A stretch of DNA of 64,000 bases from Murinocardiopsis flavida (GTDB taxonomy: Bacteria; Actinomycetota; Actinomycetes; Streptosporangiales; Streptosporangiaceae), in the NCBI RefSeq assembly GCF_003014485.1, contig NZ_PYGA01000001.1, positions 186,001 through 250,000 on the forward strand, written 5' to 3'. The notes under the pieces are model-generated. The model was not told the origin of the DNA. It did not search any database and saw nothing but the letters and a program-made list of their open reading frames with translations. Below are positions 1 through 64,000 of this stretch, piece by piece; within the stretch, counting starts at the first letter, position 1, and each line of letters begins with the position of its first letter. The translations under genes and the position numbers were made by a program.

Positions 1-284
1 CTCCTGCGGACTCGGGGGTTCGACATGCCTTAGGGCACAGTAGTTCGAATGCAGGGTAGCCGCACTCTCCGGCTTCCGGGTATCCGGGCGTGTCGCGGGG
101 TACAACCAGGATCAGCCGACAAAGGTGTCGCGAGCGGAGGACACCCCCAGGCGCATCGTAGCGATGACCTAGCTCACAAATCCGGCGGATTCCGCTGTCG
201 GCGTACAACAGGGCTGGTTGGGAAGCTCCTCGTCCGGTTAGATGTTGTCCTGAGTGACTAACGCCGAGTATTGAGGAAGGCGAA
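1..284. other. Left-edge region without a supported gene
   Basis: I find no convincing coding region here. A 70-codon open frame exists at 49-261, but it has no ribosome site and its composition resembles no family I know, so I treat it as chance. The segment probably holds the promoter and leader of the gene starting at 285, whose ribosome site (GAGGAAGG) lies at its right end. A few codons at the very start could be the tail of a gene cut by the window edge, but this cannot be decided. Confidence 0.4.
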
Positions 285-512
285 GTGACTGGAACTCTTG
301 CCCCCACCCAGCCGCTCACGGCGGCAGACCGCTGCGACCGGTGCGGTGCCCAGGCGTATGTCCGCGTGGTTCTCAGCTCCGGTGGTGAGCTGCTCTTCTG
401 CGCCCACCACATGCGCAAACACGACGACTCTCTGCGCAAGGTCGCGACCGAGATCCAGGATGAGACGAACCGGCTGCACGAGGCTCAGGCCACGGCCACC
501 GACGAGCGTTAA
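285..512 (+). CDS. DUF7455 family small zinc-binding protein
   Basis: This 75-residue soluble protein matches the actinobacterial DUF7455 family as I remember it: an N-terminal stretch reading LTAADRCDRCGAQAYVRV followed by GGELLFCAHH. Cys17, Cys20, Cys39 and His41/His42 look like a zinc-binding set, so a small treble-clef or ribbon fold is likely. The molecular role is not known. The start is GTG with GAGGAAGG about 6 bases upstream. In other actinomycetes this gene often lies near the principal sigma factor gene, which fits hrdB at 3.6-5.3 kb here. A strong hairpin follows the stop codon, so it is probably monocistronic. Confidence 0.85.
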   Translation: MTGTLAPTQPLTAADRCDRCGAQAYVRVVLSSGGELLFCAHHMRKHDDSLRKVATEIQDETNRLHEAQATATDER

Positions 513-530
513 GTCATAAGGAAGGCTTCC

Positions 531-561
531 AGAGGCGGTCCCCACCCCGGGGACCGCCTCT
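531..561 (+). terminator. Rho-independent-type hairpin after the DUF7455 gene
   Basis: A perfect 13-bp inverted repeat, AGAGGCGGTCCCC (531-543) and GGGGACCGCCTCT (549-561), has a 5-base loop (ACCCC). It begins 18 bases after the stop codon of the 75-aa gene. No long T tract follows, as is common for actinobacterial terminators. It also separates this gene from the vapBC promoter region. Confidence 0.8.
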
Positions 562-588
562 TCGCGTGCGCATGGCCCTCGCCCGGAA

Positions 589-617
589 TATATACTAATC
601 TGAAATTGATATATAAA
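589..617 (+). promoter_or_regulatory. AT-rich palindrome: likely vapBC promoter/operator
   Basis: An AT-only island stands out in GC-rich DNA. TATATACTAAT (589-599) and ATTGATATATA (605-615) form an imperfect inverted repeat around a 5-base centre. It contains -10-like hexamers TATACT (591-596) and TATAAA (612-617), about 30-50 bases before the vapB start at 647. VapB antitoxins, alone or with VapC, commonly bind palindromes overlapping their own promoter, so this is the natural candidate operator. Promoter assignment is inference. Confidence 0.55.
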
Positions 618-646
618 CTGAGTCGGCACCATGATCAGGGGGATGC

Positions 647-862
647 ATGACGAAGGTCTTGATCGACATCGACGACGATGCTCTCGCGAGCGCGGCAGAG
701 GTGTACGGGACCACAACGAAGAAGGACACCGTCAATACCGCGCTGCGTGAAGCCAGCCGTCGCGTCGATCGAGCGAGAGCCCTAGTCGAAATGCAAGCAC
801 TGGCCGACGAAGGGGGCTTCGACGTAGAGCTTCTTCAGGACAAGCGGAACTACCGCGGATGA
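647..862 (+). CDS. vapB: VapB-type antitoxin
   Basis: This 71-residue protein looks like a type II antitoxin of the VapB/ribbon-helix-helix class. The N-terminal MTKVLIDIDDDALASAAEVY is the usual beta strand plus helix, followed by TTKKDTVNTALREA as the second helix. The acidic C-terminal part should wrap the toxin. It would neutralise the PIN nuclease encoded next and repress the operon through the AT-rich palindrome upstream. The start is ATG with a G-rich site (CAGGGGG) a few bases before it. Its last four bases (ATGA, 859-862) overlap the toxin start, the typical coupled arrangement of these modules. Confidence 0.88.
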   Translation: MTKVLIDIDDDALASAAEVYGTTTKKDTVNTALREASRRVDRARALVEMQALADEGGFDVELLQDKRNYRG

Positions 863-1284
863 GTCCCGCCCACTACCTGGTGGACACCAGTGCGCTTGGG
901 CGCCTCTTCGCACTCGGCATCGGCCGTTTCCCCGACTGGAGCAAGGCCATCCAGAACGGCCTTGTGGCAGTGAGTCCGGTGACCGAACTGGAACTGCTCT
1001 ACAGCGCGCGGTCGGCCGGGCACCGCACCAGGATGGTCGAAGTCCTGAACAGACTGTTCCTCCCCTCGCACTTTGACGACCGCCACGTCGCACGTGCGTG
1101 GGAGATTCAGCGCGAACTCACCGCACGGGGCGAACATAGAAGCGCCGGGCCGGTCGACCTGATGACCGCGGCGACGGCCGAGCTGAACCAACTGGTTCTG
1201 CTGCACTACGACTGGGACTTCGACACAATCACCCGAGTCACCGAGCAGCAGTCGCAGTGGTTCGCCGCACCCGTGTCACTCTGA
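859..1284 (+). CDS. vapC: VapC-type PIN-domain ribonuclease toxin
   Basis: This 141-residue protein has the PIN-domain layout. LVDTSALGRLF near the N-terminus supplies the first catalytic Asp, VTELELLYSAR the conserved Glu, and GPVDLMTAATAE the third acidic position that binds the metal. Family members cleave tRNA or rRNA when free of their VapB partner. The ATG overlaps the vapB stop, so production is translationally coupled to the antitoxin. The length is normal and all acidic residues seem present, so the toxin is probably intact. The RNA target cannot be read from the sequence. Confidence 0.9.
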   Translation: MSPAHYLVDTSALGRLFALGIGRFPDWSKAIQNGLVAVSPVTELELLYSARSAGHRTRMVEVLNRLFLPSHFDDRHVARAWEIQRELTARGEHRSAGPVDLMTAATAELNQLVLLHYDWDFDTITRVTEQQSQWFAAPVSL

Positions 1285-1417
1285 GCACCGAGGTCCGTAC
1301 GTCGGGCGGCAGCAGGCCGAGTCCTCGGCTCTGGTCGTTCCGCCTGCCGAGCACGGATACATTACGGGCGGGGCCAGTGGGCCCCGGAACCGACCCCGCC
1401 TGTGGAAAGACCCCTTG

Positions 1418-2215
1418 ATGCTGCTCCTGCTGCCGCCGTCGGAGAAGAAGGCGACCGACGGGGACGGCCCGCCGCTGGACCTGGGGGCGCTCTCGCTGCC
1501 CGAGCTCGGCGCGGCGCGCGAACAGGTCCTGACGGCACTGGAGGCCCTGTGCGGCGGCGACCCCGCGCACGCGCGCGACGTCCTGGGACTCTCGGCCGCA
1601 CAGGGCGACGCCGTCGACCGCGACCGGGAGATCCGCGCCGCCGGCACCCTGCCCGCCGCCGGGCTGTACACCGGGGTGCTCTACGACCACCTGCGGCTCG
1701 CTGAGCTGCTCGACGGCCCCTCGGCGGCGGCGACGCGCGATTCCGTGCTCGTCTTCTCCGGGCTGTGGGGCGTGGTCGGCCCGACCGACCCGCTCCCCGC
1801 CTACCGGCTGTCCATCGGCACGAAACTGCCCCCGCTGGGCGCGCTGGGCCGCTACTGGCGCGACCACCTCGGCGACCCCCTCACCAAGCGCGCCGACGGC
1901 CGCCTCATCGTCGACTGCCGCTCCGCTGGCTACGCCGCGGCGTTCACCCCCGCGGGCGACGCCGCCGAGCGCACGGCAGCGGTGCGGGTGCTGCGCGAGA
2001 CGGTCGTCGCCGGGACGGTGCGCCGCTCGGTGGTCAGCCACATGGCGAAGGCCACGCGGGGCGCCGTCGCCCGCGCGCTGCTATTGGCAGGCCGCGCCCC
2101 GGAGTCGCCGCGCGAGCTCGCCGAGGCGCTCAACGACCTCGGCCACACCGCCGAGTTGGTGGCGGCCGACAAGCCCGGCCGCGCGGCGACCGTCAACGTC
2201 GTCGAGCAGGGGTGA
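1418..2215 (+). CDS. yaaA: YaaA family peroxide-stress protein (DUF328)
   Basis: The protein (265 residues from ATG 1418) begins LLLLPPSEKK, the signature start of the YaaA/DUF328 family, and also has KLPPLGALGRYWRDHL and SHMAKATRG, which are typical conserved blocks. In Escherichia coli YaaA lowers free iron during hydrogen peroxide stress and binds DNA; the role in actinobacteria is assumed from that. A TTG directly before the ATG (1415) is in frame, but the ATG gives the usual family start. It is a stand-alone gene converging on the next one, with an imperfect 30-bp repeat between them. Confidence 0.88.
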   Translation: MLLLLPPSEKKATDGDGPPLDLGALSLPELGAAREQVLTALEALCGGDPAHARDVLGLSAAQGDAVDRDREIRAAGTLPAAGLYTGVLYDHLRLAELLDGPSAAATRDSVLVFSGLWGVVGPTDPLPAYRLSIGTKLPPLGALGRYWRDHLGDPLTKRADGRLIVDCRSAGYAAAFTPAGDAAERTAAVRVLRETVVAGTVRRSVVSHMAKATRGAVARALLLAGRAPESPRELAEALNDLGHTAELVAADKPGRAATVNVVEQG

Positions 2216-2217
2216 CA

Positions 2218-2277
2218 CCACCGTGCCCGGTGTCGGGGCGCTCGGAACCACCGCGCCCGGCATCGCGAGGCTCGGAA
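2218..2277. repeat. Two imperfect 30-bp tandem repeats
   Basis: Units 2218-2247 and 2248-2277 both follow the pattern CCACCG-GCCCGG-TCG---G-CTCGGAA and lie end to end between two convergent stop codons. A third, weaker partial copy may follow (2278-2300). It looks like local slippage duplication of intergenic DNA; no function is evident. Confidence 0.55.
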
Positions 2278-2296
2278 TCGGCGGGCCCGGCGCCGG

Positions 2297-3313
2297 TCAC
2301 AGCATCTTGAGTTCGCGCATCGCCTTGGCGAGCTCCTCCTTCGAGGTGTCCTCGGTGCCGTGGTAGTTCCAGGGGCGGCTGCGGAAGTGCATGTGGGTCT
2401 GGCCCAGGTGCCACCGGGCGTTGTCGGCCCGTTCGGCCTCGTGGAAGATCCACCCGAACAGGTGGTGGGAGTCGACCTCGCGCGGGTGCGGCCGGGGCGC
2501 CTGGCACCACTTCGCCGCCGCGGCCTCCAGCTCGGCGACCACCTGCGGGGTGAAGTAGCCCATCTCGAACTTCATGAAGGCCGCGAAGCCGCCGTTCTCG
2601 ACCAGGGCCTCGCGCTCGCGGAACAGGTACTCGGAGTGCGCCTCCACCAGCATCGCGACCACGGGGTCGCCGGGCGGCGCGCCGGCAACGGCGCCCCGCG
2701 CGAACGCGAACATCTCCTCGTGCGACCCGTGCCACTTCGCGCACAGGGTCTGGAGCCGGGTCCAGTTGGCGGACCACAATGTGGGGTACCGGCTGAGCAC
2801 GTTCTGCCAGACGGAGTCGCGCTCGGCCTGGTCGGCGCCGGTGCCCATGCAGTAGCTGAGCATCTCCGACCAGGGCACGGGGTCGTCGGGGCGCAACCGG
2901 GCGGCGGTCAGCAGCGGCTCTTCGGCGTTGGCGAGGGTGGCCCGGAACAGCTTGTAGCTGTTGTCGCTCACGGTGTCGGCGAACCCGCCGCCGCGGATCT
3001 CCCACGCCTCGGCGATCAGGGTGCTGCCGAGCCACACCAGGATGTCGGCGGCGTCCTCGGCGGGCATGCCGTCCTCGAGGAGGTCGTAGATGCTGCCGCT
3101 GTGCCCGATGGCGGCGTGGCCGAACGCGCTCACCATGGTGTCGCGCCGCTCGAAGTCGTGGCGGGCCTCGCGCAGCAGGGCGAGTCCGGCGAGCAGGTGG
3201 CCGTCGCCGACCGCTTCCTCTGCGGCGTCGAGCGCGGGATCGCCCCAGTGCCGCCCGGTGATGAACGCCGGCAGTGGCGCCGGCTCGCCCTTACGGCGTC
3301 CGAATAGTCCCAT
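2297..3313 (-). CDS. Hypothetical protein, 338 aa, helical-repeat-like
   Basis: I do not recognise this family with certainty. The protein starts MGLFGRRKGEP and is soluble, acidic and rich in alternating helices (for example LLTAARLRPDDPVPWSEML and ATLANAEEPLL), so a TPR-like or other alpha-solenoid fold is plausible. Conserved-looking aromatic and His positions (SHHLFGWIFHEAERADNARWHLGQTH) lie near the C-terminus. No signal peptide or membrane segment is seen. It is transcribed away from hrdB's 3' end and shares no operon with it, because a strong terminator lies between them. Codon use is like its neighbours, so it seems a real native gene. Confidence 0.65.
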   Translation of the reverse strand: MGLFGRRKGEPAPLPAFITGRHWGDPALDAAEEAVGDGHLLAGLALLREARHDFERRDTMVSAFGHAAIGHSGSIYDLLEDGMPAEDAADILVWLGSTLIAEAWEIRGGGFADTVSDNSYKLFRATLANAEEPLLTAARLRPDDPVPWSEMLSYCMGTGADQAERDSVWQNVLSRYPTLWSANWTRLQTLCAKWHGSHEEMFAFARGAVAGAPPGDPVVAMLVEAHSEYLFREREALVENGGFAAFMKFEMGYFTPQVVAELEAAAAKWCQAPRPHPREVDSHHLFGWIFHEAERADNARWHLGQTHMHFRSRPWNYHGTEDTSKEELAKAMRELKML

Positions 3314-3479
3314 GATGACCGGAGCGTAGCCAATCCCGGGCGATGCGGGCGCCGGACTCCGGCGGGATCGAGCCCCTGATCAGGCCGCCCACCTGAGGTA
3401 ACAAACCGGTCTCAGTTCTTTATCTCGGTCATACAGCGTGCACGGCATCATCAACCGTGTCGGATGAAGGGGATCTGCA

Positions 3480-3522
3480 CACGCACCGGGCCGACCCCCG
3501 TGGAAGGTCGGCCCGGTGCGTG
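3480..3522 (-). terminator. hrdB: Strong hairpin terminator after hrdB
   Basis: A perfect inverted repeat pairs 3480-3496 (CACGCACCGGGCCGACC) with 3506-3522, giving a 17-bp stem and a 9-base loop. It lies about 105 bases beyond the hrdB stop on the minus strand and about 165 bases before the next gene. It is among the most stable hairpins in the window. The lack of a U tract is usual for actinobacteria. Confidence 0.8.
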
Positions 3523-3626
3523 CAGTCGATCAGCACACGGACGCGGCGAACACCGGCCCGCACACTGGCAGGGGCGGGCGGTACGCGCGGACCGCGTCCG
3601 TGCCCCCTGGTTCCGGCGCCCCGGCG

Positions 3627-5300
3627 TCAGTCGAGGTAGTCGCGCAGCACCTGCGACCTCGACGGATGCCGCAGCTTCGACATGGTCTTACTCTCTATCT
3701 GGCGAATGCGCTCGCGGGTGACCCCGTAGACCTTGCCGATCTCGTCGAGGGTCTTGGGCTGGCCGTCGGTCAGCCCGAACCGCATCGACACCACACCCGC
3801 TTCGCGCTCCGAGAGCGTGTCGAGCACCGAGTGCAACTGCTCCTGGAGCAGGGTGAAGCTCACGGCCTCGCCCGGCTGGATCGCCTCGGAGTCCTCGATG
3901 AGGTCGCCGAACTCGCTGTCGCCGTCCTCGCCGAGCGGAGTGTGCAGGGAGATCGGCTCGCGGCCGTACTTCTGCACCTCGACGACCTTCTCGGGGGTCA
4001 TGTCGAGCTCGCGGGCCAGCTCCTCGGGCGTGGGCTCGCGGCCGAGGTCCTGGAGCATCTGGCGCTGCACGCGGGCCAGCTTGTTGATGACCTCCACCAT
4101 GTGCACCGGTATGCGGATGGTGCGCGCCTGGTCGGCCATGGCCCTCGTGATGGCCTGGCGGATCCACCAGGTGGCGTAGGTCGAGAACTTGTAGCCCTTG
4201 GTGTAGTCGAACTTCTCGACCGCGCGGATGAGCCCCAGGTTGCCCTCCTGGATGAGGTCCAGGAACAGCATGCCGCGGCCGGTGTAGCGCTTGGCCAGCG
4301 ACACCACCAGGCGCAGGTTCGCTTCGAGCAGGTGCTTCTTGGCGCGCCCGCCGTCCTCGGCGATCCAGTTCAGCTCGTCGAGGAAGTCGGCCTGGAGCGA
4401 GGAGTCCTCGCCGAGCTTCTCCTCGGCGAACAGGCCGGCCTCGATGCGCTTGGCGAGCTCCACCTCCTGCTCGGCGTTGAGCAGCGGGACCTTGCCGATC
4501 TGCTTGAGGTAGTCCTTCACCGGGTCGGCGGTGGCGCCCGCGGCGACGACCTGGGCGGCCGGCGCGTCGTCGTCGTCTTCGTACAGGACGAACGACTCGT
4601 CCTCGGAGGTGTTGGCCGCGGCCTTCTCGGGGATGCCGGCCTTCTCCGGCTTGACCCCCGACCCGGCGACCGGGCCCTCGACGACCTCCGTCTCCTCGGT
4701 GTCCTCGACGAGTTCCAGGTCGGCGCCGGTCTCCTCCAGGTCCTCGGCGACCTCGATGTCGTCGAGCTCCTCGGCGGCCTCCAGTTCGGCGCCGTCGTCC
4801 TTGGCCTTGGCCTCGACGATCTCGGGCTCGCTCTTGGCCTGCTTGGGAGCGGACTTGGCAGCGGCGGTCTTCTTGGCGGCGGTGCGCTTCGCGCCGCCCC
4901 CGGCGTTGGCGCCGGTGCGCTTCTTCGACGCGGTGGCCGTGGTGCCCCCTGTGTCGGCGGAATCGACAACGGCGGTGACGGTGTCGGGCTGCTCTTGGGC
5001 GGCCGCCGCGCGCTTGCCCCGGGCGTTGGCGGTCGGTGCGGGGGCGGCCTTGCGCCGCGCGGCCTTGCGGCGTGCGGGAGCCGATTCCGCCGCGCCGACC
5101 ACGAGGGTCACCCCCTCTTTGGTCAGGCTGCGGAGCACGGCCTGGGCCTGCGACATCGGAATGTCGGCCTCTTCAAAGGCACGGCGCACGTCCTCGGGCT
5201 CAAGGTACCCCTGGGACCGCCCACGCTCGATCAGCTGCTGAATGACAGGCTCTTGCAGCGACTCCGGCTGCTTGGAGCGGGTCGAACTGGCAGGTGACAC
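3627..5300 (-). CDS. hrdB: Principal RNA polymerase sigma factor (RpoD/HrdB)
   Basis: This is the housekeeping sigma-70 factor that directs RNA polymerase to most promoters. From GTG 5300 it is 557 residues. A region 1.1-like segment ([20 protein letters not shown]) comes first, then a long Lys/Ala-rich and acidic low-complexity linker. Region 1.2 follows ([20 protein letters not shown]), region 2 ([47 protein letters not shown]), region 3, and region 4 with the -35 helix-turn-helix ([19 protein letters not shown]), ending [10 protein letters not shown] prefer GTG 5300 (GAGAGGTG upstream) over a longer in-frame start at 5468, because the homologous sequence begins near there. It is a single-gene unit with its own terminator. 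Confidence 0.95.
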
Positions 5301-5639
5301 AAACACCTCTCGAACGGACGTGTGGCGAGATTGCTGGACCCGGCGGCCCGATGAACGGAGAGGGCGAGCTGCACTCGCTCCTGCCTCAAGCCCGGGATCG
5401 TCCCCACTGATGTGAACGGAGCCGATTCTCTTTTCAGCGTATGCGCCCTCTCTGGCGTTCGGGCACATCCGCTTAGTAGGATTTTCGTCCGCACCCCTGC
5501 GGCGCCAACCCCACGGTCGGGTCCTGATTGCACCCCCCGCGCGGACAGGGGGCTGTCTATAGGTTCCTCCACCTTAGGCAAGGTGCCGGAGTTCTTCGTA
5601 CGGCGCGCCCGGCGTGCCGCCTCGGCGGTCGGCGCCGTC
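5301..5639. other. hrdB leader/upstream region
   Basis: This stretch between the SpoIIE-type phosphatase stop and the hrdB start should hold the hrdB promoter or promoters and leader on the minus strand. A small hairpin, CACCTT-AGGC-AAGGTG at 5570-5585, may end the phosphatase transcript. I could not pick a -10/-35 pair with confidence. No extra gene is supported; open frames here have no ribosome site. Confidence 0.4.
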
Positions 5640-7730
5640 CTAGCCTTCCGGGGCGGAACGGGCCACCGGGAGATGGACGGCGAGCAGTGTTACGTCGTCA
5701 TCCTGCTCATACCCTGCGAGCATGCTCTCGACAAGGTAGTCGAGCATTTTCTGTGGATCGCCCACCACCTCCGCTGATGCCTGCGCCGCGACGGCGACGA
5801 GTTCGTCGAGCCCGGTGGCGACGGCGCGCCGACGGTTCTCAACCAGACCATCGGAGTAGAGCACGACGGTGTTACCGGGTGGCACGAAGAATTTGTGGTG
5901 GCCCCGCTCGGAGTGGACCCCCAGCGGGGTGTCGGGGTCGGTCTCCAGCAGCCACGGGGCGCTGCCTGGCGGCACGACCAGCGGCGGCAGGTGCCCGGCG
6001 TTGCTGAGGTCGATCTGCCCGGTCTCGGGGTCGAGCACGAAGTAGACCAGGGTGGTGACCTGGTCCATGGCCTCGGTCGCCTCGAAGAGGCGGTCGAGGC
6101 CGTTCAGGACGTCGGCCGGCTCGGGCATGCTGAACGCCAGCGCCCGCAGCGCGTTGCGCACCCGGCTCATGCCGGTCGCGGCCTTGATCCCTTTGCCCAT
6201 GACGTCGCCGAGGACACCGGCCACGCGGCCGTCGGGCAGCGGGAACGCGTCGTACCAGTCGCCGCCCACCTGCACGTGCCGGGTGCCCGGGCGGTAGAAC
6301 GACCGCATGCCGATGCCTTTGACCTCGGGCAGCTCCTCGGGCAGGAGGCTCTGCTGGAGGGCCTCGGCGGTGCGGTGCTCGCGCTCGAACAGCGTGGCGC
6401 GTTCGAGGGCGAGCGCGCACTGGCCGGCCAGCGCCTCGAGGAAGACCTTCTCCTCGTCGGAGACCTCGCGCGGGGAGGTGAACGCGAACCGCAGCGCGCC
6501 CATGGGCAGGCCGGCGCTGAGCAGCGGCAGGGTGACCCACGCCTGTTCGTCGGTGTGGGCGAGGAAGGTCCGGACCTCGGGTTCGTCGTCGAGCATCGTG
6601 CGCAGCTCAAGGGGGCTCTGCGCGATGAAGGGGCGCCGCTCGCGCACTGCCACCGCCAGCGTGCTGGGGTAGTCGAGCCCCGATTCGACCGAGGGCGCGC
6701 CGGGGATGTCGGGGACCCCTTCGGGGTTGAGGATCTTCAGCCGCAGCCGCTCGGGGTCGAGCATCGCCACGGCGGTGCGGTCGACCCCGACGGCCGACCG
6801 GCCGATCTCGCCCATGACCCGCACCACTTCGTCGACCGTCAGCGCTTCGGCAAGGTCGGAGGTGGCCTTCTGCAAGCGGACGGTGCGCAGCGCGGCCTCG
6901 CCGAGCTGCGCGGTGAGGCGCTGGCGCATTTCGTCGGCTTCGCGCTGGGTGGTGACGTCGGTGTTGGCGCCCACCCACTCGGTGAGTTCGCCGTCGCGCA
7001 GCAGCGCGACGGCGTAGGAGCGGTAGTGCCGGTACTCGCCGGAGCGGACCCGCACACGGAAGGTGGCGTCGAAGGGCGTGCGGTCGGCGACGGCGTCGTC
7101 CCAGGCCCGCTCGACGGCGGCGCGGTCGTCGGCGTGCACGGTGTCGAGCCAGCCGAGGCCGAGGAACTCCGCCTCGCTCTGGCCGGTGACGCCGCGCCAC
7201 TCCGGGCAGTCCTCGTGCATGCGGCCATCGGGCCCGGCGGCCCAGATGACCTGGTTGCCGGCCTTGAGCAGGGAGCGGTAGCGCTCCTCGCTGCGCCGGA
7301 GCGCGGCTTCGTCGACCTCTTGGGCGACGGCGAGCAGCACCACGCCCTGGACGCGGCCGCCGGTGCCGTTGCTGCCGGCCGAGTGGACGGGCAGCCACGA
7401 CAGCGCCCACCGCGTGCCCGTGCCGCCGGAGGCGTTCAGCGGGTGCTCGCTGTGCACGACGCCCGCGCCGGCGAGGACCGCGGCGATGGTCTGCTGGTGC
7501 GCGGCAGCGGAGCCGGCGCCGAAGAGCGCGTCGAGGCTGCTGCCCGTGCACTCGGGGACGGAGCGGCCGCAGGCGTCGGCGAGGACGGGGTTGATGGTCT
7601 GCACCCGCGCGGCGGGGTCGAACAGCGCGAAGCCGATCGGGGCGTCGCGCAGGAGCGAAGCGAGCAGTTCCGGGTCCGCCGGGCCGAGAGCGGACTCTCG
7701 GGACAGCGGTACGGACGTCTCGGTCCTCAA
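5640..7730 (-). CDS. PAS-PAS-GAF-SpoIIE (PPM) serine phosphatase
   Basis: This ~696-residue cytoplasmic sensor phosphatase has a PAS-like domain at about 20-130, a second PAS (PAS_3 style, RSEERYRSLLKAGNQVIWAA to GANTDVTTQREAD) at about 165-290, a GAF domain at about 300-465, and a C-terminal PP2C/SpoIIE domain. The catalytic domain has the usual landmarks: QQSLLPEELP, VGGDWYDAFPLPDG, LGDVMGKG, SNAGHLPP and YSDGLVE. Such proteins dephosphorylate anti-anti-sigma factors in partner-switching pathways, but no kinase or STAS partner gene is in the window. For the start, GTG 7739 sits only two bases from its GGAG; TTG 7730 has GGAGG at normal spacing, so I use it. The signal sensed is unknown. Confidence 0.9.
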   Translation of the reverse strand: MRTETSVPLSRESALGPADPELLASLLRDAPIGFALFDPAARVQTINPVLADACGRSVPECTGSSLDALFGAGSAAAHQQTIAAVLAGAGVVHSEHPLNASGGTGTRWALSWLPVHSAGSNGTGGRVQGVVLLAVAQEVDEAALRRSEERYRSLLKAGNQVIWAAGPDGRMHEDCPEWRGVTGQSEAEFLGLGWLDTVHADDRAAVERAWDDAVADRTPFDATFRVRVRSGEYRHYRSYAVALLRDGELTEWVGANTDVTTQREADEMRQRLTAQLGEAALRTVRLQKATSDLAEALTVDEVVRVMGEIGRSAVGVDRTAVAMLDPERLRLKILNPEGVPDIPGAPSVESGLDYPSTLAVAVRERRPFIAQSPLELRTMLDDEPEVRTFLAHTDEQAWVTLPLLSAGLPMGALRFAFTSPREVSDEEKVFLEALAGQCALALERATLFEREHRTAEALQQSLLPEELPEVKGIGMRSFYRPGTRHVQVGGDWYDAFPLPDGRVAGVLGDVMGKGIKAATGMSRVRNALRALAFSMPEPADVLNGLDRLFEATEAMDQVTTLVYFVLDPETGQIDLSNAGHLPPLVVPPGSAPWLLETDPDTPLGVHSERGHHKFFVPPGNTVVLYSDGLVENRRRAVATGLDELVAVAAQASAEVVGDPQKMLDYLVESMLAGYEQDDDVTLLAVHLPVARSAPEG

Positions 7731-8296
7731 AGTCGACACCTCCGGGGTCCTTGCGCCCGAGCAAGTGTCTCACTCGTACGGGCTCAAGGGGGCGTTGGCG
7801 AACATCGATCTCAGTGTCGGTGCTGTCGTGGCCGGTGCTGACCGTCTCGGCGAACTGGCGCTGGGGAGCGGCCGCAACAGCATAGGCCACCGAACCAAGA
7901 TCATGCCGAGCGAGTCGACGCGTTTAGTCAGCGGGCATAGCAGAACGTAAATGATACGCCCTTGACACGGTCGGCACCGCAGCCCGACGAATTTCGGACT
8001 TGGCATATCAGGACACGACTCCAATGAACAGGGCGAATCACCGATCACTCGGCAACAGGAAGTGCATATTCAGCCCGACCGAAAGGACCTTTGCCGGGAT
8101 GCGTCCGGCGCTTTGCCGGGGTGTTGCGGCGAGCTGGGAAACGCTCCCGCGAGCCCCTTCAGACACCAGGGCCACGGCAGCACAAAAGGTCGGCAAACAG
8201 CTTGGCGTCGGGGGTTGACACCCCGTTTCAGTGAGGTCGAATGGGTGGTGGTCGACGTCCGGCCGCCGTCACCACGCGAGGGGAGCATGAGCCCGT
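7731..8296. other. 566-bp divergent intergenic region
   Basis: This is the gap between the phosphatase gene (leftward) and a small rightward gene at 8297. It contains no open frame with both a ribosome site and plausible composition. It carries TTGACA hexamers at about 7963 and at 8215-8220 on the plus strand; the second is placed well for the downstream gene. A small RNA gene is possible, but I see no clear structure. Confidence 0.4.
8215..8242 (+). promoter_or_regulatory. Possible sigma-70-type promoter for the 81-aa gene
   Basis: A perfect -35 hexamer TTGACA at 8215-8220 is followed 16 bases later by TCGAAT (8237-8242), a poor -10. The predicted transcript would start near 8249, about 48 bases before ATG 8297. 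The weak -10 keeps confidence low. Confidence 0.3.
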
Positions 8297-8542
8297 ATGC
8301 TCACGACGCACCGCACCGGAGACCTCCGCAGAGTCTCCGCTCGCCTGCACACCGAATTCAGCGCGCTTCCGCAGCGCAGCGTCGAACGCTGCGTCACCGA
8401 CACCTACAAATGCGCCGAGCACCTCGGATACGACGCAACACCCGGACTGGTCGAACGGCTCGCCCGTGAGCATCTGCAAGCGATCGTGAAATCCGAGCCG
8501 CCTTCGGCGACGCGTGCGAGACACGGGGCGGGGCTGAGCTGA
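8297..8542 (+). CDS. Three-helix bundle dimerisation domain-type small protein
   Basis: An 81-residue soluble protein. The core RRVSARLHTEFSALPQRSVERCV followed by HLGYDATPGLVERLAREHL is the pattern of the small actinobacterial proteins annotated as three-helix bundle dimerisation domain proteins: LxxEF..LP..xVxxxV followed by a C-terminal helix. These are often encoded near stress or signalling genes; no biochemical role is established. The C-terminal tail (SATRARHGAGLS) is polar and probably disordered. The gene stands alone between two intergenic gaps, with a possible promoter at 8215. Confidence 0.6.
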   Translation: MLTTHRTGDLRRVSARLHTEFSALPQRSVERCVTDTYKCAEHLGYDATPGLVERLAREHLQAIVKSEPPSATRARHGAGLS

Positions 8543-8639
8543 CCCGCGCGGGTGCCGCCCGCCTCGTCCCCGCGCGGGAGCCGTCCGCATCATCGGGATT
8601 CCGCCCGGGTGTCCGGCATCCGTGCCTTAGGCTCAACGC

Positions 8640-10262
8640 GTGACCGATTCGCCCAGCCCCCGCCATCCCGGTCCCACCGCACCGCCCGATGACGTCTTCG
8701 CCCCGATGCTGCGCGCAGCGCGCTCACTGCTGGCGATGCGTCACCCGCTCGACGCCGAGATCGTCGTCGGCGAACTGCTGGGCGCGTGGTGGGGCCGCCG
8801 GATGCCCGGCATCGATGTCGACCGGCTGCTGGGTGAGGGCCTGGTCGCGAAGGCTGCGGCCGCGGCGACGCCGGCCGGGCTGGCGCTGCTGGCCGGCGTC
8901 GCGGCGCTGGGTCCGTCCCGGCAGCAGCGGACCCTCGCGAAGAAGGCCATGCCCGACCTCGTCGAGCGCGGTGTCGGGCGGCCCGCGTGGGCGGCGTCGC
9001 TGGGCGCGGCCTCGCCCGTCGCCGCCTACATCTCGGGGTCCCGCTTCGGCGACACCGACGACGTCATCTGCACGTTCCGCTACGAGGGCATCGACCCCGC
9101 CGAGGAGACCGCGGGGCACGCCCTGATCGCGGTCATCGACCACAACGCGGGCGGGGTGCTGCGCGACGCGTGGGTCTCCACCAAGGTCGGCCGCCTCCTG
9201 CGGCACTGCCGCGCCGAGGCCGGCTCCGATCCCATGGCGCTGTTCTCCGAGATCGGGCTCCCGCGCGCCCGCGCCCTGCTGCAAGCGGCCCTGCGCCGCA
9301 CCGACGAGGTCATGGCGGCGGCGCCCGATGAGCGCCAGGCCCGCATCAGCAGCGCCTCGCGGGCCGACCTGTCGGGCCGCTCCCTCGCCGCGCACCACAC
9401 CCTGGTGCGCGCCCGCGCCCGCGCGCTTCCCGGCGAGCGCGGCGGCGAACCCGAGCCGGTGTGGAAGCGCGACCGCAGGGCGATGCTCGGCGCGCGGTTC
9501 CTCGCCTCCTCCAGCGCGGCCGACCTGTCCGACTCCTACGCCGCCAGCCGCTGCGTCGACCACATCATCGACTACGGCTGCGACGTCGACGGCGGCCGCC
9601 CGCTGCGGGTCAGCCCGCGCAAGGTCGAGGCGTTCCTGCTCACCTGGCTGCCGCGCCGGGTCGTGCTGCTGCCGCAGGAGCAGGAGGCCATGCCGCACGT
9701 GCTGGCGGCCTGGATCCGGTGGGCCGCCCCCCGGCACGGGCTGCCGCAGATCGCGATGCACGCCACCCTCGACGCCGTCTGGGACACCGTCAGCACGTTC
9801 ACCGAGAGCTACCCCGACCCCGGGTCGCTCGGGATCCGCCCGGAGGTCGTCCACCGGTTGCTGCCCGACGGCGACCTGTCGGCGCTGGCCCGCCGGCTGT
9901 TCGCGTTCCCGCTGCTGGCGAGCGACCTGCTGGCGGAGCACGAGGAGGACTTCGATCCCACCACCGCCGAGGGGCGCCGGGCGCTGCTGCGGCTCGACCA
10001 CTTCCCCGAGTACGACGCCCCGAGCGCCGGGCGGCACTCGGCGGGGCGGCGCATCGGCGGGCCCGAGATCGCGGAGGCGCTCGAAGCGCACGAACGGCTG
10101 GCCGACCGGCTGTGGGAGGGCCGCCCCCCGGGGCTGTGGGCGGCCGCGAAGCGGCTCCTCGACCGCGGCCACACCCGGCAGGCGGTCCTCGACACCCTCC
10201 TCGACGTGCTGGAGGAGGCCGAGGAGGACGAGTCGCTCCTCAAGCGGCTCAGCGACCTCTGA
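8640..10262 (+). CDS. Hypothetical protein, 540 aa
   Basis: I do not recognise the family. The protein is soluble, with no signal peptide or clear membrane helix. It starts with a disordered Pro/Ser-rich stretch (residues 1-20), then an all-helical N-terminal half containing ELLGAWWGRRMPGIDVD and a middle block with DVICTFRYEGIDPAEETAGHALIAVIDHNAGGVL. The C-terminal segment, LWAAAKRLLDRGHTRQAVLDTLLDVLEEAEEDE, resembles the helical tail seen in some uncharacterised actinobacterial proteins that follow a ligand-binding or SEC-C region, but no Cys cluster is present. The start is GTG 8640. It converges on the phosphatase gene ending at 10295. Confidence 0.7.
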   Translation: MTDSPSPRHPGPTAPPDDVFAPMLRAARSLLAMRHPLDAEIVVGELLGAWWGRRMPGIDVDRLLGEGLVAKAAAAATPAGLALLAGVAALGPSRQQRTLAKKAMPDLVERGVGRPAWAASLGAASPVAAYISGSRFGDTDDVICTFRYEGIDPAEETAGHALIAVIDHNAGGVLRDAWVSTKVGRLLRHCRAEAGSDPMALFSEIGLPRARALLQAALRRTDEVMAAAPDERQARISSASRADLSGRSLAAHHTLVRARARALPGERGGEPEPVWKRDRRAMLGARFLASSSAADLSDSYAASRCVDHIIDYGCDVDGGRPLRVSPRKVEAFLLTWLPRRVVLLPQEQEAMPHVLAAWIRWAAPRHGLPQIAMHATLDAVWDTVSTFTESYPDPGSLGIRPEVVHRLLPDGDLSALARRLFAFPLLASDLLAEHEEDFDPTTAEGRRALLRLDHFPEYDAPSAGRHSAGRRIGGPEIAEALEAHERLADRLWEGRPPGLWAAAKRLLDRGHTRQAVLDTLLDVLEEAEEDESLLKRLSDL

Positions 10263-10294
10263 CCCCGGCGTCCGCGCCCGAGGGCCCGGCCGCG

Positions 10295-11080
10295 CTACTC
10301 CGCCGGCTCCAGTAGGCGCTCGCGCAGCGCGGCGACCGTCGCGGCGTCGACCCCGAGGCCGTCGGCGAGGTACCCGGCGAACCCGCCGTAGGAGCGTTCG
10401 ACCTCGTCGAACGCGCTGTGGAGGTAGTCGACGCGGACGTCCATCAGCGGCGCGACCAGCGCGGGGTCGAGCCCCATGGACTCGGCGAGCCCGCCCAGCC
10501 GCGCCGCTGCTGCCTCCAGCCGGTCGTTGCTGGCGAGATAGTCGGCGATGACGGCGTCGGAGCCGACACCGAGCAGGCTCAGCAGCAGCACCGCGCCCCA
10601 GCCGGTGCGGTCCTTCCCGGCGAAGCAGTGGAACACCAGGGGCAGCGGGCCGTACGCCGCGCGTTCGACCAGGCCGCGGTAGGCGTCGGCGGCGTCGCCC
10701 GTGCCGGCGAGGGCGCGGTACACCGCGTGCATGAACCGCTCGGCGCCGCCGTCGGCGAGTTCGGTACCGGCGCGCTCGGGGTCGGCCAGCAGCGACGCGA
10801 GGTCGCCGCCCGTCGCGTGCTCGCGCTGCACGTCGAGGACGGTGTACTCGGCCCCGGCGGGCACCCGGTCGGCGGCGGATTCGCGCTCGAACGCCGTGCG
10901 CAGGTCGATGACCTGGCGGACGCCGATGCGCTGGAGCTCGGCGAGGTCGGAGTCGCCGATGTCGGAGAGGGTGTCGGCTCGGAACAGCAGCCCGGAGCGG
11001 ACCCTGCCGGTCTCGGCGGGGTACCCGCCGAGGTCGCGGAAGTTGGGGACGGTCGCCAGGGTGAGCGCATCGTTGATCAC
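10295..11080 (-). CDS. Tyrosine-protein phosphatase, lipid/PTP-like (Y_phosphatase3 type)
   Basis: From GTG 11080 this is a 261-residue enzyme with the dual-specificity/tyrosine phosphatase signature HCFAGKDRTG at 151-160, giving Cys152 as nucleophile and Arg158 as phosphate-binding residue (CX5R). The N-terminal block VPNFRDLGGYPAETGRVRSGLLFRAD is typical of the bacterial MptpB-like/Y_phosphatase3 group, members of which hydrolyse phosphotyrosine, phosphoserine or phosphoinositides. A longer upstream frame lacks conservation, so I use the GTG. The gene follows the nucleotidyltransferase gene by 34 bases on the same strand and is probably the last gene of a three-gene unit. Confidence 0.87.
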   Translation of the reverse strand: MINDALTLATVPNFRDLGGYPAETGRVRSGLLFRADTLSDIGDSDLAELQRIGVRQVIDLRTAFERESAADRVPAGAEYTVLDVQREHATGGDLASLLADPERAGTELADGGAERFMHAVYRALAGTGDAADAYRGLVERAAYGPLPLVFHCFAGKDRTGWGAVLLLSLLGVGSDAVIADYLASNDRLEAAAARLGGLAESMGLDPALVAPLMDVRVDYLHSAFDEVERSYGGFAGYLADGLGVDAATVAALRERLLEPAE

Positions 11081-11114
11081 GGGACCCGACGATACCCGGC
11101 GCCCCTCGCCGGGG

Positions 11115-11852
11115 TCAGCCCGCGGGCGCGCCGCCCGCGGCGCCGGTGAGCGCCCGCACCTGCTCGGTGGCCTCCTTGACGTCCTTGACGGTGTCGACGC
11201 CGCGCCAGAACCCCTCGATGCGGTAGCCGAAGAGGCGGCCCTCGGCGGCGAGGGCGGGGAAGGTGCTGGACTCGTGATCGCCCTTTGCGGGCAGCAGCTC
11301 GGTGATGCCGGGTTCGAACAGGTAGACACCGGCGTTGATCCAGTGCGGCAGCAGCGGGCTCTGCACGAAGCCGTCGATGCGGCCGGTGTCGCCGACCTCG
11401 ACGATGCCGTAGGTGGTGCGGTACTGGGCCAGCGCGAGGGTCGCCAGGCCGCCCTGACCGCGGTGGTAGGTGGTGAACGCGTCGAGCGGGAACCAGGTGA
11501 TGATGTCGCCGTTCAGCGCGAAGTACGGCGCCTCGGGGTCGCGCAGCCCGCTCGCAGCGAAGCGCAGCGCCCCGCCGCGCCCCAGCGGCTCGTCCTCGAC
11601 CAGCAGGGTGGTGGCGGGGCCCTCGGTGCGCGCGCCGAGGTGGTCGCGCAGCACGTCGGCGAGGTAGCCGCACGAGACGACGACGTGCTCCACACCGTGC
11701 CCGGCGAGCCATTCGAGCTGGTAGTCGATGATGGCGCGGCCGTCGACCTCGACCATGGCCTTGGGCCGGGTGTCGGTGTAGGGGCGCAGGCGCGTGGCCT
11801 GGCCGCCGGCGAGGATGACGGCCTGGGTGACGGGGGCGCTGGATCGGCTCAT
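11115..11852 (-). CDS. Sugar-1-phosphate nucleotidyltransferase
   Basis: A 245-residue protein of the NTP_transferase fold (GalU/RmlA/HddC-like). The nucleotide-binding start QAVILAGGQATRLRPYTDTRPKAM (about 10-33) is clear, followed by FALNGDIITWFP-type residues that place the metal-binding Asp, and GYRIEGFWRGVDTVKDV near the end, where family members coordinate the sugar phosphate. It should make an NDP-sugar from a sugar-1-phosphate and an NTP; base and sugar specificity cannot be told. I choose ATG 11852 rather than the longer form. It sits between the tandem-AAA gene (57-base gap) and the phosphatase gene (34 bases), suggesting one transcript. Confidence 0.85.
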   Translation of the reverse strand: MSRSSAPVTQAVILAGGQATRLRPYTDTRPKAMVEVDGRAIIDYQLEWLAGHGVEHVVVSCGYLADVLRDHLGARTEGPATTLLVEDEPLGRGGALRFAASGLRDPEAPYFALNGDIITWFPLDAFTTYHRGQGGLATLALAQYRTTYGIVEVGDTGRIDGFVQSPLLPHWINAGVYLFEPGITELLPAKGDHESSTFPALAAEGRLFGYRIEGFWRGVDTVKDVKEATEQVRALTGAAGGAPAG

Positions 11853-11909
11853 GAGGGCAGAGATTAGCAGGGCGGCCCGCCCCGCCACCGGTGTCGCGGC
11901 GGCCGCCCT

Positions 11910-14342
11910 TCAGTCCTGGATGATCTCGCCGTACGCCTGGCGCAGGTCGCCGCTCGTGACCAGGGTGAGGTCGGCCGCCGTCGCGGTGTCGCCGAGCTCC
12001 TCGGAGACCCGCAGCGCGCGGAACGAGCACGCCTTCTCGAACAGCGAACGGGCGAAGCGCCCGTTGCCGAACTCGTCGATCCAGGACTCGCCGCACACGT
12101 AGTCGAAGATCTGGTGCAGGTCCTCGACCGCGTCGTCGTCGAAGGCGTCGCCGGTGCTCTCGGCGACCGCCTGGGCGATGGCGGTGAGCTCGGCGGCGGA
12201 GAAGCTGGGGAACGCCACCCGCATGTTGAACCGGGACGACAGCCCGGCGTTGCTCGCCAGGAACCGGTCCATCTCCGCCGGGTACCCCGCCAGCACGATG
12301 ACCAGGCGCGCCCGGTCGTCCTCCGCGCGTTTGAGCAGGGTCTGGATGGCCTCGGCGCCGAACGCGTCGCCGCCGCTGTACCCGGGGTTGGCGAGCGCGT
12401 ACGCCTCGTCGATAAACAGCACCCCGCCCAGCGCCTTGTCGACCAGCTTGTTGGTCTTCACCGCTGTGGCCCCCAGGTGCTCGCCGACGAGGTCGGCGCG
12501 CGACGCCTCGACCACCTCGGCGCGGCTGAGGAGTCCGAGCGCGCAGAAGACCCGGCCGAGGATGCGCGCGACGCTGGTCTTGCCGGTGCCGGGCGGCCCG
12601 ACGAACACGAAGTGCCGCATCGGGTCCTGCGGCCGCAGCCCCTGGTCCTCGCGCAACTTGGCGATCTGCAACTGCGCGGCGATGGAGCGCACCTGGCGCT
12701 TCACCGGGTCGAGGCCGATCATGGCGTCGAGTTCGGCGAGCGCCTCGTCCACGTCGGGCGGTTCGGCGAAGCCGGGCAGCCGCCGGGTGAGCTGGTCGTA
12801 GGCCGTGGCGACGTCGTCGGCCCGCACGGTCACCAGCTCGTGGCGGTCGGGGCGGGCCTCGCCCTCGCCCGCGGTGACCACCCGGACGTCGCGCGCCTCG
12901 GCCGACTTCTCCACCATCGAGCGGACGAAGCGGCCGTTGCCGAGGTCGTCGACGACGCCCCGCTGCGCCGCCTGGTCGAACCGCTGCCGGAGCGCCGGGC
13001 GCGCCTCGTCGTCCAGGAGGTCGCCGCGCTGCGCGAACCGCAGCTCGGCGATCCGCCCCAGTTCCTCGGGCGTGTAGCTGGGGAACGTGATCCGGGTGGC
13101 GAAGCGCGACGCGAGCCCGGGGTTCGAGGCGAGGAAGCGCTCCATCTCGGTCTCGTAGCCGGCCAGGATGACGACCAGCCGGTCGCGGTCGTCCTCGGCG
13201 CGCTTGAGCAGGGTCTGCACCGCCTCGTTGCCGAACCGGTCGGGCTGGCCGTCGGCGTCGTTGACGAGCGAGTACGCCTCGTCGATGAACAGCACCCCGC
13301 CCAGCGCGCTGTCGACCAGCTCGTTGGTCTTGATCGCCGTGGCGCCGAGGTACTCCCCCACCAGATCGGCCCGCTGCGCCTCGACCACCCGCGGTGTGGG
13401 CAGCAGCCCGAAGGAGTGGAAGATGCGGGCGAGCGTGCGCGCGACGCTGGTCTTGCCGGTGCCCGGCGGGCCGGAGAAGACCAGGTGCCGCAGCGGCTTG
13501 TCGACGGCGTACCCGGCGTCGGCGCGCAGCCGGGCCGCCTCGATGGACGCCGCGATGGCGCGGACCTGCTGCTTGACCGGGTCGAGGCCGATCATCGCCT
13601 CCAGTTCGGCGAGCGCCTCGTGGACCGGGATCGGCTCGGCGTCGTCGTCGCGGTCCGCCGCGCGGGGTGCGGCCCCGCCGGCGCCGGGGGCCGAGCGCTC
13701 CCGCTCAGCGGGCGCCGGCGGGGCCGCGGCGGCGCCGCCGGCCGGCTGCCTGCGCGGGGTGCTGGTGGGCGGCGGGAACCCGTCGCGCTTGAGCCGGTAG
13801 CCGGCGGCGGCCCGCCACAGCAGTGCGGCGCCCGCCGCGGCGACCGTGCACACGATGCCGGTGGCCGGGGGGACGGCGTCGGTGACCATGCTGCTCAGCG
13901 CGACGGCGAGGCCCACGATGAGGCCCACGACGAGCGCCAGCAGGGTGCTGTGCCACACCGGGAACATCCGGATGCGGCTCGCCCCGAGCGACACCAGCAG
14001 CGGCAGCACCAGCAGCACCAGCACCACCGACGAGCCGGCCAAGGGGATCTGGAACAGCGGGAAGGCGACGGCCAGCCAGAGGATGCACACCAGCGCGGTG
14101 GCGACGGCCTGGGAGGAGTGCATGAGGGCACTGAACAGGCCGAGCACCGCGACCGACACCGCGAGGGCGAGTGTGACGGAGTAGCCGAAGGCGAAAGCGA
14201 ACAGGCAGCACGCCGTGACGATCCCGAGCATCGCGACGAGGCGGGACCGGCCGGGGAAGCCGTGGTAGGCGCCGCGGAGGCGCTCCAGCGGCGATGCGGC
14301 CGCGGACCGCGCCGCAGGCCGGGGGTGCTCCTCGCGTCGCAC
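11910..14342 (-). CDS. Membrane-anchored tandem CbxX/CfqX-type AAA+ ATPase
   Basis: From GTG 14342 (GGGAGAGG seven bases upstream) the protein is 810 residues. Residues ~36-176 hold about six hydrophobic segments; a Pro/Ala-rich linker follows to ~235. Two AAA+ modules come next, each opening with ELxAMIGLDPVK and having Walker A GPPGTGKTS (291-299 and 582-590) and Walker B LFIDEAY (351-357 and 642-648). The modules resemble the CbxX/CfqX and EccA families, which remodel Rubisco or work with type VII secretion. No ESX or Rubisco genes are nearby, so the substrate is unknown. The duplication within one chain and the membrane anchor are unusual. It leads an apparent operon with the nucleotidyltransferase and phosphatase. 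Confidence 0.85.
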   Translation of the reverse strand: MRREEHPRPAARSAAASPLERLRGAYHGFPGRSRLVAMLGIVTACCLFAFAFGYSVTLALAVSVAVLGLFSALMHSSQAVATALVCILWLAVAFPLFQIPLAGSSVVLVLLVLPLLVSLGASRIRMFPVWHSTLLALVVGLIVGLAVALSSMVTDAVPPATGIVCTVAAAGAALLWRAAAGYRLKRDGFPPPTSTPRRQPAGGAAAAPPAPAERERSAPGAGGAAPRAADRDDDAEPIPVHEALAELEAMIGLDPVKQQVRAIAASIEAARLRADAGYAVDKPLRHLVFSGPPGTGKTSVARTLARIFHSFGLLPTPRVVEAQRADLVGEYLGATAIKTNELVDSALGGVLFIDEAYSLVNDADGQPDRFGNEAVQTLLKRAEDDRDRLVVILAGYETEMERFLASNPGLASRFATRITFPSYTPEELGRIAELRFAQRGDLLDDEARPALRQRFDQAAQRGVVDDLGNGRFVRSMVEKSAEARDVRVVTAGEGEARPDRHELVTVRADDVATAYDQLTRRLPGFAEPPDVDEALAELDAMIGLDPVKRQVRSIAAQLQIAKLREDQGLRPQDPMRHFVFVGPPGTGKTSVARILGRVFCALGLLSRAEVVEASRADLVGEHLGATAVKTNKLVDKALGGVLFIDEAYALANPGYSGGDAFGAEAIQTLLKRAEDDRARLVIVLAGYPAEMDRFLASNAGLSSRFNMRVAFPSFSAAELTAIAQAVAESTGDAFDDDAVEDLHQIFDYVCGESWIDEFGNGRFARSLFEKACSFRALRVSEELGDTATAADLTLVTSGDLRQAYGEIIQD

Positions 14343-14531
14343 CGCATCACCTCTCCCTCGGCCGGCCCGTGCGGGACCTCCGTGTCCGGCACCGACGCGC
14401 GACCGCGAGGGCGACCGGGGCGCCGCACGGCGCCATCGGCACTTTGTCGTCCCCCATACTGCCGCTTCCCCCGGGGGAATCATAAGGACGGGAGCGGCCG
14501 AGGGGTCCGGCGTGTCGCGCCGGGCGGCCGC

Positions 14532-15218
14532 TCACAGCAGCGGCAGCTGCCCTCCCGGTGCCGGGCGCGGTGTCCGCAGGTGCCGCCATGCCGGCAGGTC
14601 ATCAAGATAGGACCAGGACATCCGGTGCAGTGCGGTGGGGCCCGCCTCGGCGAGCGCGGCCCGGTGCACCGGCGAGGGGTACCCGGCGGCCGTGCCGAAG
14701 CCGTAGCCGGGGTAGTGCTCGTCGAGGCCCGCCATCAGTGTGTCGCGGTACACCTTCGCCAGCACCGACGCCGCGGCGACGGTCACACTGGTGAGGTCGG
14801 CCTTGATGCGGGTGCGCACCGTCCAGGGCCGGCCGAGATAGTCGTGCTTGCCGTCGAGGATGACGGTGTCGGGGCGGTCGCGCAGCCCGTCGAGCGCGCG
14901 GCAGGCGGCGAGCCGCAGTGCGGCGGTCATGCCGTGCGCGTCGATCTCGGCGGCCTCGGCGCTGCCGAAGGCGTGGTCGGCGACCCACGGCCGGACGAGG
15001 TCGGCCACTGCCGTCCGGCGCTTCGGGGAGAGCAGCTTGGAGTCGGTCAGGCCGTCGGGCGCCGGTGAGCCGTCGGTCACGGCCGCGCAGACGACGACCG
15101 GCCCGGCCCAGGCGCCGCGCCCCACTTCGTCGACTCCGGCGATGCGCAGGGCGCCGTGCGCGGCGAGTTCGCGTTCGAGCGCGTAGTCGGGCGGGGGGAC
15201 CGCGGTTCGGGCTGGCAC
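14532..15218 (-). CDS. rnhB: Ribonuclease HII
   Basis: A 228-residue enzyme that cuts RNA of RNA/DNA hybrids and starts ribonucleotide removal from DNA. The active-site block [18 protein letters not shown] gives Asp30 and Glu31; [12 protein letters not shown] and [10 protein letters not shown] follow (the Asp of LDGKHDYL is the third acidic residue), then [13 protein letters not shown]. The start is GTG 15218, which gives the family's usual short N-terminus; longer in-frame forms are not conserved. Its relation to the downstream tandem-AAA gene is unclear: a 190-base gap separates them. A 294-base divergent gap precedes it. Confidence 0.93.
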
Positions 15219-15512
15219 CAGGCCAGGGTAGTGCCCGCGGCGGTGCCCGGTGCAAGGCCCGCGCGGCGGGGCACACGGGAGGGGCGGGAACGGTCGTCCG
15301 GTGGCGGCCCGATTCGACCCGAAGTCCTGAGTCGCCGGGCCTTCTCCCGTATGCTGAGGAGTCCGCTCCGGCCGTCGGGCCCGCCGGGCCGCCGCCGCGG
15401 TTCCGGGCCACCGGTCCACCGCTGTGCCCGGTCCGCACCGGCCGGGCGGAACGCCCCACCCGCACCGTCCCGCCCATCCTCATCCGATCGTCCGAATAGG
15501 GGTCGCTCCACT

Positions 15513-16157
15513 ATGTCCGCCCTCGGGGAGAACTCGGTCGACAAACTGATCGAGATCGCCCACAAGCCCACGCCGGGCCAACGGCTCATCTCCTGGGGAT
15601 CGCGTCCCCCCGGACGGCTGTACCTGCCCGCGTGCGCCGTTGTGGGTCTGGCCCTGTTGTACGAGGACAGCATGCCGGGCGGGCACCTGCCGTCGTTCGT
15701 GTTCGGCATGGGCGGCGGCGCGCTGCTGGCCGCCATGGGCGCGCTGCGCCTGGGCACCGCGCTGAGCGTCGCCCGGCCCATGATCCGGCGCTACTGGCTG
15801 CGGTGGATCACCGCGCCGATCATCGCCGTGGTCGCGATAGCGCTGTCGGTGACCGACGTCCCGCTGAAGAGCCGGCTCGACATGGCGTCCGACGAACTCC
15901 TCGAGGTCCGCGACACCGCGAACCGCTCGACCACCATCCCCCTCAACGGCGAATGGGCGGGGAGCTACCCGCTCGCCGCCGCCTCGGTCTCCGAGCAGGG
16001 CGTGGCGCGGTTCACCGTGCGCGGCTCCGGGCTGCTGCGGGACTCCGGGCTGGCGTACAGCCCCAAGCCGCTGCCGACCGACGTCTTCGTCCCCGGCGAG
16101 GGCGGCCTGGTCTACGAGCACATCTCCGGCGACTGGTACTCCTGGAGCATGCACTGA
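15513..16157 (+). CDS. Hypothetical membrane protein, 214 aa
   Basis: I do not recognise a named family. The protein has a cytoplasmic-looking N-terminus (LIEIAHKPTPGQRLISWG), three hydrophobic segments (LPACAVVGLALLY, SFVFGMGGGALLAAMGALR and APIIAVVAIALSV), then an extracytoplasmic C-terminal domain of about 95 residues (from ~DVPLKSRLD) ending YEHISGDWYSWSMH. The C-terminal part has no Cys. It is divergent from rnhB and followed by an unrelated small gene. Confidence 0.7.
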   Translation: MSALGENSVDKLIEIAHKPTPGQRLISWGSRPPGRLYLPACAVVGLALLYEDSMPGGHLPSFVFGMGGGALLAAMGALRLGTALSVARPMIRRYWLRWITAPIIAVVAIALSVTDVPLKSRLDMASDELLEVRDTANRSTTIPLNGEWAGSYPLAAASVSEQGVARFTVRGSGLLRDSGLAYSPKPLPTDVFVPGEGGLVYEHISGDWYSWSMH

Positions 16158-16315
16158 GCGTCCCCGCGCCCGCCGGCACCGGTGATTCACGCACGGCTCT
16201 CACCCGTGTTTTAACCTGGCGCGCGTATACCGGAACGTGACTCCGGCGTTATCCGTTGTCTGAGTCGACCGGATTCCCCCCGGTACCGTCTGGCGATGGA
16301 CGAGGTAGGCACCAC

Positions 16316-16507
16316 GTGAACGAGTTCATGACAACGCTGCACCTGCGCATCCACGATGCCGTGCAATCACTGCGCCGCGCCCGCGCTAAGGGCGACCACG
16401 CCCAGATCGAGGCGCAGGCCGGTGAGATCGAGGATCTCGTCGAGATCGCGGCGCGGCACGGCGTCGACATCGCGTCCGGCTACCAGGGCATCACCCGGGC
16501 CGCCTGA
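16316..16507 (+). CDS. Small hypothetical helical protein, 63 aa
   Basis: This small soluble protein reads VNEFMTTLHLRIHDAVQSL then an acidic helix (QIEAQAGEIEDLVEIAARHG) and ends ITRAA. It looks like a helical hairpin. Similar short proteins occur in actinomycetes without known function. I chose GTG 16316, with GAGGTAGG upstream; ATG 16328 is possible. It is followed directly by a perfect hairpin terminator. Confidence 0.6.
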   Translation: MNEFMTTLHLRIHDAVQSLRRARAKGDHAQIEAQAGEIEDLVEIAARHGVDIASGYQGITRAA

Positions 16508-16524
16508 CCCCGCCGACACGACAA

Positions 16525-16555
16525 CGGGGCCGGTGCGCACTGCGCACCGGCCCCG
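16525..16555. terminator. Bidirectional hairpin between convergent genes
   Basis: A perfect inverted repeat, CGGGGCCGGTGCGC (16525-16538) with its complement 16542-16555, leaves a three-base loop. It sits 17 bases after the 63-aa gene stop and 21 bases from the stop of the opposing SPFH gene, so it can serve both directions. Confidence 0.8.
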
Positions 16556-16576
16556 TCCGTGTTCGGACCCTCGCGA

Positions 16577-18064
16577 TCAGCGCTTGCGGCGGCCCTTGCC
16601 CTGGCCCTGACCTTGCCCCTGGCCCTGCTGCTCGCCCATGTTCTGGCGCATCTGCTGCTCGAACTGCTGCTGCATGTCCTGCTGGCGCTGCGCGGCCTCG
16701 TCCACCGCGCCCTGCGCCTGGTCGAACAGCTTGCCGGCCGATTCAGGCAGCGCGCCCTTGATGGCGTCGGCGTCGCCGCCCTTACCGCGGCGCTTGCCGC
16801 CCTGCCGCCCCAGCTGCGGCAGCATCTGGGCGACGAGCAGGGTGGACAGCGCGGAGGTGTCGCCGGACGCGCCGTCGGTGCGCACCACGACCGGCTGCGG
16901 CGCCTGCTCGGCGAGCTTCGCCCCGACGTCGAGCCGGCGGCGCGCCAGCTCGTACTGGAGCACGGCCCGGTTGTCGCGGTAGGAGGTGGCGAGCCGCTGC
17001 TGCGCCTTCGCCTCGTTCTGCGCGGCCGTGAGGTCGGCCCGGCCGCGCGTCTCGATCTCGTAGCGCACCCGCTGCGCCTCGGTCACCTGCTCTTCGAGCA
17101 TCTGCGCGACGTCCTTGCGCGCCTTGTTCAGCGAAGCGTTGACCTCGACGATCTTGGCGTCGCGCGTCTTCTTGGAGCGCTCGATGTCCATCATCAGGGT
17201 GTCGATGCGGCGCTTGCGGGTCAGCTCCCACTCCTGCTCGTAGGCGACCAGTTCCTTGGCGACGCGCTCGCGGGTGGCGAGGTGCTGCTGGTACTGGTTC
17301 GGGAGCTGGACATCGGGGATGTTGCAGCCCATGATCCGGACGCCGTAGTCGCTGAGCTGCCGGTTGAGCAGGTTCTGCATGTCGGCGACGTCGGAGCCGC
17401 GGAGATCGTAGGCGCCTTCGGTGCGGACCTGGCGGCTGCGCTGGCGGATGGCGTCCTGCACCGCGTTGGACAGCACCAGGTCGAAGTTGCTGGCGCCGAT
17501 GGTGCGCACGAACTTCACCGCGTCCTCGATGCGGAACTTCAGGAAGAACTCGATCGACTTCAGCGGCACGTTCTCCTGGGTCGGGCAGGCCACGACGGGA
17601 GCGCTGTAGGGGATCTCGGTGGAGGTGTCGACCACGAAGTCCACCCGCGCCCACGGGTGCCACAGGTAGTGCCGCCCGGGGTCGAGGACGCTGACGACCT
17701 TGCCGAACTTCGACAGCACGCCGGTGGTGCCCTGCTCGATCTCCACGATCGATGAGCGCCACCACCACAGGCCGGCGACCAGCAGCGAGACCAGCGCCAG
17801 GATCAGCGTGGGCAGGGTCAGCCAGGTCAACGGAAACATCATGGTGTTGCCGAAGATCGCGAGCATCAGCGCGGTGGTCACCAGGTACAGCGCGAGCCAC
17901 ACGAGGGAGATCCACTTGAGGCCGCGGCCGTCGCGCGGGATGACCACCGGGACGAGTACGCCCTGGTCGCCGCCGCGCAGCAGCCGGGCGATGTCGTTCC
18001 AGCCGGCCAGGGACTCCTTGATGCTGGAGGAGCCCCTCACGAGGTTGGGTGCTGGCTGGTTCAT
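16577..18064 (-). CDS. SPFH/Band 7 membrane protein (second of a pair)
   Basis: A 495-residue protein. A short cytoplasmic N-terminus with VLVPVVIPRDGR comes before two membrane helices (about 50-71 and 78-102). An SPFH/Band 7 domain follows (from VEIEQGTTGVLSKFGKVV at ~108 to ~290), then a long coiled-coil helix (AKELVAYEQEWELTRKRRIDTL to EIETRGRADLTAAQNEAKAQ), and a Gln/Gly/Lys-rich tail (QGQGQGQGQGKGRRKR). SPFH proteins form large ring or cage assemblies that organise membrane regions and guard proteases. Its ATG overlaps the stop of the upstream SPFH gene (ATGA), implying coupled synthesis and probably joint assembly. The start at 18064 follows from that overlap. Confidence 0.88.
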   Translation of the reverse strand: MNQPAPNLVRGSSSIKESLAGWNDIARLLRGGDQGVLVPVVIPRDGRGLKWISLVWLALYLVTTALMLAIFGNTMMFPLTWLTLPTLILALVSLLVAGLWWWRSSIVEIEQGTTGVLSKFGKVVSVLDPGRHYLWHPWARVDFVVDTSTEIPYSAPVVACPTQENVPLKSIEFFLKFRIEDAVKFVRTIGASNFDLVLSNAVQDAIRQRSRQVRTEGAYDLRGSDVADMQNLLNRQLSDYGVRIMGCNIPDVQLPNQYQQHLATRERVAKELVAYEQEWELTRKRRIDTLMMDIERSKKTRDAKIVEVNASLNKARKDVAQMLEEQVTEAQRVRYEIETRGRADLTAAQNEAKAQQRLATSYRDNRAVLQYELARRRLDVGAKLAEQAPQPVVVRTDGASGDTSALSTLLVAQMLPQLGRQGGKRRGKGGDADAIKGALPESAGKLFDQAQGAVDEAAQRQQDMQQQFEQQMRQNMGEQQGQGQGQGQGKGRRKR

Positions 18065-19899
18065 CGCCGGCCTCCCTGGTACGGGTCGTCGGAGCCGTCG
18101 GACCACGGCGCGGGCGGGGCGGGTGGGGCAGGCGGCGGCGGGCCGCCCGGTGCGGGCGGTGCCCCGGGTTCGAGGCCGTACCCGAGGTCGGGCGCAGGCC
18201 GCGGCGGCGTGCCGGGGTCGTCCTGCCAGAGCCGCGGCGCCGCCGGGGCTTCGGGAGCGGGGGTCGGCTCGGGCCGGGCCGCCGCGGGCGCCGCCTCGTT
18301 CTGGAGGCGCTGCTCAATGGCGTTGTCGGTGACCGACCGGCGGATCTCCTCGACGCGGTCGGCGCCGGGGACGTCGGCGCCGGCGTCCGGGACCGGCGTC
18401 GCGACCGTCTCGTCGTCCTTGTCGAGCAGTTCGCCGATCTCGGCCTCGCGGGAGGCGATGCGCTCGGCGATGGCGCCGAGGCGGTTGCGGATGGCGTCCA
18501 TGTCGGAGTCGGAGAACAGCTCGGCGTCGGCCCCGCCGATGATCTCCTGGGCGATCCGCAGGTAGTTGATGCTGTCGGAGTCGCCGTCGCCGATGTGCAG
18601 GACCTGCGGCAGGCTGTCGGCGACCGACTCCAGCTTGGCGAGCAGGTCCTGCTGGAAGCGGAAGTTCAGGATCTCGGGCGCCTCGGCCGCGCTCACCGCG
18701 CGGATGTCGAGGGCCTGCGCCTCCAGCAGCGCGGCGTTGGCGTTGGCCGAGCTCTCCGCCTCGACGAAGCGCTGGCGGGCGAGCGCGCGGGCGCGGTTGG
18801 TCTCGCGCTCCAGCGCGGTGTCCATCTGCGCCTGGTACGTGGCGATGTCGGCCTGGATGGCGGACAGGGTCTCGTTCAGCGAGGCGAGTTCCTTGTTCAG
18901 GTCGCCCTCGTTCTGCTCCTTGCGCAGCTGGAGTTCGTACTCGTAGGTGTACGCCTCCTTGGCCACGCGCATCATCTCGGGCGCGGCGAGGTCCATGCGG
19001 TATTCCTGGCTGGACGGCTCGGCGTGCGTGATGTTGGCGTTGGTGAGCCGCACCGCGGGGAGGAACTGCTGGTTCAGCTGTTCGAGGAGCCGGGCGGTGT
19101 TCTCGCCCACCAGGTCGTAGATGTCGGACGCCTGCTGCTCGTAGATCAGGCTGCGGGTGGTCTCGCTGATCGCGTTGTTCAGCTTGTCCTGGAACCCCTG
19201 GACGGCGCCGAGGACGAAGATGAACGACTGCGGGTCCTCGATGCGGAACTGGAGGAACAGGTCGACCGACGCCTTGACCCCGCTCTTGGTCGGCGCCTCG
19301 CGGATGGGCGCGTTGAACGGGAACTGCCGCTGGGTGTTGACGATGTAGGAGACCCGCTTCCACGGGTTGAACATCGTGATGCGGCCCGGGCCGACGATCT
19401 GCTCCAGCTTGCCGAACTTGGTGATCAGCGCGGCGCAGCCGTCGGGGACCATGACCATGCCCTGGCGCCACCACATGAACGCGGCGACGAGGACGGTCAC
19501 GATCCAGTAGTGCGGGCCGAAGAGGATGAAGGACAGCTGGGAGAACCCGGTCAGCACCGAGCCGACCGCGCCGATGATGACCAGCAGCACCACCGGGATC
19601 AGCGCGCCGAGCGTGCGCCCGCGCGGGAGCACCATCGGGCAGATCACGTGGACCGAGCCGCCCTTGTCGGTCTCCAGTGTGCTCCGGTTGAGGATCTCGC
19701 CGGCGTTGTTCAGGGAGGTGGTCTGCTGCTCGATGCGGGTACCGACCGAAGCGCCCTGTTCGCGTGCCGCGAGGAAGTCGCCGGGGTCGAGCCCGAACTC
19801 GTCGGCCGCCTTGCCGACCGTGTCAGAGACCACCTGGCGGGGATCGCCCCCTTGCGCGATCGCCCCGGCGGCCCCGCGCACCGTCTGCGCGAAGGACAT
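18061..19899 (-). CDS. SPFH/Band 7 membrane protein (first of a pair)
   Basis: A 612-residue protein. Residues 1-95 are a cytoplasmic region ending in VHVICPMVLPRGR, which matches VPVVIPRDGR of its partner. Two membrane segments follow (~96-115 and ~122-145), then the SPFH domain (GMVMVPDGCAALITKFGKLEQIVGPGRITMF onward to ~320), coiled coil (LRKEQNEGDLNKELASLNE to ARQRFVEAESSANANAALLE), an acidic helical region (DSDMDAIRNRLGAIAERI), and a long Pro-rich disordered tail (PPAPGGPPPPAPPAPPAPW). The shared layout marks it as a paralogue of the next gene. The start ATG 19899 has GGGGG nine bases upstream; GTG 19905 is also possible. The role is unknown; HflKC/flotillin-like membrane scaffolding is the closest family precedent. 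Confidence 0.88.
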   Translation of the reverse strand: MSFAQTVRGAAGAIAQGGDPRQVVSDTVGKAADEFGLDPGDFLAAREQGASVGTRIEQQTTSLNNAGEILNRSTLETDKGGSVHVICPMVLPRGRTLGALIPVVLLVIIGAVGSVLTGFSQLSFILFGPHYWIVTVLVAAFMWWRQGMVMVPDGCAALITKFGKLEQIVGPGRITMFNPWKRVSYIVNTQRQFPFNAPIREAPTKSGVKASVDLFLQFRIEDPQSFIFVLGAVQGFQDKLNNAISETTRSLIYEQQASDIYDLVGENTARLLEQLNQQFLPAVRLTNANITHAEPSSQEYRMDLAAPEMMRVAKEAYTYEYELQLRKEQNEGDLNKELASLNETLSAIQADIATYQAQMDTALERETNRARALARQRFVEAESSANANAALLEAQALDIRAVSAAEAPEILNFRFQQDLLAKLESVADSLPQVLHIGDGDSDSINYLRIAQEIIGGADAELFSDSDMDAIRNRLGAIAERIASREAEIGELLDKDDETVATPVPDAGADVPGADRVEEIRRSVTDNAIEQRLQNEAAPAAARPEPTPAPEAPAAPRLWQDDPGTPPRPAPDLGYGLEPGAPPAPGGPPPPAPPAPPAPWSDGSDDPYQGGRR

Positions 19900-20146
19900 A
19901 GGCACAAACCCCCTGCTTCATCTGGTCGTCGAATGTGCATGATCCGACGGGAGACACACCGGTTCGGTTCCGCTGCCGGTTCGGAAGGCTGCAATCCTGT
20001 CACGCGATGGGACACATGCGGGAATTCGATTCATAACCATCCGCTATCCCCCGACCTGGGATTCGGTCATTTCGCCGGGACCCGACCATCCGACACGGGA
20101 CCGAAATCCGGTGCGCGCCGCAGGTCCGGGCCGTTAGGGTCCGGCC

Positions 20147-20761
20147 ATGGACGCCCGTTATGTGAACGTTGTGGACGTGGAAGCCACCTGCTGGAGGGGC
20201 CGCCCGCCCGAGGGCGCGCGCAACGAGATCATCGAGGTCGGGCTGTGCGTGGTCGACCTGGCGGAGCGGCGGCGGGTCGCCCGCGACCGCATCCTGGTGC
20301 GCCCCGCGTCCCCCGTCAGCGCGTTCTGCACCGAGCTCACGGGGCTCACCCAGGAGGAGGTCGACGGCGGCGTGGACTTCGGCGCGGCCTGCGCCGCGCT
20401 CGTCGACCGGCACGCCGCCGCGGAGCGGGCGTGGGCGAGTTGGGGCGGCTACGACCTGAGGCAGTTCCGGGAGCAGTGCGCCGAGGACGGGGCGGCCTAC
20501 CCGTTCTCCGACGTTCACACCAACGCCAAGGCCGTCTTCTCCGCGCTGTACGGCAGCCGCAAGCGGCGCTTCGGCATGGCGAACGCGCTCACCCGCGTGG
20601 GGCTGCCGCTGGAGGGCCGCCACCACAGCGGTGCCGACGACGCGTGGAACATCGGCGCCCTCGTCCTGCACCTCGTGGACGCGGGCGCCTGGCCGCCCGA
20701 GCCGGAACCCGCCGCCGCCGAGCCGGCCGAATCGGGCACCGGGCGGCCGGCCGGTGCCTAG
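20147..20761 (+). CDS. DEDDh-type 3'-5' exonuclease
   Basis: A 204-residue exonuclease-fold protein. Motif I is VVDVEATCW (Asp10, Glu12), motif II includes GGYDLRQF (Asp103), and motif III is HHSGADDAWN (His160, Asp165), the DEDDh set that binds two metals. The WATCW-like start and ADDAWN ending resemble the ERI1/KapD group that trims RNA or DNA 3' ends. The C-terminal 30 residues are Pro/Ala/Glu-rich and probably disordered. The gene converges on a TetR gene; the two stop codons overlap by four bases (CTAG). Confidence 0.85.
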   Translation: MDARYVNVVDVEATCWRGRPPEGARNEIIEVGLCVVDLAERRRVARDRILVRPASPVSAFCTELTGLTQEEVDGGVDFGAACAALVDRHAAAERAWASWGGYDLRQFREQCAEDGAAYPFSDVHTNAKAVFSALYGSRKRRFGMANALTRVGLPLEGRHHSGADDAWNIGALVLHLVDAGAWPPEPEPAAAEPAESGTGRPAGA

Positions 20762-21348
20762 CTGCTGCGCGCCGCCCCACTGAGGAGGGTGCGGACCAGG
20801 GGCGCGGCGTCGTCGGGCGTCATCGTGTCGGAGCGGATGACCAGCCGGAACCAGATGGCGCCCCCGAGGAGGTCCATGAGCGCCGCGGGGTCGGCGTCCG
20901 CGGCGAGTTCGCCCCGCTGTACCGCCCGCGCGAACACCGGGCTCTCCTTGGACAGGCGGTCGGCGAAGAACACCTTGGCGTGCCGGGCGAGTTCGGGGCG
21001 GTGCCCGGCCGCGGCGAGGACGGCGGTGACGAGGTCGCGGGTCGGTTCGCCGGTGAGCAGGCCGATGATGTGCCGGGCCAGTGCGACGAGGTCGCCTTCG
21101 AGGCTCCCGGTGTCGGGGACGACCGGTTCCAGCAGCCGGGAGTCGACCAGCGCCGCGCCGATGAGCTCGTCCTTCGACCGCCACCAGCGGTAGATCGTGG
21201 TCTTGTTGACGCCGGAGCGCGCGGCGGCACCTTCGACGGTGAGCGCGTCGTAGCCGCCTTCGGCGAGCAGCCCGAGCGTGGCGGCGAAGATCGCCTCTGC
21301 GTCGCGGGGGCCGGATGCGCGGCCGCCGCGGTGTGTGGTGGTGTGCAC
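20758..21348 (-). CDS. TetR/AcrR family transcriptional regulator
   Basis: A 196-residue repressor. The N-terminal helix-turn-helix reads LTVEGAAARSGVNKTTIYRWWRSKDELI, typical of TetR. The C-terminal ligand-binding region ends TPDDAAPLVRTLL and resembles the TetR_C-type domain of regulators of drug or lipid genes. It is divergent from the HXXEE membrane gene, with a 14-bp perfect palindrome between them that is the probable operator for both. The longer TTG start at 21366 would lie inside that palindrome, so GTG 21348 is favoured. Effector unknown. Confidence 0.9.
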   Translation of the reverse strand: MHTTTHRGGRASGPRDAEAIFAATLGLLAEGGYDALTVEGAAARSGVNKTTIYRWWRSKDELIGAALVDSRLLEPVVPDTGSLEGDLVALARHIIGLLTGEPTRDLVTAVLAAAGHRPELARHAKVFFADRLSKESPVFARAVQRGELAADADPAALMDLLGGAIWFRLVIRSDTMTPDDAAPLVRTLLSGAARSS

Positions 21349-21360
21349 GCGTTTGACGCT

Positions 21361-21374
21361 ACGCAACGTTGCGT
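21361..21374. promoter_or_regulatory. Palindromic TetR operator
   Basis: ACGCAACGTTGCGT is a perfect 14-bp palindrome 13 bases before the TetR gene start and 46 bases before the HXXEE gene start. TetR proteins bind such palindromes in divergent promoters of themselves and their target, so this is a strong candidate; binding is inferred. Confidence 0.7.
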
Positions 21375-21419
21375 TGCATAGTCAAGGCGAGGACACACAC
21401 GACCGACGAGGGGACGCCC

Positions 21420-22004
21420 ATGCCGCCGCCGACCACGACCACCCGCCCCGTGCCGCCCGCAGCGACCTGGGGGCTGCTCGCGGCGTTCGTCCTGCACGAC
21501 CTCGAAGAGCTCTGGACCATGGCGGAATGGCGCAACCGCCGGAGCGAGGAGTTGCGCACCCACTACCCATGGCTGCCCGAGCGCGCGACGGCGCTGCTGC
21601 GCACCGACCAGGAGCACATGGCCACCGCGATCGGGCTCATGGGCCTCATCACGGCGGCGGCCGCCGCCGACGGCGCGCGCACCGGCGGCCGGTCGGGCTT
21701 CTACCAGTGGATGCTCACCGGTTTCGGGCTGCACGCGGGCAGCCACCTCGCGCTGAGCGCCGCGTGGCGCGGATACACGCCCGGCGTCGTCACCGCTCCC
21801 CTGGTGGTGGCCCCGTTCTCCGCGTGGGCGCTGCGGACCTTGCACCGCCACGGGGTGCTGCGCCCGATGACCGTCGGGGACACGGTGCGGTCCGTCGCCA
21901 TGGCACCGGCGCTGATCGTGGGCGTCCACGCCGCGGCGAGCGGCATCGTCCGGGCGCGCCGCGCCCTGCGCTCCCGCCGCGCGGCCGGGCGCCGTACCCG
22001 GTGA
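21420..22004 (+). CDS. HXXEE domain membrane protein
   Basis: A 194-residue protein with FVLHDLEELWTMAEW at 23-37, giving the HxxEE motif (His26, Glu29, Glu30) of the HXXEE family of unknown function. A second conserved stretch has QEHMATAIGLMGLITAAAA and HAGSHLALSAAWRGYTPGVVTA. Several hydrophobic helices suggest a multi-pass membrane protein, perhaps binding a metal through the His/Glu groups. I use ATG 21420 with GAGGGG upstream; a longer frame to 21369 overlaps the operator. Divergent from a TetR gene, so probably induced by that regulator's ligand. Confidence 0.82.
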   Translation: MPPPTTTTRPVPPAATWGLLAAFVLHDLEELWTMAEWRNRRSEELRTHYPWLPERATALLRTDQEHMATAIGLMGLITAAAAADGARTGGRSGFYQWMLTGFGLHAGSHLALSAAWRGYTPGVVTAPLVVAPFSAWALRTLHRHGVLRPMTVGDTVRSVAMAPALIVGVHAAASGIVRARRALRSRRAAGRRTR

Positions 22005-22021
22005 CAGGCCGCCGCCCTCAC

Positions 22022-22111
22022 CCCCGGACCACAGCACACCGCGTCCCCGCGTCCACCCGGTGTATGGGGGCACCGCCCGCGCCCCGGACCACAGCGCACC
22101 GCGTCCCCGCG
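22022..22111. repeat. Two 30-bp near-identical repeats exactly 60 bp apart
   Basis: Copies at 22022-22051 and 22082-22111 differ at one base (A/G at repeat position 15) and each contains CCCCGGACCACAGC and ACCGCGTCCCCGCG. The 30-bp DNA between them is unrelated. They lie between the HXXEE gene and the small membrane gene, outside coding sequence. Confidence 0.75.
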
Positions 22112-22215
22112 GCCGACGCGCCGACACGGCGGGGCCCGCACAGCGCGCCCGAGCGCTCGGGGATACGGTCGGCACACGGGGCGCGCGTCGGCGGCCCCGG
22201 AACGGGAGGAGTGAC

Positions 22216-22527
22216 GTGCGCATGCACAGCAGCGTGTGGACTACGGCGGGACTGGTCGGCGGCTACCTGACCGCCCGCGTTACCGGCATCAGGCCCCTTG
22301 GCGGCGCCGTGCTCGCCGGCTGCGGCGCGGCGGCCTACCGGGAGTGGCAGCGCAGTGCGGGCACCGGCACCGCCGCCGCGCTCACGGGGTGCTACCTGGT
22401 GGCGTTCGGCCTGTCGCACCCGCTGGCGAAGCGGCTCGGCCCGTGGCCTGCTGTCCTCAGCGTGAGCGCTGCGACCGCCGCCGCGGCGCACGCGTTCGCC
22501 GACGGCCGCGGCAGCGGGGCGGAGTAG
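22216..22527 (+). CDS. Small hypothetical membrane protein, 103 aa
   Basis: About half the residues are small or hydrophobic. Segments WTTAGLVGGYLTARVTGIR, GGAVLAGCGAAAYREWQ, GTAAALTGCYLVAFGLSHPLA and AVLSVSAATAAAAHAF suggest four short membrane helices. The start is GTG 22216 with GGGAGGAG four bases upstream. I do not recognise a family. It ends three bases before the stop of the converging CBS gene. Confidence 0.65.
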   Translation: MRMHSSVWTTAGLVGGYLTARVTGIRPLGGAVLAGCGAAAYREWQRSAGTGTAAALTGCYLVAFGLSHPLAKRLGPWPAVLSVSAATAAAAHAFADGRGSGAE

Positions 22528-22530
22528 CCC

Positions 22531-22959
22531 TCAGCCCTGGGTGATGTAGTTCTCCAGCTGCTCGCGGTGCGCTTCGAGCTGGCTGATGCGGCTCTTCACG
22601 ACGTCGCCGATGCTCACGATCCCCATTAGGGCACCGTTGTCGAGGACCGGCAGGTGCCGGACCCGGTGCTCGGTCATGAGCACGGTGAGGCTGTCGACGG
22701 TGTCGCCGGGGGCGCAGGTGACGACGGCGGCGGTCATGATCTCGCGCACCGGCGCCGCCAGCAGCTCGGCGCCGCGCTCGTCGAGGCGGCGCACGATGTC
22801 GCGCTCGGAGGCGATGCCGACGACGTCGTCACCCTCGACGACGACCACCGCCCCGATGTTGCGCTCGGCGAGCAGGGTGAGGAGCCCGGCCACGGGCGTC
22901 GCGGGCCCGACCGTCGCGACGTCGGAGCCCTTGCTTCGCAGGATCTCGGCGATCAGCAT
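22531..22959 (-). CDS. CBS domain protein (tandem CBS pair)
   Basis: A 142-residue soluble protein made of two CBS motifs (about 14-67 and 79-132), a Bateman module. CBS pairs usually bind adenosine nucleotides and act as energy sensors. ISSIGDVVKSRI near the end and VGIASERDIVRRL are typical. No fused effector domain is present, so it must act through a partner that I cannot name. ATG 22959 is preferred (AAAGG eight bases upstream) over GTG 22968. Related stand-alone CBS proteins are common in actinomycetes. Confidence 0.88.
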   Translation of the reverse strand: MLIAEILRSKGSDVATVGPATPVAGLLTLLAERNIGAVVVVEGDDVVGIASERDIVRRLDERGAELLAAPVREIMTAAVVTCAPGDTVDSLTVLMTEHRVRHLPVLDNGALMGIVSIGDVVKSRISQLEAHREQLENYITQG

Positions 22960-23049
22960 GGCGGTCACCTTTCGTGTGTGCCCCAGGGCTACCCCCCGCC
23001 CACACCCCCTAACCGCCCCACCGCCCGGTCCCCTCGCGGAACCCCCGGG

Positions 23050-23475
23050 TCAGCCGCCACTGGTCCAGTACTTCTGTGCCCTGATGACGGCCTCGTCCTT
23101 GCTCATCGCCGCAACCTCGGCGGGATCGACACCGGCTTTGGCTATCAGCAAGTGGACGAGGTCGGCCGGGAGGGCTTCGGACATTGGAACGGGCGCGCCC
23201 CGATCCGGCACATCGCCGTCACGGACGCAGGCCCAGAAAGCGCCCTCGTCCACGTCCAGCTGGTCGCGGAGGATATGCGCCCACATGCTCCTGCCGTAGT
23301 CGCCTCGGTCGACGGGCCGGGAGATTCGGGTTCGGAGCACTCTGCCATCGGGAAGGTCCAGTTCATAGGTGACGTGATGGGTACCCGTGCGCCCGCGGGC
23401 GTCTCGTACCACCCGCCAGCCCTCGACCCGGCAGAAGCGGTCGTGGTCCGCACGTGTGGGTACCGGCCAACTCAC
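23050..23475 (-). CDS. HicA-like toxin of a type II toxin-antitoxin module
   Basis: A 141-residue protein in the family often annotated as cytotoxic translational repressor of a toxin-antitoxin system. The N-terminal half FCRVEGWRVVRDARGRTGTHHVTYEL followed by DGRVLRTRISRP resembles the HicA fold, whose catalytic His sits in a GSH(H/R)-like turn; here GTHH at 31-34. A C-terminal extension (residues 75-141, FWACVRDG, LVHLLIAKAGV) is absent from classic HicA. HicA toxins cleave mRNA; that activity here is inferred. Its start overlaps the upstream antitoxin gene by four bases (ATGA). Confidence 0.7.
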   Translation of the reverse strand: MSWPVPTRADHDRFCRVEGWRVVRDARGRTGTHHVTYELDLPDGRVLRTRISRPVDRGDYGRSMWAHILRDQLDVDEGAFWACVRDGDVPDRGAPVPMSEALPADLVHLLIAKAGVDPAEVAAMSKDEAVIRAQKYWTSGG

Positions 23476-23888
23476 GGGCCCTCCCCGACCACCCAGTCGC
23501 GCAACTGCCCGTCGTCGCTGAGACTGATCAACTGCACGAGCCCCCAGTTACCGCGATGGTTGGGGGCGTCCAACAGATGGTCCTGCCAGTCATCGGCGTA
23601 CTCGCGCAGTGCATCGACCATCTCGGCAACGGCTTCGTCAAAGGTCCCGGCGTCGGCCGCGACCGGCAGGCCCGGAATGAAGACCGACCACCCGCCGGCC
23701 TCTGGAACCACCTGCGCCTGCGAGGGGGTGACCGCCGCGAGATAGTGCCGCAGCCTTTCGCTGTCGACGATGGCGGTCGTGGCCGACTCTCGGCGCACCG
23801 TGGCCACCCGACCCCTTTCCGCCGCATCGAGCAGAGCCTTCAAATGCGCACGCGCATCCGTGTAGCTGTCGTAGTGCACAACGGCCAT
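23472..23888 (-). CDS. Antitoxin with Phd/YefM-like N-terminus and HicB-like C-terminus
   Basis: A 138-residue protein. Residues 1-60 (VVHYDSYTDARAHLKALLDAAERGR and TTAIVDSERLRHYLA) follow the Phd/YefM antitoxin fold used to bind DNA and block toxins. Residues 62-110 (GGWSVFIPGLPVAADAGTFDEAVAEMVDALREY) follow the HicB pattern. The combination suggests an antitoxin that carries its DNA-binding domain at the front. It precedes the toxin gene and overlaps it by four bases. ATG 23888 has GGAGG at ideal spacing. A promoter and three spaced GTAC repeats lie just upstream, consistent with self-repression. Confidence 0.72.
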   Translation of the reverse strand: MAVVHYDSYTDARAHLKALLDAAERGRVATVRRESATTAIVDSERLRHYLAAVTPSQAQVVPEAGGWSVFIPGLPVAADAGTFDEAVAEMVDALREYADDWQDHLLDAPNHRGNWGLVQLISLSDDGQLRDWVVGEGP

Positions 23889-23912
23889 TGGACCTCCATC
23901 GATCTGAGGATC

Positions 23913-23941
23913 AGTCTGCCCGCCGACTCGACGTACGTCAA
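23913..23941 (-). promoter_or_regulatory. Promoter of the HicBA-like module
   Basis: On the minus strand TTGACG (plus-strand 23936-23941) and CAGACT (23913-23918) are separated by 17 bases, close to sigma-70 spacing. The start of transcription would be about 20 bases before the GGAGG of the antitoxin gene. Good fit, but the -10 is imperfect. Confidence 0.55.
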
Positions 23942-23959
23942 GTACGTCGCGTACTTATG
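23933..23959. repeat. Three GTAC repeats at 9-bp spacing over the -35 region
   Basis: GTACGTCAA, GTACGTCGC and GTACTTATG follow one another at 23933, 23942 and 23951. The regular 9-bp step and overlap with the -35 suggest an operator for a multimeric repressor such as the antitoxin. No such array occurs elsewhere nearby. Confidence 0.5.
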
Positions 23960-24067
23960 AGTCCTCGGTGTCCGGCCACGCCGCCTGCGCTTCGGCCAGC
24001 AGGGCGTGGAACGAGGCGGGCGGGGAGGCGGCTGCTTGCCGGCTCCCCGCCCTGGTGTTGGTTGCGG

Positions 24068-26905
24068 TCAGCTGCAACCGCTGGTGGAGCCGCAGCCCTC
24101 GCAGACGTAGCAGCTGCCCGACGGGCGCATCTTGGTGCCGCAGGTGATGCACAGCGGGGCGTCGGCGACGAAGCCCTGCTTCAGCTCCATCAGCTCGGTG
24201 CTGGTGTGCGCGGTCTCCGCGCGCTCGCGCGGGCGGTCGTCGTCCTCCTCGACGCTCTCCTCACCGACCCGCGGCGCCGACTGGGCGTAGGACTCGACCT
24301 GGGCCGCGACCTGCGCGGGGTCCTCCCCTGCGGCCTGGGCGCGGCGCTCCTCGACCGAGAACACGCCGAGCGCGGCGCGCTCGTCGTAGGGCAGGTAGTC
24401 CAGGGCGAGGCGGCGGAAGATGTAGTCGACCACCGACTGCGCCATGCGGACGTCGGGGTCGTCGGTCATGCCCGCCGGGTCGAAGCGCATGTTGGTGAAC
24501 TTCTCGACGTAGGTCTCCAGCGGCACGCCGTACTGGAGGGCGATGGAGATCGCTATCGAGAACGCGTCCATGACCCCGGCCAGGGTCGACCCCTGCTTGC
24601 CGAGCTTCATGAAGACCTCGCCGAGGCCGTCGTCGGGGTAGGACCCCGCGGTGATGTAGCCCTCGGCGCCGCCGACCGTGAACGACACGGTCTGGCTGGG
24701 GCGCTTCTTCGGCAGCCGGCGCCGGACCGGCCGGTTCACCTCGATGACCTTCGGCTCGGCGGCCGCGGGCTCCTTGGCGTCCTCGGTCTTGGCCGTGGAC
24801 AGCGGCTGGCCGACCTTGCAGTTGTCGCGGTAGACCGCGAGCGCCTTCAGGCCGAGCCGCCACCCTTCGTAGTAGATGTGCTCGAAGTCCTCGACCGTGG
24901 CCTCTTCGGGGACGTTCACCGTCTTGGAGATGGCGCCCGACAGGAACGGCTGCACGGCGGCCATCATGTGCACGTGGCCCATGGGCTTGATGTAGCGCTT
25001 GCCCATGGCGCAGTCGAACACCTCGTAGTGCTCGGGGCGCAGGCCCGGCGCGTCGACGACGTGCCCGTGCTCGGAGACGTACTCGACGATCGCCTCGATC
25101 TGCTCCTGCTGGTAGCCGAGGTTGGCGAGGGCGCGCGGGATGCCCTGGTTGACGATCTGCATGGAGCCGCCGCCGGTCAGCTTCTTGAACTTGACCAGCG
25201 AGAAGTCGGGCTCGATGCCCGTGGTGTCGCAGTCCATCATGAAGCCGATGGTGCCGGTGGGGGCGAGCAGGCTGGCCTGGGCGTTGCGCCAGCCGTTCTT
25301 CTCGCCGGTCTTCAGGCACTCCTCCCACGCCGCGGTGGCGGCGGTGGCGATGGCGCGGTCCATGGCGTGCATCGGGCGGAGGTCGTCGTTCGCCGCGGCG
25401 TGCTTGCGCATGACCCGCTTGTGCGGCACGGCGTTCTTGGCGTAGCCCTCGTAGGGGCCGACCACACCGGCGAGTTCGGCGCTGCGCTTGTAGGCCGTAC
25501 CGGTCATGAGGGACGTGATCGCGGCGGCGACCGCCCGGCCGCCGTCGGAGTCGTAGGCGTGGCCGGTGGCCATGAGCAGCGCGCCGAGGTTGGCGTAGCC
25601 GATGCCGAGCTGGCGGAACGCGCGGGTGGTCGCGCCGATCTTCTCGGTGGGGAAGTCGGCGAAGGTGATCGAGATGTCCATCGCCGTGATGATCAGCTCG
25701 GTCATCCGGGTGAAGTTCTCGACGTCGAACGTGTCGTCGTCGCGCAGGAACCGCAGCAGGTTGATCGACGCCAGGTTGCAGGAGGAGTTGTCCAGGTGGA
25801 CGTACTCCGAGCAGGGGTTGCTGGCGCTGATGCGGCCGCTCTCGGGCGCGGTGTGCCAGTCGTTGATGGTGTCGTCGTACTGCACGCCCGGGTCGGCGCA
25901 CGCCCATGCGGCCTCGGCCATGGAGCGGAACAGCCCCTTGGCGTCGACCGTCGCGACGGTCTCGCCGGTGGTGCGGGAGACCAGGCCGAAGTCCGACTCG
26001 CTCTGCACCGCGCGCATGAACTTGTCGGAGACCCGCACCGAGTTGTTGGCGTTCTGGTACTGGACGCTGACGATGTCGGCGCCGCCGAGGTCGACGTCGA
26101 AGCCCGCGTCGCGCAGCGCGCGGATCTTGTCCTCCTCGCGCGCCTTGGTGGCGATGAACTCCTCGACGTCGGGGTGGTCGACGTCGAGGACGACCATCTT
26201 CGCCGCCCGGCGGGTGGCGCCCCCCGACTTGATGGTGCCGGCGGAGGCGTCGGCGCCGCGCATGAAGGACACCGGGCCCGACGCGGTGCCGCCGGAGGAC
26301 AGCAGCTCCTTGCTGGAGCGGATGCGGGAGAGGTTCACCCCGGCGCCCGATCCGCCCTTGAAGATGACCCCCTCTTCCTTGTACCAGTCGAGGATCGACT
26401 CCATGGTGTCGTCGACCGACAGAATGAAACAGGCGCTGACCTGCTGCTTCGACGCGGTCCCCACGTTGAACCACACGGGCGAGTTGAAGCTGAACAGCTG
26501 GTGCGCCAGCGCGTACTTCAGCTCGTGGTCGAAGATCTCGGCGTCCTCGTCGGTGCCGAAGTAGCCGTGCTCGCGGCCGGTGGCGGTGTACATGCCGGCC
26601 ACGCGGTCGATGAGCTGCTTCAGGCTCCACTCGCGCTCGGGCGTGCCCATGGCGCCGCGGAAGTACTTGCTCGCCACGATCTGGGTGGCGTTCATCGACC
26701 ACGAATCGGGGAACTCGACGCCGCGCTGCTCGAAGTTCACCGAGCCGTCGCGCCAGTTGGTCATGACGACGTCGCGGCGCTCCCAGGTGATCTCGTCGTA
26801 GGGATGCACCCCGGGGCTGGTGAAGATGCGCCGCATCCTCACGCCCTTGCGCTGCGCCTGGCCCTTGCCCTTTCGGGACGATGAGCCACTGGTGGTCTCG
26901 GTCAT
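24068..26905 (-). CDS. nrdJ: Vitamin B12-dependent ribonucleotide reductase (class II)
   Basis: A 945-residue adenosylcobalamin-dependent class II reductase that makes deoxyribonucleotides without needing oxygen. Key blocks are FNSPVWFNVG, GGSGAGVNLSRIRS, the catalytic loop NPCSEYVHLDNSSCNLASINLLRF, FADFPTEKIGATTRAFRQLGIG and DCDTTGIEPDFSLVKFKKL. The C-terminus ends with a Cys-rich zinc-ribbon-like tail (CITCGTKMRPSG, CYVCEGCGS). Length and order fit actinobacterial NrdJ. The start ATG 26905 has AAGGGGGAG upstream. It lies downstream of nrdR in the same direction (131-base gap), the usual actinomycete nrdRJ arrangement, so it is probably NrdR-controlled. Confidence 0.96.
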   Translation of the reverse strand: MTETTSGSSSRKGKGQAQRKGVRMRRIFTSPGVHPYDEITWERRDVVMTNWRDGSVNFEQRGVEFPDSWSMNATQIVASKYFRGAMGTPEREWSLKQLIDRVAGMYTATGREHGYFGTDEDAEIFDHELKYALAHQLFSFNSPVWFNVGTASKQQVSACFILSVDDTMESILDWYKEEGVIFKGGSGAGVNLSRIRSSKELLSSGGTASGPVSFMRGADASAGTIKSGGATRRAAKMVVLDVDHPDVEEFIATKAREEDKIRALRDAGFDVDLGGADIVSVQYQNANNSVRVSDKFMRAVQSESDFGLVSRTTGETVATVDAKGLFRSMAEAAWACADPGVQYDDTINDWHTAPESGRISASNPCSEYVHLDNSSCNLASINLLRFLRDDDTFDVENFTRMTELIITAMDISITFADFPTEKIGATTRAFRQLGIGYANLGALLMATGHAYDSDGGRAVAAAITSLMTGTAYKRSAELAGVVGPYEGYAKNAVPHKRVMRKHAAANDDLRPMHAMDRAIATAATAAWEECLKTGEKNGWRNAQASLLAPTGTIGFMMDCDTTGIEPDFSLVKFKKLTGGGSMQIVNQGIPRALANLGYQQEQIEAIVEYVSEHGHVVDAPGLRPEHYEVFDCAMGKRYIKPMGHVHMMAAVQPFLSGAISKTVNVPEEATVEDFEHIYYEGWRLGLKALAVYRDNCKVGQPLSTAKTEDAKEPAAAEPKVIEVNRPVRRRLPKKRPSQTVSFTVGGAEGYITAGSYPDDGLGEVFMKLGKQGSTLAGVMDAFSIAISIALQYGVPLETYVEKFTNMRFDPAGMTDDPDVRMAQSVVDYIFRRLALDYLPYDERAALGVFSVEERRAQAAGEDPAQVAAQVESYAQSAPRVGEESVEEDDDRPRERAETAHTSTELMELKQGFVADAPLCITCGTKMRPSGSCYVCEGCGSTSGCS

Positions 26906-27036
26906 GTCGCTCCCCCTTGTGTTCTTAGCCGCTGATCCGCACCTGATCGACGCGGCGTGCGCGTGCGCGTGCGGCGGTGCGCCCGGTCGTGAAAGCCGTT
27001 TCGGACCCGGGGGCCCGTCCGGAGCACTCCCCGGCC

Positions 27037-27498
27037 CTACTCGCCCGCCGCGGCGCGCTCGGCACGCAGCCGCGTGATCTCGTCCTCGAAGTCCGAAAGT
27101 GATTCAAAGCCCCGGTAGACCGAGGCGAAGTGCAGGTAGGCGACCTCGTCGAGGTCGCGCATGGGGCCCAGGATGGCGAGGCCGATCTCGTGGGCGGGGA
27201 CCTCGGCGACCCCTCTGCCGCGGATCTCCTCTTCGACCTGCTGGCCCAGTTTCGCGAGGGCGTCCTCGCTGACGGGCCGCCCCTGGCAGGCCCGCCGCAC
27301 ACCGGCGATGATCTTGTTGCGCGAGAACGGCTCCGTGACGCCCGACCGCTTGGCGACCATGAGCAGGACGGTCTCCTGGGTGGTGAACCGGCGCTCGCAC
27401 GCGGCGCAGGCGCGCCGGCGGCGTATGGCGGCACCGTCCTCGGTCGACCGGCTGTCGATGACCCGGGTGTCGGGGTGCCGGCAGAACGGGCAGTGCAT
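27037..27498 (-). CDS. nrdR: Ribonucleotide reductase repressor NrdR
   Basis: A 153-residue repressor. A zinc ribbon with Cys3, Cys6, Cys31 and Cys34 (CPFC and CAAC) is followed by RRFTTQE and an ATP-cone domain ([17 protein letters not shown] to the C-terminus) that binds ATP/dATP. It represses ribonucleotide reductase genes by binding paired NrdR boxes. The start is ATG 27498 with GGAGG upstream; longer forms are not conserved. Two NrdR boxes 150-200 bases upstream imply self-regulation and control of nrdJ. Confidence 0.96.
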
Positions 27499-27651
27499 AC
27501 CGGTGGACCTCCCCCATGAGCAGTCGGCGCGTCGCCGCCGGGCGGCGGGGCCGCGCGCACGGCGCCAGGGCCACCGGGACCGGCGGGGTGACACGACAAC
27601 GCGCACGCCCGGCATCTCCGGCGAACCTGTACGATCGGTTACTTATATTAA

Positions 27652-27667
27652 GCACAATCTCTAGGCC
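27652..27667. promoter_or_regulatory. NrdR box 1
   Basis: GCACAATCTCTAGGCC resembles the reported Streptomyces NrdR-box consensus ACACWATATWTWGTGT, matching about 10 of 16 positions (core CACAAT-T-TAG). It is separated by 15 bp from box 2, so the centres are 31 bp apart, about three helical turns, as known for paired NrdR boxes. Confidence 0.6.
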
Positions 27668-27682
27668 GCTTGTTCCTGCCCG

Positions 27683-27698
27683 GCACTAGATGTTGTGG
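27683..27698. promoter_or_regulatory. NrdR box 2
   Basis: GCACTAGATGTTGTGG matches the consensus ACACWATATWTWGTGT at about 12 of 16 positions, including the CAC-TA and TTGTG half-sites. It is the better copy of the pair. Located upstream of nrdR, it probably mediates repression by NrdR in the presence of dATP. Confidence 0.7.
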
Positions 27699-27838
27699 TT
27701 AACCTACGGCGGCGACTCGGGGTCCGCAAGTCGCCGCGAGGGCGCGCCGGGGCATTGCCCAGGTCATCGAGAACGGGATCGGCGGCGCGCTCGGGCGTGT
27801 CGCGCGCGGAGCGGAAATCGGACCGCGGCGCGGGCGGC

Positions 27839-28372
27839 TCAGGCGCCGGGGAGCACGAGCTCCTGCCCGGGGGCGAGCCGGGGGGTGGTCAGGTTGTTGA
27901 TGCTCACCAGTTCCTCGACGGTGCGCCGGGGGTCTTCGTCGGGACGGAGCCGCTCGGCGATGGTCCAGAGGGTATCGCCCTCGCGGACGGTCACGCTGGG
28001 CTCGCCGAGGCCCACACCACCGGTGGCGGCGCCGGCGTTGCCGGCGCCCAGGGCGACGGTGGTGACCACGAGGAGCGCCAGGGCGGCACCGGCGAGGACC
28101 GCGAGCACCGAGACGAACACCACGCGCCCGCGGCGGGTGAGCCGGAGGTCGCCGAGGCCGGCCACAGCGGCGGCGCGGTACGCCAACGACCCCGCCCACG
28201 AGGCGATCCGCCGCGGCGGGAGCGCCGAATGGAGGTCGGGCAGGCCGCCGAGAACCGAAGGGGCCCCGCCGGGGGATGCGGCGCTCTCGATGCGCACGTG
28301 AACTCCTCGCAGTTCGGTACCTGTGCCGTACTCGCGGATCCGGACCGGACGGGACGATGCTGAGCGGGCCAT
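27839..28372 (-). CDS. LysM domain protein, YneA-like, next to lexA
   Basis: From ATG 28372, 177 residues: a cytoplasmic N-terminal region, one membrane helix (VVFVSVLAVLAGAALALLVVTT, ~84-107) and a C-terminal LysM (about 126-175, starting VTVREGDTLWTIAERL) that binds peptidoglycan. A one-helix LysM protein divergent from lexA is a known arrangement of SOS-induced division inhibitors (YneA/DivS/ChiZ type); this role is inferred from position and domain. Three LexA boxes lie in the 245-bp gap upstream, two within 45 bp of its start. Likely SOS-induced. Confidence 0.8.
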   Translation of the reverse strand: MARSASSRPVRIREYGTGTELRGVHVRIESAASPGGAPSVLGGLPDLHSALPPRRIASWAGSLAYRAAAVAGLGDLRLTRRGRVVFVSVLAVLAGAALALLVVTTVALGAGNAGAATGGVGLGEPSVTVREGDTLWTIAERLRPDEDPRRTVEELVSINNLTTPRLAPGQELVLPGA

Positions 28373-28383
28373 GGTCCTCACCT

Positions 28384-28399
28384 TCGAACGACAGTTCGC
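28384..28399. promoter_or_regulatory. LexA (SOS) box 1
   Basis: TCGAACGACAGTTCGC fits the Gram-positive/actinobacterial LexA consensus TCGAAC-N4-GTTCGA at 11 of the 12 defined positions (last base C). It lies 12 bases from the LysM gene start, where bound LexA would block its transcription. Confidence 0.85.
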
Positions 28400-28415
28400 T
28401 AGAACTACTGTTCGA
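28400..28415. promoter_or_regulatory. LexA (SOS) box 2
   Basis: TAGAACTACTGTTCGA matches the LexA consensus at 11 of 12 defined positions (TAGAAC instead of TCGAAC). It abuts box 1 with no gap, giving a tandem pair of 16-bp sites with centres 16 bp apart. Confidence 0.8.
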
Positions 28416-28451
28416 TTATTACCGCATCCGGCGCGATTTTTCAGCACCATC

Positions 28452-28467
28452 TCGAACGTTTGTTTGA
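28452..28467. promoter_or_regulatory. LexA (SOS) box 3
   Basis: TCGAACGTTTGTTTGA matches 11 of 12 defined consensus positions (GTTTGA for GTTCGA). It lies 150 bases before the lexA start, closer to lexA than the other two boxes, and is the best candidate for LexA self-repression. Confidence 0.75.
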
Positions 28468-28617
28468 TATCGCAGTGGCTGACCACTAAAGTTGGACACG
28501 TTTCACCGCGGTGTACCGGCGTCCGCGAAAATCGCGGATCCGGCGCGGTACACCGCACGGGAAACTCAAATCTGCTCCGCCGACAGCCCAGAACACCACC
28601 CGCCGAGGAGGCCGGCC

Positions 28618-29385
28618 GTGCCGGAGGAAGACCACGCGACACAAGCACCTCAGGCGCGCGGGCAGACCGTCACCCCGCTCCGGTCACCCGGCGCGAAGGC
28701 GGAGGGCGCCCAGGCTTCCGAAGACGGACCTGAGGCGGCCCCGAAACTCACGGCCCGCCAGCAGAGCGTCCTGAACTGCATCCACCGTTACGTACGGCAG
28801 CGCGGATACCCACCGTCCATCCGAGAGATCGGCGACGCGGTGGGGCTGTCGAGCCCGTCCAGTGTCGCGCACCAACTGAAGGTGTTGCAACGCAAGGGGT
28901 ACCTCTACCGCGATCAGAATCGCCCACGGGCGGTGGAAATCCGCATACCGGGACAACCGCCGGTGCGGTCCTGGGACGAACTCCGCGACGACCCCCGCGC
29001 CGAGGCGTCGTCCGCCACCGACATCCCGGTGGTCGGCCGCATCGCGGCGGGCGGCCCCATCCTCGCCGAGGAGTCCGTCGAGGACATCCTCACGCTCCCC
29101 AAGCAGATCGTCGGCGAGGGGCGGCTGTTCATGCTCACGGTCGTCGGCGATTCGATGATCGACGCCGCCATCACCGATGGTGACCTGGTCGTCGTCCGCC
29201 AGCAGCCCGAGGCGAACAACGGTGAGATCGTCGCGGCGCTCATCGACGACGAGGCGACCGTCAAGACCTTCCAGCGCCGCGAGGGCCACGTCTGGCTGCA
29301 ACCCCGCAACGACGCATACGAGCCCATCAACGGCGATCACGCCACGATCCTCGGCAAGGTCGTCGCGGTCCTGCGCAAGGTGTAA
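28618..29385 (+). CDS. lexA: SOS-response repressor LexA
   Basis: A 255-residue LexA. An N-terminal extension of about 40 disordered residues is followed by the winged helix ([42 protein letters not shown]). The linker leads to the cleavage site in [10 protein letters not shown] (Ala144-Gly145). The latent protease dyad is Ser179 in [10 protein letters not shown] and Lys216 in [14 protein letters not shown]. RecA-activated self-cleavage relieves repression of DNA-repair genes. GTG 28618 is preceded by GAGGAGG; a longer frame to 28492 would run close to the LexA boxes. It ends at a hairpin terminator. Confidence 0.96.
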
Positions 29386-29409
29386 CGACTTCGACTCAGT
29401 TCGATACGG

Positions 29410-29438
29410 GCCCGTGATCCGACGGCGATCGCGGGCCT
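29410..29438 (+). terminator. Hairpin terminator after lexA
   Basis: GGCCCGTGATC (29410-29420) pairs with GATCGCGGGCC (29428-29438) with one G-T wobble, an 11-bp stem and 7-base loop, followed by TTTG. It starts 24 bases after the lexA stop and lies 11 bases before the stop of the converging ArsR gene. Confidence 0.75.
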
Positions 29439-29448
29439 TTGCGCGCAT

Positions 29449-30216
29449 TCAGCCGCGCGATGCCGCCGCATTCGTATCGCGGCGCGCCCGAATGGTTCGC
29501 GGCGCCTCGGGTTCGGCCGGTGCCGCGGTATCGAGGCCCAGGAGGTCGGCGAACGCGTGCCGCCCCCGGTCGGTCACCCTGATCTCCCGCGGCCGCGCCC
29601 CGGGGGCGATCCACTCCCGCTCGGCGCAGAGCCGGCGCAGTTCGGCGCCCGCGGCGCCGGCGAGGTGCGGGCGGCGGTCGGTCCAGTCCAGGCACGCCCG
29701 CACCAGCGGCCGCCGCCCCGCGTCCGGTTCGGGCAGCACGCAGCCGAGCCCGGCGAACCACGCGCGGCCCTGCGGTGTGAGCGCCGTCCCGTCGGCGTCG
29801 CCGAGCAGCCCGCGGTCGCACAGCGCCGCGAACATCCCGGTGCCGAGGCGCCCGGCGAGGTGGTCGTAGCAGGTCCGGGCCGCTGCGAGGGCCCGCGAGG
29901 CGCGTACCCCCGCCAACGACCGCCGCGGGGCCTCCTCGGCGCCCGCGAGCAGGCCGAGGTCCTCCACGAGCTGCGCGGTCTGCCGGTCGCGCAGCCGGAC
30001 GTAGCGGTGCCGCCCCTGCCGCACCTCGGCGAGCAGCCCGCCCTCGACCATCCGCGACAGGTGCTCGCTGGCCGTCGGCGCGCCGACACCCGTGTGGCGG
30101 GCCAGTTCGCCCGCCGTCCACGCGCGCCCGTCGAGCAGCGCGAGGCAGATCGCGGCCCGGGTCCGGTCGGCCATCAGCGCCGCGAACCGCGCGACCGACC
30201 CGGCGTCGATGGTCAT
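29449..30216 (-). CDS. ArsR-like winged-helix regulator
   Basis: A 255-residue regulator. Residues ~5-85 form a winged helix of the ArsR family (LMADRTRAAICLALLDGRAWTAGELARHTGVGAPTASEHLSRMV). The long C-terminal part (RYVRLRDRQTAQLVEDLGLLAG to the end) contains a second helical region with aromatic positions and no obvious metal-binding Cys pair, so it may sense a small molecule. Its ATG overlaps the stop of the preceding DMT-transporter gene (ATGA at 30213-30216), so the two are co-translated and the transporter is likely a target or partner. Confidence 0.8.
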   Translation of the reverse strand: MTIDAGSVARFAALMADRTRAAICLALLDGRAWTAGELARHTGVGAPTASEHLSRMVEGGLLAEVRQGRHRYVRLRDRQTAQLVEDLGLLAGAEEAPRRSLAGVRASRALAAARTCYDHLAGRLGTGMFAALCDRGLLGDADGTALTPQGRAWFAGLGCVLPEPDAGRRPLVRACLDWTDRRPHLAGAAGAELRRLCAEREWIAPGARPREIRVTDRGRHAFADLLGLDTAAPAEPEAPRTIRARRDTNAAASRG

Positions 30217-31154
30217 GTCCGCCTCCTCGCCCGTCCCTTCGCGCCCGGCCGGCTCCGCGACAATGCGACCCCGGCGAGGCACACCGCGCCGCCGGCCAAG
30301 GCCGCGAGCGCCGGGGCCTCCCCCGTGAGCGGCCACGCCATGGCCACGGTGATGGGCGGGACGAGGTAGGTGCTCACGCCCAGCCGCCCCGCGTCGATCC
30401 TGGACAGAGCGTAGGCCCACGTGCCGAACGCCAGCGCCGTCGGCACCAGCCCGAGGTAGACCAGGCCGCCGACCGCACCGGCCGGGGCCGCCCCGACGTC
30501 CGCGACGAGCGCGGGCGCGTACGGCAGGCAGGCCACCGCCCCGATGGTGCAGGCCAGCCAGGTCACCTGGACGGCGGGGATGCGGCGCAGCACCGGTTTC
30601 TGGCTCAGCACGCCGATCGCGTAGGTGCAGGCGGCGAGCAGGCACAGCGCGACCCCCACGGCGTCGGCCGGCGCCTCGCCGACCGTCGCCGCGCCGATGA
30701 GCAGCACCCCGGCGAACGCGACGGCGACCCCCGCGAGCAGCCGCCGCGGGAAGCCCTCCCCCAGCAGCACCCCGGCCAGGACGGCGATCAGGATCGGTCC
30801 GATGTTGACGAGCATCGCCGTGGTCCCCGCGTCGACGCGCAGCTCCGCGGCGTTGAGGGCGACGTTGTAGACCGCGAACCAGCTCAGCCCGCACACGGCG
30901 GCCAGCGCCCACTCTTTGCGCGTCGGCCGCACCCAGCCGCCGCGCACCAGCAGGACGGCGCCGAGCGCCGCGCTGCCGATGAGCAGCCGGCCCAGCGCCA
31001 GCGGGCCGGGCCCGATCGAGGGGCCGACCATGCGGATCGCGACGAACGCCGACGCCCACGCGAGCACGGTCACGCCCACCGCCGCGGCGGCGCTCCAGCG
31101 CTCGCGCCGCTCCGTGTCCTCTGTCGGCTTCGGGGCCGACCGCTGAGTGGTCAT
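30213..31154 (-). CDS. EamA/DMT superfamily transporter
   Basis: A 313-residue inner-membrane protein with about ten hydrophobic helices arranged as two EamA repeats. VLAWASAFVAIRMVGPSIGPGPLALGRLLIGSAAL opens the first, and GVALCLLAACTYAIGVLSQKPVL opens the second, with GLVPTALAFGTWAYALSRIDAGRLG as the usual end-of-repeat signature. Such proteins export or import metabolites (for example amino acids or drugs); the substrate is unknown. It is first in a two-gene unit with the ArsR-like gene, and divergent from the hydrolase lipoprotein. Confidence 0.87.
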   Translation of the reverse strand: MTTQRSAPKPTEDTERRERWSAAAAVGVTVLAWASAFVAIRMVGPSIGPGPLALGRLLIGSAALGAVLLVRGGWVRPTRKEWALAAVCGLSWFAVYNVALNAAELRVDAGTTAMLVNIGPILIAVLAGVLLGEGFPRRLLAGVAVAFAGVLLIGAATVGEAPADAVGVALCLLAACTYAIGVLSQKPVLRRIPAVQVTWLACTIGAVACLPYAPALVADVGAAPAGAVGGLVYLGLVPTALAFGTWAYALSRIDAGRLGVSTYLVPPITVAMAWPLTGEAPALAALAGGAVCLAGVALSRSRPGAKGRARRRT

Positions 31155-31328
31155 GGCATCGAACCTAGGGCCGCGACGGTTCGGCGGCCGCCGAAGTGTG
31201 TCGTGTCGGGTCTCGGCATGCCGACCACGGTAGGACGCGCGCCGCCCCCTGGTCCGGCGGAATTCCGACGCCGCGTCGGGCGACCGGCCGGGGCACGGGC
31301 GCCCGCGCCGGGCCAATACGGTAGGGGC

Positions 31329-32411
31329 ATGCCTACCGCACTCTCCCCGTTCGCCCCGCGCGCGTCCGGCGCCCTGGCGGTGTGCGCCGCGCTGCTGCTC
31401 TCCGCGGGCTGCGGTGCGGCACCGGAGCGCACGGCCGAGCAGCCGCCCGGCGCCGCCGAGGAGCGCGACCTGCGCTTCACGAGCGGGCCCGACACCCTGC
31501 ACGGGACCTTCGCCGTGCCCAAGGGCGCGTCGGGGAAGGTGCCGGGCGCGCTCATCGTCTCGGGGAGCGGGCCGACCGACCGCGACGGCAACAGCGACAT
31601 GCGGCCCAACGCCGACACCAACCGCAACTTCGCGCGGGTGCTCGCCGACGCGGGCGTGGCGTCGCTGCGCTACGACAAGCTGGGGTCGGGCGACACCGGC
31701 ATGGCGTCCCACGCCAAGGACGACCGGATCGGCTACGACGTCTTCGAGCAGGAGATGACCGACGCCTACGCCGAGCTCGCCGCGCAGCCGGGGGTCGACC
31801 CCGGCCGGCTGATGGTGCTGGGGCACAGCGAGGGCAGCCTGTTCGCGCTGCGCGCACCGCAGGTCATCGAGGAGAACCCGCCCAAGGCGCTGGTGCTCGC
31901 CGCGCCGGTGGGCAACCGCTACCTCGACACCGTCGACCGCCAGATCACCGAGCAGGTCCGCGGCGGGGAGTCGCAGGGGCGGTTCGACGCGGAGCGCGCC
32001 ACCGCGGTGCTCTCGGACACCCGCCTCGCCATCGCCAGGGTCCGCGGCGGCCACCCGGTGCCCGACGACATCGCGCCCGAACTCGACGCCCTGTTCCGCC
32101 CCGAACTGGGCCCGTTCCTGCGCCGAATCGACGGCCTCGACCCCGCCCGGCTCGGCGCGGACCTGCCCGCCGACGTCGCCACACTGGTGCTGTGGGGCGA
32201 GGCCGACAGCCAGGTGGTCCGGCAGGACGTCGACCGCCTCATGACCGGCCTCGACGGCGCCGAGCGGGTGGACCTGCCGGACACCGACCACGTGTTCCGG
32301 GTGTACCACGACTCCCCCGGCTCGCCCGTCCTGGACGACGAGCGCGACTTCTCCCCGGACGTCGCCCCGGCCCTCACCGGCTTCGTCGACTCCGCCCTGG
32401 CCGGCGCCTGA
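31329..32411 (+). CDS. Secreted alpha/beta-hydrolase lipoprotein
   Basis: A 360-residue protein with a signal peptide ending in lipobox LSAGC (Cys28), so it is anchored in the outer leaflet of the cell membrane. The hydrolase fold has the oxyanion stretch LIVSGSGPTDRDGN and the nucleophile elbow GHSEGS (Ser167); an acid and His (LPDTDHVFRVYHD) follow. This group includes esterases and proline-iminopeptidase-like enzymes; the substrate is not evident. It is divergent from the DMT transporter. The start ATG 31329 gives the signal peptide, so it is well supported. Confidence 0.86.
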   Translation: MPTALSPFAPRASGALAVCAALLLSAGCGAAPERTAEQPPGAAEERDLRFTSGPDTLHGTFAVPKGASGKVPGALIVSGSGPTDRDGNSDMRPNADTNRNFARVLADAGVASLRYDKLGSGDTGMASHAKDDRIGYDVFEQEMTDAYAELAAQPGVDPGRLMVLGHSEGSLFALRAPQVIEENPPKALVLAAPVGNRYLDTVDRQITEQVRGGESQGRFDAERATAVLSDTRLAIARVRGGHPVPDDIAPELDALFRPELGPFLRRIDGLDPARLGADLPADVATLVLWGEADSQVVRQDVDRLMTGLDGAERVDLPDTDHVFRVYHDSPGSPVLDDERDFSPDVAPALTGFVDSALAGA

Positions 32412-32429
32412 GCCGCCGGCAGGCGCGGG

Positions 32430-33191
32430 TCAGTCGTTCTGGGCGTTGATCCTCTTGACGGTCGCGCGCAGGAGCTCCTCGGCGCCGGCGACCGCCTCGT
32501 CGTCGGAGATGAGTTCCATCGCCTCGAAATCGGTGCCCGCGGTGTAGCAGGTGAACACGAAGAGGTTCGACAGCCGCACCCCGGCGCAGCCCTGCTCGAC
32601 GTCGTCGTCGAACCACGACAGCGCCTCGTCGCCGAGCTTCGCGATGCGCTCCGGGTGGTACTCCCCGGACTGCTCGCGGAGGTCCTTGGCGGCCTCCTCC
32701 TCGGCGCCGGCGCCGGGCCGGTTCTCGTGGCGGGCCATGACCAGGGTGGCGCTCGCGGGGACGCTGGAGCCCTTCTCCGGCGTGGTCCAGGTGCACTGCT
32801 CGCCGTCCCACCAGGCGCCTTCGTCCTTGGTGTCGATCGGTTCGGCGATCTCGGTGCGGTAGTCGGGCACCAGGGCGCCGAGGGCCGTGGTCTCCCCCAC
32901 CGCGCAGTCGGGTGTGGCCTCGAAGTCGCCGCCGGTGGCGTTCAGCCAGACGACCCCGGCGACCCCGCCCACGACGAGGAGCAGCAGCAGGACGGCCGCG
33001 GTGACCACCGCGGTGACGGCACAGCCCCGGTTGCCGCGCGGGGCCGCGGCGATGAGGGGCGGCGGCTGCGCGGCGGCGGGCGCGCCGGGGCCGGCGGGGG
33101 CCTGTGCCGGGTCGGGCGGCCCGCTGTGGGGCCCGGGAGGGCGCGCCTCAGGGCGACCGTGCTGGTGCCAGCCGTTGGGCGGCTGCGCCAT
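32430..33191 (-). CDS. Hypothetical membrane-anchored extracytoplasmic protein, 253 aa
   Basis: A Pro-rich cytoplasmic N-terminus (about residues 1-50) precedes one membrane helix (AVVTAAVLLLLLVVGGVAGVVWL), then an outer domain with conserved Cys (TPDCAVGE, EQCTWTTPEK, GCAGVRLSN, FTCYTAG). The pattern resembles the actinobacterial DUF3558-like group of surface proteins, but I am not certain. It shares layout with the next gene upstream (223 aa), so the two look like paralogues. It lies 67 bases after that gene and may be co-transcribed with leuS. Confidence 0.65.
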   Translation of the reverse strand: MAQPPNGWHQHGRPEARPPGPHSGPPDPAQAPAGPGAPAAAQPPPLIAAAPRGNRGCAVTAVVTAAVLLLLLVVGGVAGVVWLNATGGDFEATPDCAVGETTALGALVPDYRTEIAEPIDTKDEGAWWDGEQCTWTTPEKGSSVPASATLVMARHENRPGAGAEEEAAKDLREQSGEYHPERIAKLGDEALSWFDDDVEQGCAGVRLSNLFVFTCYTAGTDFEAMELISDDEAVAGAEELLRATVKRINAQND

Positions 33192-33258
33192 GGCTGTTCC
33201 GATCTACTCCGGGTCACACGGGCCGCGCGGGACCAACCTATCCGTCCGCCCCCGTGCC

Positions 33259-33930
33259 TTACAGGGACTCCTTGACGCTCTCGGCGACGCCGACGGCGCC
33301 TTCGCGGGCGGCGTCGTAGCTCATGGGCGGGCCGGCGGCGGCCTCGTCGCCGCCGTAGAACACGCGCACCACCAGGTTGTCGCTGCGGAACGCCACCTCG
33401 GCGGTGCTGCCGCCGCTCCGGCTCGGCCACGCCAGCGCGCCCTCGCCGAGGGCGTTGACGGGGACGGCCCCTTCGAGGCCGCCGACCGGCGCCAGGCGGC
33501 GCAGCTGCTCGGACGCGCGGCGGTCGCCGCTCACCTCGCCCGACTTGTCGGTGTAGTGGGCCTCGAAGTCGATGGAGATCGAGCGGGCCGGCGCCGCGCC
33601 GTCGTTCAGCGAGGTCCACGCGCAGCTGCTCCCGCTGGCGTCGGACAGCGGGCCCCGCTCGGCGGTCTCCAGCACGGCCGACGGGACGGCCTGCTCGACC
33701 GCGTCGTCGCCGACGGTCGCGCAGCCGGGTGCCGATGCGTGGACGTCGGCCGGCGCGGCTGCGGCGGCCGGTCCGTCGGCGCCGACCGTGAGCCCGGTCG
33801 CGACGGCGCCGACGGACAGCAGGACCACGGCTATGCCGCCGACCAGGGCTGTCTGCAAGCGGCTCGCGTTCTGCCAGCTCCGCTGCACCCGGCCGGCGTG
33901 CAGCCGCGCCTTCTGCACCCAGGGCCGCAT
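33259..33930 (-). CDS. Hypothetical membrane-anchored extracytoplasmic protein, 223 aa
   Basis: The N-terminus is basic (RLHAGRVQRSW), followed by one membrane helix (LVGGIAVVLLSVGAVATGL), then an outer domain with one Cys pair (PGCATVG and SSCAWTS). It resembles its downstream neighbour and may belong to a DUF3558-like group. Its ATG lies only four bases after the leuS stop, implying the same transcript. Function unknown. Confidence 0.65.
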   Translation of the reverse strand: MRPWVQKARLHAGRVQRSWQNASRLQTALVGGIAVVLLSVGAVATGLTVGADGPAAAAAPADVHASAPGCATVGDDAVEQAVPSAVLETAERGPLSDASGSSCAWTSLNDGAAPARSISIDFEAHYTDKSGEVSGDRRASEQLRRLAPVGGLEGAVPVNALGEGALAWPSRSGGSTAEVAFRSDNLVVRVFYGGDEAAAGPPMSYDAAREGAVGVAESVKESL

Positions 33931-33934
33931 CGGT

Positions 33935-36430
33935 TCAGCTCACCACGATGTTGACCAGTTTCGGCGCGCGCACCACGACCTTGCGGATGGTGCGGTCGCC
34001 GATGTGCGCCTGGGCCTTCGCAGACGCCAGCGCCAGCGCTTCGAGCTCGTCGGCGGTGATGTCGGGGGCGACCTCCAGTTTGTCGCGGACCTTGTTCGCC
34101 ACCTGCACCACGCAGGTGACGGACTCGCGGACGAGCAGAGCGGGGTCGGCCGGGCGCCAGTTGCCGATGGCGACGGTGCCGGTGTGCCCCAGCCGCTCCC
34201 AGCCCTCTTCCGCGACGTAGGGCGCCACGAGGCTGAGCATGACGGCGACGGACTCGGCCGCTTCGCGCACGGCGGGGTCGGCGGCGCCGGGGCCGGAGTC
34301 GATGGCCTTGCGGGCGGCGGTGACCAGCTCCATGATGCGCGCGACGGCGACGTTGAACCGCTGGATCTCGACGGCGGCGGTCACCTTGTCGATCGCCTGG
34401 TGGGTGGCCTTGCGCAGGGCGAGGTCGCCGGCGGCGGGGTCGGTGCCGGGCTCGGAGGCGGCCCCTGCCTCGACCATGACGCGGAACGCGCGGTTCAGGA
34501 ACTTCAGCGACGCGGCGGGCGAGACGTCGGCCCAGTCGATGTCGTCCTCGGGCGGGCCGGAGAAGATCATGGTCAGGCGGACGGCGTCGACGCCGTAGGA
34601 GTCGATCTCGGTGCCGAGGTCGACCCCGTTGCCGAGGGACTTCGACATGGCCCGGCCGCCGTTGATGACCTGGCCCTGATTGAGCAGCCGGGTGAACGGC
34701 TCGGTGAAGTCGAGCATGCCGAGGTCGTGCAGCACCTTGGTGAAGAAGCGGGCGTACAGCAGGTGCAGGATGGCGTGTTCCTTGCCGCCGATGTACTGGT
34801 CGACGGGCCCCCACTTGTTGGCCTTGGCGCTGTCGAACGGCCCGGCGTCGTACCCGGGCGAGCAGTAGCGCCACGGGTACCAGGAGGAGTCGACGAAGGT
34901 GTCCATGGTGTCGGTGTCGCGCTTCGCGGGGCCGCCGCACGCGGGGCAGTCGACGTTGACCCAGGACTCGGCCGCGGCCAGCGGCGAGATGCCCTTGGGC
35001 GCGAGGTCGGCGCCCGCGAGGTCGTCGGGCAGCACCACGGGCAGCTGGTCGTCGGGGACGGGGACCTCGCCGCAGTCGGGGCAGTGGATGATCGGGATGG
35101 GCGTGCCCCAGAAGCGCTGCCGCGAGATGAGCCAGTCGCGCAGGCGGTAGTTGACGGTGCCCGTGCCGGTGCCCCGCTCGCCGAGGATCGCGATGATGCG
35201 GGCGATGGCGTCGTCCTTGCCGAGGCCGTCGAGCGGCCCGGAGTTGACGAGGACGCCGTCGCCGGTGGTGGCGGTGCCGGACCCGGCGGGTTCGGGCTCG
35301 CCGGTGTCGACGACCGTGCGCACCGGCAGGTCGAAGGTCCGCGCGAAGTCGAGGTCGCGCTGGTCGTGGGCCGGGACCGCCATGATGGCGCCGTGCCCGT
35401 AGTCGGCCAGCACGTAGTCGGCGGCCCAGATGGGCATGCGCTCGCCGTTCACGGGGTTGACGGCGTGGCGGCCGAGGAACACGCCGGTCTTCTCGCGCTC
35501 GGTCGACTGGCGGTCGATGTCGCTCAGCTTGGCGACCTGGGCGCGGTAGGCGTCGAACGCCGCGCGGTGCTCGGGCGTGCACAGTTCGTCGGCGAGCGGG
35601 GCGTCGGCGGCGACGACGAAGAAGGTCGCGCCGAAGAGGGTGTCGGGCCGGGTGGTGAAGACCGTGACGGGTTCGTCGCGGCCCTCGATGCCGAACGCGA
35701 CGTCGGCGCCCTGGGACCGGCCGATCCAGTTGCGCTGCATGGTCAGGACCTCGGCCGGCCAGCCGTCGGCCAGTTGGTCCATGTCGTCGAGCAGCCGCTG
35801 GGCGTATTCGGTGATCTTGAAGTACCACTGGTTCAGGCTGCGCCGCACGACCGGTGTGTGGCAGCGCTCGCACAGCCCTTGGACGACCTGCTCGTTGGCG
35901 AGCACGGTCTGGTCCTTGGGGCACCAGTTGACGAGGCCGTTCTTGCGGTAGGCCAGCCCGCGCTCGAAGAACCGCAGGAACAGCCACTGGTTCCAGCGGT
36001 AGTAGTCGGGGTCGCTGGTGTGCAGCCGCCGCGACCAGTCGGTCGACACCCCGTAGCGGCGGAACGACTCGGCCTGGGTCTCGATGTTGGCGTAGGTCCA
36101 CTCGGCCGGGTGGGTGCCGTTGCGGATGGCGGCGTTCTCGGCCGGCAGGCCGAAGGAGTCCCAGCCAATGGGGTGCAGGACGTTGCGGCCGCGCTGGAAG
36201 CCGTAGCGGGCGATGACGTCGCCGATGGCGTACACCTCGGCGTGGCCCATGTGGAGGTCGCCCGACGGGTAGGCGAACATGTCGACGACGAACGACCGCG
36301 GCCGGTCGTCGGCGGGGTCCTCGTCGGCGACGAAGGGGGTCTCCTTCTGCCAGCGGGCCCGCCACTTGTCCTGGAGCGCGCGCGCGTCGTAGGTCTCGCT
36401 CGCCGCTGGGTCACCGTCTACCGCTGTCAT
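33935..36430 (-). CDS. leuS: Leucyl-tRNA synthetase
   Basis: An 831-residue class I enzyme that charges tRNA-Leu. HMGH at 60-63 is the HIGH motif, [19 protein letters not shown] the nearby block, [12 protein letters not shown] marks the CP1 editing domain, and AMSKSLGN is the KMSKS motif. Cys pairs ([23 protein letters not shown]) look like zinc-binding knuckles in the inserted regions. The start ATG 36430 has GAGG about 12 bases upstream and agrees with the family start. The end lies four bases before the next gene, so it heads an operon with two small membrane proteins. I saw no T-box or leader peptide. Confidence 0.96.
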
Positions 36431-36612
36431 CGCTGGAGTTGTCCTCTGTCGGGTGGCACGCCGGTTCTCGATGTCAAGGTTAGCGCGGGGACCGACGGAC
36501 ACCGACCGGCGCGCGGCGGCGGGAGCGCGGCGGTTCCGCGCCGACACGCCGACCGCTCCTTGACCGTCTGGCTACGCGGAGTGCTCATCCGGTGTAAGAA
36601 TGCTTGGCAACG

Positions 36613-36635
36613 GTGGAAACGACGGCCGTTTCCAC
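36613..36635 (+). other. Perfect hairpin upstream of the lipoprotein gene
   Basis: GTGGAAACG and CGTTTCCAC (36613-36621 and 36627-36635) form a 9-bp stem with loop ACGGC, 28 bases before ATG 36664. It could be an operator for a dimeric regulator, or a structure in the leader RNA; the window offers no way to choose. Confidence 0.5.
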
Positions 36636-36663
36636 GCGCCTGAGCCATGGGAGCGCTGACCAG

Positions 36664-37083
36664 ATGAGTGTCCACAGCCGCGTCGGCCGCAGCGTCAGGG
36701 GGGCCGCTGTCGCCATCGCGTGCGCCGGCCTCGCAGTGGGACTCGCCGGGTGCGGCGAGGACGCTCAGGGCGAGAACACCGCCGAGTCGCGCCCTGCGCC
36801 CGTGCTGGGCGAGAACGACGACCGCATCCAGCTCACCGAAGGCGTGCCGTTCTCCACCGGCGCCGGCGCGGACGACGGCACCACGTTGCAGGTCACCGGG
36901 TCCAGCGACGGCAACGAGCCGGCCGTGGAGATCAGCACCAGCGTGGCCGGCGGCGACACCGCGACCGAGACCGTCGCGCTCGGCGACACGCTCGACGTCG
37001 ACGGCGCCGCGTGGCAGGTGTCGGAGATCGCCGTTGCGGGCTCCGGCGCCCAGCCGAGTTCGGTGACCCTCGTCAGGGAGTGA
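36664..37083 (+). CDS. Small lipoprotein, 139 aa
   Basis: A signal peptide ends in lipobox LAGC (Cys30); the mature part is an acidic beta-rich domain with repeats of Val/Thr/Asp (LQVTGSSDGNEPAVEIS, VALGDTLDVDGAAWQVSEIAV). It seems to be a small surface-exposed lipoprotein. I do not recognise a named family. It is followed by a hairpin terminator, so is probably monocistronic. Confidence 0.72.
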   Translation: MSVHSRVGRSVRGAAVAIACAGLAVGLAGCGEDAQGENTAESRPAPVLGENDDRIQLTEGVPFSTGAGADDGTTLQVTGSSDGNEPAVEISTSVAGGDTATETVALGDTLDVDGAAWQVSEIAVAGSGAQPSSVTLVRE

Positions 37084-37112
37084 CCACCGAGGGCATCGCG
37101 GCTGGTCGCGGC

Positions 37113-37133
37113 GGCTCCGGCAGGGCCGGAGCC
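37113..37133 (+). terminator. Hairpin terminator after the lipoprotein gene
   Basis: GGCTCCGGC (37113-37121) and GCCGGAGCC (37125-37133) form a perfect 9-bp stem with a 3-base loop, about 30 bases after the stop. No T run follows. Confidence 0.6.
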
Positions 37134-37200
37134 CGGATTGCGCCCCCGAAGTTACCGTGCGGTAGAAATGAGTCCTGCCACACACTCCCCGGGAGGCGCG

Positions 37201-38748
37201 ATGCTGAACCTGTCGGTACTGCTCGAAGACGGTGCCCGCACTACCCCTGACCGCGACTGCGTCGTCTTCGGCGACCTGCGGCTCAACTACGCGATCGTCG
37301 ACATGATCGCCAACCAGGTGGCGAACCTGCTGGTGGCGCGCGGCGTGCGGCCCGGCGACCGGGTGGCGCTGGCGAGCCCGAACACGCCGTACTTCCCGTT
37401 CGTGTACTTCGGCGCGCTCAAGGCCGGCGCCGTGGTGGTCCCGCTGAACGTGCTGCTGACCAGCCGTGAGATCGCCTTCCACCTGCGCGACTCCGGTGCC
37501 ACGGCGCTGTTCGCGTTCACGGGCACCGCCGACCTCCCCCTCGGGCAGCGCTCCCGCGCGGCCTTCGACGAGGTCGACTCCTGTACGACCTACATCGACC
37601 TGCCGGCGACCGCCGGCGCCGTTGAGTCCGAGATCGAGGGCGCCGAGACACTGTGGAAGGCCCTCGACGGGATGCCGGGGACGTTCGCCACGGTCCGCAC
37701 CGAGGCCGACGACACCGCGGTGCTGATCTACACCAGCGGCACGACCGGCACCCCCAAGGGCGCCCGGCTGAGCCACAACAACCTGCTGTTCAACGCCGTG
37801 TGCTCGGACGCGCTGTTCGACCGGCGCACCGACGGGCCCGACGTCTTCCTGGCGGCCCTGCCGCTGTTCCACATCTTCGGCCAGACCACGATGATGAACA
37901 CCGCCCTGTACCGGCACGCCACCATGGTGCTCCAGGCGCGGTTCACCGCCGACGACGCCCTGTCGCTCATGGAGCGCGAGGGCGTGTCGATCTTCGCCGG
38001 GGTGCCCACCATGTACTGGGGGCTGCTGTCGGCGCAGGGCGAGCACGACATGGCCGCCATCACCGGCTCCCTCGCAGTGGCGGTCTCCGGCGGCGCCGCG
38101 CTGCCGGGCGAACTGGCGCGGCAGGTCGAGGAGCGGCTCGGGGTGGAGATCCTGGAGGGCTACGGGCTGTCCGAGACCTCACCCGTGATCGCGTTCAACA
38201 ACCCGAAGGTCAAGGCGAAGACCGGGTCGATCGGCCGGCCGATCTGGGGCATCGAGATGAAGCTCGTCGACGGCGCGTTCGAGGACGTCGAAGGCGAGGG
38301 CCCGGGCGAGATCGCGGTGCGCGGGCACGCGGTGATGCAGGGGTACCACGGCCACCCCGAGGCCGACGCCCTGGTGCTCAAGGACGGCTGGTTCCGCACC
38401 GGCGACATCGCGCGCCGCGACGAGGAGGGCTTCTACTTCATCGTCGACCGCTCCAAGGACCTCATCATCCGCGGCGGCTACAACGTCTACCCGCGCGAGC
38501 TGGAGGAGGTGCTCATGACCCACCCGGGGGTGAGCCTCGCCGCCGTGGTGGGTGTCGCCGACGCGACCCGCGGTGAGGAGATCAAGGCCTACGTGATCCG
38601 CGCCGAGGGCGCGGCGGTGAGCGAGTCCGAGCTGGTCGAGTGGGCGAAGGAGCGCCTCGCGGCGTACAAGTACCCGCGGGTCGTGGAATTCCGCGACGAG
38701 CTGCCGATGACGGCGACCGGCAAGATCCTCAAGCGCGAACTGCGGTAG
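37201..38748 (+). CDS. Long-chain acyl-CoA synthetase-like AMP-binding ligase
   Basis: A 515-residue enzyme of the AMP-forming ligase family. Key motifs are IYTSGTTGTPKGARLSH (P-loop), YGLSETSP, DGWFRTGDIARRDEEGF, RSKDLIIRGGYNVYPRELEEVL and the C-terminal Lys in MTATGKILKREL. It should activate a carboxylic acid as acyl-AMP, then form acyl-CoA. A long-chain fatty acid substrate is the usual annotation but is not proved. The start ATG 37201 has GGGAGG at ideal spacing. It stands alone between the lipoprotein and a converging small gene. Confidence 0.92.
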   Translation: MLNLSVLLEDGARTTPDRDCVVFGDLRLNYAIVDMIANQVANLLVARGVRPGDRVALASPNTPYFPFVYFGALKAGAVVVPLNVLLTSREIAFHLRDSGATALFAFTGTADLPLGQRSRAAFDEVDSCTTYIDLPATAGAVESEIEGAETLWKALDGMPGTFATVRTEADDTAVLIYTSGTTGTPKGARLSHNNLLFNAVCSDALFDRRTDGPDVFLAALPLFHIFGQTTMMNTALYRHATMVLQARFTADDALSLMEREGVSIFAGVPTMYWGLLSAQGEHDMAAITGSLAVAVSGGAALPGELARQVEERLGVEILEGYGLSETSPVIAFNNPKVKAKTGSIGRPIWGIEMKLVDGAFEDVEGEGPGEIAVRGHAVMQGYHGHPEADALVLKDGWFRTGDIARRDEEGFYFIVDRSKDLIIRGGYNVYPRELEEVLMTHPGVSLAAVVGVADATRGEEIKAYVIRAEGAAVSESELVEWAKERLAAYKYPRVVEFRDELPMTATGKILKRELR

Positions 38749-38794
38749 GCGTCACCCGCCGGGTCCGCGGCCGCGCAGGCCCGGCGCCGCCTGT

Positions 38795-39022
38795 TCAGGA
38801 CATGGGCTGCCATTGGGAGTCGCACGCCGTGCAGCGGAACTCGATGCGCAGCCCGCAGGACTTGCAGTGCGGGCCGGGGCTGTTCTGGTCGAGGTGCTCG
38901 GCGTGGCGGTCGGCGAAGTAGCGCAGGTCCATGCACACGTTGCAGCGGATCTGGACGGTCGTGGGGCTCTTGTGCCACGGGCCTTCGGGCTCGATCTCGT
39001 GGTCGTCGGATGCTGCCGGCAC
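38795..39022 (-). CDS. Small zinc-ribbon-like protein, 75 aa
   Basis: Three CxxC pairs (Cys27/30, Cys53/56, Cys64/67) in RCNVCMD, HCKSCGL and RCTACDS suggest binding of one or two zinc ions. It is otherwise short and acidic at the N-terminus. The start is GTG 39022, supported by GGAGGGGG five bases upstream. No family name is recognised. It lies between two larger genes and shares direction with the GH3 gene. Confidence 0.6.
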   Translation of the reverse strand: MPAASDDHEIEPEGPWHKSPTTVQIRCNVCMDLRYFADRHAEHLDQNSPGPHCKSCGLRIEFRCTACDSQWQPMS

Positions 39023-39079
39023 CGCTTCCCCCTCCAAGTCGGACGGCTGCGGCCACCTTCCTCGACCGCCGCCGCCTGG

Positions 39080-40117
39080 TCAAGCCACCCGCTGCCGCCC
39101 TCCGGCGAGGGCGGCGACCCGCTGCGCCGCCTCCTCCAACCGGGCGGGCGCCAGCGCACCGGAGTCGACCGCGTCGAGCAGCCGGCCGAGGACGGTGCGG
39201 AAGAGCGCTTCGTCGTCGTGGCCGCTGGTCGCCGGGTTGCCGAGGCACAGCAGGTCGGCTCCTGCCGCGAGGGCCGCCACCGCGCCCCGCGCCGCGCCTT
39301 CGCAGGTGTCGGCGGCACCGGTGTGGTGGGCCATGGCCCACATGTCGAGCGCGTCGGTGACGGCGGGGCCCGTGAAGCCGAGGTCCTCGCGCAGCAGCCG
39401 GTAGGTCGCCGGGGACGCGCTGGCCGGGGCGTCGTCCAGCGCGGGGATGCGGATGTGCGCCATGAGCACCAGGTCGGCGCCCGCCTCGACGGCGGCGCGG
39501 AACGGCACCAGCTCCCGGTCGGCGAGGGTGGCCCGGTCGAGGTCGATCACCGGCAGGGCGAGGTGGGAGTCGGTGCGGGTGTCGCCGTGGCCGGGGAAGT
39601 GCTTGGCGGCGCACAGCAGGCCGGCGTCGTGCAGCCCGCCGATGAACGCCGCACCGTGCCGTGCCACGTCGGCGGCGTCGGCGCCGAACGCGCGGGGGCC
39701 GATGACGGGGTTGCGGGGGTCGGAGTTGACGTCCACCACGGGCGCCAGCGCGGCGTCGATCCCGGCGGCGCGCAGCTCCCTGCCCATGGTGGCGGCGACC
39801 ATGCGCGTGTGCGCGGTGTCGCCGATGGTGCCGAGTTCGGCGTGCGCCGGGTAGGGCGACCCCGCTGCCGCGTGCAGGCGGGTGACGCGGCCGCCCTCCT
39901 CGTCGCTGGCGACGAGCAGGTCGGCGCGCAGCCGGTGCAGGTGCGCCGACAGCGACGGCGGGTCGCGGCGCAGGTTCTGCCCGAAGTACAGCACCGACCC
40001 GAGCCCGCCGTCGACGGCGCGGGCCAGCCAGTCGGGGACCTCCGTACCGAGGAACCCGGGCATCAGCACGGCGTGGACCATGCGGACGAGGGCGGGGTCG
40101 TCGTGCGCGCTGCTCAC
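39080..40117 (-). CDS. Glycoside hydrolase family 3, beta-N-acetylhexosaminidase-like
   Basis: A 345-residue cytoplasmic-looking enzyme (no signal peptide). The GH3/NagZ signature KHFPGHGDTRTDSH (172-185) holds the His/Asp needed for catalysis, and TDALDM carries the nucleophile Asp255. NagZ-like enzymes cleave terminal beta-GlcNAc from muropeptides or chito-oligosaccharides. It follows the ABC-transporter genes by 50 bases, as dasD does after dasABC in Streptomyces, suggesting it degrades imported amino-sugar oligosaccharides. Start GTG 40117. Confidence 0.88.
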   Translation of the reverse strand: MSSAHDDPALVRMVHAVLMPGFLGTEVPDWLARAVDGGLGSVLYFGQNLRRDPPSLSAHLHRLRADLLVASDEEGGRVTRLHAAAGSPYPAHAELGTIGDTAHTRMVAATMGRELRAAGIDAALAPVVDVNSDPRNPVIGPRAFGADAADVARHGAAFIGGLHDAGLLCAAKHFPGHGDTRTDSHLALPVIDLDRATLADRELVPFRAAVEAGADLVLMAHIRIPALDDAPASASPATYRLLREDLGFTGPAVTDALDMWAMAHHTGAADTCEGAARGAVAALAAGADLLCLGNPATSGHDDEALFRTVLGRLLDAVDSGALAPARLEEAAQRVAALAGGRQRVA

Positions 40118-40166
40118 TGCGCCGCCTTTCGCCGGTCCGGTGCCGCCGCGGCGCCCGCGGGCGGGG

Positions 40167-41045
40167 TCATCCCTTCACCGCGCCCGCGACCAGGCCGGAC
40201 GCCAGCCCGCGCTGCACGAACAGGAAGAAGACCATGACGGGCAGGGTGATGATGGTCGACCCGGCCATGACCAGCCCCCAGTCCGTGGTGTTCTGCCCGA
40301 AGAATGCGCGCAGGCCGACCGCGACGGTGTACTTGTCGGTGTCGTTGAAGAAGGTCAGCGCGAGGATGAACTCGTTCCACGCGGTGATGAAGGAGAAGAT
40401 GCTCGTGGCGACGAGGCCGGGGGCGACCAGCGGCAGCAGCACCGACCAGAACATCCGCCCCCACGAGGCGCCGTCGAGGTAGGCGGCCTCCTCGACCTCC
40501 GCGGGGACCGCCGCGACGAAGCCGCGCAGCATCCACACCGCGAACGGCAGCGAGAGCGCGATGTACACCAGCGAGAGGCCGAGCAGCGAGTTCAGCAGCT
40601 GGAGTTCGCGCGCTTGCAGGAACAGCGGGATGACCAGCGCCTCCAGCGGGACCATCTGGATGACCAGGATCATGATCAGCACCGTGGTGCGGAACCGGAA
40701 CCGGAAGCGCGCCACGGCGACGGCGGCGAACAGCGCCAGCAGGCTGGACCCGAGCACGGTGATGAGCGCGACCAGGAGCGAGTTGCCGAGGTAGGTGAGG
40801 AAGTTGCCGCGGGTGAGGACCTCGGTGAAGTTGGCGAGGGTCGGCGCGGTGGGGATCAGCGCCTCGAAGCCCGAGCCGACCTTCCCTGACACGGCGCTGG
40901 TGAGCATGAAGTAGGCGGGGAACAGCGTGAAGAAGAGGACACCCGCGACGGCGGCGCCCTTGGCGGCCGCGGCGGCGGGGCGCCGTGAGGGGCGCCGCCG
41001 CGCGGGCGCGCGCACGGCGGGGGCCCGGTCGGCAACCTGGCTCAT
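40167..41045 (-). CDS. Carbohydrate ABC transporter permease (MalG-like)
   Basis: A 292-residue membrane protein of the binding-protein-dependent permease family. Six hydrophobic segments are visible (for example AVAGVLFFTLFPAYFML, LVALITVLGSSLLALFAAVA, TVLIMILVIQMVPL). The EAA loop reads EAAYLDGASWGRMFWSVLLPLVAPG. Paired with the upstream permease, with which it overlaps by four bases. No ATPase is encoded, so the shared energiser MsiK is likely used. The substrate is probably a di- or oligosaccharide. Confidence 0.92.
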   Translation of the reverse strand: MSQVADRAPAVRAPARRRPSRRPAAAAAKGAAVAGVLFFTLFPAYFMLTSAVSGKVGSGFEALIPTAPTLANFTEVLTRGNFLTYLGNSLLVALITVLGSSLLALFAAVAVARFRFRFRTTVLIMILVIQMVPLEALVIPLFLQARELQLLNSLLGLSLVYIALSLPFAVWMLRGFVAAVPAEVEEAAYLDGASWGRMFWSVLLPLVAPGLVATSIFSFITAWNEFILALTFFNDTDKYTVAVGLRAFFGQNTTDWGLVMAGSTIITLPVMVFFLFVQRGLASGLVAGAVKG

Positions 41046-42010
41046 CGCGGATCGTCCTCCCGGAACAGCGCCTTCAGGTAGGCGACGGTGATGGCGAGCA
41101 GCATGAGGGTGAGCAGCACCGCGATGGCGGCGCCCGTGCCGTAGTTGCCGGTGGTGAATGACTCGACGTAGGCCCACACGCCGAAGTTGAAGATCTCCTC
41201 GTTGGTGCCCGCCCCTCCCGGCATCAGATAGACCTGGGCGAACACCTTGAAGTCCCAGATGGTGGAGAGGATGGTGACCACGGCGAAGATCGGCAGGAGG
41301 GTCGGGAACGACACGTTCCAGAACCGCTGCCAGCCGTTGGCGCCGTCGATGCGGGCCGCCTCGTGCAGCTCGCGGGGGACGGTGAGCAGCCCGGCGAGCA
41401 CGGTCACGGCCACGAACGGGAAGCCGTGGTGGACGATGTTGAGGACCACGATGGCGTAGAACGTCAGCCGCTCGGTGAACCAGTTGAAGCCGTCGGGGCC
41501 GAGCATCCCCACGGCCTGGAGGGTCTCGCGGACGATGCCGCGGTCGACGTCGAAGATCCACCGCCACACGTAGGTGCCGGTGACGGCGGGCATGGCCCAC
41601 GCCACCATCACGCAGCTGATGACGATGGTGCGCCACAGCGGGCGCAGGCTCTGGAGCAGCAGCGCGACCAGGGTGCCGAAGACGACCGTGCCGCCGACGG
41701 CGGCGACGGCGAACACCACGGTGTTCGGCAGCACGATGGTCCACAGGTAGCTGTCGCCGAGCAGCGCGGCGAAGTTGTCGAACCCGACGAACTCCGATTC
41801 GCCCGAGACGAGGCTGCGCAGGTCGTAGTGGCGGAACGACAGCCAGACGACCCGGCCGAGCGGGTAGAAGAGCAGCACCGCGATGACGGCGAGGGCCGGC
41901 GCGAGCAGCGCCCACGGTGCCATGCGCGCGCGGCTCGCCCGGGACATGCGGGGGCGTGATGAGGCCCGGCCGGCCGCAGGGGCCGGCCGGGCGAGGACGG
42001 GATCGCTCAC
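41042..42010 (-). CDS. Carbohydrate ABC transporter permease (MalF-like)
   Basis: A 322-residue permease. Six hydrophobic segments begin with APWALLAPALAVIAVLLFYPLGRVVW; the EAA loop is EAARIDGANGWQRFWNVSFPTLLP. It pairs with the next permease as the two channel halves. The gene order, binding protein, MalF-type, MalG-type, is standard. Start GTG 42010 lies five bases after the binding-protein gene stop. Confidence 0.92.
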   Translation of the reverse strand: MSDPVLARPAPAAGRASSRPRMSRASRARMAPWALLAPALAVIAVLLFYPLGRVVWLSFRHYDLRSLVSGESEFVGFDNFAALLGDSYLWTIVLPNTVVFAVAAVGGTVVFGTLVALLLQSLRPLWRTIVISCVMVAWAMPAVTGTYVWRWIFDVDRGIVRETLQAVGMLGPDGFNWFTERLTFYAIVVLNIVHHGFPFVAVTVLAGLLTVPRELHEAARIDGANGWQRFWNVSFPTLLPIFAVVTILSTIWDFKVFAQVYLMPGGAGTNEEIFNFGVWAYVESFTTGNYGTGAAIAVLLTLMLLAITVAYLKALFREDDPR

Positions 42011-42014
42011 GTGG

Positions 42015-43286
42015 TCAGGATCCTCCGAAGGCTTCGTCCATGTCCTTGGTCGTCTTCGTGGTGGCCTCCTCGACGGAGGCGTCGCCCTTGAGGATCGACT
42101 GCATCATGGTCTGGATCATCCGCTTGCCTTCGATCTTGCCGAAGTCGGCGGTGACCGGCAGGCCCTTCCCTGCCTCGGCCATCTGCCGGGCGAAGGGCTG
42201 CACGAGCTTGTCTTCGGACTGCACGTACGGTTCGAGCTGGGCCTTCTTACCCGGGAAGTAGGTGGTCTCCTCCGACCAGCGCTTCGCGTACTTGTCGTTG
42301 GTGACCATCTGGATGTACTCCCAGGACAGGTCCTCGTTGTCGCCGTTGAACGCGGAGAGGTGCGAACCGCCGAGGAACGACGGCGCGAGCCCGCCGTCCT
42401 TGCCGGGGATGGGGAACGCCGCGATCTTGTCCTCGAGGTCGGGCTCCGCCTCGGTGATGGCCTTGGGGGTCCAGCTCCCCGACAGGGTCATGGCGACCTT
42501 GCCGTCGATGAAGTTGTCCTGGACGTCGTTCTCCATCCAGGTGCTCGCCCCGGTGCTGGAGACCTTGTCCTTGAGCGCGAGGTCGGTGAAGAAGGTGACG
42601 CCTTCGCGCGCCTCGGGGCTGTCGAGGGCGCCCTTGAACTTGCCGTCCTGCTCGGTCGCGATCTCGCCGCCGGCGCCCCACACGAAGGGCAGCAGGAAGT
42701 AGGAGGCGTCGCCGGCGACGGGGAAGGCGGTCATGTCCTTCTCCTCGGCGGCGAGCTTCTTCGCCGCGGCGCGGAGCTCCTTCCAGTCCTTGGGCACCTC
42801 GATGTCGTGCTTCTCGAACACGTCGGTCCGGTAGAGCACCGAGCGCACGCCCGCGTACCAGGGGATGCCGTACAGCTTGCCGTCGATGGTCCCGGCCTGG
42901 GCCAGGCCCTCGACGTAGGCGCTGGTGTCGCCGGCCTTGCTCGTGAGGTCGGCGAGCGCGCCGGCCTCCGCGAACTCGGGTGTCCAGGTGGTGCCGACCT
43001 CGGCGACGTCGGGCATCGTGTTCCCGGCGATGGCGGTCTGGAACTTCTGGTGGGCGTCGGCCCACGGCACGATCTCGACGTCGACCTCGGCGCCGGTCTT
43101 CTTCTTGAAGGCGGTGCCGACCTCCTTGAAGTAGGCGTCGGCGTCGGGGTTGGTGCCCTCCATGATCCAGACCTTGAGGGTGTCGCCGTCGCCGCCGGAG
43201 TCGCCGCCGCCCCCACTGCACGCGGTCAGTGCGAGCGCGAGGCTCGCGCCGATCGCGACAATGGACAGGGTGCGCTTTTGGCCCAT
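42015..43286 (-). CDS. Extracellular sugar-binding lipoprotein of an ABC importer
   Basis: A 423-residue family 1 solute-binding protein. Its signal peptide ends in lipobox LTAC (Cys23), then a Gly/Ser linker, then a two-lobe fold (LKVWIMEGTNPDADAYF, VDVEIVPWADAHQKFQ). The closest known types are maltose or amino-sugar binding proteins (DasA/NgcE-like), which agrees with the GH3 gene downstream, but the ligand is inferred. ATG 43286 has GGGAG at six bases; GTG 43289 is alternative. Confidence 0.9.
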   Translation of the reverse strand: MGQKRTLSIVAIGASLALALTACSGGGGDSGGDGDTLKVWIMEGTNPDADAYFKEVGTAFKKKTGAEVDVEIVPWADAHQKFQTAIAGNTMPDVAEVGTTWTPEFAEAGALADLTSKAGDTSAYVEGLAQAGTIDGKLYGIPWYAGVRSVLYRTDVFEKHDIEVPKDWKELRAAAKKLAAEEKDMTAFPVAGDASYFLLPFVWGAGGEIATEQDGKFKGALDSPEAREGVTFFTDLALKDKVSSTGASTWMENDVQDNFIDGKVAMTLSGSWTPKAITEAEPDLEDKIAAFPIPGKDGGLAPSFLGGSHLSAFNGDNEDLSWEYIQMVTNDKYAKRWSEETTYFPGKKAQLEPYVQSEDKLVQPFARQMAEAGKGLPVTADFGKIEGKRMIQTMMQSILKGDASVEEATTKTTKDMDEAFGGS

Positions 43287-43327
43287 CACAATCTCCCGTC
43301 AGTTCACCGCCCCCCGGGCGTGTAAGA

Positions 43328-43356
43328 AACCTACGCAAAAACCCCGGTGGCGTGAA
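43328..43356 (-). promoter_or_regulatory. Promoter of the sugar ABC operon
   Basis: On the minus strand, TTCACG (plus 43351-43356) and TAGGTT (43328-43333) are 17 bases apart. The -10 fits the TANNNT pattern used by the principal sigma factor. It lies about 40 bases before the start of the binding-protein gene. I see no DasR-type operator here. Confidence 0.5.
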
Positions 43357-43466
43357 GTAAACCACAGTGCGGTGTGGGTTGACCCGTGCCCGTCCTCATT
43401 CGGCATCACCGTATCGGGGCCGCGGCGGCGCGGCCTAGGACATGCGGGGCAACGAGTTGGTCGCAT

Positions 43467-44723
43467 TCAGGCGGCGCAGGGCAGCGTCTTGATCCCGTTC
43501 AGGAAGTCCGACACGAGCCGCCGCGGTTCGCCGGTGGCGCGGATGCCAGGGGCGCTGCGGTGCAGCTCGCGGAACATGGCGGTGATCTCGCGCCGGGCGA
43601 GGTGGGCGCCGAGGCAGTAGTGCGGGCCCGGGCCGCCGAAGCCCACGTGGGGGTTCGGGCTGCGCGTGACGTCGAAGCGGTCGGGGTCGGTGAAGACCGC
43701 CTCGTCACGGTTTGCCGAGGCGTAGAACAGCAGGGCCTTGTCCCCGGCCGCGTAGTGGTGCCCGTTCAGCTCGTGGTCGCGGGTGAGGGTGCGCCGCATC
43801 CAGGTCACGGGCGACGCGTGGCGGACGATCTCCTCGACCGCCGTTGCGGCGTGCGCCTCGAAGTCCGCCCACCACAGCGCCCGCTGGTCGGGGTGGTCGG
43901 TGAGGAGCGCCAGGCCGTGGCTGATGGCGTTGCGGGTGGTCTCGCTGCCGGCGACGGCGAGCAGGATGAAGAACGAGCCGATCTCCTGGTCGCTCAGCGC
44001 CTCGCCGTCGATGTCGGCGTTGACGAGGGCCGAGGTGAGGTCGTCGACCGGTGTGCGGCGGCGTTCGGCGGCGAGCTCGCCGAGCAGGCCGGCGAGTTCG
44101 CCGCCGGCGGTGAGCAGCCGGTGCGCGGCCGCGTCGCCGTCGCCGCCGAGGAACTCGGCGTCGGCGCCCGCCAGCACGATCGCGGTGTTCTCGCGCACCA
44201 TCGCGCGGCGGCTCTCGGGGATGCCCATCATGTCGCAGATGACCGCCAGCGGCAGCGGCGCCGCGACCTCGGCGACGAAGTCGCAGTCCCCTTTGGCGGG
44301 CAGTTCGGCCGCGATGCGCGCGGCGATGCGGGCGATGTCGCCGTCGATCTTGGCGAGCATGCGCGGGGTGAACCCGCGCGAGACGACCCGGCGCACGCGG
44401 GCGTGGCGCGGGTCGTCGAGGTTGATCATCGAGCCGAAGAACTCGTTGAACTCCCGCGGCATGTCGGGGATGGAGATGGCACTCGGCTCGGAGGCGAACA
44501 CCGACGGCAGCCGGCTCGCCGCCACGACGTCGGAGTGGCGGACCAGGGCGTGGTAGCCGGGGCCGCGGGGAATGGGCGCGAGGTCGGGTTCGGCGAAGTA
44601 CACGGGCGGGTGGGCGCGCAGCCGGGCGAACGCCTCGTGGCGCTCGCCCGGCGGCCCGGACCAGAAGCGGAGGTCGGAGAGGTCGATGTCGGCGAGGGCG
44701 GCGGGGCGGGCGGGCTCCGGCAT
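43467..44723 (-). CDS. Cytochrome P450
   Basis: A 418-residue soluble P450. Landmarks: AGSETTRN in the I-helix (258-265), the ExxR pair Glu298/Arg301 in EIVRH, and the haem ligand Cys370 in GFGGPGPHYCLGAHLARREI. The overall pattern is closest in my memory to the actinobacterial CYP124/125/142 group, which oxidises fatty or steroid side chains, but this is tentative. It needs ferredoxin and reductase partners not seen here. The start ATG 44723 has AAAGG upstream. It follows the 165-aa gene by 100 bases, in line with the tms genes. Confidence 0.92.
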   Translation of the reverse strand: MPEPARPAALADIDLSDLRFWSGPPGERHEAFARLRAHPPVYFAEPDLAPIPRGPGYHALVRHSDVVAASRLPSVFASEPSAISIPDMPREFNEFFGSMINLDDPRHARVRRVVSRGFTPRMLAKIDGDIARIAARIAAELPAKGDCDFVAEVAAPLPLAVICDMMGIPESRRAMVRENTAIVLAGADAEFLGGDGDAAAHRLLTAGGELAGLLGELAAERRRTPVDDLTSALVNADIDGEALSDQEIGSFFILLAVAGSETTRNAISHGLALLTDHPDQRALWWADFEAHAATAVEEIVRHASPVTWMRRTLTRDHELNGHHYAAGDKALLFYASANRDEAVFTDPDRFDVTRSPNPHVGFGGPGPHYCLGAHLARREITAMFRELHRSAPGIRATGEPRRLVSDFLNGIKTLPCAA

Positions 44724-44823
44724 CGGGCGCCTTTCTCGGGGGCGCCGCATCGCCTCGTGGCGTGACCGTGCGCCGCATCCATGCTTTACATGAACGCGGT
44801 TGGTGTCAAGCCACGGCCGGTGT

Positions 44824-45321
44824 TCAGTCGGCGATCCCCGCGGCGATGCGCAGTGTCGAGAGCAGCTCCTGCGGCCCGTAGACGGCCTGGCCGATCGCGG
44901 CGCAGAACGCCGCGAGCATGTGCATGAAGATCAGCGGGTCGCCCCGGGTGAAGCGCTCGGCCGCCTCGGTCTCACCGACGGCGAACGCCTCCCACGCGGT
45001 GACAACGGCGAACTCCACCTCGGGTTCGAGCAGGTCGGCGACTGCCCCCGCAACGGCGTCCCTGGAGTCGGCCGGCTTCCACACCACCCCGGTCTCCTGC
45101 ACCCGCCGGGTCAGGAACCCGGCGAACACCTTCAGCTCGGAGGTGACCGCCGCACCGTCGGCCCCGATGCCGTCGACGGCTTCGGCAACGGCGTCGCGGT
45201 CCTTGTGCACGTAGGCGGCGACCAGCGCGATGGCAAGGTGCTTCAACCGGTCGTCCTCAACGGGGTCGTTCGGGGCGGGGTCGTTCGGCGCGGAGTCGTC
45301 AGTCCCAGACATGCACCCCAT
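44824..45321 (-). CDS. Hypothetical soluble protein, 165 aa, downstream of tmsB
   Basis: A mostly helical protein, with an N-terminal polar stretch of Asp/Pro residues (about 1-25) followed by helices (RLKHLAIALVAAYVHKDRDAVAEAVDGIG, SELKVFAGFLTRRVQ, FAVVTAWEAFAVGETEAAERF). No membrane segment or signal peptide is seen, so it is not an obvious match to the small membrane protein TmsC. It lies 49 bases after tmsB. Either ATG 45321 or ATG 45312 may be the start. Confidence 0.65.
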   Translation of the reverse strand: MGCMSGTDDSAPNDPAPNDPVEDDRLKHLAIALVAAYVHKDRDAVAEAVDGIGADGAAVTSELKVFAGFLTRRVQETGVVWKPADSRDAVAGAVADLLEPEVEFAVVTAWEAFAVGETEAAERFTRGDPLIFMHMLAAFCAAIGQAVYGPQELLSTLRIAAGIAD

Positions 45322-45370
45322 GATGCCCGCTCCGGGGACCGGAGTCCCCGAAGCGGGCGCCCGCAGCGGC

Positions 45371-46642
45371 TCAGCGCGGCTCGGGCTCGAACGCGGGGCG
45401 CAGCGGCATGCGGGCGTCGGCGCCGTCGAGCTTCACCCCGAGGATCTGGTGCAGCTGGACGACGTTGCGCTCGAAGCCCAGCACGCAGCCGGCCATGTAA
45501 AGCCGCCACACCCGGGCCCGGCCCTCGCCCACCATCGCGACGGCGGTGTCCCAGTTGGCGTCGAGGTTGGCGCACCAGCGGCGCAGTGTGAGCGCGTAGT
45601 GCTCGCGGAGGTTCTCCTGGTGCCGGATCTCGAACCCCGCGTCGTTCATCCGCGTCTGCAACCAGCCCGGCCCCTCCAGCTCGCCGTCGGGGAAGACGTA
45701 GCGGTTGATGACCCCGTCGGCGAACATGGCCGGCATGTCGTTGCGCGGCCGGGTGATGCAGTGGTTGAGCAGCCGCCCGCCCGGCTTCAGCTTCGCGTGC
45801 AGCTCGGCGAAGTAGGACGGCACGTTCTGCTGGCCGACGTGCTCGGTCAGCCCGATGGAGCTGATCCGGTCGAAGGAGCCGTCGGGCACGTCGCGGTAGT
45901 CCATGTGCCGCACCTCGGCGAGGTCGCCCAACCCCTCCTTCGCGATCCACTTCTGGCCGAACTCGGCCTGCTCCTTCGACAGCGTGACGCCGACCGCCCG
46001 CACCCCGTACTCGCGGGCCGCGTGCACGACCATGCCGCCCCAGCCGCAGCCGACGTCGAGCAGCCGCTGGCCCTCGGCCAGCCCCAGCTTGCGGGAGACC
46101 AGGTCGTACTTGTGCGCCTGGGCCTGCTCAAGGCTCGCCCCCTCCTCGGGGAACACGGCGCACGTGTAGGTCATGGACGGGCCCAGCACCATCGCGTAGA
46201 AGTCGTTGGACACGTCGTAGTGGTGGTGGATGGCCGCGGCGTCGCGGCTCTTGGAGTGCCGCCGCCCGAGCACGCCGAGCCGGGTGGGTTGCACCTCCTC
46301 CGGGGGCGGCGGCACCCGGTTCAGGAACTTCACCCAGCCGAGGCTCAGCCCGAGCCGGGCGAGCTCCGGCCACGACGGGCCGTGGCCGCGCACCAGCGCG
46401 AGTTCGGACATGCGCTTCATCGCGGTGTACATGTCGCCTTCGAGGTCGATGTGCCCCGCGACGTAGGCGCGGGTGATCCCGAGCGCCCCGGGCGCCTGCG
46501 CCAGGTAGTTCAATGCCACCGGTGTCCGGACGACGACAGCGATCTCGCTGTTCGGATCGCCGGACACACTGCCGTCATAGGCGCGGAACCGCACGGGTGC
46601 GTTCGGTCCGGCCACCCGCTCGAAGATCTCCGCCACTCGCAT
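45371..46642 (-). CDS. tmsB: SAM-dependent fatty acyl methyltransferase TmsB (CFA-synthase family)
   Basis: A 423-residue methyltransferase of the cyclopropane-fatty-acid synthase family. HYDVSNDFY (141-149) and the SAM loop LLDVGCGWGG (194-203) are typical, with YTCAVF and RISSIGLTEHVG further on. In tuberculostearic acid producers TmsB (BfaB/UfaA1) adds a methylene at carbon 10 of oleoyl phospholipids, which TmsA then reduces. The gene lies 53 bases after tmsA in the same direction. An upstream extended frame is not conserved; ATG 46642 has GGAAGGGAAG upstream. The N-terminal 120 residues resemble the usual acyl-binding extension. Confidence 0.88.
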   Translation of the reverse strand: MRVAEIFERVAGPNAPVRFRAYDGSVSGDPNSEIAVVVRTPVALNYLAQAPGALGITRAYVAGHIDLEGDMYTAMKRMSELALVRGHGPSWPELARLGLSLGWVKFLNRVPPPPEEVQPTRLGVLGRRHSKSRDAAAIHHHYDVSNDFYAMVLGPSMTYTCAVFPEEGASLEQAQAHKYDLVSRKLGLAEGQRLLDVGCGWGGMVVHAAREYGVRAVGVTLSKEQAEFGQKWIAKEGLGDLAEVRHMDYRDVPDGSFDRISSIGLTEHVGQQNVPSYFAELHAKLKPGGRLLNHCITRPRNDMPAMFADGVINRYVFPDGELEGPGWLQTRMNDAGFEIRHQENLREHYALTLRRWCANLDANWDTAVAMVGEGRARVWRLYMAGCVLGFERNVVQLHQILGVKLDGADARMPLRPAFEPEPR

Positions 46643-46695
46643 CGCTAGCTTCCCTTCCTCGCCGAACGTCGGCCCTCCCGCATCGGGTCGGCGTC

Positions 46696-48111
46696 TTACC
46701 TGTTGCGTACGCACTTGGCGTACAGATCGAGCAGTCGGCTCCCCGGGTCGTAGTCGCGCTTCAGCGCGCGGTACGCGTCGCCGTTGTAGAGCCGCCAGAA
46801 CCGGTCTTCGCTGTAGAACGAGTCGGAGTACAGCGACTTGTGCCCGCCGAGCCGCAGCACCTCGTCCTCGACCAGCCTGTTGTGGAGCGGTCCCCGCTGG
46901 CCCGGGCGCATCGGCACCATCCCCCAGAAGCCGAAGTTGACGAACAGCTCGTCCTGGGCCATGGGGTACAGCGGCCACGCGTGGCCGTCGCCGCCGGGTG
47001 CCGGCTTGTCCCGCAGCCGCAGCGGGCACATCCACACCGGGGTCATGCCGACCTCGGCGTGGAAGAAGTCGAGGAACTCGGCGCCGCGGTCCACCGGCAC
47101 CTCGATGTCCTGGATCAGCGGCTCCGACTGCGGCCGTCCCCGGTAGTAGGCGAGCAGCCGGGTGAAGTCGGTGCGGCGGTCCAGCGCCACCAGTTTCCGG
47201 TAGACGTCGGAGCGCTTCAACGAGCGCGGCCACATCCGGCGCACCGCCGGGTTGCCGAGCCCGAACGCGCGCGAGCACCAGAACCAGTCGGTGTCCCACC
47301 GCCACAGGTAGTCCTGCACCGTGAGGTGGTCGCCGCGGTTCTGCGCCGCCAGCCGCGGAATGGACTGGTAGTAGATGTCGGCGCCGGTGTAGTCGCTGGT
47401 GCGCGGCGCGGAGTCGGTGAACGACGCCAGGCTGAGGTACAGCTCGTCGGGTCCGAACGCCACCCCGTCGATGAAGTCGACGCGCTCGCCGTCGTGCTCG
47501 GCAGCGTCGCAGATGCGCGCGAACGCGTCCATGGCCGCGGCGGCGTCGGAGAAGCGCAGGTGGCGCAGGTGGACGAACGGTTTCACCGGTTCGAGCTCGA
47601 TGCGCAGGCGCAGGCTGTAGCCCAGCGTCCCGTAGGAGTTGGGGAAGCCGCGGAACAGCTCCGCGTGCTCGTTGTCGCGCCGCGCGGTGACCACGTCGCC
47701 GTTGCCGGTGAGGATCTCGATCTCCTGGACCGACTCGTGCGGCAACCCGTTGCGGAAGGAGGACGACTCGATACCGAGGCCGGTGACGGCCCCGCCGATG
47801 GTGATGGTCCGCAACTGCGGGACGACCAGCGGCATCAGGCCGTGTTCCAGGGTCGCGGCGACGAGGTCCTCGTAGGTGCACATGCCGCCGACCTCGGCGA
47901 CGCGCTCCTCCGGGTCGACCCACAGCACCGACGCGAACGCGCTCGCGTCGAGCTTCGGTGCGGCGCTGGGTTCGCGGAAGCGGAAGAGGTTGCTGGTGGG
48001 CTTCGCCAACCGGACCGGCGCTCCGTCGGGCAACCGGGCGAACTCGGAGCGTATCCGCTGGACCGCGGCCACGTGCTCGGAAAGATCCCGCCGGTGGGAC
48101 ATACGGCTCAT
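46696..48111 (-). CDS. tmsA: FAD-binding 10-methylene-fatty-acyl reductase TmsA
   Basis: A 471-residue protein of the FAD-binding/DHCR24-like family. The FAD region includes VDPEERVAEVGGMCTYEDLV and VPQLRTITIGGAVTGLGIESSSFRNG; the substrate-binding part follows from ~200. It should reduce 10-methylene stearoyl groups to 10-methylstearoyl (tuberculostearic acid), using NADPH. Its neighbour tmsB makes the methylene substrate. Start ATG 48111 (or ATG 48102) near GGGTGG. It is the first gene of the tms unit, with a 210-base divergent gap upstream. Confidence 0.87.
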   Translation of the reverse strand: MSRMSHRRDLSEHVAAVQRIRSEFARLPDGAPVRLAKPTSNLFRFREPSAAPKLDASAFASVLWVDPEERVAEVGGMCTYEDLVAATLEHGLMPLVVPQLRTITIGGAVTGLGIESSSFRNGLPHESVQEIEILTGNGDVVTARRDNEHAELFRGFPNSYGTLGYSLRLRIELEPVKPFVHLRHLRFSDAAAAMDAFARICDAAEHDGERVDFIDGVAFGPDELYLSLASFTDSAPRTSDYTGADIYYQSIPRLAAQNRGDHLTVQDYLWRWDTDWFWCSRAFGLGNPAVRRMWPRSLKRSDVYRKLVALDRRTDFTRLLAYYRGRPQSEPLIQDIEVPVDRGAEFLDFFHAEVGMTPVWMCPLRLRDKPAPGGDGHAWPLYPMAQDELFVNFGFWGMVPMRPGQRGPLHNRLVEDEVLRLGGHKSLYSDSFYSEDRFWRLYNGDAYRALKRDYDPGSRLLDLYAKCVRNR

Positions 48112-48321
48112 AAGCCACCCGCCTCATTTACGCAGCGTCAGTTCACGAAACGGTCGCGCCGTTCCAAGCCGGGCCGTGAGCGCGAGTACCACGGTCCTTG
48201 GACACCCTAGTCCTACGCGCCGGTAATACGAGCGGGGGGATCCGCCCCCGGCGCGTCGAGCCGCCGCCGGGAACCGCCCGCTGCCGCCCGGCGCCGCCGC
48301 GTCCGGAACGGCCGCCGGATA

Positions 48322-49128
48322 GTGTTGGCGGCTGTGCGCATCGCTCTCATCGACTCCGGGTACGGCCTGCTCTCCACTGCCGCGGCCCTGCGAACGGCCC
48401 GCCCCGACGCCGACCTCGTCTGCGCCATGGACCCCGACCACATGCCGTGGGGCCCGCGCAGCGCCGCCGAGATCCGCGCCCGCGCGCTGGCGGGGGCCAC
48501 GGCGGCCGCGGCCACCCGTCCCGACGCCATCGTGGTCGCCTGCAACACCGCGTCGGTGCACGCCTTGGAGGTGCTGCGCGCCGAGTTCGAGCCCGGCATC
48601 CCCGTCATCGGGACCGTACCCGCGGTGAAGCCCGCCGCCGACCACGGCGGCCCCATCGCCATCTGGGCCACCCCCGCCACCACGGGCAGCCCGTACCAGC
48701 GCGACCTCATCCTGCGCTTCGCCGCGGGCGTCGATGTGACACCCGTGGCCTGCTACGGGCTCGCCGACGCGGTCGAGGCGGCCGACCCCGCCGTCATCGG
48801 CGCCGCCGTCGCACGCGCCGCCGAGCTCACCCCCGCGGGCGTGCGGAGCGTCGTCATCGGCTGCACCCACTACGACCTCGTCGCCGAGCGCATCTCCGCG
48901 GCTCTGGGCGAGCCCGCCCTGTTCAGCGCCGCCGAAGCGGTCACGGCCCAGACCCTGCGCCGTCTGGGCGCGTCGCCCGATCCCGCTGCGGCGGCCACCG
49001 GCACCCTCACCGTCCTGGCGAGCGGCCGGCCCGCGGCGCTGCCCCCTGCCGCGCTGGGCTACCCGGCCGGCCGGCTGCTGGCCGACAGCGGCGCGGCGGC
49101 CCGGCCCGGCGCCCGCCCGGCGGAGTGA
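48322..49128 (+). CDS. Glutamate racemase-like protein
   Basis: A 268-residue protein of the aspartate/glutamate racemase family. Both catalytic Cys are present: VVACNTASVHAL and VIGCTHYDL. The N-terminal RIALIDSGYGLLST differs from the usual F-DSGVGGL motif, having Tyr in place of Val and losing the second Gly, so it may be a paralogue or divergent form. D-glutamate is needed for peptidoglycan. Start GTG 48322; GTG 48334 is also possible. Divergent from tmsA, it is separate in function from its neighbours as far as can be seen. Confidence 0.8.
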   Translation: MLAAVRIALIDSGYGLLSTAAALRTARPDADLVCAMDPDHMPWGPRSAAEIRARALAGATAAAATRPDAIVVACNTASVHALEVLRAEFEPGIPVIGTVPAVKPAADHGGPIAIWATPATTGSPYQRDLILRFAAGVDVTPVACYGLADAVEAADPAVIGAAVARAAELTPAGVRSVVIGCTHYDLVAERISAALGEPALFSAAEAVTAQTLRRLGASPDPAAAATGTLTVLASGRPAALPPAALGYPAGRLLADSGAAARPGARPAE

Positions 49129-49320
49129 GCGGGCGGCCATAGGACGGGTGCCGCGGGCGTCTCCGGGCGCCCCTGATGCGCCCGCCGCGCGGCCCCTGGC
49201 ACACCCCCGGCAGCAGCCGGGCCGCTCCCTCCCCCGGCAGCGGCGACGGCAGAATCCCGACACCCGCCACCAGTAGGCTCATTGTCCGCCGATGCACGCG
49301 AACACGGACCGGAGCCCCTC

Positions 49321-50100
49321 TTGACCGCGCAGGAACGTGTCCGGGCATTCGTCGACGCCCCCTGGTTCCAGACGGCCATCATCGGCCTCATCCTGGTGAA
49401 CGCCGCGATGCTGGGCGCCGAGACCTCCCCCCGGATCCTCGACTCCTACGGCGGTGCCCTGCACCGCGCCGACACCCTCATCCTCGGCGTGTTCGTGCTG
49501 GAACTCGTCCTGCGGGTCTTCGCCTACCGCCTCGCCTTCTTCCGCGACCCGTGGAACTGGTTCGACCTCGCCATCGTCGTCATCGCGCTGCTTCCGGCCT
49601 CGGGCCCGTTCGCGGTGCTGCGGGTGCTGCGCGTCCTGCGGGTGCTGCGGCTGCTGTCGGTGATCCCCACCCTGCGCCACGTGGTGTCGGGGCTGCTTCG
49701 GGCGCTGCCGGGCATGGCGTCGATCGCGCTGCTGGTGTCGCTGCTGCTGTACGTCTCGGCGGTCATGGCGACCACCCTGTTCCAGCACACCGCGCCCGAG
49801 TACTTCGGCGACCTGCTGACGTCGCTGTTCACCCTGTTCCAGATGATGACGGGCGACAGCTGGGGCGCCATAGCCAAGACCGTCATGGCGCACCACCCCA
49901 TGGCGTGGCTGTTCTTCGTCTGCTACATCCTCGCCTCGACGTTCATCGCGCTGAACCTGTTCATCGCCGTGGCGGTCGAGGCGCTGGAGGACGACGGCGA
50001 CGAGCGCGAGGCCCCCGACCGGCACGACGCGATCCTCGCCGAGCTGCGCGCCCTGCGCGCCGAGGTCGGCGAACTCCGCCGCGACACCCCCACCCCCTGA
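49321..50100 (+). CDS. One-domain voltage-gated cation channel (BacNav-like)
   Basis: A 259-residue six-helix channel subunit. The S4-like segment VLRVLRVLRVLRLLSVIPTLR has Arg at 101, 104, 107 and 110, spaced by three, the voltage sensor pattern. The pore loop reads LFQMMTGDSWGAIAK (filter Thr177-Gly178-Asp179-Ser180-Trp181-Gly182). The last helix (ASTFIALNLFIAVAVEAL) is S6, followed by a charged coiled tail (AILAELRALRAEVGELRR). The filter differs from the TLESW motif of characterised bacterial sodium channels, so ion choice is uncertain. Start TTG 49321 has GGAG six bases upstream. Confidence 0.87.
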   Translation: MTAQERVRAFVDAPWFQTAIIGLILVNAAMLGAETSPRILDSYGGALHRADTLILGVFVLELVLRVFAYRLAFFRDPWNWFDLAIVVIALLPASGPFAVLRVLRVLRVLRLLSVIPTLRHVVSGLLRALPGMASIALLVSLLLYVSAVMATTLFQHTAPEYFGDLLTSLFTLFQMMTGDSWGAIAKTVMAHHPMAWLFFVCYILASTFIALNLFIAVAVEALEDDGDEREAPDRHDAILAELRALRAEVGELRRDTPTP

Positions 50101-50153
50101 CCCCGCGGGGCCAGCGCCCAGGCGGCGCCCACGCTTTCCGGCGCGGGGCGGCG

Positions 50154-51608
50154 CTAGGCCGGCTGGCTCTGCTGTTTCGGGGCGCCGGTGAGGGTGCGGA
50201 CCAGGGTGCGGACCCCCGCCTGGTCGTTGTCGTGCAGCAGGGTGTCGAGCAGCGCGAGCGCGGCCGACCGGTCGCCCGGGGCGCGGCGCACCATGTCCCA
50301 CTGCGGGACGGCGGCGGCGTCGCCGAGGTGCAGGACCCGGCTGGTCCGGCCGAGCGCCGCCAGTAGTCCGGTGTCGTCGGGGCGCTCGGCGAGGCCCGCG
50401 CGGATCAGGTCGGCGTGGCGCTCGGGGTCGACCTCCTCGGGCGGCTCCGCGCTCAGCACGTCGAGCAGTTCCGCGGCGGGGCCGGGCAGCACGACGGGCG
50501 GCATCGCCGCCATGTCGGCCCGGACCTCGGCGAGGTCGGCGCGGGGGTCCTCGCCGCGCCGCACCTGGGCGAGCATGCGCTCGGCGCGCTCGGCCGCGCC
50601 GGCGGCGACCCAGTGCGCGCCGCGCTGCGCGGCGAGCCGGGCCGCCGTCAGCGACAGGTCCAGGCACGGCCGGTGCGCGCCGACCTGCTCCAGGTGGCGC
50701 GCCCACCCGGTGAACGTCACCCCGACCCGCCAGTCGTTGCGCACCGCGCCCTTCGCGATGAGGTGCTCGACCGCCTCGGCCCAGGCCGGGCGGAGGAACG
50801 GCGCGGACTCGGCCTCCCGCACGTCGGGGAGCGCCGCCACCGCCTCCTTCGCTGTGCGCAGCCCGGCCCGCGCCGACCAGGCGAGCAGCCGCGCCCGCTC
50901 GAACCGGATGCGGCGGTGGGCGTCGGCGCGCGGTACGCCCTGCGCCCAGCCGGCCACCCCGTTGCCCTCCAGGTGCTCCAGCGCGTGGAGCGCGTCGGTA
51001 TGGCGGTCCTGGGCCCGCAGCGCGCGCACGTAGCCGAAGCCGTAGTACAGGCCGACGTCGGCGCCCGTCGCGCGGACCCGCTGCGCTTCGGCGTCGAGGT
51101 GCCGGATGGCCTCGTCGGGGCGCTCGTCGTCGATGAGCAGGTCGGCGCGTGCCACCGCCAGCGCCTCGAACCGGGGCTCGCCGGGCGTGCAGTGCCCGGC
51201 CGCCTCGGCGAGCACCGAGGCGCGCTCGACGACGGTGCCCGGCCCGTCGATGTTGGCGTAGCAGGCCAGGACGTTCTCCGCGGCGCAGGCCGCCGGCGCG
51301 CACCCGGAGGAGGACCCGTTTCCGTGTGCGGCGCGCAGGCGCGCCTGCGCGCCGGCGAGCGCCGTGGCGCCCTCCATCTGGGCGCCGACCCGGGCGGCGC
51401 CCGGCCAGTGCCGCAGGTACCCCTCGATCCACGGGTGGTCCCGGACGCCCGCCGCGGCGCTCAGCGCGGCGGGCAGGTCGGCGCGGATGCGTGCGAGGTC
51501 GCCTTCCGCCGCCGCGCGGGGCAGGCGCGCGACCGACTCCGCGAGCAGCGGATGCCCTTCCGCGCGCAGCGTTGCGGCCGCATCGTCGACCCACGTCCAG
51601 AGCGTCAT
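50154..51608 (-). CDS. Hypothetical helical-repeat protein, 484 aa
   Basis: A soluble alpha-helical protein made of many pairs of helices (for example LARIRADLPAALSAAAGV, AIRHLDAEAQRVRATGADVGLYYGFGYVRAL), a TPR-like arrangement. It has no signal peptide or enzyme motif. A Cys-containing stretch (GCAPAACAAENVLACYA) lies near 110. ATG 51608 has GGGGAGG just upstream; the longer frame is not conserved. The divergent gene at 51796 is unrelated. Function unknown. Confidence 0.75.
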   Translation of the reverse strand: MTLWTWVDDAAATLRAEGHPLLAESVARLPRAAAEGDLARIRADLPAALSAAAGVRDHPWIEGYLRHWPGAARVGAQMEGATALAGAQARLRAAHGNGSSSGCAPAACAAENVLACYANIDGPGTVVERASVLAEAAGHCTPGEPRFEALAVARADLLIDDERPDEAIRHLDAEAQRVRATGADVGLYYGFGYVRALRAQDRHTDALHALEHLEGNGVAGWAQGVPRADAHRRIRFERARLLAWSARAGLRTAKEAVAALPDVREAESAPFLRPAWAEAVEHLIAKGAVRNDWRVGVTFTGWARHLEQVGAHRPCLDLSLTAARLAAQRGAHWVAAGAAERAERMLAQVRRGEDPRADLAEVRADMAAMPPVVLPGPAAELLDVLSAEPPEEVDPERHADLIRAGLAERPDDTGLLAALGRTSRVLHLGDAAAVPQWDMVRRAPGDRSAALALLDTLLHDNDQAGVRTLVRTLTGAPKQQSQPA

Positions 51609-51795
51609 CGCGCCTCCCCATCCCAGCGAACTCACTGACAGTAGCAGCGTGGTCACAGGCGCGGTGGGGAAATCCGAAAATGGCCGATAGCGGGTGCCTA
51701 TAGACTCGGGTGCCACCCGGCCAATCGGACAGGCGCCCTTCGCGGCGCACCCCGCGGCCGCACCGCGGCATATCGATTTGGAGCACACCGCGACT

Positions 51796-52143
51796 ATGGG
51801 ATGGCGAGACCGGTTCGGCCTCCGCAAGGCGAAGCGCAACCGCAAGAGCCGCTTCGACCGCCCTGCCGACGACTCCGACGTCAAGGCGCTCATCGCGTTC
51901 ACGAAAAGCCGCGTCGGCGTGGAGTTCTACGTCGAACCCGAGACCTTCGCCACCGGCACCACAGCGGTCGCCGTCGCCACCGACGGCGAGTGGATCCGGC
52001 GGCGGGTGGGCTCCCCCGAAGTCATGCGGAAGGTCGCCCGCGACCTCGCCGCGCCGGCGTACGACGTCCAGATCGTCGGCTACCCGCAACGCATGCGCGA
52101 CTGGACCGCGCGCAACAAGCGCGGGCTCTCCCTCGACGAGTAG
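51796..52143 (+). CDS. Hypothetical protein, 115 aa
   Basis: A small soluble protein starting MGWRDRFGLRKAKRNRKSRFDRP (basic), then a mixed alpha/beta domain (IAFTKSRVGVEFYVEPETFATGTTAVAVATDG, VRKVARDLAAPAYDVQIVGYP). It ends WTARNKRGLSLDE. It may be a single-domain protein seen in other actinomycetes; no name recalled. It precedes the AI-2E-family gene by 36 bases and may be co-transcribed with it. Confidence 0.68.
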   Translation: MGWRDRFGLRKAKRNRKSRFDRPADDSDVKALIAFTKSRVGVEFYVEPETFATGTTAVAVATDGEWIRRRVGSPEVMRKVARDLAAPAYDVQIVGYPQRMRDWTARNKRGLSLDE

Positions 52144-52179
52144 CGGCCGCGGCACGACCTGGGAGCAGCAGCCGACCGC

Positions 52180-53445
52180 ATGACCACCCCCGCACCGAAA
52201 CGCGCCGCGGCCGACACCGCCGCCACGAGCGGCGCCGTCCGCGAGTCCATGCCCCCCTGGCTGCCCAAGGCCGTCGCCCTGGTCCTGTGCGCCGTCGCGG
52301 CGCTCGTCGCGGGCTGGTGGCTGTTCGTGCAGCTCCAGGGCCTGCTGGTGCTGATCCTGGTCTCGCTCTTCCTCGCCCTGGCCCTTGAGCCGGCCGTCAA
52401 CTGGCTGCACCAGCACGGCGTGCCGCGCGGCCCCGCAACGGCGGCGCTGATGCTCGGCGGCACCGCCGCCACACTGGCGTTCTTCTCCATCCTGGGGTCG
52501 ATGCTGGTCGGCCAGGTACTCGCGCTGGTCGGCGAACTGCCCGAGATGACCGGCGCCGTCCTGAACTGGATCAACAGCACCTTCCGCACCCGGATCTCGC
52601 CGACAGGGCTGCTCACCGAGGTCTCCAGCGCGAGCGGACTGATCCAGAGCTACGCCAACAGCGTCCTGGAGAACGTGTGGGGCGCCGGGACCACCCTGCT
52701 CATCGGCCTGTTCAACGGCTTGACCATCGCACTGTTCACGTTCTACCTGTGCGCCGACGGCCCGCGCTTCCGGCGGACCATCTGCTCGGTGCTGCCGCCG
52801 CGCACCCAGGCCGAGGTGCTGCGCGCCTGGGAGATCGCCATCCGCAAGACCGGCGGGTTCATCTACTCGCGCGCGCTGCTGGCAACGGCGTGCACGGCGG
52901 CGCACTACGTGGTGCTCATCCTGCTCGACATCGACTACGCGTTCGCCCTGGCGCTGTGGATCGGGGTGCTGTCGCAGTTCATCCCCACCGTGGGCACCTA
53001 CATCGGCGGCGCCCTGCCGGTGCTGGTGGCGCTGCTCCAGGGCCCTTGGCCGACGCTGTGGATCCTGCTGTTCATCACGGTCTACCAGCAGTTCGAGAAC
53101 TACCTGCTGCAACCGCGCATCACGGCACTCACCCTCGACATGCACCCCGCCGTCGCGTTCGGCTCGGTCATCGCGGGCGCCGCGATCCTGGGGCCGCCCG
53201 GGGCGCTGCTCGCGCTGCCCGCCGGCGCCAGCATGCAGGCGTTCGCGAGCAGCTACATCCGCCGCTACGAGGTGACCGAGCACCCGCTGGTGAGCCCCGA
53301 AGCCGAGGCGCCGGCGGACGACGCGCCACCGGAGGACCCGCCGGAGCCGTCGTCGCCGGACACCGCGGAGCCCGGCGCCGCGCCCCCGGCGGGCCCGGGC
53401 GCGCGTGCCGCCGGAGACCCCGAGCCGGCCGGTGACGGTGCGTGA
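52180..53445 (+). CDS. AI-2E family membrane transporter
   Basis: A 421-residue membrane protein of the AI-2E transporter/permease family. Roughly eight helices are seen (for example AVALVLCAVAALVAGWWLFVQLQGLLVLILVSLFLALALEP, LFNGLTIALFTFYLCADGP, FALALWIGVLSQFIPTVGTYIGGALP). The IPTVGTYIGG segment and QFENYLLQPRI are typical. The C-terminal 50 residues are Pro/Ala-rich and disordered. Substrates in this family vary (AI-2, cations, unknown); I do not infer one here. Confidence 0.88.
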   Translation: MTTPAPKRAAADTAATSGAVRESMPPWLPKAVALVLCAVAALVAGWWLFVQLQGLLVLILVSLFLALALEPAVNWLHQHGVPRGPATAALMLGGTAATLAFFSILGSMLVGQVLALVGELPEMTGAVLNWINSTFRTRISPTGLLTEVSSASGLIQSYANSVLENVWGAGTTLLIGLFNGLTIALFTFYLCADGPRFRRTICSVLPPRTQAEVLRAWEIAIRKTGGFIYSRALLATACTAAHYVVLILLDIDYAFALALWIGVLSQFIPTVGTYIGGALPVLVALLQGPWPTLWILLFITVYQQFENYLLQPRITALTLDMHPAVAFGSVIAGAAILGPPGALLALPAGASMQAFASSYIRRYEVTEHPLVSPEAEAPADDAPPEDPPEPSSPDTAEPGAAPPAGPGARAAGDPEPAGDGA

Positions 53446-53611
53446 CGCAACGCATGTCACTCCATCGCCCGGGTTTACCGGCGGCCGACCGCGGCGAGGT
53501 CGATCATGCGCGCACCTTGGTGCTTTGATGACGACACTTTGTGAGAACTCCTGCACCGAACCGGTTCCCTCCGGAGGGGTTCCCATCGCATACTCGCCTG
53601 GGAGGGGGACG

Positions 53612-54142
53612 GTGAGAATGAAGCAGGAGTTGACCGCCTTGTGCTGCGCGTGCGGTGCCACCCGCAGAGTCAGCGAGTACCGCGGCGTCGGCGAGGCGCA
53701 GTCGGCCTACGGCCTGGCGCGGTGCGTGGTCTGGCGCATGTGCCGCCCGTGCGGGCACCGCACGCACCACGCCTACCTGCGCGCCGACACCGACCGCGAC
53801 GAACTCGAAGACGCCCTCCGGCTCGATGACGCCCTCGCCACCGAAGCGCTCGACGAGGAGATCGAGCAGCTCAAGCTCTGCGGGGTCGACATCGGTCACG
53901 CTCCGGTACCCGCCATCTGGAACGGCCAGCCGGTGGGCATGGTCACGCAGCGCCTCACCGACAGCGCCTACGCCATCGTGCTCGACCCCAGCTCATCGGT
54001 CGTCGCCCGGCTCAAGCTCATCGACCTGATGTGGAACGAGCTCGCCATCGGCGACCACGACGACCGCTGGTACATCCAGCCCTCCGACGACGACTCCCCC
54101 GGCTACGCCGTGCGGCTGTTCGGGTACCGCACCCCGCGCTGA
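53612..54142 (+). CDS. Zinc-knuckle-like hypothetical protein, 176 aa
   Basis: The N-terminal part has two CxxC pairs (Cys11/14 and Cys44/47) with TALCCACGATRR and RMCRPCGHRTHH, probably a zinc-binding domain. The C-terminal part (EALDEEIEQLKLCGVDIGHAPVPAIWNG to DRWYIQPSDDDSPGYAVRLFGYRTPR) is mixed alpha/beta. Related proteins occur in actinomycetes with no defined role. GTG 53612 has GGAGGGGG upstream; ATG 53618 is possible. It converges on the DinG-like gene, with a seven-base gap. Confidence 0.68.
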   Translation: MRMKQELTALCCACGATRRVSEYRGVGEAQSAYGLARCVVWRMCRPCGHRTHHAYLRADTDRDELEDALRLDDALATEALDEEIEQLKLCGVDIGHAPVPAIWNGQPVGMVTQRLTDSAYAIVLDPSSSVVARLKLIDLMWNELAIGDHDDRWYIQPSDDDSPGYAVRLFGYRTPR

Positions 54143-54149
54143 GCGCAGT

Positions 54150-56270
54150 TCACCCCGCCGACGCCATGGGCGCAGCGGCCGCGGCGTCGAGACGGCGCAG
54201 CGCGGCACGCGCCACCTCCGGATCGGCCGTGGCCCAGTACGGCGGCAGCGAGGCCCGCAGGAACCCGCCGTAGCGCGCGGTCGCCAAGCGGGGGTCGAGC
54301 ACGGCCACCACCCCGCGGTCGTCCATGGAGCGCAGCAGCCGGCCGGTGCCCTGCGCGAGCAGCAGGGCCGCGTGGGTGGCCGCGACCGCCATGAAGCCGT
54401 TGCCGCCGCCGGCGCCCACCGCGCGCTGGCGCGCCGAGGCGAGGGGGTCGTCGGGGCGCGGGAACGGGATGCGGTCGACGATGACCAGTTGCAGCGCCGG
54501 GCCCGGGACGTCGACCCCCTGCCACAGCGACAGGGTGCCGAACAGGCAGGTGGGGTCGTCCTCGGCGAAGCGGCGGACGAGCTGGCCGGTGGAGTCGTCG
54601 CCCTGGCACAGGATGGGCGGCTCGACGCGCTCGCGGAGCTCCTCGGCCGCCTGCGCGGCGGCCCGCATGGACGAGAACAGGCCCAGGGCCCGGCCGCCCG
54701 CGGCGTCGATGAGCTCGGCGATCTCATCGAGGTAGCGGGGGTCGAGGCCGTCGCGCCCCGGAGGGGGCAGGTGCTTGGCGACGTAGAGGATGCCGCTGCG
54801 CCCGTGGTCGAACGGCGAGCCGACGTCGAGCCCCTTCCAGCGGGGCTCCCCCGCCGCGGTGAGGTCGGCGGCCGGCGCCGCCTCGTCCGCCCCGGCGGCG
54901 CCCTCTGCCGCCGCGGGCTCGGCCGCCGCGGGCTCCGGCGCGGTGCGCTTTGCGCGCCCGGTACGCGGCGCGGCGGGCTCGCCGGTGGTCTCGCGGCCCA
55001 GGCCCCACTGCACGGCCAGCGCGCTGAACGAGCCGCCCAGGGCGAGGGTCGCCGAGGTGAGGACGGTGGTGCGGTCGCCGAACAGTTTCTCGCGCAGCAG
55101 GCCGCCGACCGCCAGAGGTGCGACGTGCAGGCTCGGCGGCTGCTTGGGGCTCTTGGCCAGCCACACGACATCGGTGCGGTCGCGCAGCGGCGGCTCGTAG
55201 GACTCCAGCACCCGCACCGCGGCGTCGTGGACCTCGTTCAGCGCCGCCAGCGCCAGGCGGCGCACCGTTGCGCCCTCGGGATCGGCGGTGTCGGCGGGGC
55301 CGACCGCGCCGACACAGGCGCGCGCGGCGTCGCGCACGGCCGCGACGGCACCGGCGAGCGGATCGGGAATGTGGTCGAGGCGGCCCGGCTCGGAATCGGT
55401 GAACATCAGGGCGAGGCCGTCGCCCGCCTCGCCCAGCCGCTCGGTGAGCCCCGCCTCGACCAGCCGGGCCGCGCGCTTGGCTGCGATGGAGACGGCGCGT
55501 TCGCTGAGGACACCGGTCGCGACCGAGGTGACCCGGTCGACGAGGTCGTGCGCCTCGTCGACGAGCAGCACCCGGTGCTCGGGCAGGATGTGGTACCCCT
55601 GCATGGCGTCGATGGCGAGCAGTGCGTGGTTGGTGACGACGACGTCGACGTCGCCGGCGTCCTCGCGCGCCTGCTCGGCGAAGCACTCGTGGCCGAACGC
55701 GCAGACCGTGGCGCCGACGCACTCGTTCGCCGCGACCGACACCTGCCGCCACGCGAGGTCGCTGACCCCGGGGACGAGCTGGTCGCGGTCGCCGGAATCG
55801 GTCTCCTCGGCCCACTCGTGCAGCCGCTGCACCTGGCGGCCCAGCGACGACACCGCGCGGGGGTCGAACAGCTCGGCTTCGTCGGGCTCGGAACCGGCGG
55901 CGTGCAGCCGCTGCTTGCACAGGTAGTTGCGGCGCCCCTTGAGGATGGCGAAGGTGGGCTCGCGGCCCAGCAGCGGCGCGAGCGCGGGGGCGAGCCGAGG
56001 CAGGTCGCGGTCGATGAGCTGGCGCTGGAGGGCGATGGTGGCGGTCGACACCACCACCGTGGTGTCCTCGGCGATGGCGTGGCGCAGCGCGGGGACCAGG
56101 TAGGCGAGGGACTTCCCGGTGCCGGTACCGGCCTGCACCACGAGGTGTTCGTCGGTGTCGACGGCCGCCGCGACGGCGTCGGCCATTGCCACCTGGCCCT
56201 CGCGCCGGGAACCGCCGACCGCGCGCACGGCGGCGTCGAGAAGGGTCGCTACGTCGGGAAGCTCTGCCAC
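54150..56270 (-). CDS. ATP-dependent helicase, DinG/XPD family
   Basis: A 706-residue superfamily 2 helicase. Walker A is VVQAGTGTGKSLAYLVP (48-54 core), a DEAH box reads LLVDEAHDLVDR, and the helicase C-terminal motifs include LFGTLSLWQGVDVPG and QGTGRLLRSMDDRGVV. Cysteines KGRRNYLCKQRL and NECVGATVCAFGHECF form the four-Cys set of the Fe-S cluster in XPD/DinG enzymes. It should unwind DNA with a 5' to 3' polarity, by family precedent, and aid repair or replication. Insertions rich in Ala/Glu separate the domains. GTG 56318 is an alternative start. Confidence 0.88.
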   Translation of the reverse strand: MAELPDVATLLDAAVRAVGGSRREGQVAMADAVAAAVDTDEHLVVQAGTGTGKSLAYLVPALRHAIAEDTTVVVSTATIALQRQLIDRDLPRLAPALAPLLGREPTFAILKGRRNYLCKQRLHAAGSEPDEAELFDPRAVSSLGRQVQRLHEWAEETDSGDRDQLVPGVSDLAWRQVSVAANECVGATVCAFGHECFAEQAREDAGDVDVVVTNHALLAIDAMQGYHILPEHRVLLVDEAHDLVDRVTSVATGVLSERAVSIAAKRAARLVEAGLTERLGEAGDGLALMFTDSEPGRLDHIPDPLAGAVAAVRDAARACVGAVGPADTADPEGATVRRLALAALNEVHDAAVRVLESYEPPLRDRTDVVWLAKSPKQPPSLHVAPLAVGGLLREKLFGDRTTVLTSATLALGGSFSALAVQWGLGRETTGEPAAPRTGRAKRTAPEPAAAEPAAAEGAAGADEAAPAADLTAAGEPRWKGLDVGSPFDHGRSGILYVAKHLPPPGRDGLDPRYLDEIAELIDAAGGRALGLFSSMRAAAQAAEELRERVEPPILCQGDDSTGQLVRRFAEDDPTCLFGTLSLWQGVDVPGPALQLVIVDRIPFPRPDDPLASARQRAVGAGGGNGFMAVAATHAALLLAQGTGRLLRSMDDRGVVAVLDPRLATARYGGFLRASLPPYWATADPEVARAALRRLDAAAAAPMASAG

Positions 56271-56460
56271 GTCAAGGACAGTACCGCGCCCGACCGACGG
56301 GCGGATCCGCCCGTCCACAGCCCCCGCCCGACCGGGTGCGGCACCGGTCAGCCCTCCAGCTGGGCGGCGGCCCGCGCGGGAAAAGCGGTGGCGCCGCGGC
56401 GCCCGTGGTGGTTAGCGTCGGTGTCCGGCGGCCGGGTCCGAACCACGGAAAGGGGGCGCG

Positions 56461-56850
56461 ATGCGCCGCACCCCGCAGGAGAAGAAGCGGCTGAGCTACG
56501 CGAAGGACACGCGCGACGCCTACTACGCGAACGCCAAGGCGTCGCGGCGCCGCAAGCCCCTGAAGAAGCGCCACGCGGCAAAGACCGACCGGGGCCGCGC
56601 ACGGCAGATCCTCGGCTCGGCCAACGGACCGGTCGACCCCGCCGCCGCCGAGTCCGCGGAGACCCGGCTCGCGCACCGCCCGCCCGCCGCGCTGCACTCC
56701 GCCAACCGGCTGTGGCCGGACCAGCCGCTGGGACCGCTGCTGCGGTGGCGCCTGCGCGACCGCGCGGAGCGCGGCATGCTCGACCCCGAGACCGCCGCGG
56801 CCCGCATCGCGCGGCTCGACCGCCGCGTGCCGCCGGCGGCCGGCGGGTAG
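56461..56850 (+). CDS. Hypothetical small basic protein, 129 aa
   Basis: The N-terminus is strongly basic (TPQEKKRLSYAKDTRDAYYANAKASRRRKPLKKRH), the rest helical and charged (PLGPLLRWRLRDRAERGMLDPETAAARIARLD). It resembles small actinomycete proteins of unknown function that I recall with the same opening. The basic head suggests nucleic-acid binding, an inference. ATG 56461 follows GGGGG. Divergent from the helicase gene and convergent with the DUF427 gene. Confidence 0.62.
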   Translation: MRRTPQEKKRLSYAKDTRDAYYANAKASRRRKPLKKRHAAKTDRGRARQILGSANGPVDPAAAESAETRLAHRPPAALHSANRLWPDQPLGPLLRWRLRDRAERGMLDPETAAARIARLDRRVPPAAGG

Positions 56851-56859
56851 GAGTGACCG

Positions 56860-57645
56860 CTACTCCACCTCGACGGTCAGCTCGCTGTGCAGGAAGCTCA
56901 GGTGCTCGCGGACGTCGCGGCCGTCCTTGAGCGGCTGGGTGTAGGAGAACGCCGCGTCGGCGAGTTCGGCGTCGCCCACGCGCAGGCTCCAGTAGCTCGC
57001 GCGGCCCTTGTAGGGGCAGTAGGCGGTGGTGCGGCTCGGCACCAGGAGGTCGCGGCGCACGGTCTCGGGCGCCAGGTAGTAGCGGTCGGGCAGGCCGGTC
57101 TCCGAGAGCACCTTGGGGTGGTCGGTCACCGCGATGGTCTCGCCCTGCCACGACACCCGCACCACGCGCCGCGCCTGCCGCGCGTCGACCCGGTGGAAGG
57201 GGTCGCGCAGGTGGCCGTACACCTGTTCCTGCTCGTCGTACCAGGCGTCGGCGGCGTCCCAGTAGACGGACGCCAGCCCGCGCAGCCACGACGCGTCCTC
57301 GTTGGGCTGCGGGTACGCCCACACGGCGTTCTCCACGGTGTGCCCGCCCACGCTCAGGTGCCAGTACGCCGCGTCGCCCTTGTACGGGCAGTGGGTGGTG
57401 TGCTCGCTCTCGGCCAGCAGGGAGGCGTCGAGGTCCTCGAACGGGACGTAGAGGGCGGGGAGCAGCGAGGTCTCGTGCAGCAGCATGCCGCGCCCGGTGT
57501 CGAACACGGCCTGCCCGCCCACCTCGGCGCGCACCCTGCGGGTGAACGGGTGCAGGAACAGCGCGTGGGCCGGGGAGTCGAACGTGTAGTTCACGGTCTT
57601 CGGGGCGTTGCGTGCGAGCGGTCCCCCGCCGATGGTCAGCGACAT
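56860..57645 (-). CDS. Tandem DUF427 protein
   Basis: A 261-residue soluble protein with two DUF427 units, each holding the signature CPYKG-x-A-x-YW (HCPYKGDAAYWHL in unit one and YCPYKGRASYWSL in unit two). The family has a beta-rich fold and no proven activity. The first unit covers about 20-125 and the second about 135-255. ATG 57645 has GGGGGAG upstream. No operon partner is clear. Confidence 0.85.
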   Translation of the reverse strand: MSLTIGGGPLARNAPKTVNYTFDSPAHALFLHPFTRRVRAEVGGQAVFDTGRGMLLHETSLLPALYVPFEDLDASLLAESEHTTHCPYKGDAAYWHLSVGGHTVENAVWAYPQPNEDASWLRGLASVYWDAADAWYDEQEQVYGHLRDPFHRVDARQARRVVRVSWQGETIAVTDHPKVLSETGLPDRYYLAPETVRRDLLVPSRTTAYCPYKGRASYWSLRVGDAELADAAFSYTQPLKDGRDVREHLSFLHSELTVEVE

Positions 57646-57748
57646 GGTGCTCCCCCTGCTCAGGTGCTCTTCTCGCCGGTCGCGGCCGCGACGGTGCGGC
57701 CGTCGGGGGCCCACTACCCGGTTCGCGCCGACGACACCAGGGGGCGGG

Positions 57749-58972
57749 TCAGTCGTCGCCGTCGAGCGCGGAGCGGCGGGGCCGGGCGAGGTACACGGCT
57801 GCGGAGCCGCCGAACACCGAGAGCAGGGCCGCCCCGACCAGGCCGGCCACGGCGCCGCCGGTGATGGGCAGGGCGCCGCCGGAGCCGCCGCCGTCGGCGG
57901 AGGAGTCGGGCGCTTGCGGCGAGGAGCCGGTACCGGTGCCGGTGTCGGGCCCGGACGGGGACGCGGTGCCGCTGGGCGCGCCCGGGCGGGTGGGCGATTC
58001 GGACTGCGAGGCGGACGGGCGGTCGTCGTCGGAGCTCCCGCGCTGGGAGCCGGGGGTGCGGTCGGCGCCGCCGCCGCGCGGCCGCTCGCCGCTGCTGCTG
58101 CTCGGTGTGTCGCCGGACGGGGGGTCGCGGTCGTCGTCGGCGGCCCGCACCTCGTGCTCGCTGTGCACGCTGGTGGCGGCGAGGTCGAGCCGGTACCGGG
58201 AGGAGGTGCCGTCGTCGTTGCTGATGTCGAAGCTCAGCGCGAGTTTGGCGCTGGCCGTTGTGGGCGCGTTCTCCGCGGAACCGGTCAGGACGCGGGTGCG
58301 CTTCTCGGCGGTGGCGGTGATCTCGCCGTTGCCGGTGGGGAAGGTCTCCTTCCACCGGCCGTCGTCGTTGAAGCGGACGTCCTGGCCGAAGATCTGGAGG
58401 CCGTCGACGTCGATGGTGGCGTCGGCCCCTTCGATGGAGTCCCAGGTGGCGGCGGTGGCGACGCGGTCGACCTGCACGGCGTCGACCTCGACGCTCAGTT
58501 CCAGCGGGCGCTCGGCGCCCGGCTCGCCCGACGGCGCCGCCGACTCCTCCTCGGCGCGGGACTCGTCCTCGGCGCAGCTCCCCCGGTACGTGACGTCCTC
58601 GACGCTGGAGGAGGCGCGGAGGCGGTCTTCGGTCAGCCGCACGGCGCTCCTGGCGCTGCTCGGCGCGCGGGTGTCGCCCCAGCGGTCGGCGCCGTGGCCG
58701 GTGGACCATTCGGCCGTCGCGTCGCCTTCGTCGCGGTCGGTGTTGACGGCGCCGACGGGCCCCTTGCCGAGGCACCATTCGTCGGAGGCGATGCGCGCGG
58801 CGGCGACGTGCTCACCCGCGGAGCCGGGGGCGTAGGGGGCCGGGGAGTGGAGTTCGGCGCTCGCCTCGGGGGCAGCGGTGAACACGAGCGCGGCCAGCAG
58901 CGCGCCCGCCGTCGTGGTGAAACGGCGCTTCAGCGGGGAGCGCTCGGCCCTGCTCCGGATCAACTCGCTCAC
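57749..58972 (-). CDS. Sortase-anchored surface protein (LPXTG-type)
   Basis: A 407-residue secreted protein. From GTG 58972 the signal peptide is basic then hydrophobic (RRFTTTAGALLAALVFTAA, cleavage after ASA). The outer domain (about 45-275) has Cys residues and Val/Asp-rich beta strands. A Ser/Pro/Gly-rich disordered stretch follows, then LPITG at 368-372, a membrane helix and an Arg-rich tail (ARPRRS), the full sorting signal for sortase. No sortase gene lies in this window. A longer in-frame start at 59035 lacks a ribosome site. Cell-wall surface role inferred. Confidence 0.82.
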   Translation of the reverse strand: MSELIRSRAERSPLKRRFTTTAGALLAALVFTAAPEASAELHSPAPYAPGSAGEHVAAARIASDEWCLGKGPVGAVNTDRDEGDATAEWSTGHGADRWGDTRAPSSARSAVRLTEDRLRASSSVEDVTYRGSCAEDESRAEEESAAPSGEPGAERPLELSVEVDAVQVDRVATAATWDSIEGADATIDVDGLQIFGQDVRFNDDGRWKETFPTGNGEITATAEKRTRVLTGSAENAPTTASAKLALSFDISNDDGTSSRYRLDLAATSVHSEHEVRAADDDRDPPSGDTPSSSSGERPRGGGADRTPGSQRGSSDDDRPSASQSESPTRPGAPSGTASPSGPDTGTGTGSSPQAPDSSADGGGSGGALPITGGAVAGLVGAALLSVFGGSAAVYLARPRRSALDGDD

Positions 58973-59316
58973 CGCCTTTGGGGGTAAAGGGGCTTCTCGA
59001 TACGAATCGGTACTCGGCGTTTCGAGGGTTCGCACATGAATCTACCGCCCGCCGCGTCCAACCCAGAAGTCCCCATTCGGCAACGGTTGGGTGCGACGTT
59101 CGGCCGGTACCGGTCAGGGCACCGACGTGAACTGGGCCGACGATGGGGGCGTCCGCGCGGCGGACCCCCACCATTGTGACGCGTCCCGCACGTGCACGCA
59201 CCGCCCGGCACAAGGAACCCGCCGTAATGGTGGCGGACGGGCGGCCGCCCCCGTGGGCGACAGGCCCTTGGGCAACAACAAGGGCGACCCTGCTTGCAGG
59301 GCCGCCCTGAGTCGAG
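58973..59316. other. Intergenic region between surface-protein gene and tRNA genes
   Basis: The only structured element I see is the tRNA terminator at 59281-59308. The rest likely contains the promoter of the surface-protein gene on the minus strand. No other coding frame is supported. Confidence 0.5.
59281..59308 (-). terminator. Terminator of the tRNA-Ala genes
   Basis: AGGGCG-A-CCCTGC and GCAGGG-C-CGCCCT form a 12-bp stem with one mismatch and a TT loop. On the minus strand the stem is followed by TTGTTGTT, a rare T-rich tract in this DNA. It ends transcription just past the second tRNA in the transcribed order. Confidence 0.75.
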
Positions 59317-59389
59317 TGGAGCTATGGGGATTCGAACCCCAGACCTCCTCCATGCCATGGAGGCGCGCTACCAACTGCGCCATAGCCCC
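59317..59389 (-). tRNA. tRNA-Ala(GGC), downstream copy
   Basis: A 73-base cloverleaf. Acceptor arms GGGGCTA/TAGCTCC, T-loop with GGTTCGAATCC, anticodon stem CCTCC/GGAGG and loop ATGGCAT, so the anticodon is GGC (Ala). The CCA end is not encoded. Identical to the copy at 59487-59559. It is transcribed on the minus strand. Confidence 0.95.
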
Positions 59390-59486
59390 GTGGGACGGGT
59401 CCATCGTACCGGATGGCCGCCGGGGCCACCGCTGATCGCCGCGAACCGATGGCCGCGGCGTTGTGCACCGCCGAAGTAGTGCCTTG

Positions 59487-59559
59487 TGGAGCTATGGGGA
59501 TTCGAACCCCAGACCTCCTCCATGCCATGGAGGCGCGCTACCAACTGCGCCATAGCCCC
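59487..59559 (-). tRNA. tRNA-Ala(GGC), upstream copy
   Basis: Same 73-base sequence and structure as the copy at 59317-59389, anticodon GGC. The two are 97 bases apart and probably share one transcript. The 3' CCA is not encoded. Confidence 0.95.
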
Positions 59560-59601
59560 GAGTGGGAGCCGGACCGGGGGACGACCCCGCCGACTCCCAG
59601 A

Positions 59602-59631
59602 ACAATAGCGGAGTTCAGCGCATACGTCGAA
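59602..59631 (-). promoter_or_regulatory. Possible promoter of the tRNA genes
   Basis: On the minus strand, TTCGAC (plus 59626-59631) and TATTGT (59602-59607) are 18 bases apart. The start would be about 35-45 bases upstream of the first tRNA. Because the phosphatase gene also ends nearby, read-through from it is an alternative. Confidence 0.4.
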
Positions 59632-59655
59632 GCGGAATCGGCGCAGCGGCCCGGC

Positions 59656-60282
59656 TCAGCGGTCGTCGCCGAGGGCGCTCTCGTCGGGCAGGCTCGCCGC
59701 GTTGTGCTCCAGCAGCCGCCACGCTCCGGAGCGCGCGGGCCCCAGCATGGACCACGAGCAGTTGCCCAGCGGGCCGAGCGCCTCGCGCTTCTCGGGGGGA
59801 AATCCCAGCATGCGGTTGATCCCCGCGCGCAGCGCGGCGCCGTGGCTGACCGCGACGAGGACGCCGTGCTCCGGGACCCGCCCGAGCCCGCGTTCGATCG
59901 CGTCGTTGACACGGTTGCCGACCAGCGCCATGTCCTCGCCGTCGGGGATGTCCATGGTGATGAACTCCTCAGGCCAGCGCTCGCGGATCTCGGAGCGGGT
60001 CAGGCCCTCCCACGAACCCCCGCTGCGCTCGCGCAGGCCCTTGTCGAACTCCACAGGCAGGCCCGTGCGCTCGGCCAGCTCATAGGCCGTGGCCGCGGCC
60101 CGTTTGAGGTCCGAGGCGACGATCGCATCGGGCCGCAGGCTGACCAGCAGCCCCGCGGCGTGCCGGGCCTGCCGGAGTCCCGCCTCGTTGAGGGGGATGT
60201 CACTGTGGCCCTGGAACCGCTTGTCGGCGTTCCAGTCGGTCTGACCGTGCCGGAGCAGGATGACGCGGCGCGTCTCGGTCAT
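59656..60282 (-). CDS. Histidine phosphatase (phosphoglycerate mutase-like)
   Basis: A 208-residue enzyme. The RHGQT motif at 11-15 (His12 takes the phosphate) and the second His in VSHGAAL are both present, with LRERSGGSWEGLTRSEI holding the acidic residue. In actinomycetes this gene commonly follows rsfS and nadD and is often annotated as a phosphoglycerate mutase or glucosyl-3-phosphoglycerate phosphatase; the substrate is not settled. It lies 39 bases after rsfS. Confidence 0.88.
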   Translation of the reverse strand: MTETRRVILLRHGQTDWNADKRFQGHSDIPLNEAGLRQARHAAGLLVSLRPDAIVASDLKRAAATAYELAERTGLPVEFDKGLRERSGGSWEGLTRSEIRERWPEEFITMDIPDGEDMALVGNRVNDAIERGLGRVPEHGVLVAVSHGAALRAGINRMLGFPPEKREALGPLGNCSWSMLGPARSGAWRLLEHNAASLPDESALGDDR

Positions 60283-60321
60283 CGAGGGTCCCCTCTCACA
60301 GAACCAGCCGTCGCAACCCGG

Positions 60322-60714
60322 TTACTGGTCGGCCGCCGTGCGGCGGGCGCCGCGGGCGTCCTCCGGCAGGGGGATCTCGGGGCAGTCCTTCCACAGCCGC
60401 TCCAGGCCGTAGTAACCGCGCTCCTCCTCGTGCTGGATGTGCACGACGAGTTCGACGTAGTCGAGCAGCACCCAGCGGCCGTCGCGCTCGCCCTCGCGGC
60501 GCACGGGCTTGGCGCCGGCGTCGCGCAGCCGGTCCTCGACCTCCTCGACGATGGAGCGCACCTGGCGGTCGTTCGGCGCCGAGCACAGGACGAACGCGTC
60601 GGTGATGACGAGTTGGTCGCTGACGTCGTAGACGATGATCTCCTGCGCGAGCTTCTCGGCGGCCGCCGCAGCGGCGATGGTCGCCAGCTCGACGGCCCTG
60701 TCCGTGGCTGTCAC
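60322..60714 (-). CDS. rsfS: Ribosome silencing factor RsfS
   Basis: A 130-residue protein that binds the large ribosomal subunit and blocks subunit joining in starvation. The family core is seen in [36 protein letters not shown] and [33 protein letters not shown] 60714 overlaps the nadD stop by four bases (GTGA), so nadD and rsfS are coupled, as in many bacteria. Confidence 0.95.
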
Positions 60715-61436
60715 GATGTAGTGGACTCCTCCTGGGGGACGCCGCCCGTGCCGGATGCGGCCGCCCGGTGGGCGCGGCCTGCCATCGCGTCATCGAGGTA
60801 GAGCCCCGTCTTGTTGATGTAGCGGACGATGCCGTCGGGCACCAGGTACCAGATGGGCTCGCCCTTGCGGACCCGCTCCCGGCACTCGGTCGAGGATATG
60901 GACAACGCGGGGACCTCGACCAGGCTGACCTTGCCCTCGGGAAGTCCGGGATCGGCGAGCCGGTGGCCGGGGCGGGTGCAGCCGACGAAATGCGCGAGAT
61001 CGAAGAACTCGTCCACGTTGCGCCAGCTCAGGATAGCGCCCAGCGCGTCGGCCCCGGTGATGAAGAACAGGTCGACATCAGGCCCGTAGACCTGGCGCAT
61101 CTCCCGCAGGGTGTCGATGGTGTAGGTGGGGCCCTCGCGGTCGACCTCGGCGCGGCTCACGCCGAACTGCGGGTTCTCCGCCGTCGCGATGACCGTCATC
61201 AGGTAGCGGTCCTCAGCGGGCGCCACGTGCGCGGGATCCTTCTGCCACGGGTTGCCGGTGGGCACGAACACCACCTCGTCGAGGTGGAAGAAGTGCGCCA
61301 CCTCGCTGGCCGCGACCAGGTGCCCGTGGTGGATGGGGTCGAACGTGCCGCCCATGATCCCCACGCGGCGCGGCCGGCCGCCGCCGCGCGGCCCCCCGTT
61401 GCGGGTCGTGTGCGTCGTCGTCGCTTTGTTCGGCAC
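60711..61436 (-). CDS. nadD: Nicotinate-mononucleotide adenylyltransferase
   Basis: A 241-residue enzyme of NAD synthesis that joins ATP to nicotinate mononucleotide. [15 protein letters not shown] (26-40) is the nucleotidyl-transferase motif; [29 protein letters not shown] near the end is the second. A 24-residue polar extension precedes it. GTG 61436 has GGAG upstream. It heads the nadD-rsfS-phosphatase unit. Confidence 0.94.
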
Positions 61437-61661
61437 CGTGCCGCTCCGTTCAGCCCTGATAGGACCCTGATCTTCGCCCCTGAGAGCGGGGTACCCCGTC
61501 AGGTGCCGAGGGTAGCCCGCCGCGGCGACCGCACCGTTCGCGCCCTGCCGCGGGGCGCTCGGACGGCGCTTCGCGCACCCCTGAATGGGACCCTGAGAAC
61601 GCGTCATATCTTGACTGCCGGAACCGTGGCATCGCGCTGCGGCGGCGAATAGCATGCCCCC

Positions 61662-62723
61662 ATGGCCAATACTCCTGATCGCACCCGCGTCCGACTCGCC
61701 AACCTCAGCTCCCGGGCCTACGAGCACCCGGCCGATCGCGGCGCACTGGTCGCGCTGCGGTCGCTCCGGGGTTTCGACGAGGTCTTCAAGCGCCTCTCCG
61801 GCCTGTTCAGCGAGCGCGCCCTGCGGCTCATGTTCCTCTCCAGCGCGGTGAAGGTCAGCGAGCGGCAGTTCCCCGAGGTCTACGACTACGTGCGCGACGC
61901 CGCCTACATCCTCGACCTCGACGAGGTCCCCGAGCTGTACATCCAGCAGAACCCCCGGCCCAACGCCATGGCCATCGGCTCCAGCAAGCCGTTCATCGTC
62001 ATGACCACCGGGCTGTTCGACCTGCTCGACCCGGAGGAGCAGCGCTTCGTCGTCGGCCACGAGGTCGGCCACATCCTGTCGGGGCACGCGGTGTACCGCA
62101 CGATGCTGCTGGCGCTCATCCAGCTCGCCGCCCGCGTCGCGTGGATCCCCCTCGGCTACATCGGCATCCGCGCCATCGTGGCGGCCCTGGAGGAGTGGTA
62201 CCGCAAGTCGGAACTGTCGTGCGACCGCGCCGGCGTGCTGGCCTGCCAGTCCCCCGAGGCCGGCAAGCGCGCGCTGATGAAGATGGCCGGCGGCTCCCGC
62301 CTCGCCGAGATGAACTCCGACGCGTTCCGCGACCAGGCCAAGGAGTACGACCGCGGCGGCGACGCCCGCGACGGCCTCCTCAAGCTGCTCAACCTCATCG
62401 GCCAGACCCACCCGTTCGCCGTCGTCCGCTTCGCCGAGCTCGACCGGTGGATCGAGGACGGCTCCTACCGCCGCATCCTCAACGGCGACTACCCCCGCCG
62501 CGACACCGACCGCGACGCCTCCGTCGGCGAGGAGGCGCGCAACGCCGCCAACTCCTACAAGGAGTCGTGGGAGCGCACCACCGACCCGTTCGTCGGCACC
62601 CTGCGCGACGTCGCCGGGAGCGCGGCGAACGCGGGCGGCAAGCTGTTCGACTCGGTGGCCGACCGCTGGAAGAACGGCGGCGGACGCGGCGGCGACAGCA
62701 GCAGCGACCAGAACCAGCGCTAG
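61662..62723 (+). CDS. M48 family zinc metalloprotease
   Basis: A 353-residue membrane-associated protease. HEVGH at 133-137 binds zinc with Glu134 as the catalyst; [12 protein letters not shown] holds the third ligand. One hydrophobic segment ([25 protein letters not shown]) follows the active site, suggesting membrane contact. The C-terminus is hydrophilic with a Gly/Ser/Asp tail. It resembles HtpX-like proteases without the full set of helices. No N-terminal signal is visible. Divergent from nadD. Confidence 0.87.
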
Positions 62724-63004
62724 CGAGTCCGCGGTCGCGACCGGGCCTCGGTGGTGGCCGGGGCGCGGTAGCGACCAGGGCGCGCGGCCGACCCGGACCC
62801 GTCGTGGGATTAGCCGGGCCGCCCCGCGGGCCCTGGCCGGAACCGGCCGGGGGTGCCACCCACCGCGTCCGGGGCGGCGGCCGCCGCTCTGACCGGCGCA
62901 CCCTCGCGGCCCGGCGGCCGCACGGCACCCGGTGGATCAGCGACCGGCCTGGGCTAGCATGCCTCGACGCCCTCCCCCCGAGGGGCAAGCCGAGGAGCTT
63001 ACCC

Positions 63005-64000
63005 ATGCGCGCGCTGAAGATCCCTCTGTCGGCCCTGCGGCTCGCCGCGGTGTTCGCGGTGCCGCTCGCGGTCTGGTTCGGTTTCGGGGAGTTCTCCCGG
63101 ACCTGCCTCACCCTGCTGGGCGGCTACCTGTCGCAGGACGCCGACTCCCTCGTCCGCCAGACCCTCAACGTCCTCGTGTTCACCGTCCTCGTCATGGCGA
63201 CCGCCGTGTCCTCGCTGGGGATGCTGTACACGCTCCGCAGCGGGATCGCGCTCCCCCGCGGGGCCGCGCGCCACCGCAGGCAGGGGTTCTTCGAGGTCCT
63301 GAGCCGCACCATGATGCCGTTCGTGCTGCTGTACGTGCTGTGGGGGCAGCTGATCTCCGACGTCGGCGCGTTCGACCAGGCGCGGGTGGCGGAGGAGGTC
63401 GCGCTCACCACCTACGGCCGCGGCGAGACCGCCGCCCCCGCCGGCATCGTCACCGACCTGCGGGTGGCCGTCGCGGCGGCGTGCGCGGCCCTCGTCCTGC
63501 GCATGCTGCTGGAGCACCTGCACCGGCGGCGCGGCGGCGTGCTCCCCACTGTCGGCGCCGCCTTCTGCGAGACCGCGTTCACCCTCTTCGCCGTGAGTTC
63601 GCTGAGCCGGCTGATGGGCCGGTTCAACGGCTGGCTCGACCAGCGGGTCGCCGTCCGTGCGGCGGGCGACGTGTGGGAGTCCGCGATAGCGCTGGTCCCG
63701 GGGCTGCCCGAGGTCTTCGCCTGGCTGTCGGACTCCTGGCCGGACATCTCCAGCGGCATCGCGCTGCCATTGGTGTGGCTGATGATCGCCACCCTGGTCT
63801 ACGGCGTCGACATCGAGAGCTACCCGCACTCCTTCGCCGCGCGGCACTGGAGCGCGGCACGCGACCGCATGGGCGCCGCGCCGACCCACCTGCACCGCGC
63901 GATCGCCACAGGCACCCGCGGCGGGTGGGAGAAGTACGGGCCGGTGCTGCACGCCTTCCGGTTCCTGGCCGGTGCGGGGATGCCGGTCCTCGCGGCGTTC
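63005..64000 (+). CDS. Membrane protein, partial (cut by window end)
   Basis: The frame stays open from ATG 63005 to the window edge (332 codons). GAGGAG lies seven bases upstream. The protein starts MRALKIPLSALRLAAVFAVPLAVWF and has several hydrophobic segments (VLVFTVLVMATAVSSLGML, TMMPFVLLYVLWGQLI, VAVAAACAALVLRMLL, GIALPLVWLMIATLVYGV). I do not recognise a family; the remainder is needed. Confidence 0.65.
   Translation, partial: MRALKIPLSALRLAAVFAVPLAVWFGFGEFSRTCLTLLGGYLSQDADSLVRQTLNVLVFTVLVMATAVSSLGMLYTLRSGIALPRGAARHRRQGFFEVLSRTMMPFVLLYVLWGQLISDVGAFDQARVAEEVALTTYGRGETAAPAGIVTDLRVAVAAACAALVLRMLLEHLHRRRGGVLPTVGAAFCETAFTLFAVSSLSRLMGRFNGWLDQRVAVRAAGDVWESAIALVPGLPEVFAWLSDSWPDISSGIALPLVWLMIATLVYGVDIESYPHSFAARHWSAARDRMGAAPTHLHRAIATGTRGGWEKYGPVLHAFRFLAGAGMPVLAAF

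What the first reader, a model, noticed from the sequence alone, without database searches (positions are those of the whole stretch)
16577..19899. Coupled pair of divergent SPFH proteins
Two paralogous SPFH membrane proteins overlap by ATGA. Each has a matching pre-membrane motif (VPVVIPRDGR and ICPMVLPRGR), two membrane helices, a coiled coil, and a different disordered tail (Pro-rich versus Gln/Gly/Lys-rich). This resembles HflK/HflC in logic: a mixed ring with two kinds of tail, perhaps recruiting different partners. No FtsH gene is next to it.
Basis: partly seen in the sequence, partly recalled or inferred. Interest (0 to 1): 0.6.

Follow-up and report, generated by a model that had tools for sequence, protein, structure and literature searches.

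The report
Obligate SPFH pair, envelope-stress promoter
Two neighbouring genes of an actinobacterium encode sister membrane-scaffold proteins that sit side by side wherever they were found and, in many relatives, follow a stress-type promoter, so they probably build one mixed cage under the cell membrane that helps the cell survive envelope damage.

Summary
Gene A (window 19899-18061, minus) and gene B (18064-16577, minus) overlap by ATGA. Both are SPFH/Band_7 proteins with a shared P-[VM]-V-[IL]-P-[RK] motif, a predicted membrane hairpin and a long helix; they are sister clades. Of 203 loci with either gene, nearly all found through B, 202 hold both; the exception is cut by a contig end. In 163 of 176 distinct pairs they lie within 11 bases.

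The HflK/HflC analogy is only partly right: both score far below its cut-offs, and charges predict cytoplasmic, not periplasmic, SPFH domains. The two tails are not conserved; SPFH domain and long helix are.

New: in the Nocardiopsaceae-type group gene A has an ECF-sigma-type promoter (GGAAC-N15-17-CGT in 41 of 43 non-redundant upstreams). A strict form also precedes a flotillin-like SPFH gene (3 of 7 genomes) and Spo0M, AIM24, TerC, scramblase, lipoprotein and other genes. In 28 of 28 Actinomadura-like loci spo0M directly follows the pair, yet the window's genome lacks Spo0M. This resembles the Bacillus sigma-W regulon (FloA, FloT, YdjI). Best reading: a mixed, cytoplasm-facing SPFH cage for membrane-stress protection. 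The mixed ring is untested.

The parts
18061..19899 (-). gene A, SPFH/Band_7 membrane protein, 612 aa from ATG (GTG at 19905 possible)
   Evidence: relatives L043 and L233 also start MSFAQ
16577..18064 (-). gene B, SPFH/Band_7 membrane protein, 495 aa
18061..18064 (-). ATGA overlap of the stop of A and the start of B
   Evidence: sequence; same spacing of -4 in 61 of 176 distinct pairs
19943..19971 (-). ECF-sigma-type promoter candidate GGAACC-N16-CGTCGGA, 43 bases before the ATG of A
   Evidence: 1 match, 0 in 100 shuffles; conservation
19615..19644 (-). A pre-membrane motif ICPMVLPRGR
17924..17953 (-). B pre-membrane motif VPVVIPRDGR
19459..19611 (-). A membrane hairpin (helices 97-117 and 129-147, ATG numbering)
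   Evidence: prediction
17753..17917 (-). B membrane hairpin (helices 50-72 and 78-104)
   Evidence: prediction
18940..19452 (-). A SPFH domain (residues 152-322 of P0002)
   Evidence: fold
17249..17743 (-). B SPFH domain (residues 108-272)
   Evidence: fold
18613..19008 (-). A long helical region after the SPFH domain (298-429, ATG numbering, short breaks)
   Evidence: conservation
16904..17299 (-). B long helix after the SPFH domain (256-387)
   Evidence: conservation
18064..18294 (-). A proline-rich tail, low confidence, not conserved
16580..16813 (-). B Q/G/K-rich tail, partly predicted helical, not conserved outside close relatives
16526..16554 (-). perfect 14-bp inverted repeat after B, likely transcript end (no T run)
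   Evidence: sequence; folding of 16515-16565, z-score -7.13

Best explanation
A and B are the two subunits of one SPFH assembly. A single ancient duplication of an SPFH gene gave A and B, and the two have since travelled together. Each is anchored by a membrane hairpin, with its SPFH domain and long helix on the cytoplasmic side (predicted). Made in step through coupled or touching stop and start codons, they most likely alternate in one ring or dome on the inner face of the membrane, as prohibitin 1/2, erlin 1/2 and flotillin 1/2 do (inferred). In Nocardiopsaceae-type bacteria the operon carries an ECF-sigma-type promoter that it shares with other membrane-protection genes. The cage therefore probably corrals lipids or damaged membrane proteins during envelope stress, much as FloA, FloT and YdjI serve the sigma-W response of Bacillus subtilis. 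In Actinomadura-like bacteria Spo0M (an arrestin-like protein; fold recalled) is encoded in the same apparent operon and is the best candidate partner there, though not an obligatory one. Shown: pair, linkage, sister relationship, SPFH sequence match, conserved promoter pattern, spo0M adjacency. Inferred or predicted: mixed ring, cytoplasmic side, use of the promoter, stress role.
For: Both genes at 202 of 203 loci; 163 of 176 distinct pairs within 11 bases, 61 with the 4-base overlap. Forty of 40 genomes with B in a sample of 394 of the class, and 18 of 18 loci in a sample of 296 of the phylum, have the A-type match beside it. A and B are separate clades (99/99 and 94/93) and sisters (94/93) on a tree with 22 other SPFH rows. 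Identity to the window's residue is 66-92% per 20-residue block through the SPFH domain and long helix. K/R before the first helix and after the second, almost none in the loop, over 176 pairs: hairpin with both ends inside. The 50 Foldseek rows listed for each model are SPFH proteins (HflK/C, erlin, stomatin, prohibitin, flotillin, QmcA) or, for A, also vault protein. Promoter: 50 of 102 non-redundant upstreams, 41 of 43 in the Nocardiopsaceae-type group, against a shuffle mean of 1.6 (most 5) and 13 of 844 other genes. Strict pattern: 8 sites in the genome and 123 in 15 relatives, reversed-pattern control 0 and 2, before flotillin-like, Spo0M, AIM24, TerC, scramblase, SSI, DUF4178 and EPSP-synthase (MurA-type) genes among others. 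spo0M downstream of B in 28 of 28 Actinomadura-like loci and the GGAAC-N15-17-CGT pattern in 19 of 30 Spo0M upstreams. PMC8581546 passages: FloA, FloT and YdjI under sigma-W.
Against: No direct test of A-B binding was possible. The promoter is absent from the other-class family (0 of 13) and nearly so from Actinomadura-like loci (1 of 19), so the stress link is shown by sequence for only part of the family; the antisense control gave 21 of 102, far above shuffles. The window's own genome has no Spo0M match. The flotillin-like gene has the site in only 3 of 7 genomes that have it, and the strict site is missing before A in 4 of 15 relatives. Of 118 sites inspected, 33 have no convincing gene within 300 bases, so some sites are probably chance, and the 20 genes given to Pfam were picked by eye. 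Whether A occurs without B was checked only in 16 genomes, and there in part. The tree tool warns that long branches meet, so the distance to HflK/C and flotillins is unsure.
Confidence: 0.6

Rival explanations
1. A and B each form their own homo-oligomeric ring and are only co-expressed, perhaps acting one after the other or in separate membrane patches.
For: The two differ by about 70% of residues, and stomatin and QmcA, which I recall as homo-oligomers, are among the fold matches.
Against: Not seen apart at 202 of 203 loci, with touching or overlapping genes; both cores strongly conserved; the two-gene bacterial case HflK/HflC is a mixed assembly (structure titles).
Confidence: 0.22
2. An HflK/HflC-like regulator of the FtsH protease.
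For: Two-gene SPFH operon; the weak best matches of A among NCBIfam and solved structures are HflK.
Against: 21.9 and 23.2 bits against a HflK cut-off of 159.4; predicted cytoplasmic SPFH domains against periplasmic ones in HflK/C (PMC2636767 section 11); FtsH on another contig; HflK and HflC outside A+B on the tree, on long branches of unsure place.
Confidence: 0.08
3. A general membrane-order scaffold of flotillin type without a special tie to stress; the promoter pattern is a local habit of Nocardiopsaceae.
For: No neighbour found in more than 16 of 35 representative loci; no promoter match in 13 other-class upstreams.
Against: The promoter pattern is in 41 of 43 Nocardiopsaceae-type upstreams and also in 5 of 12 of the Janibacter/Ornithinimicrobium group; spo0M follows the pair in another lineage, and Spo0M genes elsewhere have the same type of upstream pattern.
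Confidence: 0.25

Closest known systems
HflK/HflC (SPFH3)
   Same: two paralogous SPFH genes in one operon; same fold
   Different: scores far below family cut-offs; predicted hairpin and cytoplasmic SPFH domains; not beside FtsH
FloA, FloT and YdjI of Bacillus subtilis (sigma-W regulated SPFH proteins)
   Same: SPFH proteins tied to an ECF-type promoter with other membrane-stress genes; FloA/FloT also anchored by a helix or hairpin (PMC8581546 passages)
   Different: not a pair of sister genes (recalled for FloA/FloT; YdjI lies in the pspA operon); no NfeD or PspA found among the six flanking genes scanned here
Eukaryotic mixed SPFH cages: prohibitin 1/2, erlin 1/2, flotillin 1/2
   Same: two related subunits; fold matches
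   Different: fold matches at roughly 9-20% identity only; function unknown here
SPFH11a/SPFH11b of Hinderhofer et al. 2009 (PMC2636767)
   Same: a small subfamily pair always adjacent in one operon (passages)
   Different: SPFH11b was said to lack the coiled coil, whereas A and B both have the long helix; the member list could not be opened, so identity is open
Spo0M
   Same: directly follows the pair in Actinomadura-like bacteria
   Different: separate family; no match in the window's own genome

Membership tests
SPFH / Band_7 superfamily | Band_7 domain above Pfam cut-off | tested here: met
   81.2 and 55.6 bits, cut-off 23.6
SPFH / Band_7 superfamily | SPFH fold followed by a long helix | tested here: met
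   predicted models:
HflK/HflC | scores above HflK or HflC equivalog cut-offs | tested here: not met
   B 21.9, A 23.2 against HflK 159.4; A 12.5 against HflC 134.4
HflK/HflC | SPFH domain on the periplasmic side | tested here: not met
   prediction only: charge pattern over 176 pairs puts both ends of the hairpin inside; periplasmic HflK/C from PMC2636767
HflK/HflC | two paralogous genes in one operon | tested here: met
HflK/HflC | complex with FtsH | not testable with these tools
   FtsH gene is on another contig
p-stomatin, p-flotillin and SPFH5 (NfeD-linked) | NfeD gene in the same operon | tested here: not met
   no NfeD among the six flanking proteins scanned in the window; an inverted repeat closes the operon after B; definition from PMC2636767 passages
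SPFH11a/b | two subgroups always adjacent in one operon | tested here: met
   definition
SPFH11a/b | subgroup b without coiled coil | tested here: inconclusive
   both A and B have a long helix, but helix prediction is not the coiled-coil method of that paper
SPFH11a/b | sequence kinship to listed members | not testable with these tools
ECF-sigma stress regulon member (sigma-W-like) | ECF-type promoter pattern shared with membrane-protection genes | tested here: met
   in the Nocardiopsaceae-type group; not in all lineages
ECF-sigma stress regulon member (sigma-W-like) | induction by envelope stress | not testable with these tools
   no expression data

The most novel reading that the evidence does not exclude
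A bacterial SPFH cage built of two obligate, alternating subunits and facing the cytoplasm, a counterpart of the flotillin 1/2 or erlin 1/2 cages, which is put up on demand by an ECF sigma factor and, in some lineages, works with Spo0M as a membrane-repair platform in actinobacteria.
Probability: 0.35. Interest if true: 0.72.

Novelty: new variant of a known kind. Interest (0 to 1): 0.5.

Why it matters
Why many SPFH cages are built from two paralogues is, as far as I know, unclear, and the bacterial example usually cited, HflK/HflC, faces the periplasm. A compact bacterial pair with predicted cytoplasmic orientation would be a tractable model for mixed flotillin- and erlin-like cages. The promoter evidence also suggests that actinobacteria of this group have a membrane-stress regulon whose content parallels Bacillus sigma-W (SPFH proteins per PMC8581546; Spo0M and TerC as sigma-W genes are recalled), which gives a concrete place to look for its sigma factor and inducers.

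Tried and rejected
HflK/HflC membership: rejected on scores and predicted topology. Anti-phage defence: no PADLOC match for A or B and no match for B in phage records; PHROGs gave phrog_200 at 1.9e-13 for B and 0.0064 for A, an odd link I did not follow. Functional neighbours in the window: RNase HII, the EccA/SpoVK-like AAA protein, NrdJ and others are shared with 16 of 35 representative loci, and the other lineages printed have other neighbours, so no role was read from them. Tails as partner-specific recruiters: rejected as a general rule. Sigma-70-type promoter and T-run terminator scan: one match each, neither on the strand or at the place that would fit. Identity of the ECF sigma factor: I noticed no sigma gene among the genes printed after the sites (by eye), and a paper search for the promoter words gave two papers on other organisms (listing). 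Co-variation between A and B was considered but not run: too few variable columns and no coordinates to judge it. Literature: searches listed no title or abstract on an actinobacterial SPFH pair; the library lacks most subscription papers, and SPFH11 may be the same thing. Of PMC2636767 I saw passages and section 11; of PMC8581546, PMC11237479 and PMC9040799, passages.

Rows dropped before counts: 10 of 202 loci (L005, L006, L018, L088, L114, L125, L127, L129, L132, L219), cut or broken in frame, were left out of the 176 distinct pairs. Loci from named and unnamed collections overlap in species and include the window's own locus more than once; identical pairs were removed, near-identical ones were not, except, where 130 upstreams were reduced to 102. 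Lineage labels (Nocardiopsaceae-type, Actinomadura-like and so on) are mine; every locus not assigned elsewhere was counted as Nocardiopsaceae. In the first count L116 seemed to lack A; translation showed A in another frame. Of 131 strict promoter sites in 16 genomes 118 were inspected; 10 pair sites, one at a contig edge and two others were not fetched. Of 85 genes after those sites I gave 20 to Pfam, chosen by eye, which favours recognisable families; two had no match and two matched just below cut-off. 'Flotillin-like' in the count of 3 of 7 rests for four genomes on frame length and the weak Band_7 match alone.
Full report
What is there. On the minus strand lie gene A (19899-18061, 612 aa from ATG) and gene B (18064-16577, 495 aa), overlapping by ATGA. 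Both are Band_7 proteins above Pfam's cut-off. A profile comparison aligns them from the pre-membrane motif through the membrane hairpin, SPFH domain and long helix (B 30-415, A 79-453, E 1e-34, 30% identity). The genome has seven Band_7 matches, of which these are two.

Linkage. A scan of named genomes gave 76 loci, among them Nocardiopsis, Thermobifida, Streptomonospora, Janibacter, Ornithinimicrobium and some Streptomyces. Pooled, 202 of 203 loci hold both; L110 is cut at a contig end. In 176 distinct pairs the spacing is -4 in 61, -1 in 20 and 0 in 63; 163 lie within 11 bases. Limits: nearly all loci were found through B, species recur, and searches with A failed three times. As a check, 24 of the 56 other Band_7 matches in 15 relatives (those in or near A's score range, flotillin-like ones left out) and the five others of the own genome were compared with A: none exceeds 48.1 bits.

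Descent. On a tree of SPFH domains with 20 other SPFH rows and E. coli HflK/HflC, A (16 rows) and B (16 rows) are separate clades (99/99 and 94/93) and sisters (94/93). HflK and HflC fall outside on long branches; the tool warns that such joins may be false. So one duplication most likely preceded the spread. Distribution is patchy: in the order sample 70 of 200 genomes have no match to B at all and others only weak ones.

Anatomy. Predicted models (mean pLDDT 75 and 74) show a membrane hairpin, an SPFH domain and a long helical region. The 50 Foldseek rows listed for each are SPFH proteins (HflK/C, erlin, stomatin, prohibitin, flotillin, QmcA) or, for A, also major vault protein; the second-look aligner gave Z of about 12 to 15 for the top rows, several over one domain only, with unrelated ribosomal proteins and FliL at Z 7.5 to 9.5. 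Positive charges stand before the first and after the second membrane helix and almost none lie in the loop, over 176 pairs. By the positive-inside rule both ends, hence the SPFH domains, are cytoplasmic. Identity to the window's residue is 66-92% per 20-residue block through the SPFH domain and long helix, and 3-35% in the tails. B's glutamine-rich tail is seen in the Nocardiopsaceae-type and, partly, the Janibacter group; elsewhere it is short or different.

Promoter. Upstream of A is GGAACC-N16-CGTCGGA (19971-19943; 0 matches in 100 shuffles of the window). GGAAC-N15-17-CGT occurs in 50 of 102 non-redundant upstreams: 41 of 43 Nocardiopsaceae-type, 5 of 12 Janibacter/Ornithinimicrobium group, 1 of 4 halophilic Streptomyces, 2 of 10 other Streptomyces, 1 of 19 Actinomadura-like, 0 of 13 other-class, 0 of 1 remaining. 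Controls: shuffles mean 1.6, largest 5; other genes of the same loci 13 of 844; antisense 21 of 102, an excess I cannot explain. That this shape is typical of ECF sigma factors is recalled, not looked up.

Shared regulon. The strict pattern was drawn from the pair's own sites, so its match at the pair is partly circular; its other matches are not. It has 8 sites in the 7.4-Mb genome and 123 in 15 relatives, against 0 and 2 for the reversed pattern. It stands before A in 11 of these 15 relatives and before a flotillin-like SPFH gene in 3 of the 7 genomes that have one, the window's own included. Of 118 sites inspected, 85 have a gene-like frame within 300 bases. Of 20 of these genes, picked by eye and given to Pfam, 18 matched a family, two of them just below cut-off: SSI, DUF4870, YccF, Band_7, Spo0M, AIM24, Scramblase, TerC, DUF1232, bPH_2, DUF4126, DUF4178, zinc ribbon, protein kinase, EPSP synthase (MurA-type by eye), CDP-alcohol transferase, LppX and Rv1476. 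Many of these are membrane or envelope proteins. PMC11237479 (passages) places band-7 and DUF4178 proteins with PspA membrane-stress systems; PMC8581546 (passages) states that FloA, FloT and YdjI are sigma-W regulated.

Spo0M. In 28 of 28 Actinomadura-like loci spo0M directly follows B; in 19 other loci of the same call it does not, and among 113 loci, most with wider context, it was found in 5, all Actinomadura-like and counted among the 28. Spo0M genes have GGAAC-N15-17-CGT within 260 bases upstream in 19 of 30 cases, 16 of 25 if those beside the pair are left out; the comparison of 13 of 844 was made over 200 bases. Against an obligatory partnership: two of 21 genomes, among them the window's own, have no Spo0M match.

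Verdict. The pair is real, old and found together at 202 of 203 loci. Mixed assembly, orientation and stress function need the bench.

Noticed in passing
L231, L239, L241, L258, L263, L274, L275, L285, L287, L299, L306, L320, L340: A gene beginning MAM[TSA]AGF (L231 is a protein kinase by Pfam; the others by eye) has the strict ECF-type site 110-270 bases upstream in 13 of 15 relatives examined; it may be a core member of the same regulon.
   Followed up: partly
G000:C23:83746-83774 (locus L229): One of eight strict promoter sites of the window's genome precedes a small membrane-protein gene followed by a flotillin-like SPFH gene.
   Followed up: partly
L240, L247, L254, L332: Lipoprotein-like genes start a few bases after the ECF-type site in four genomes; L240 has a subtilisin-inhibitor-like domain, the others resemble it by eye.
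   Followed up: partly
window 11910-14483 (-): A protein with two AAA domains, matching EccA, SpoVK and CbbX models; found near the pair in 16 of 35 representative loci.
   Followed up: no
window 16256-16507 (+): Small ORF of 63-83 aa convergent with B, with relatives in 6 of 35 representative loci; its family was not searched.
   Followed up: no
upstream of gene A, 102 non-redundant loci: The antisense control for the promoter pattern gave 21 of 102, well above shuffles; a GTTCC seen downstream of the promoter in some loci may be part of it.
   Followed up: no
G362: L168 and L174: One draft genome of the other-class family carries the pair on two contigs.
   Followed up: no
L088, L018, L219: A in Nocardiopsis halophila (L088; L018 and L219 look like the same genome) ends early with a changed tail, probably a frame break or an assembly error.
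   Followed up: no
window 16577-18064 (-): B matches the phage family phrog_200 (E 1.9e-13) over residues 53-394, although no phage record matched B at 1e-5.
   Followed up: no
NZ_LT559118.1 (L182): An 11.85-Mb record in the plasmid collection is labelled plasmid but has the size of a chromosome.
   Followed up: no
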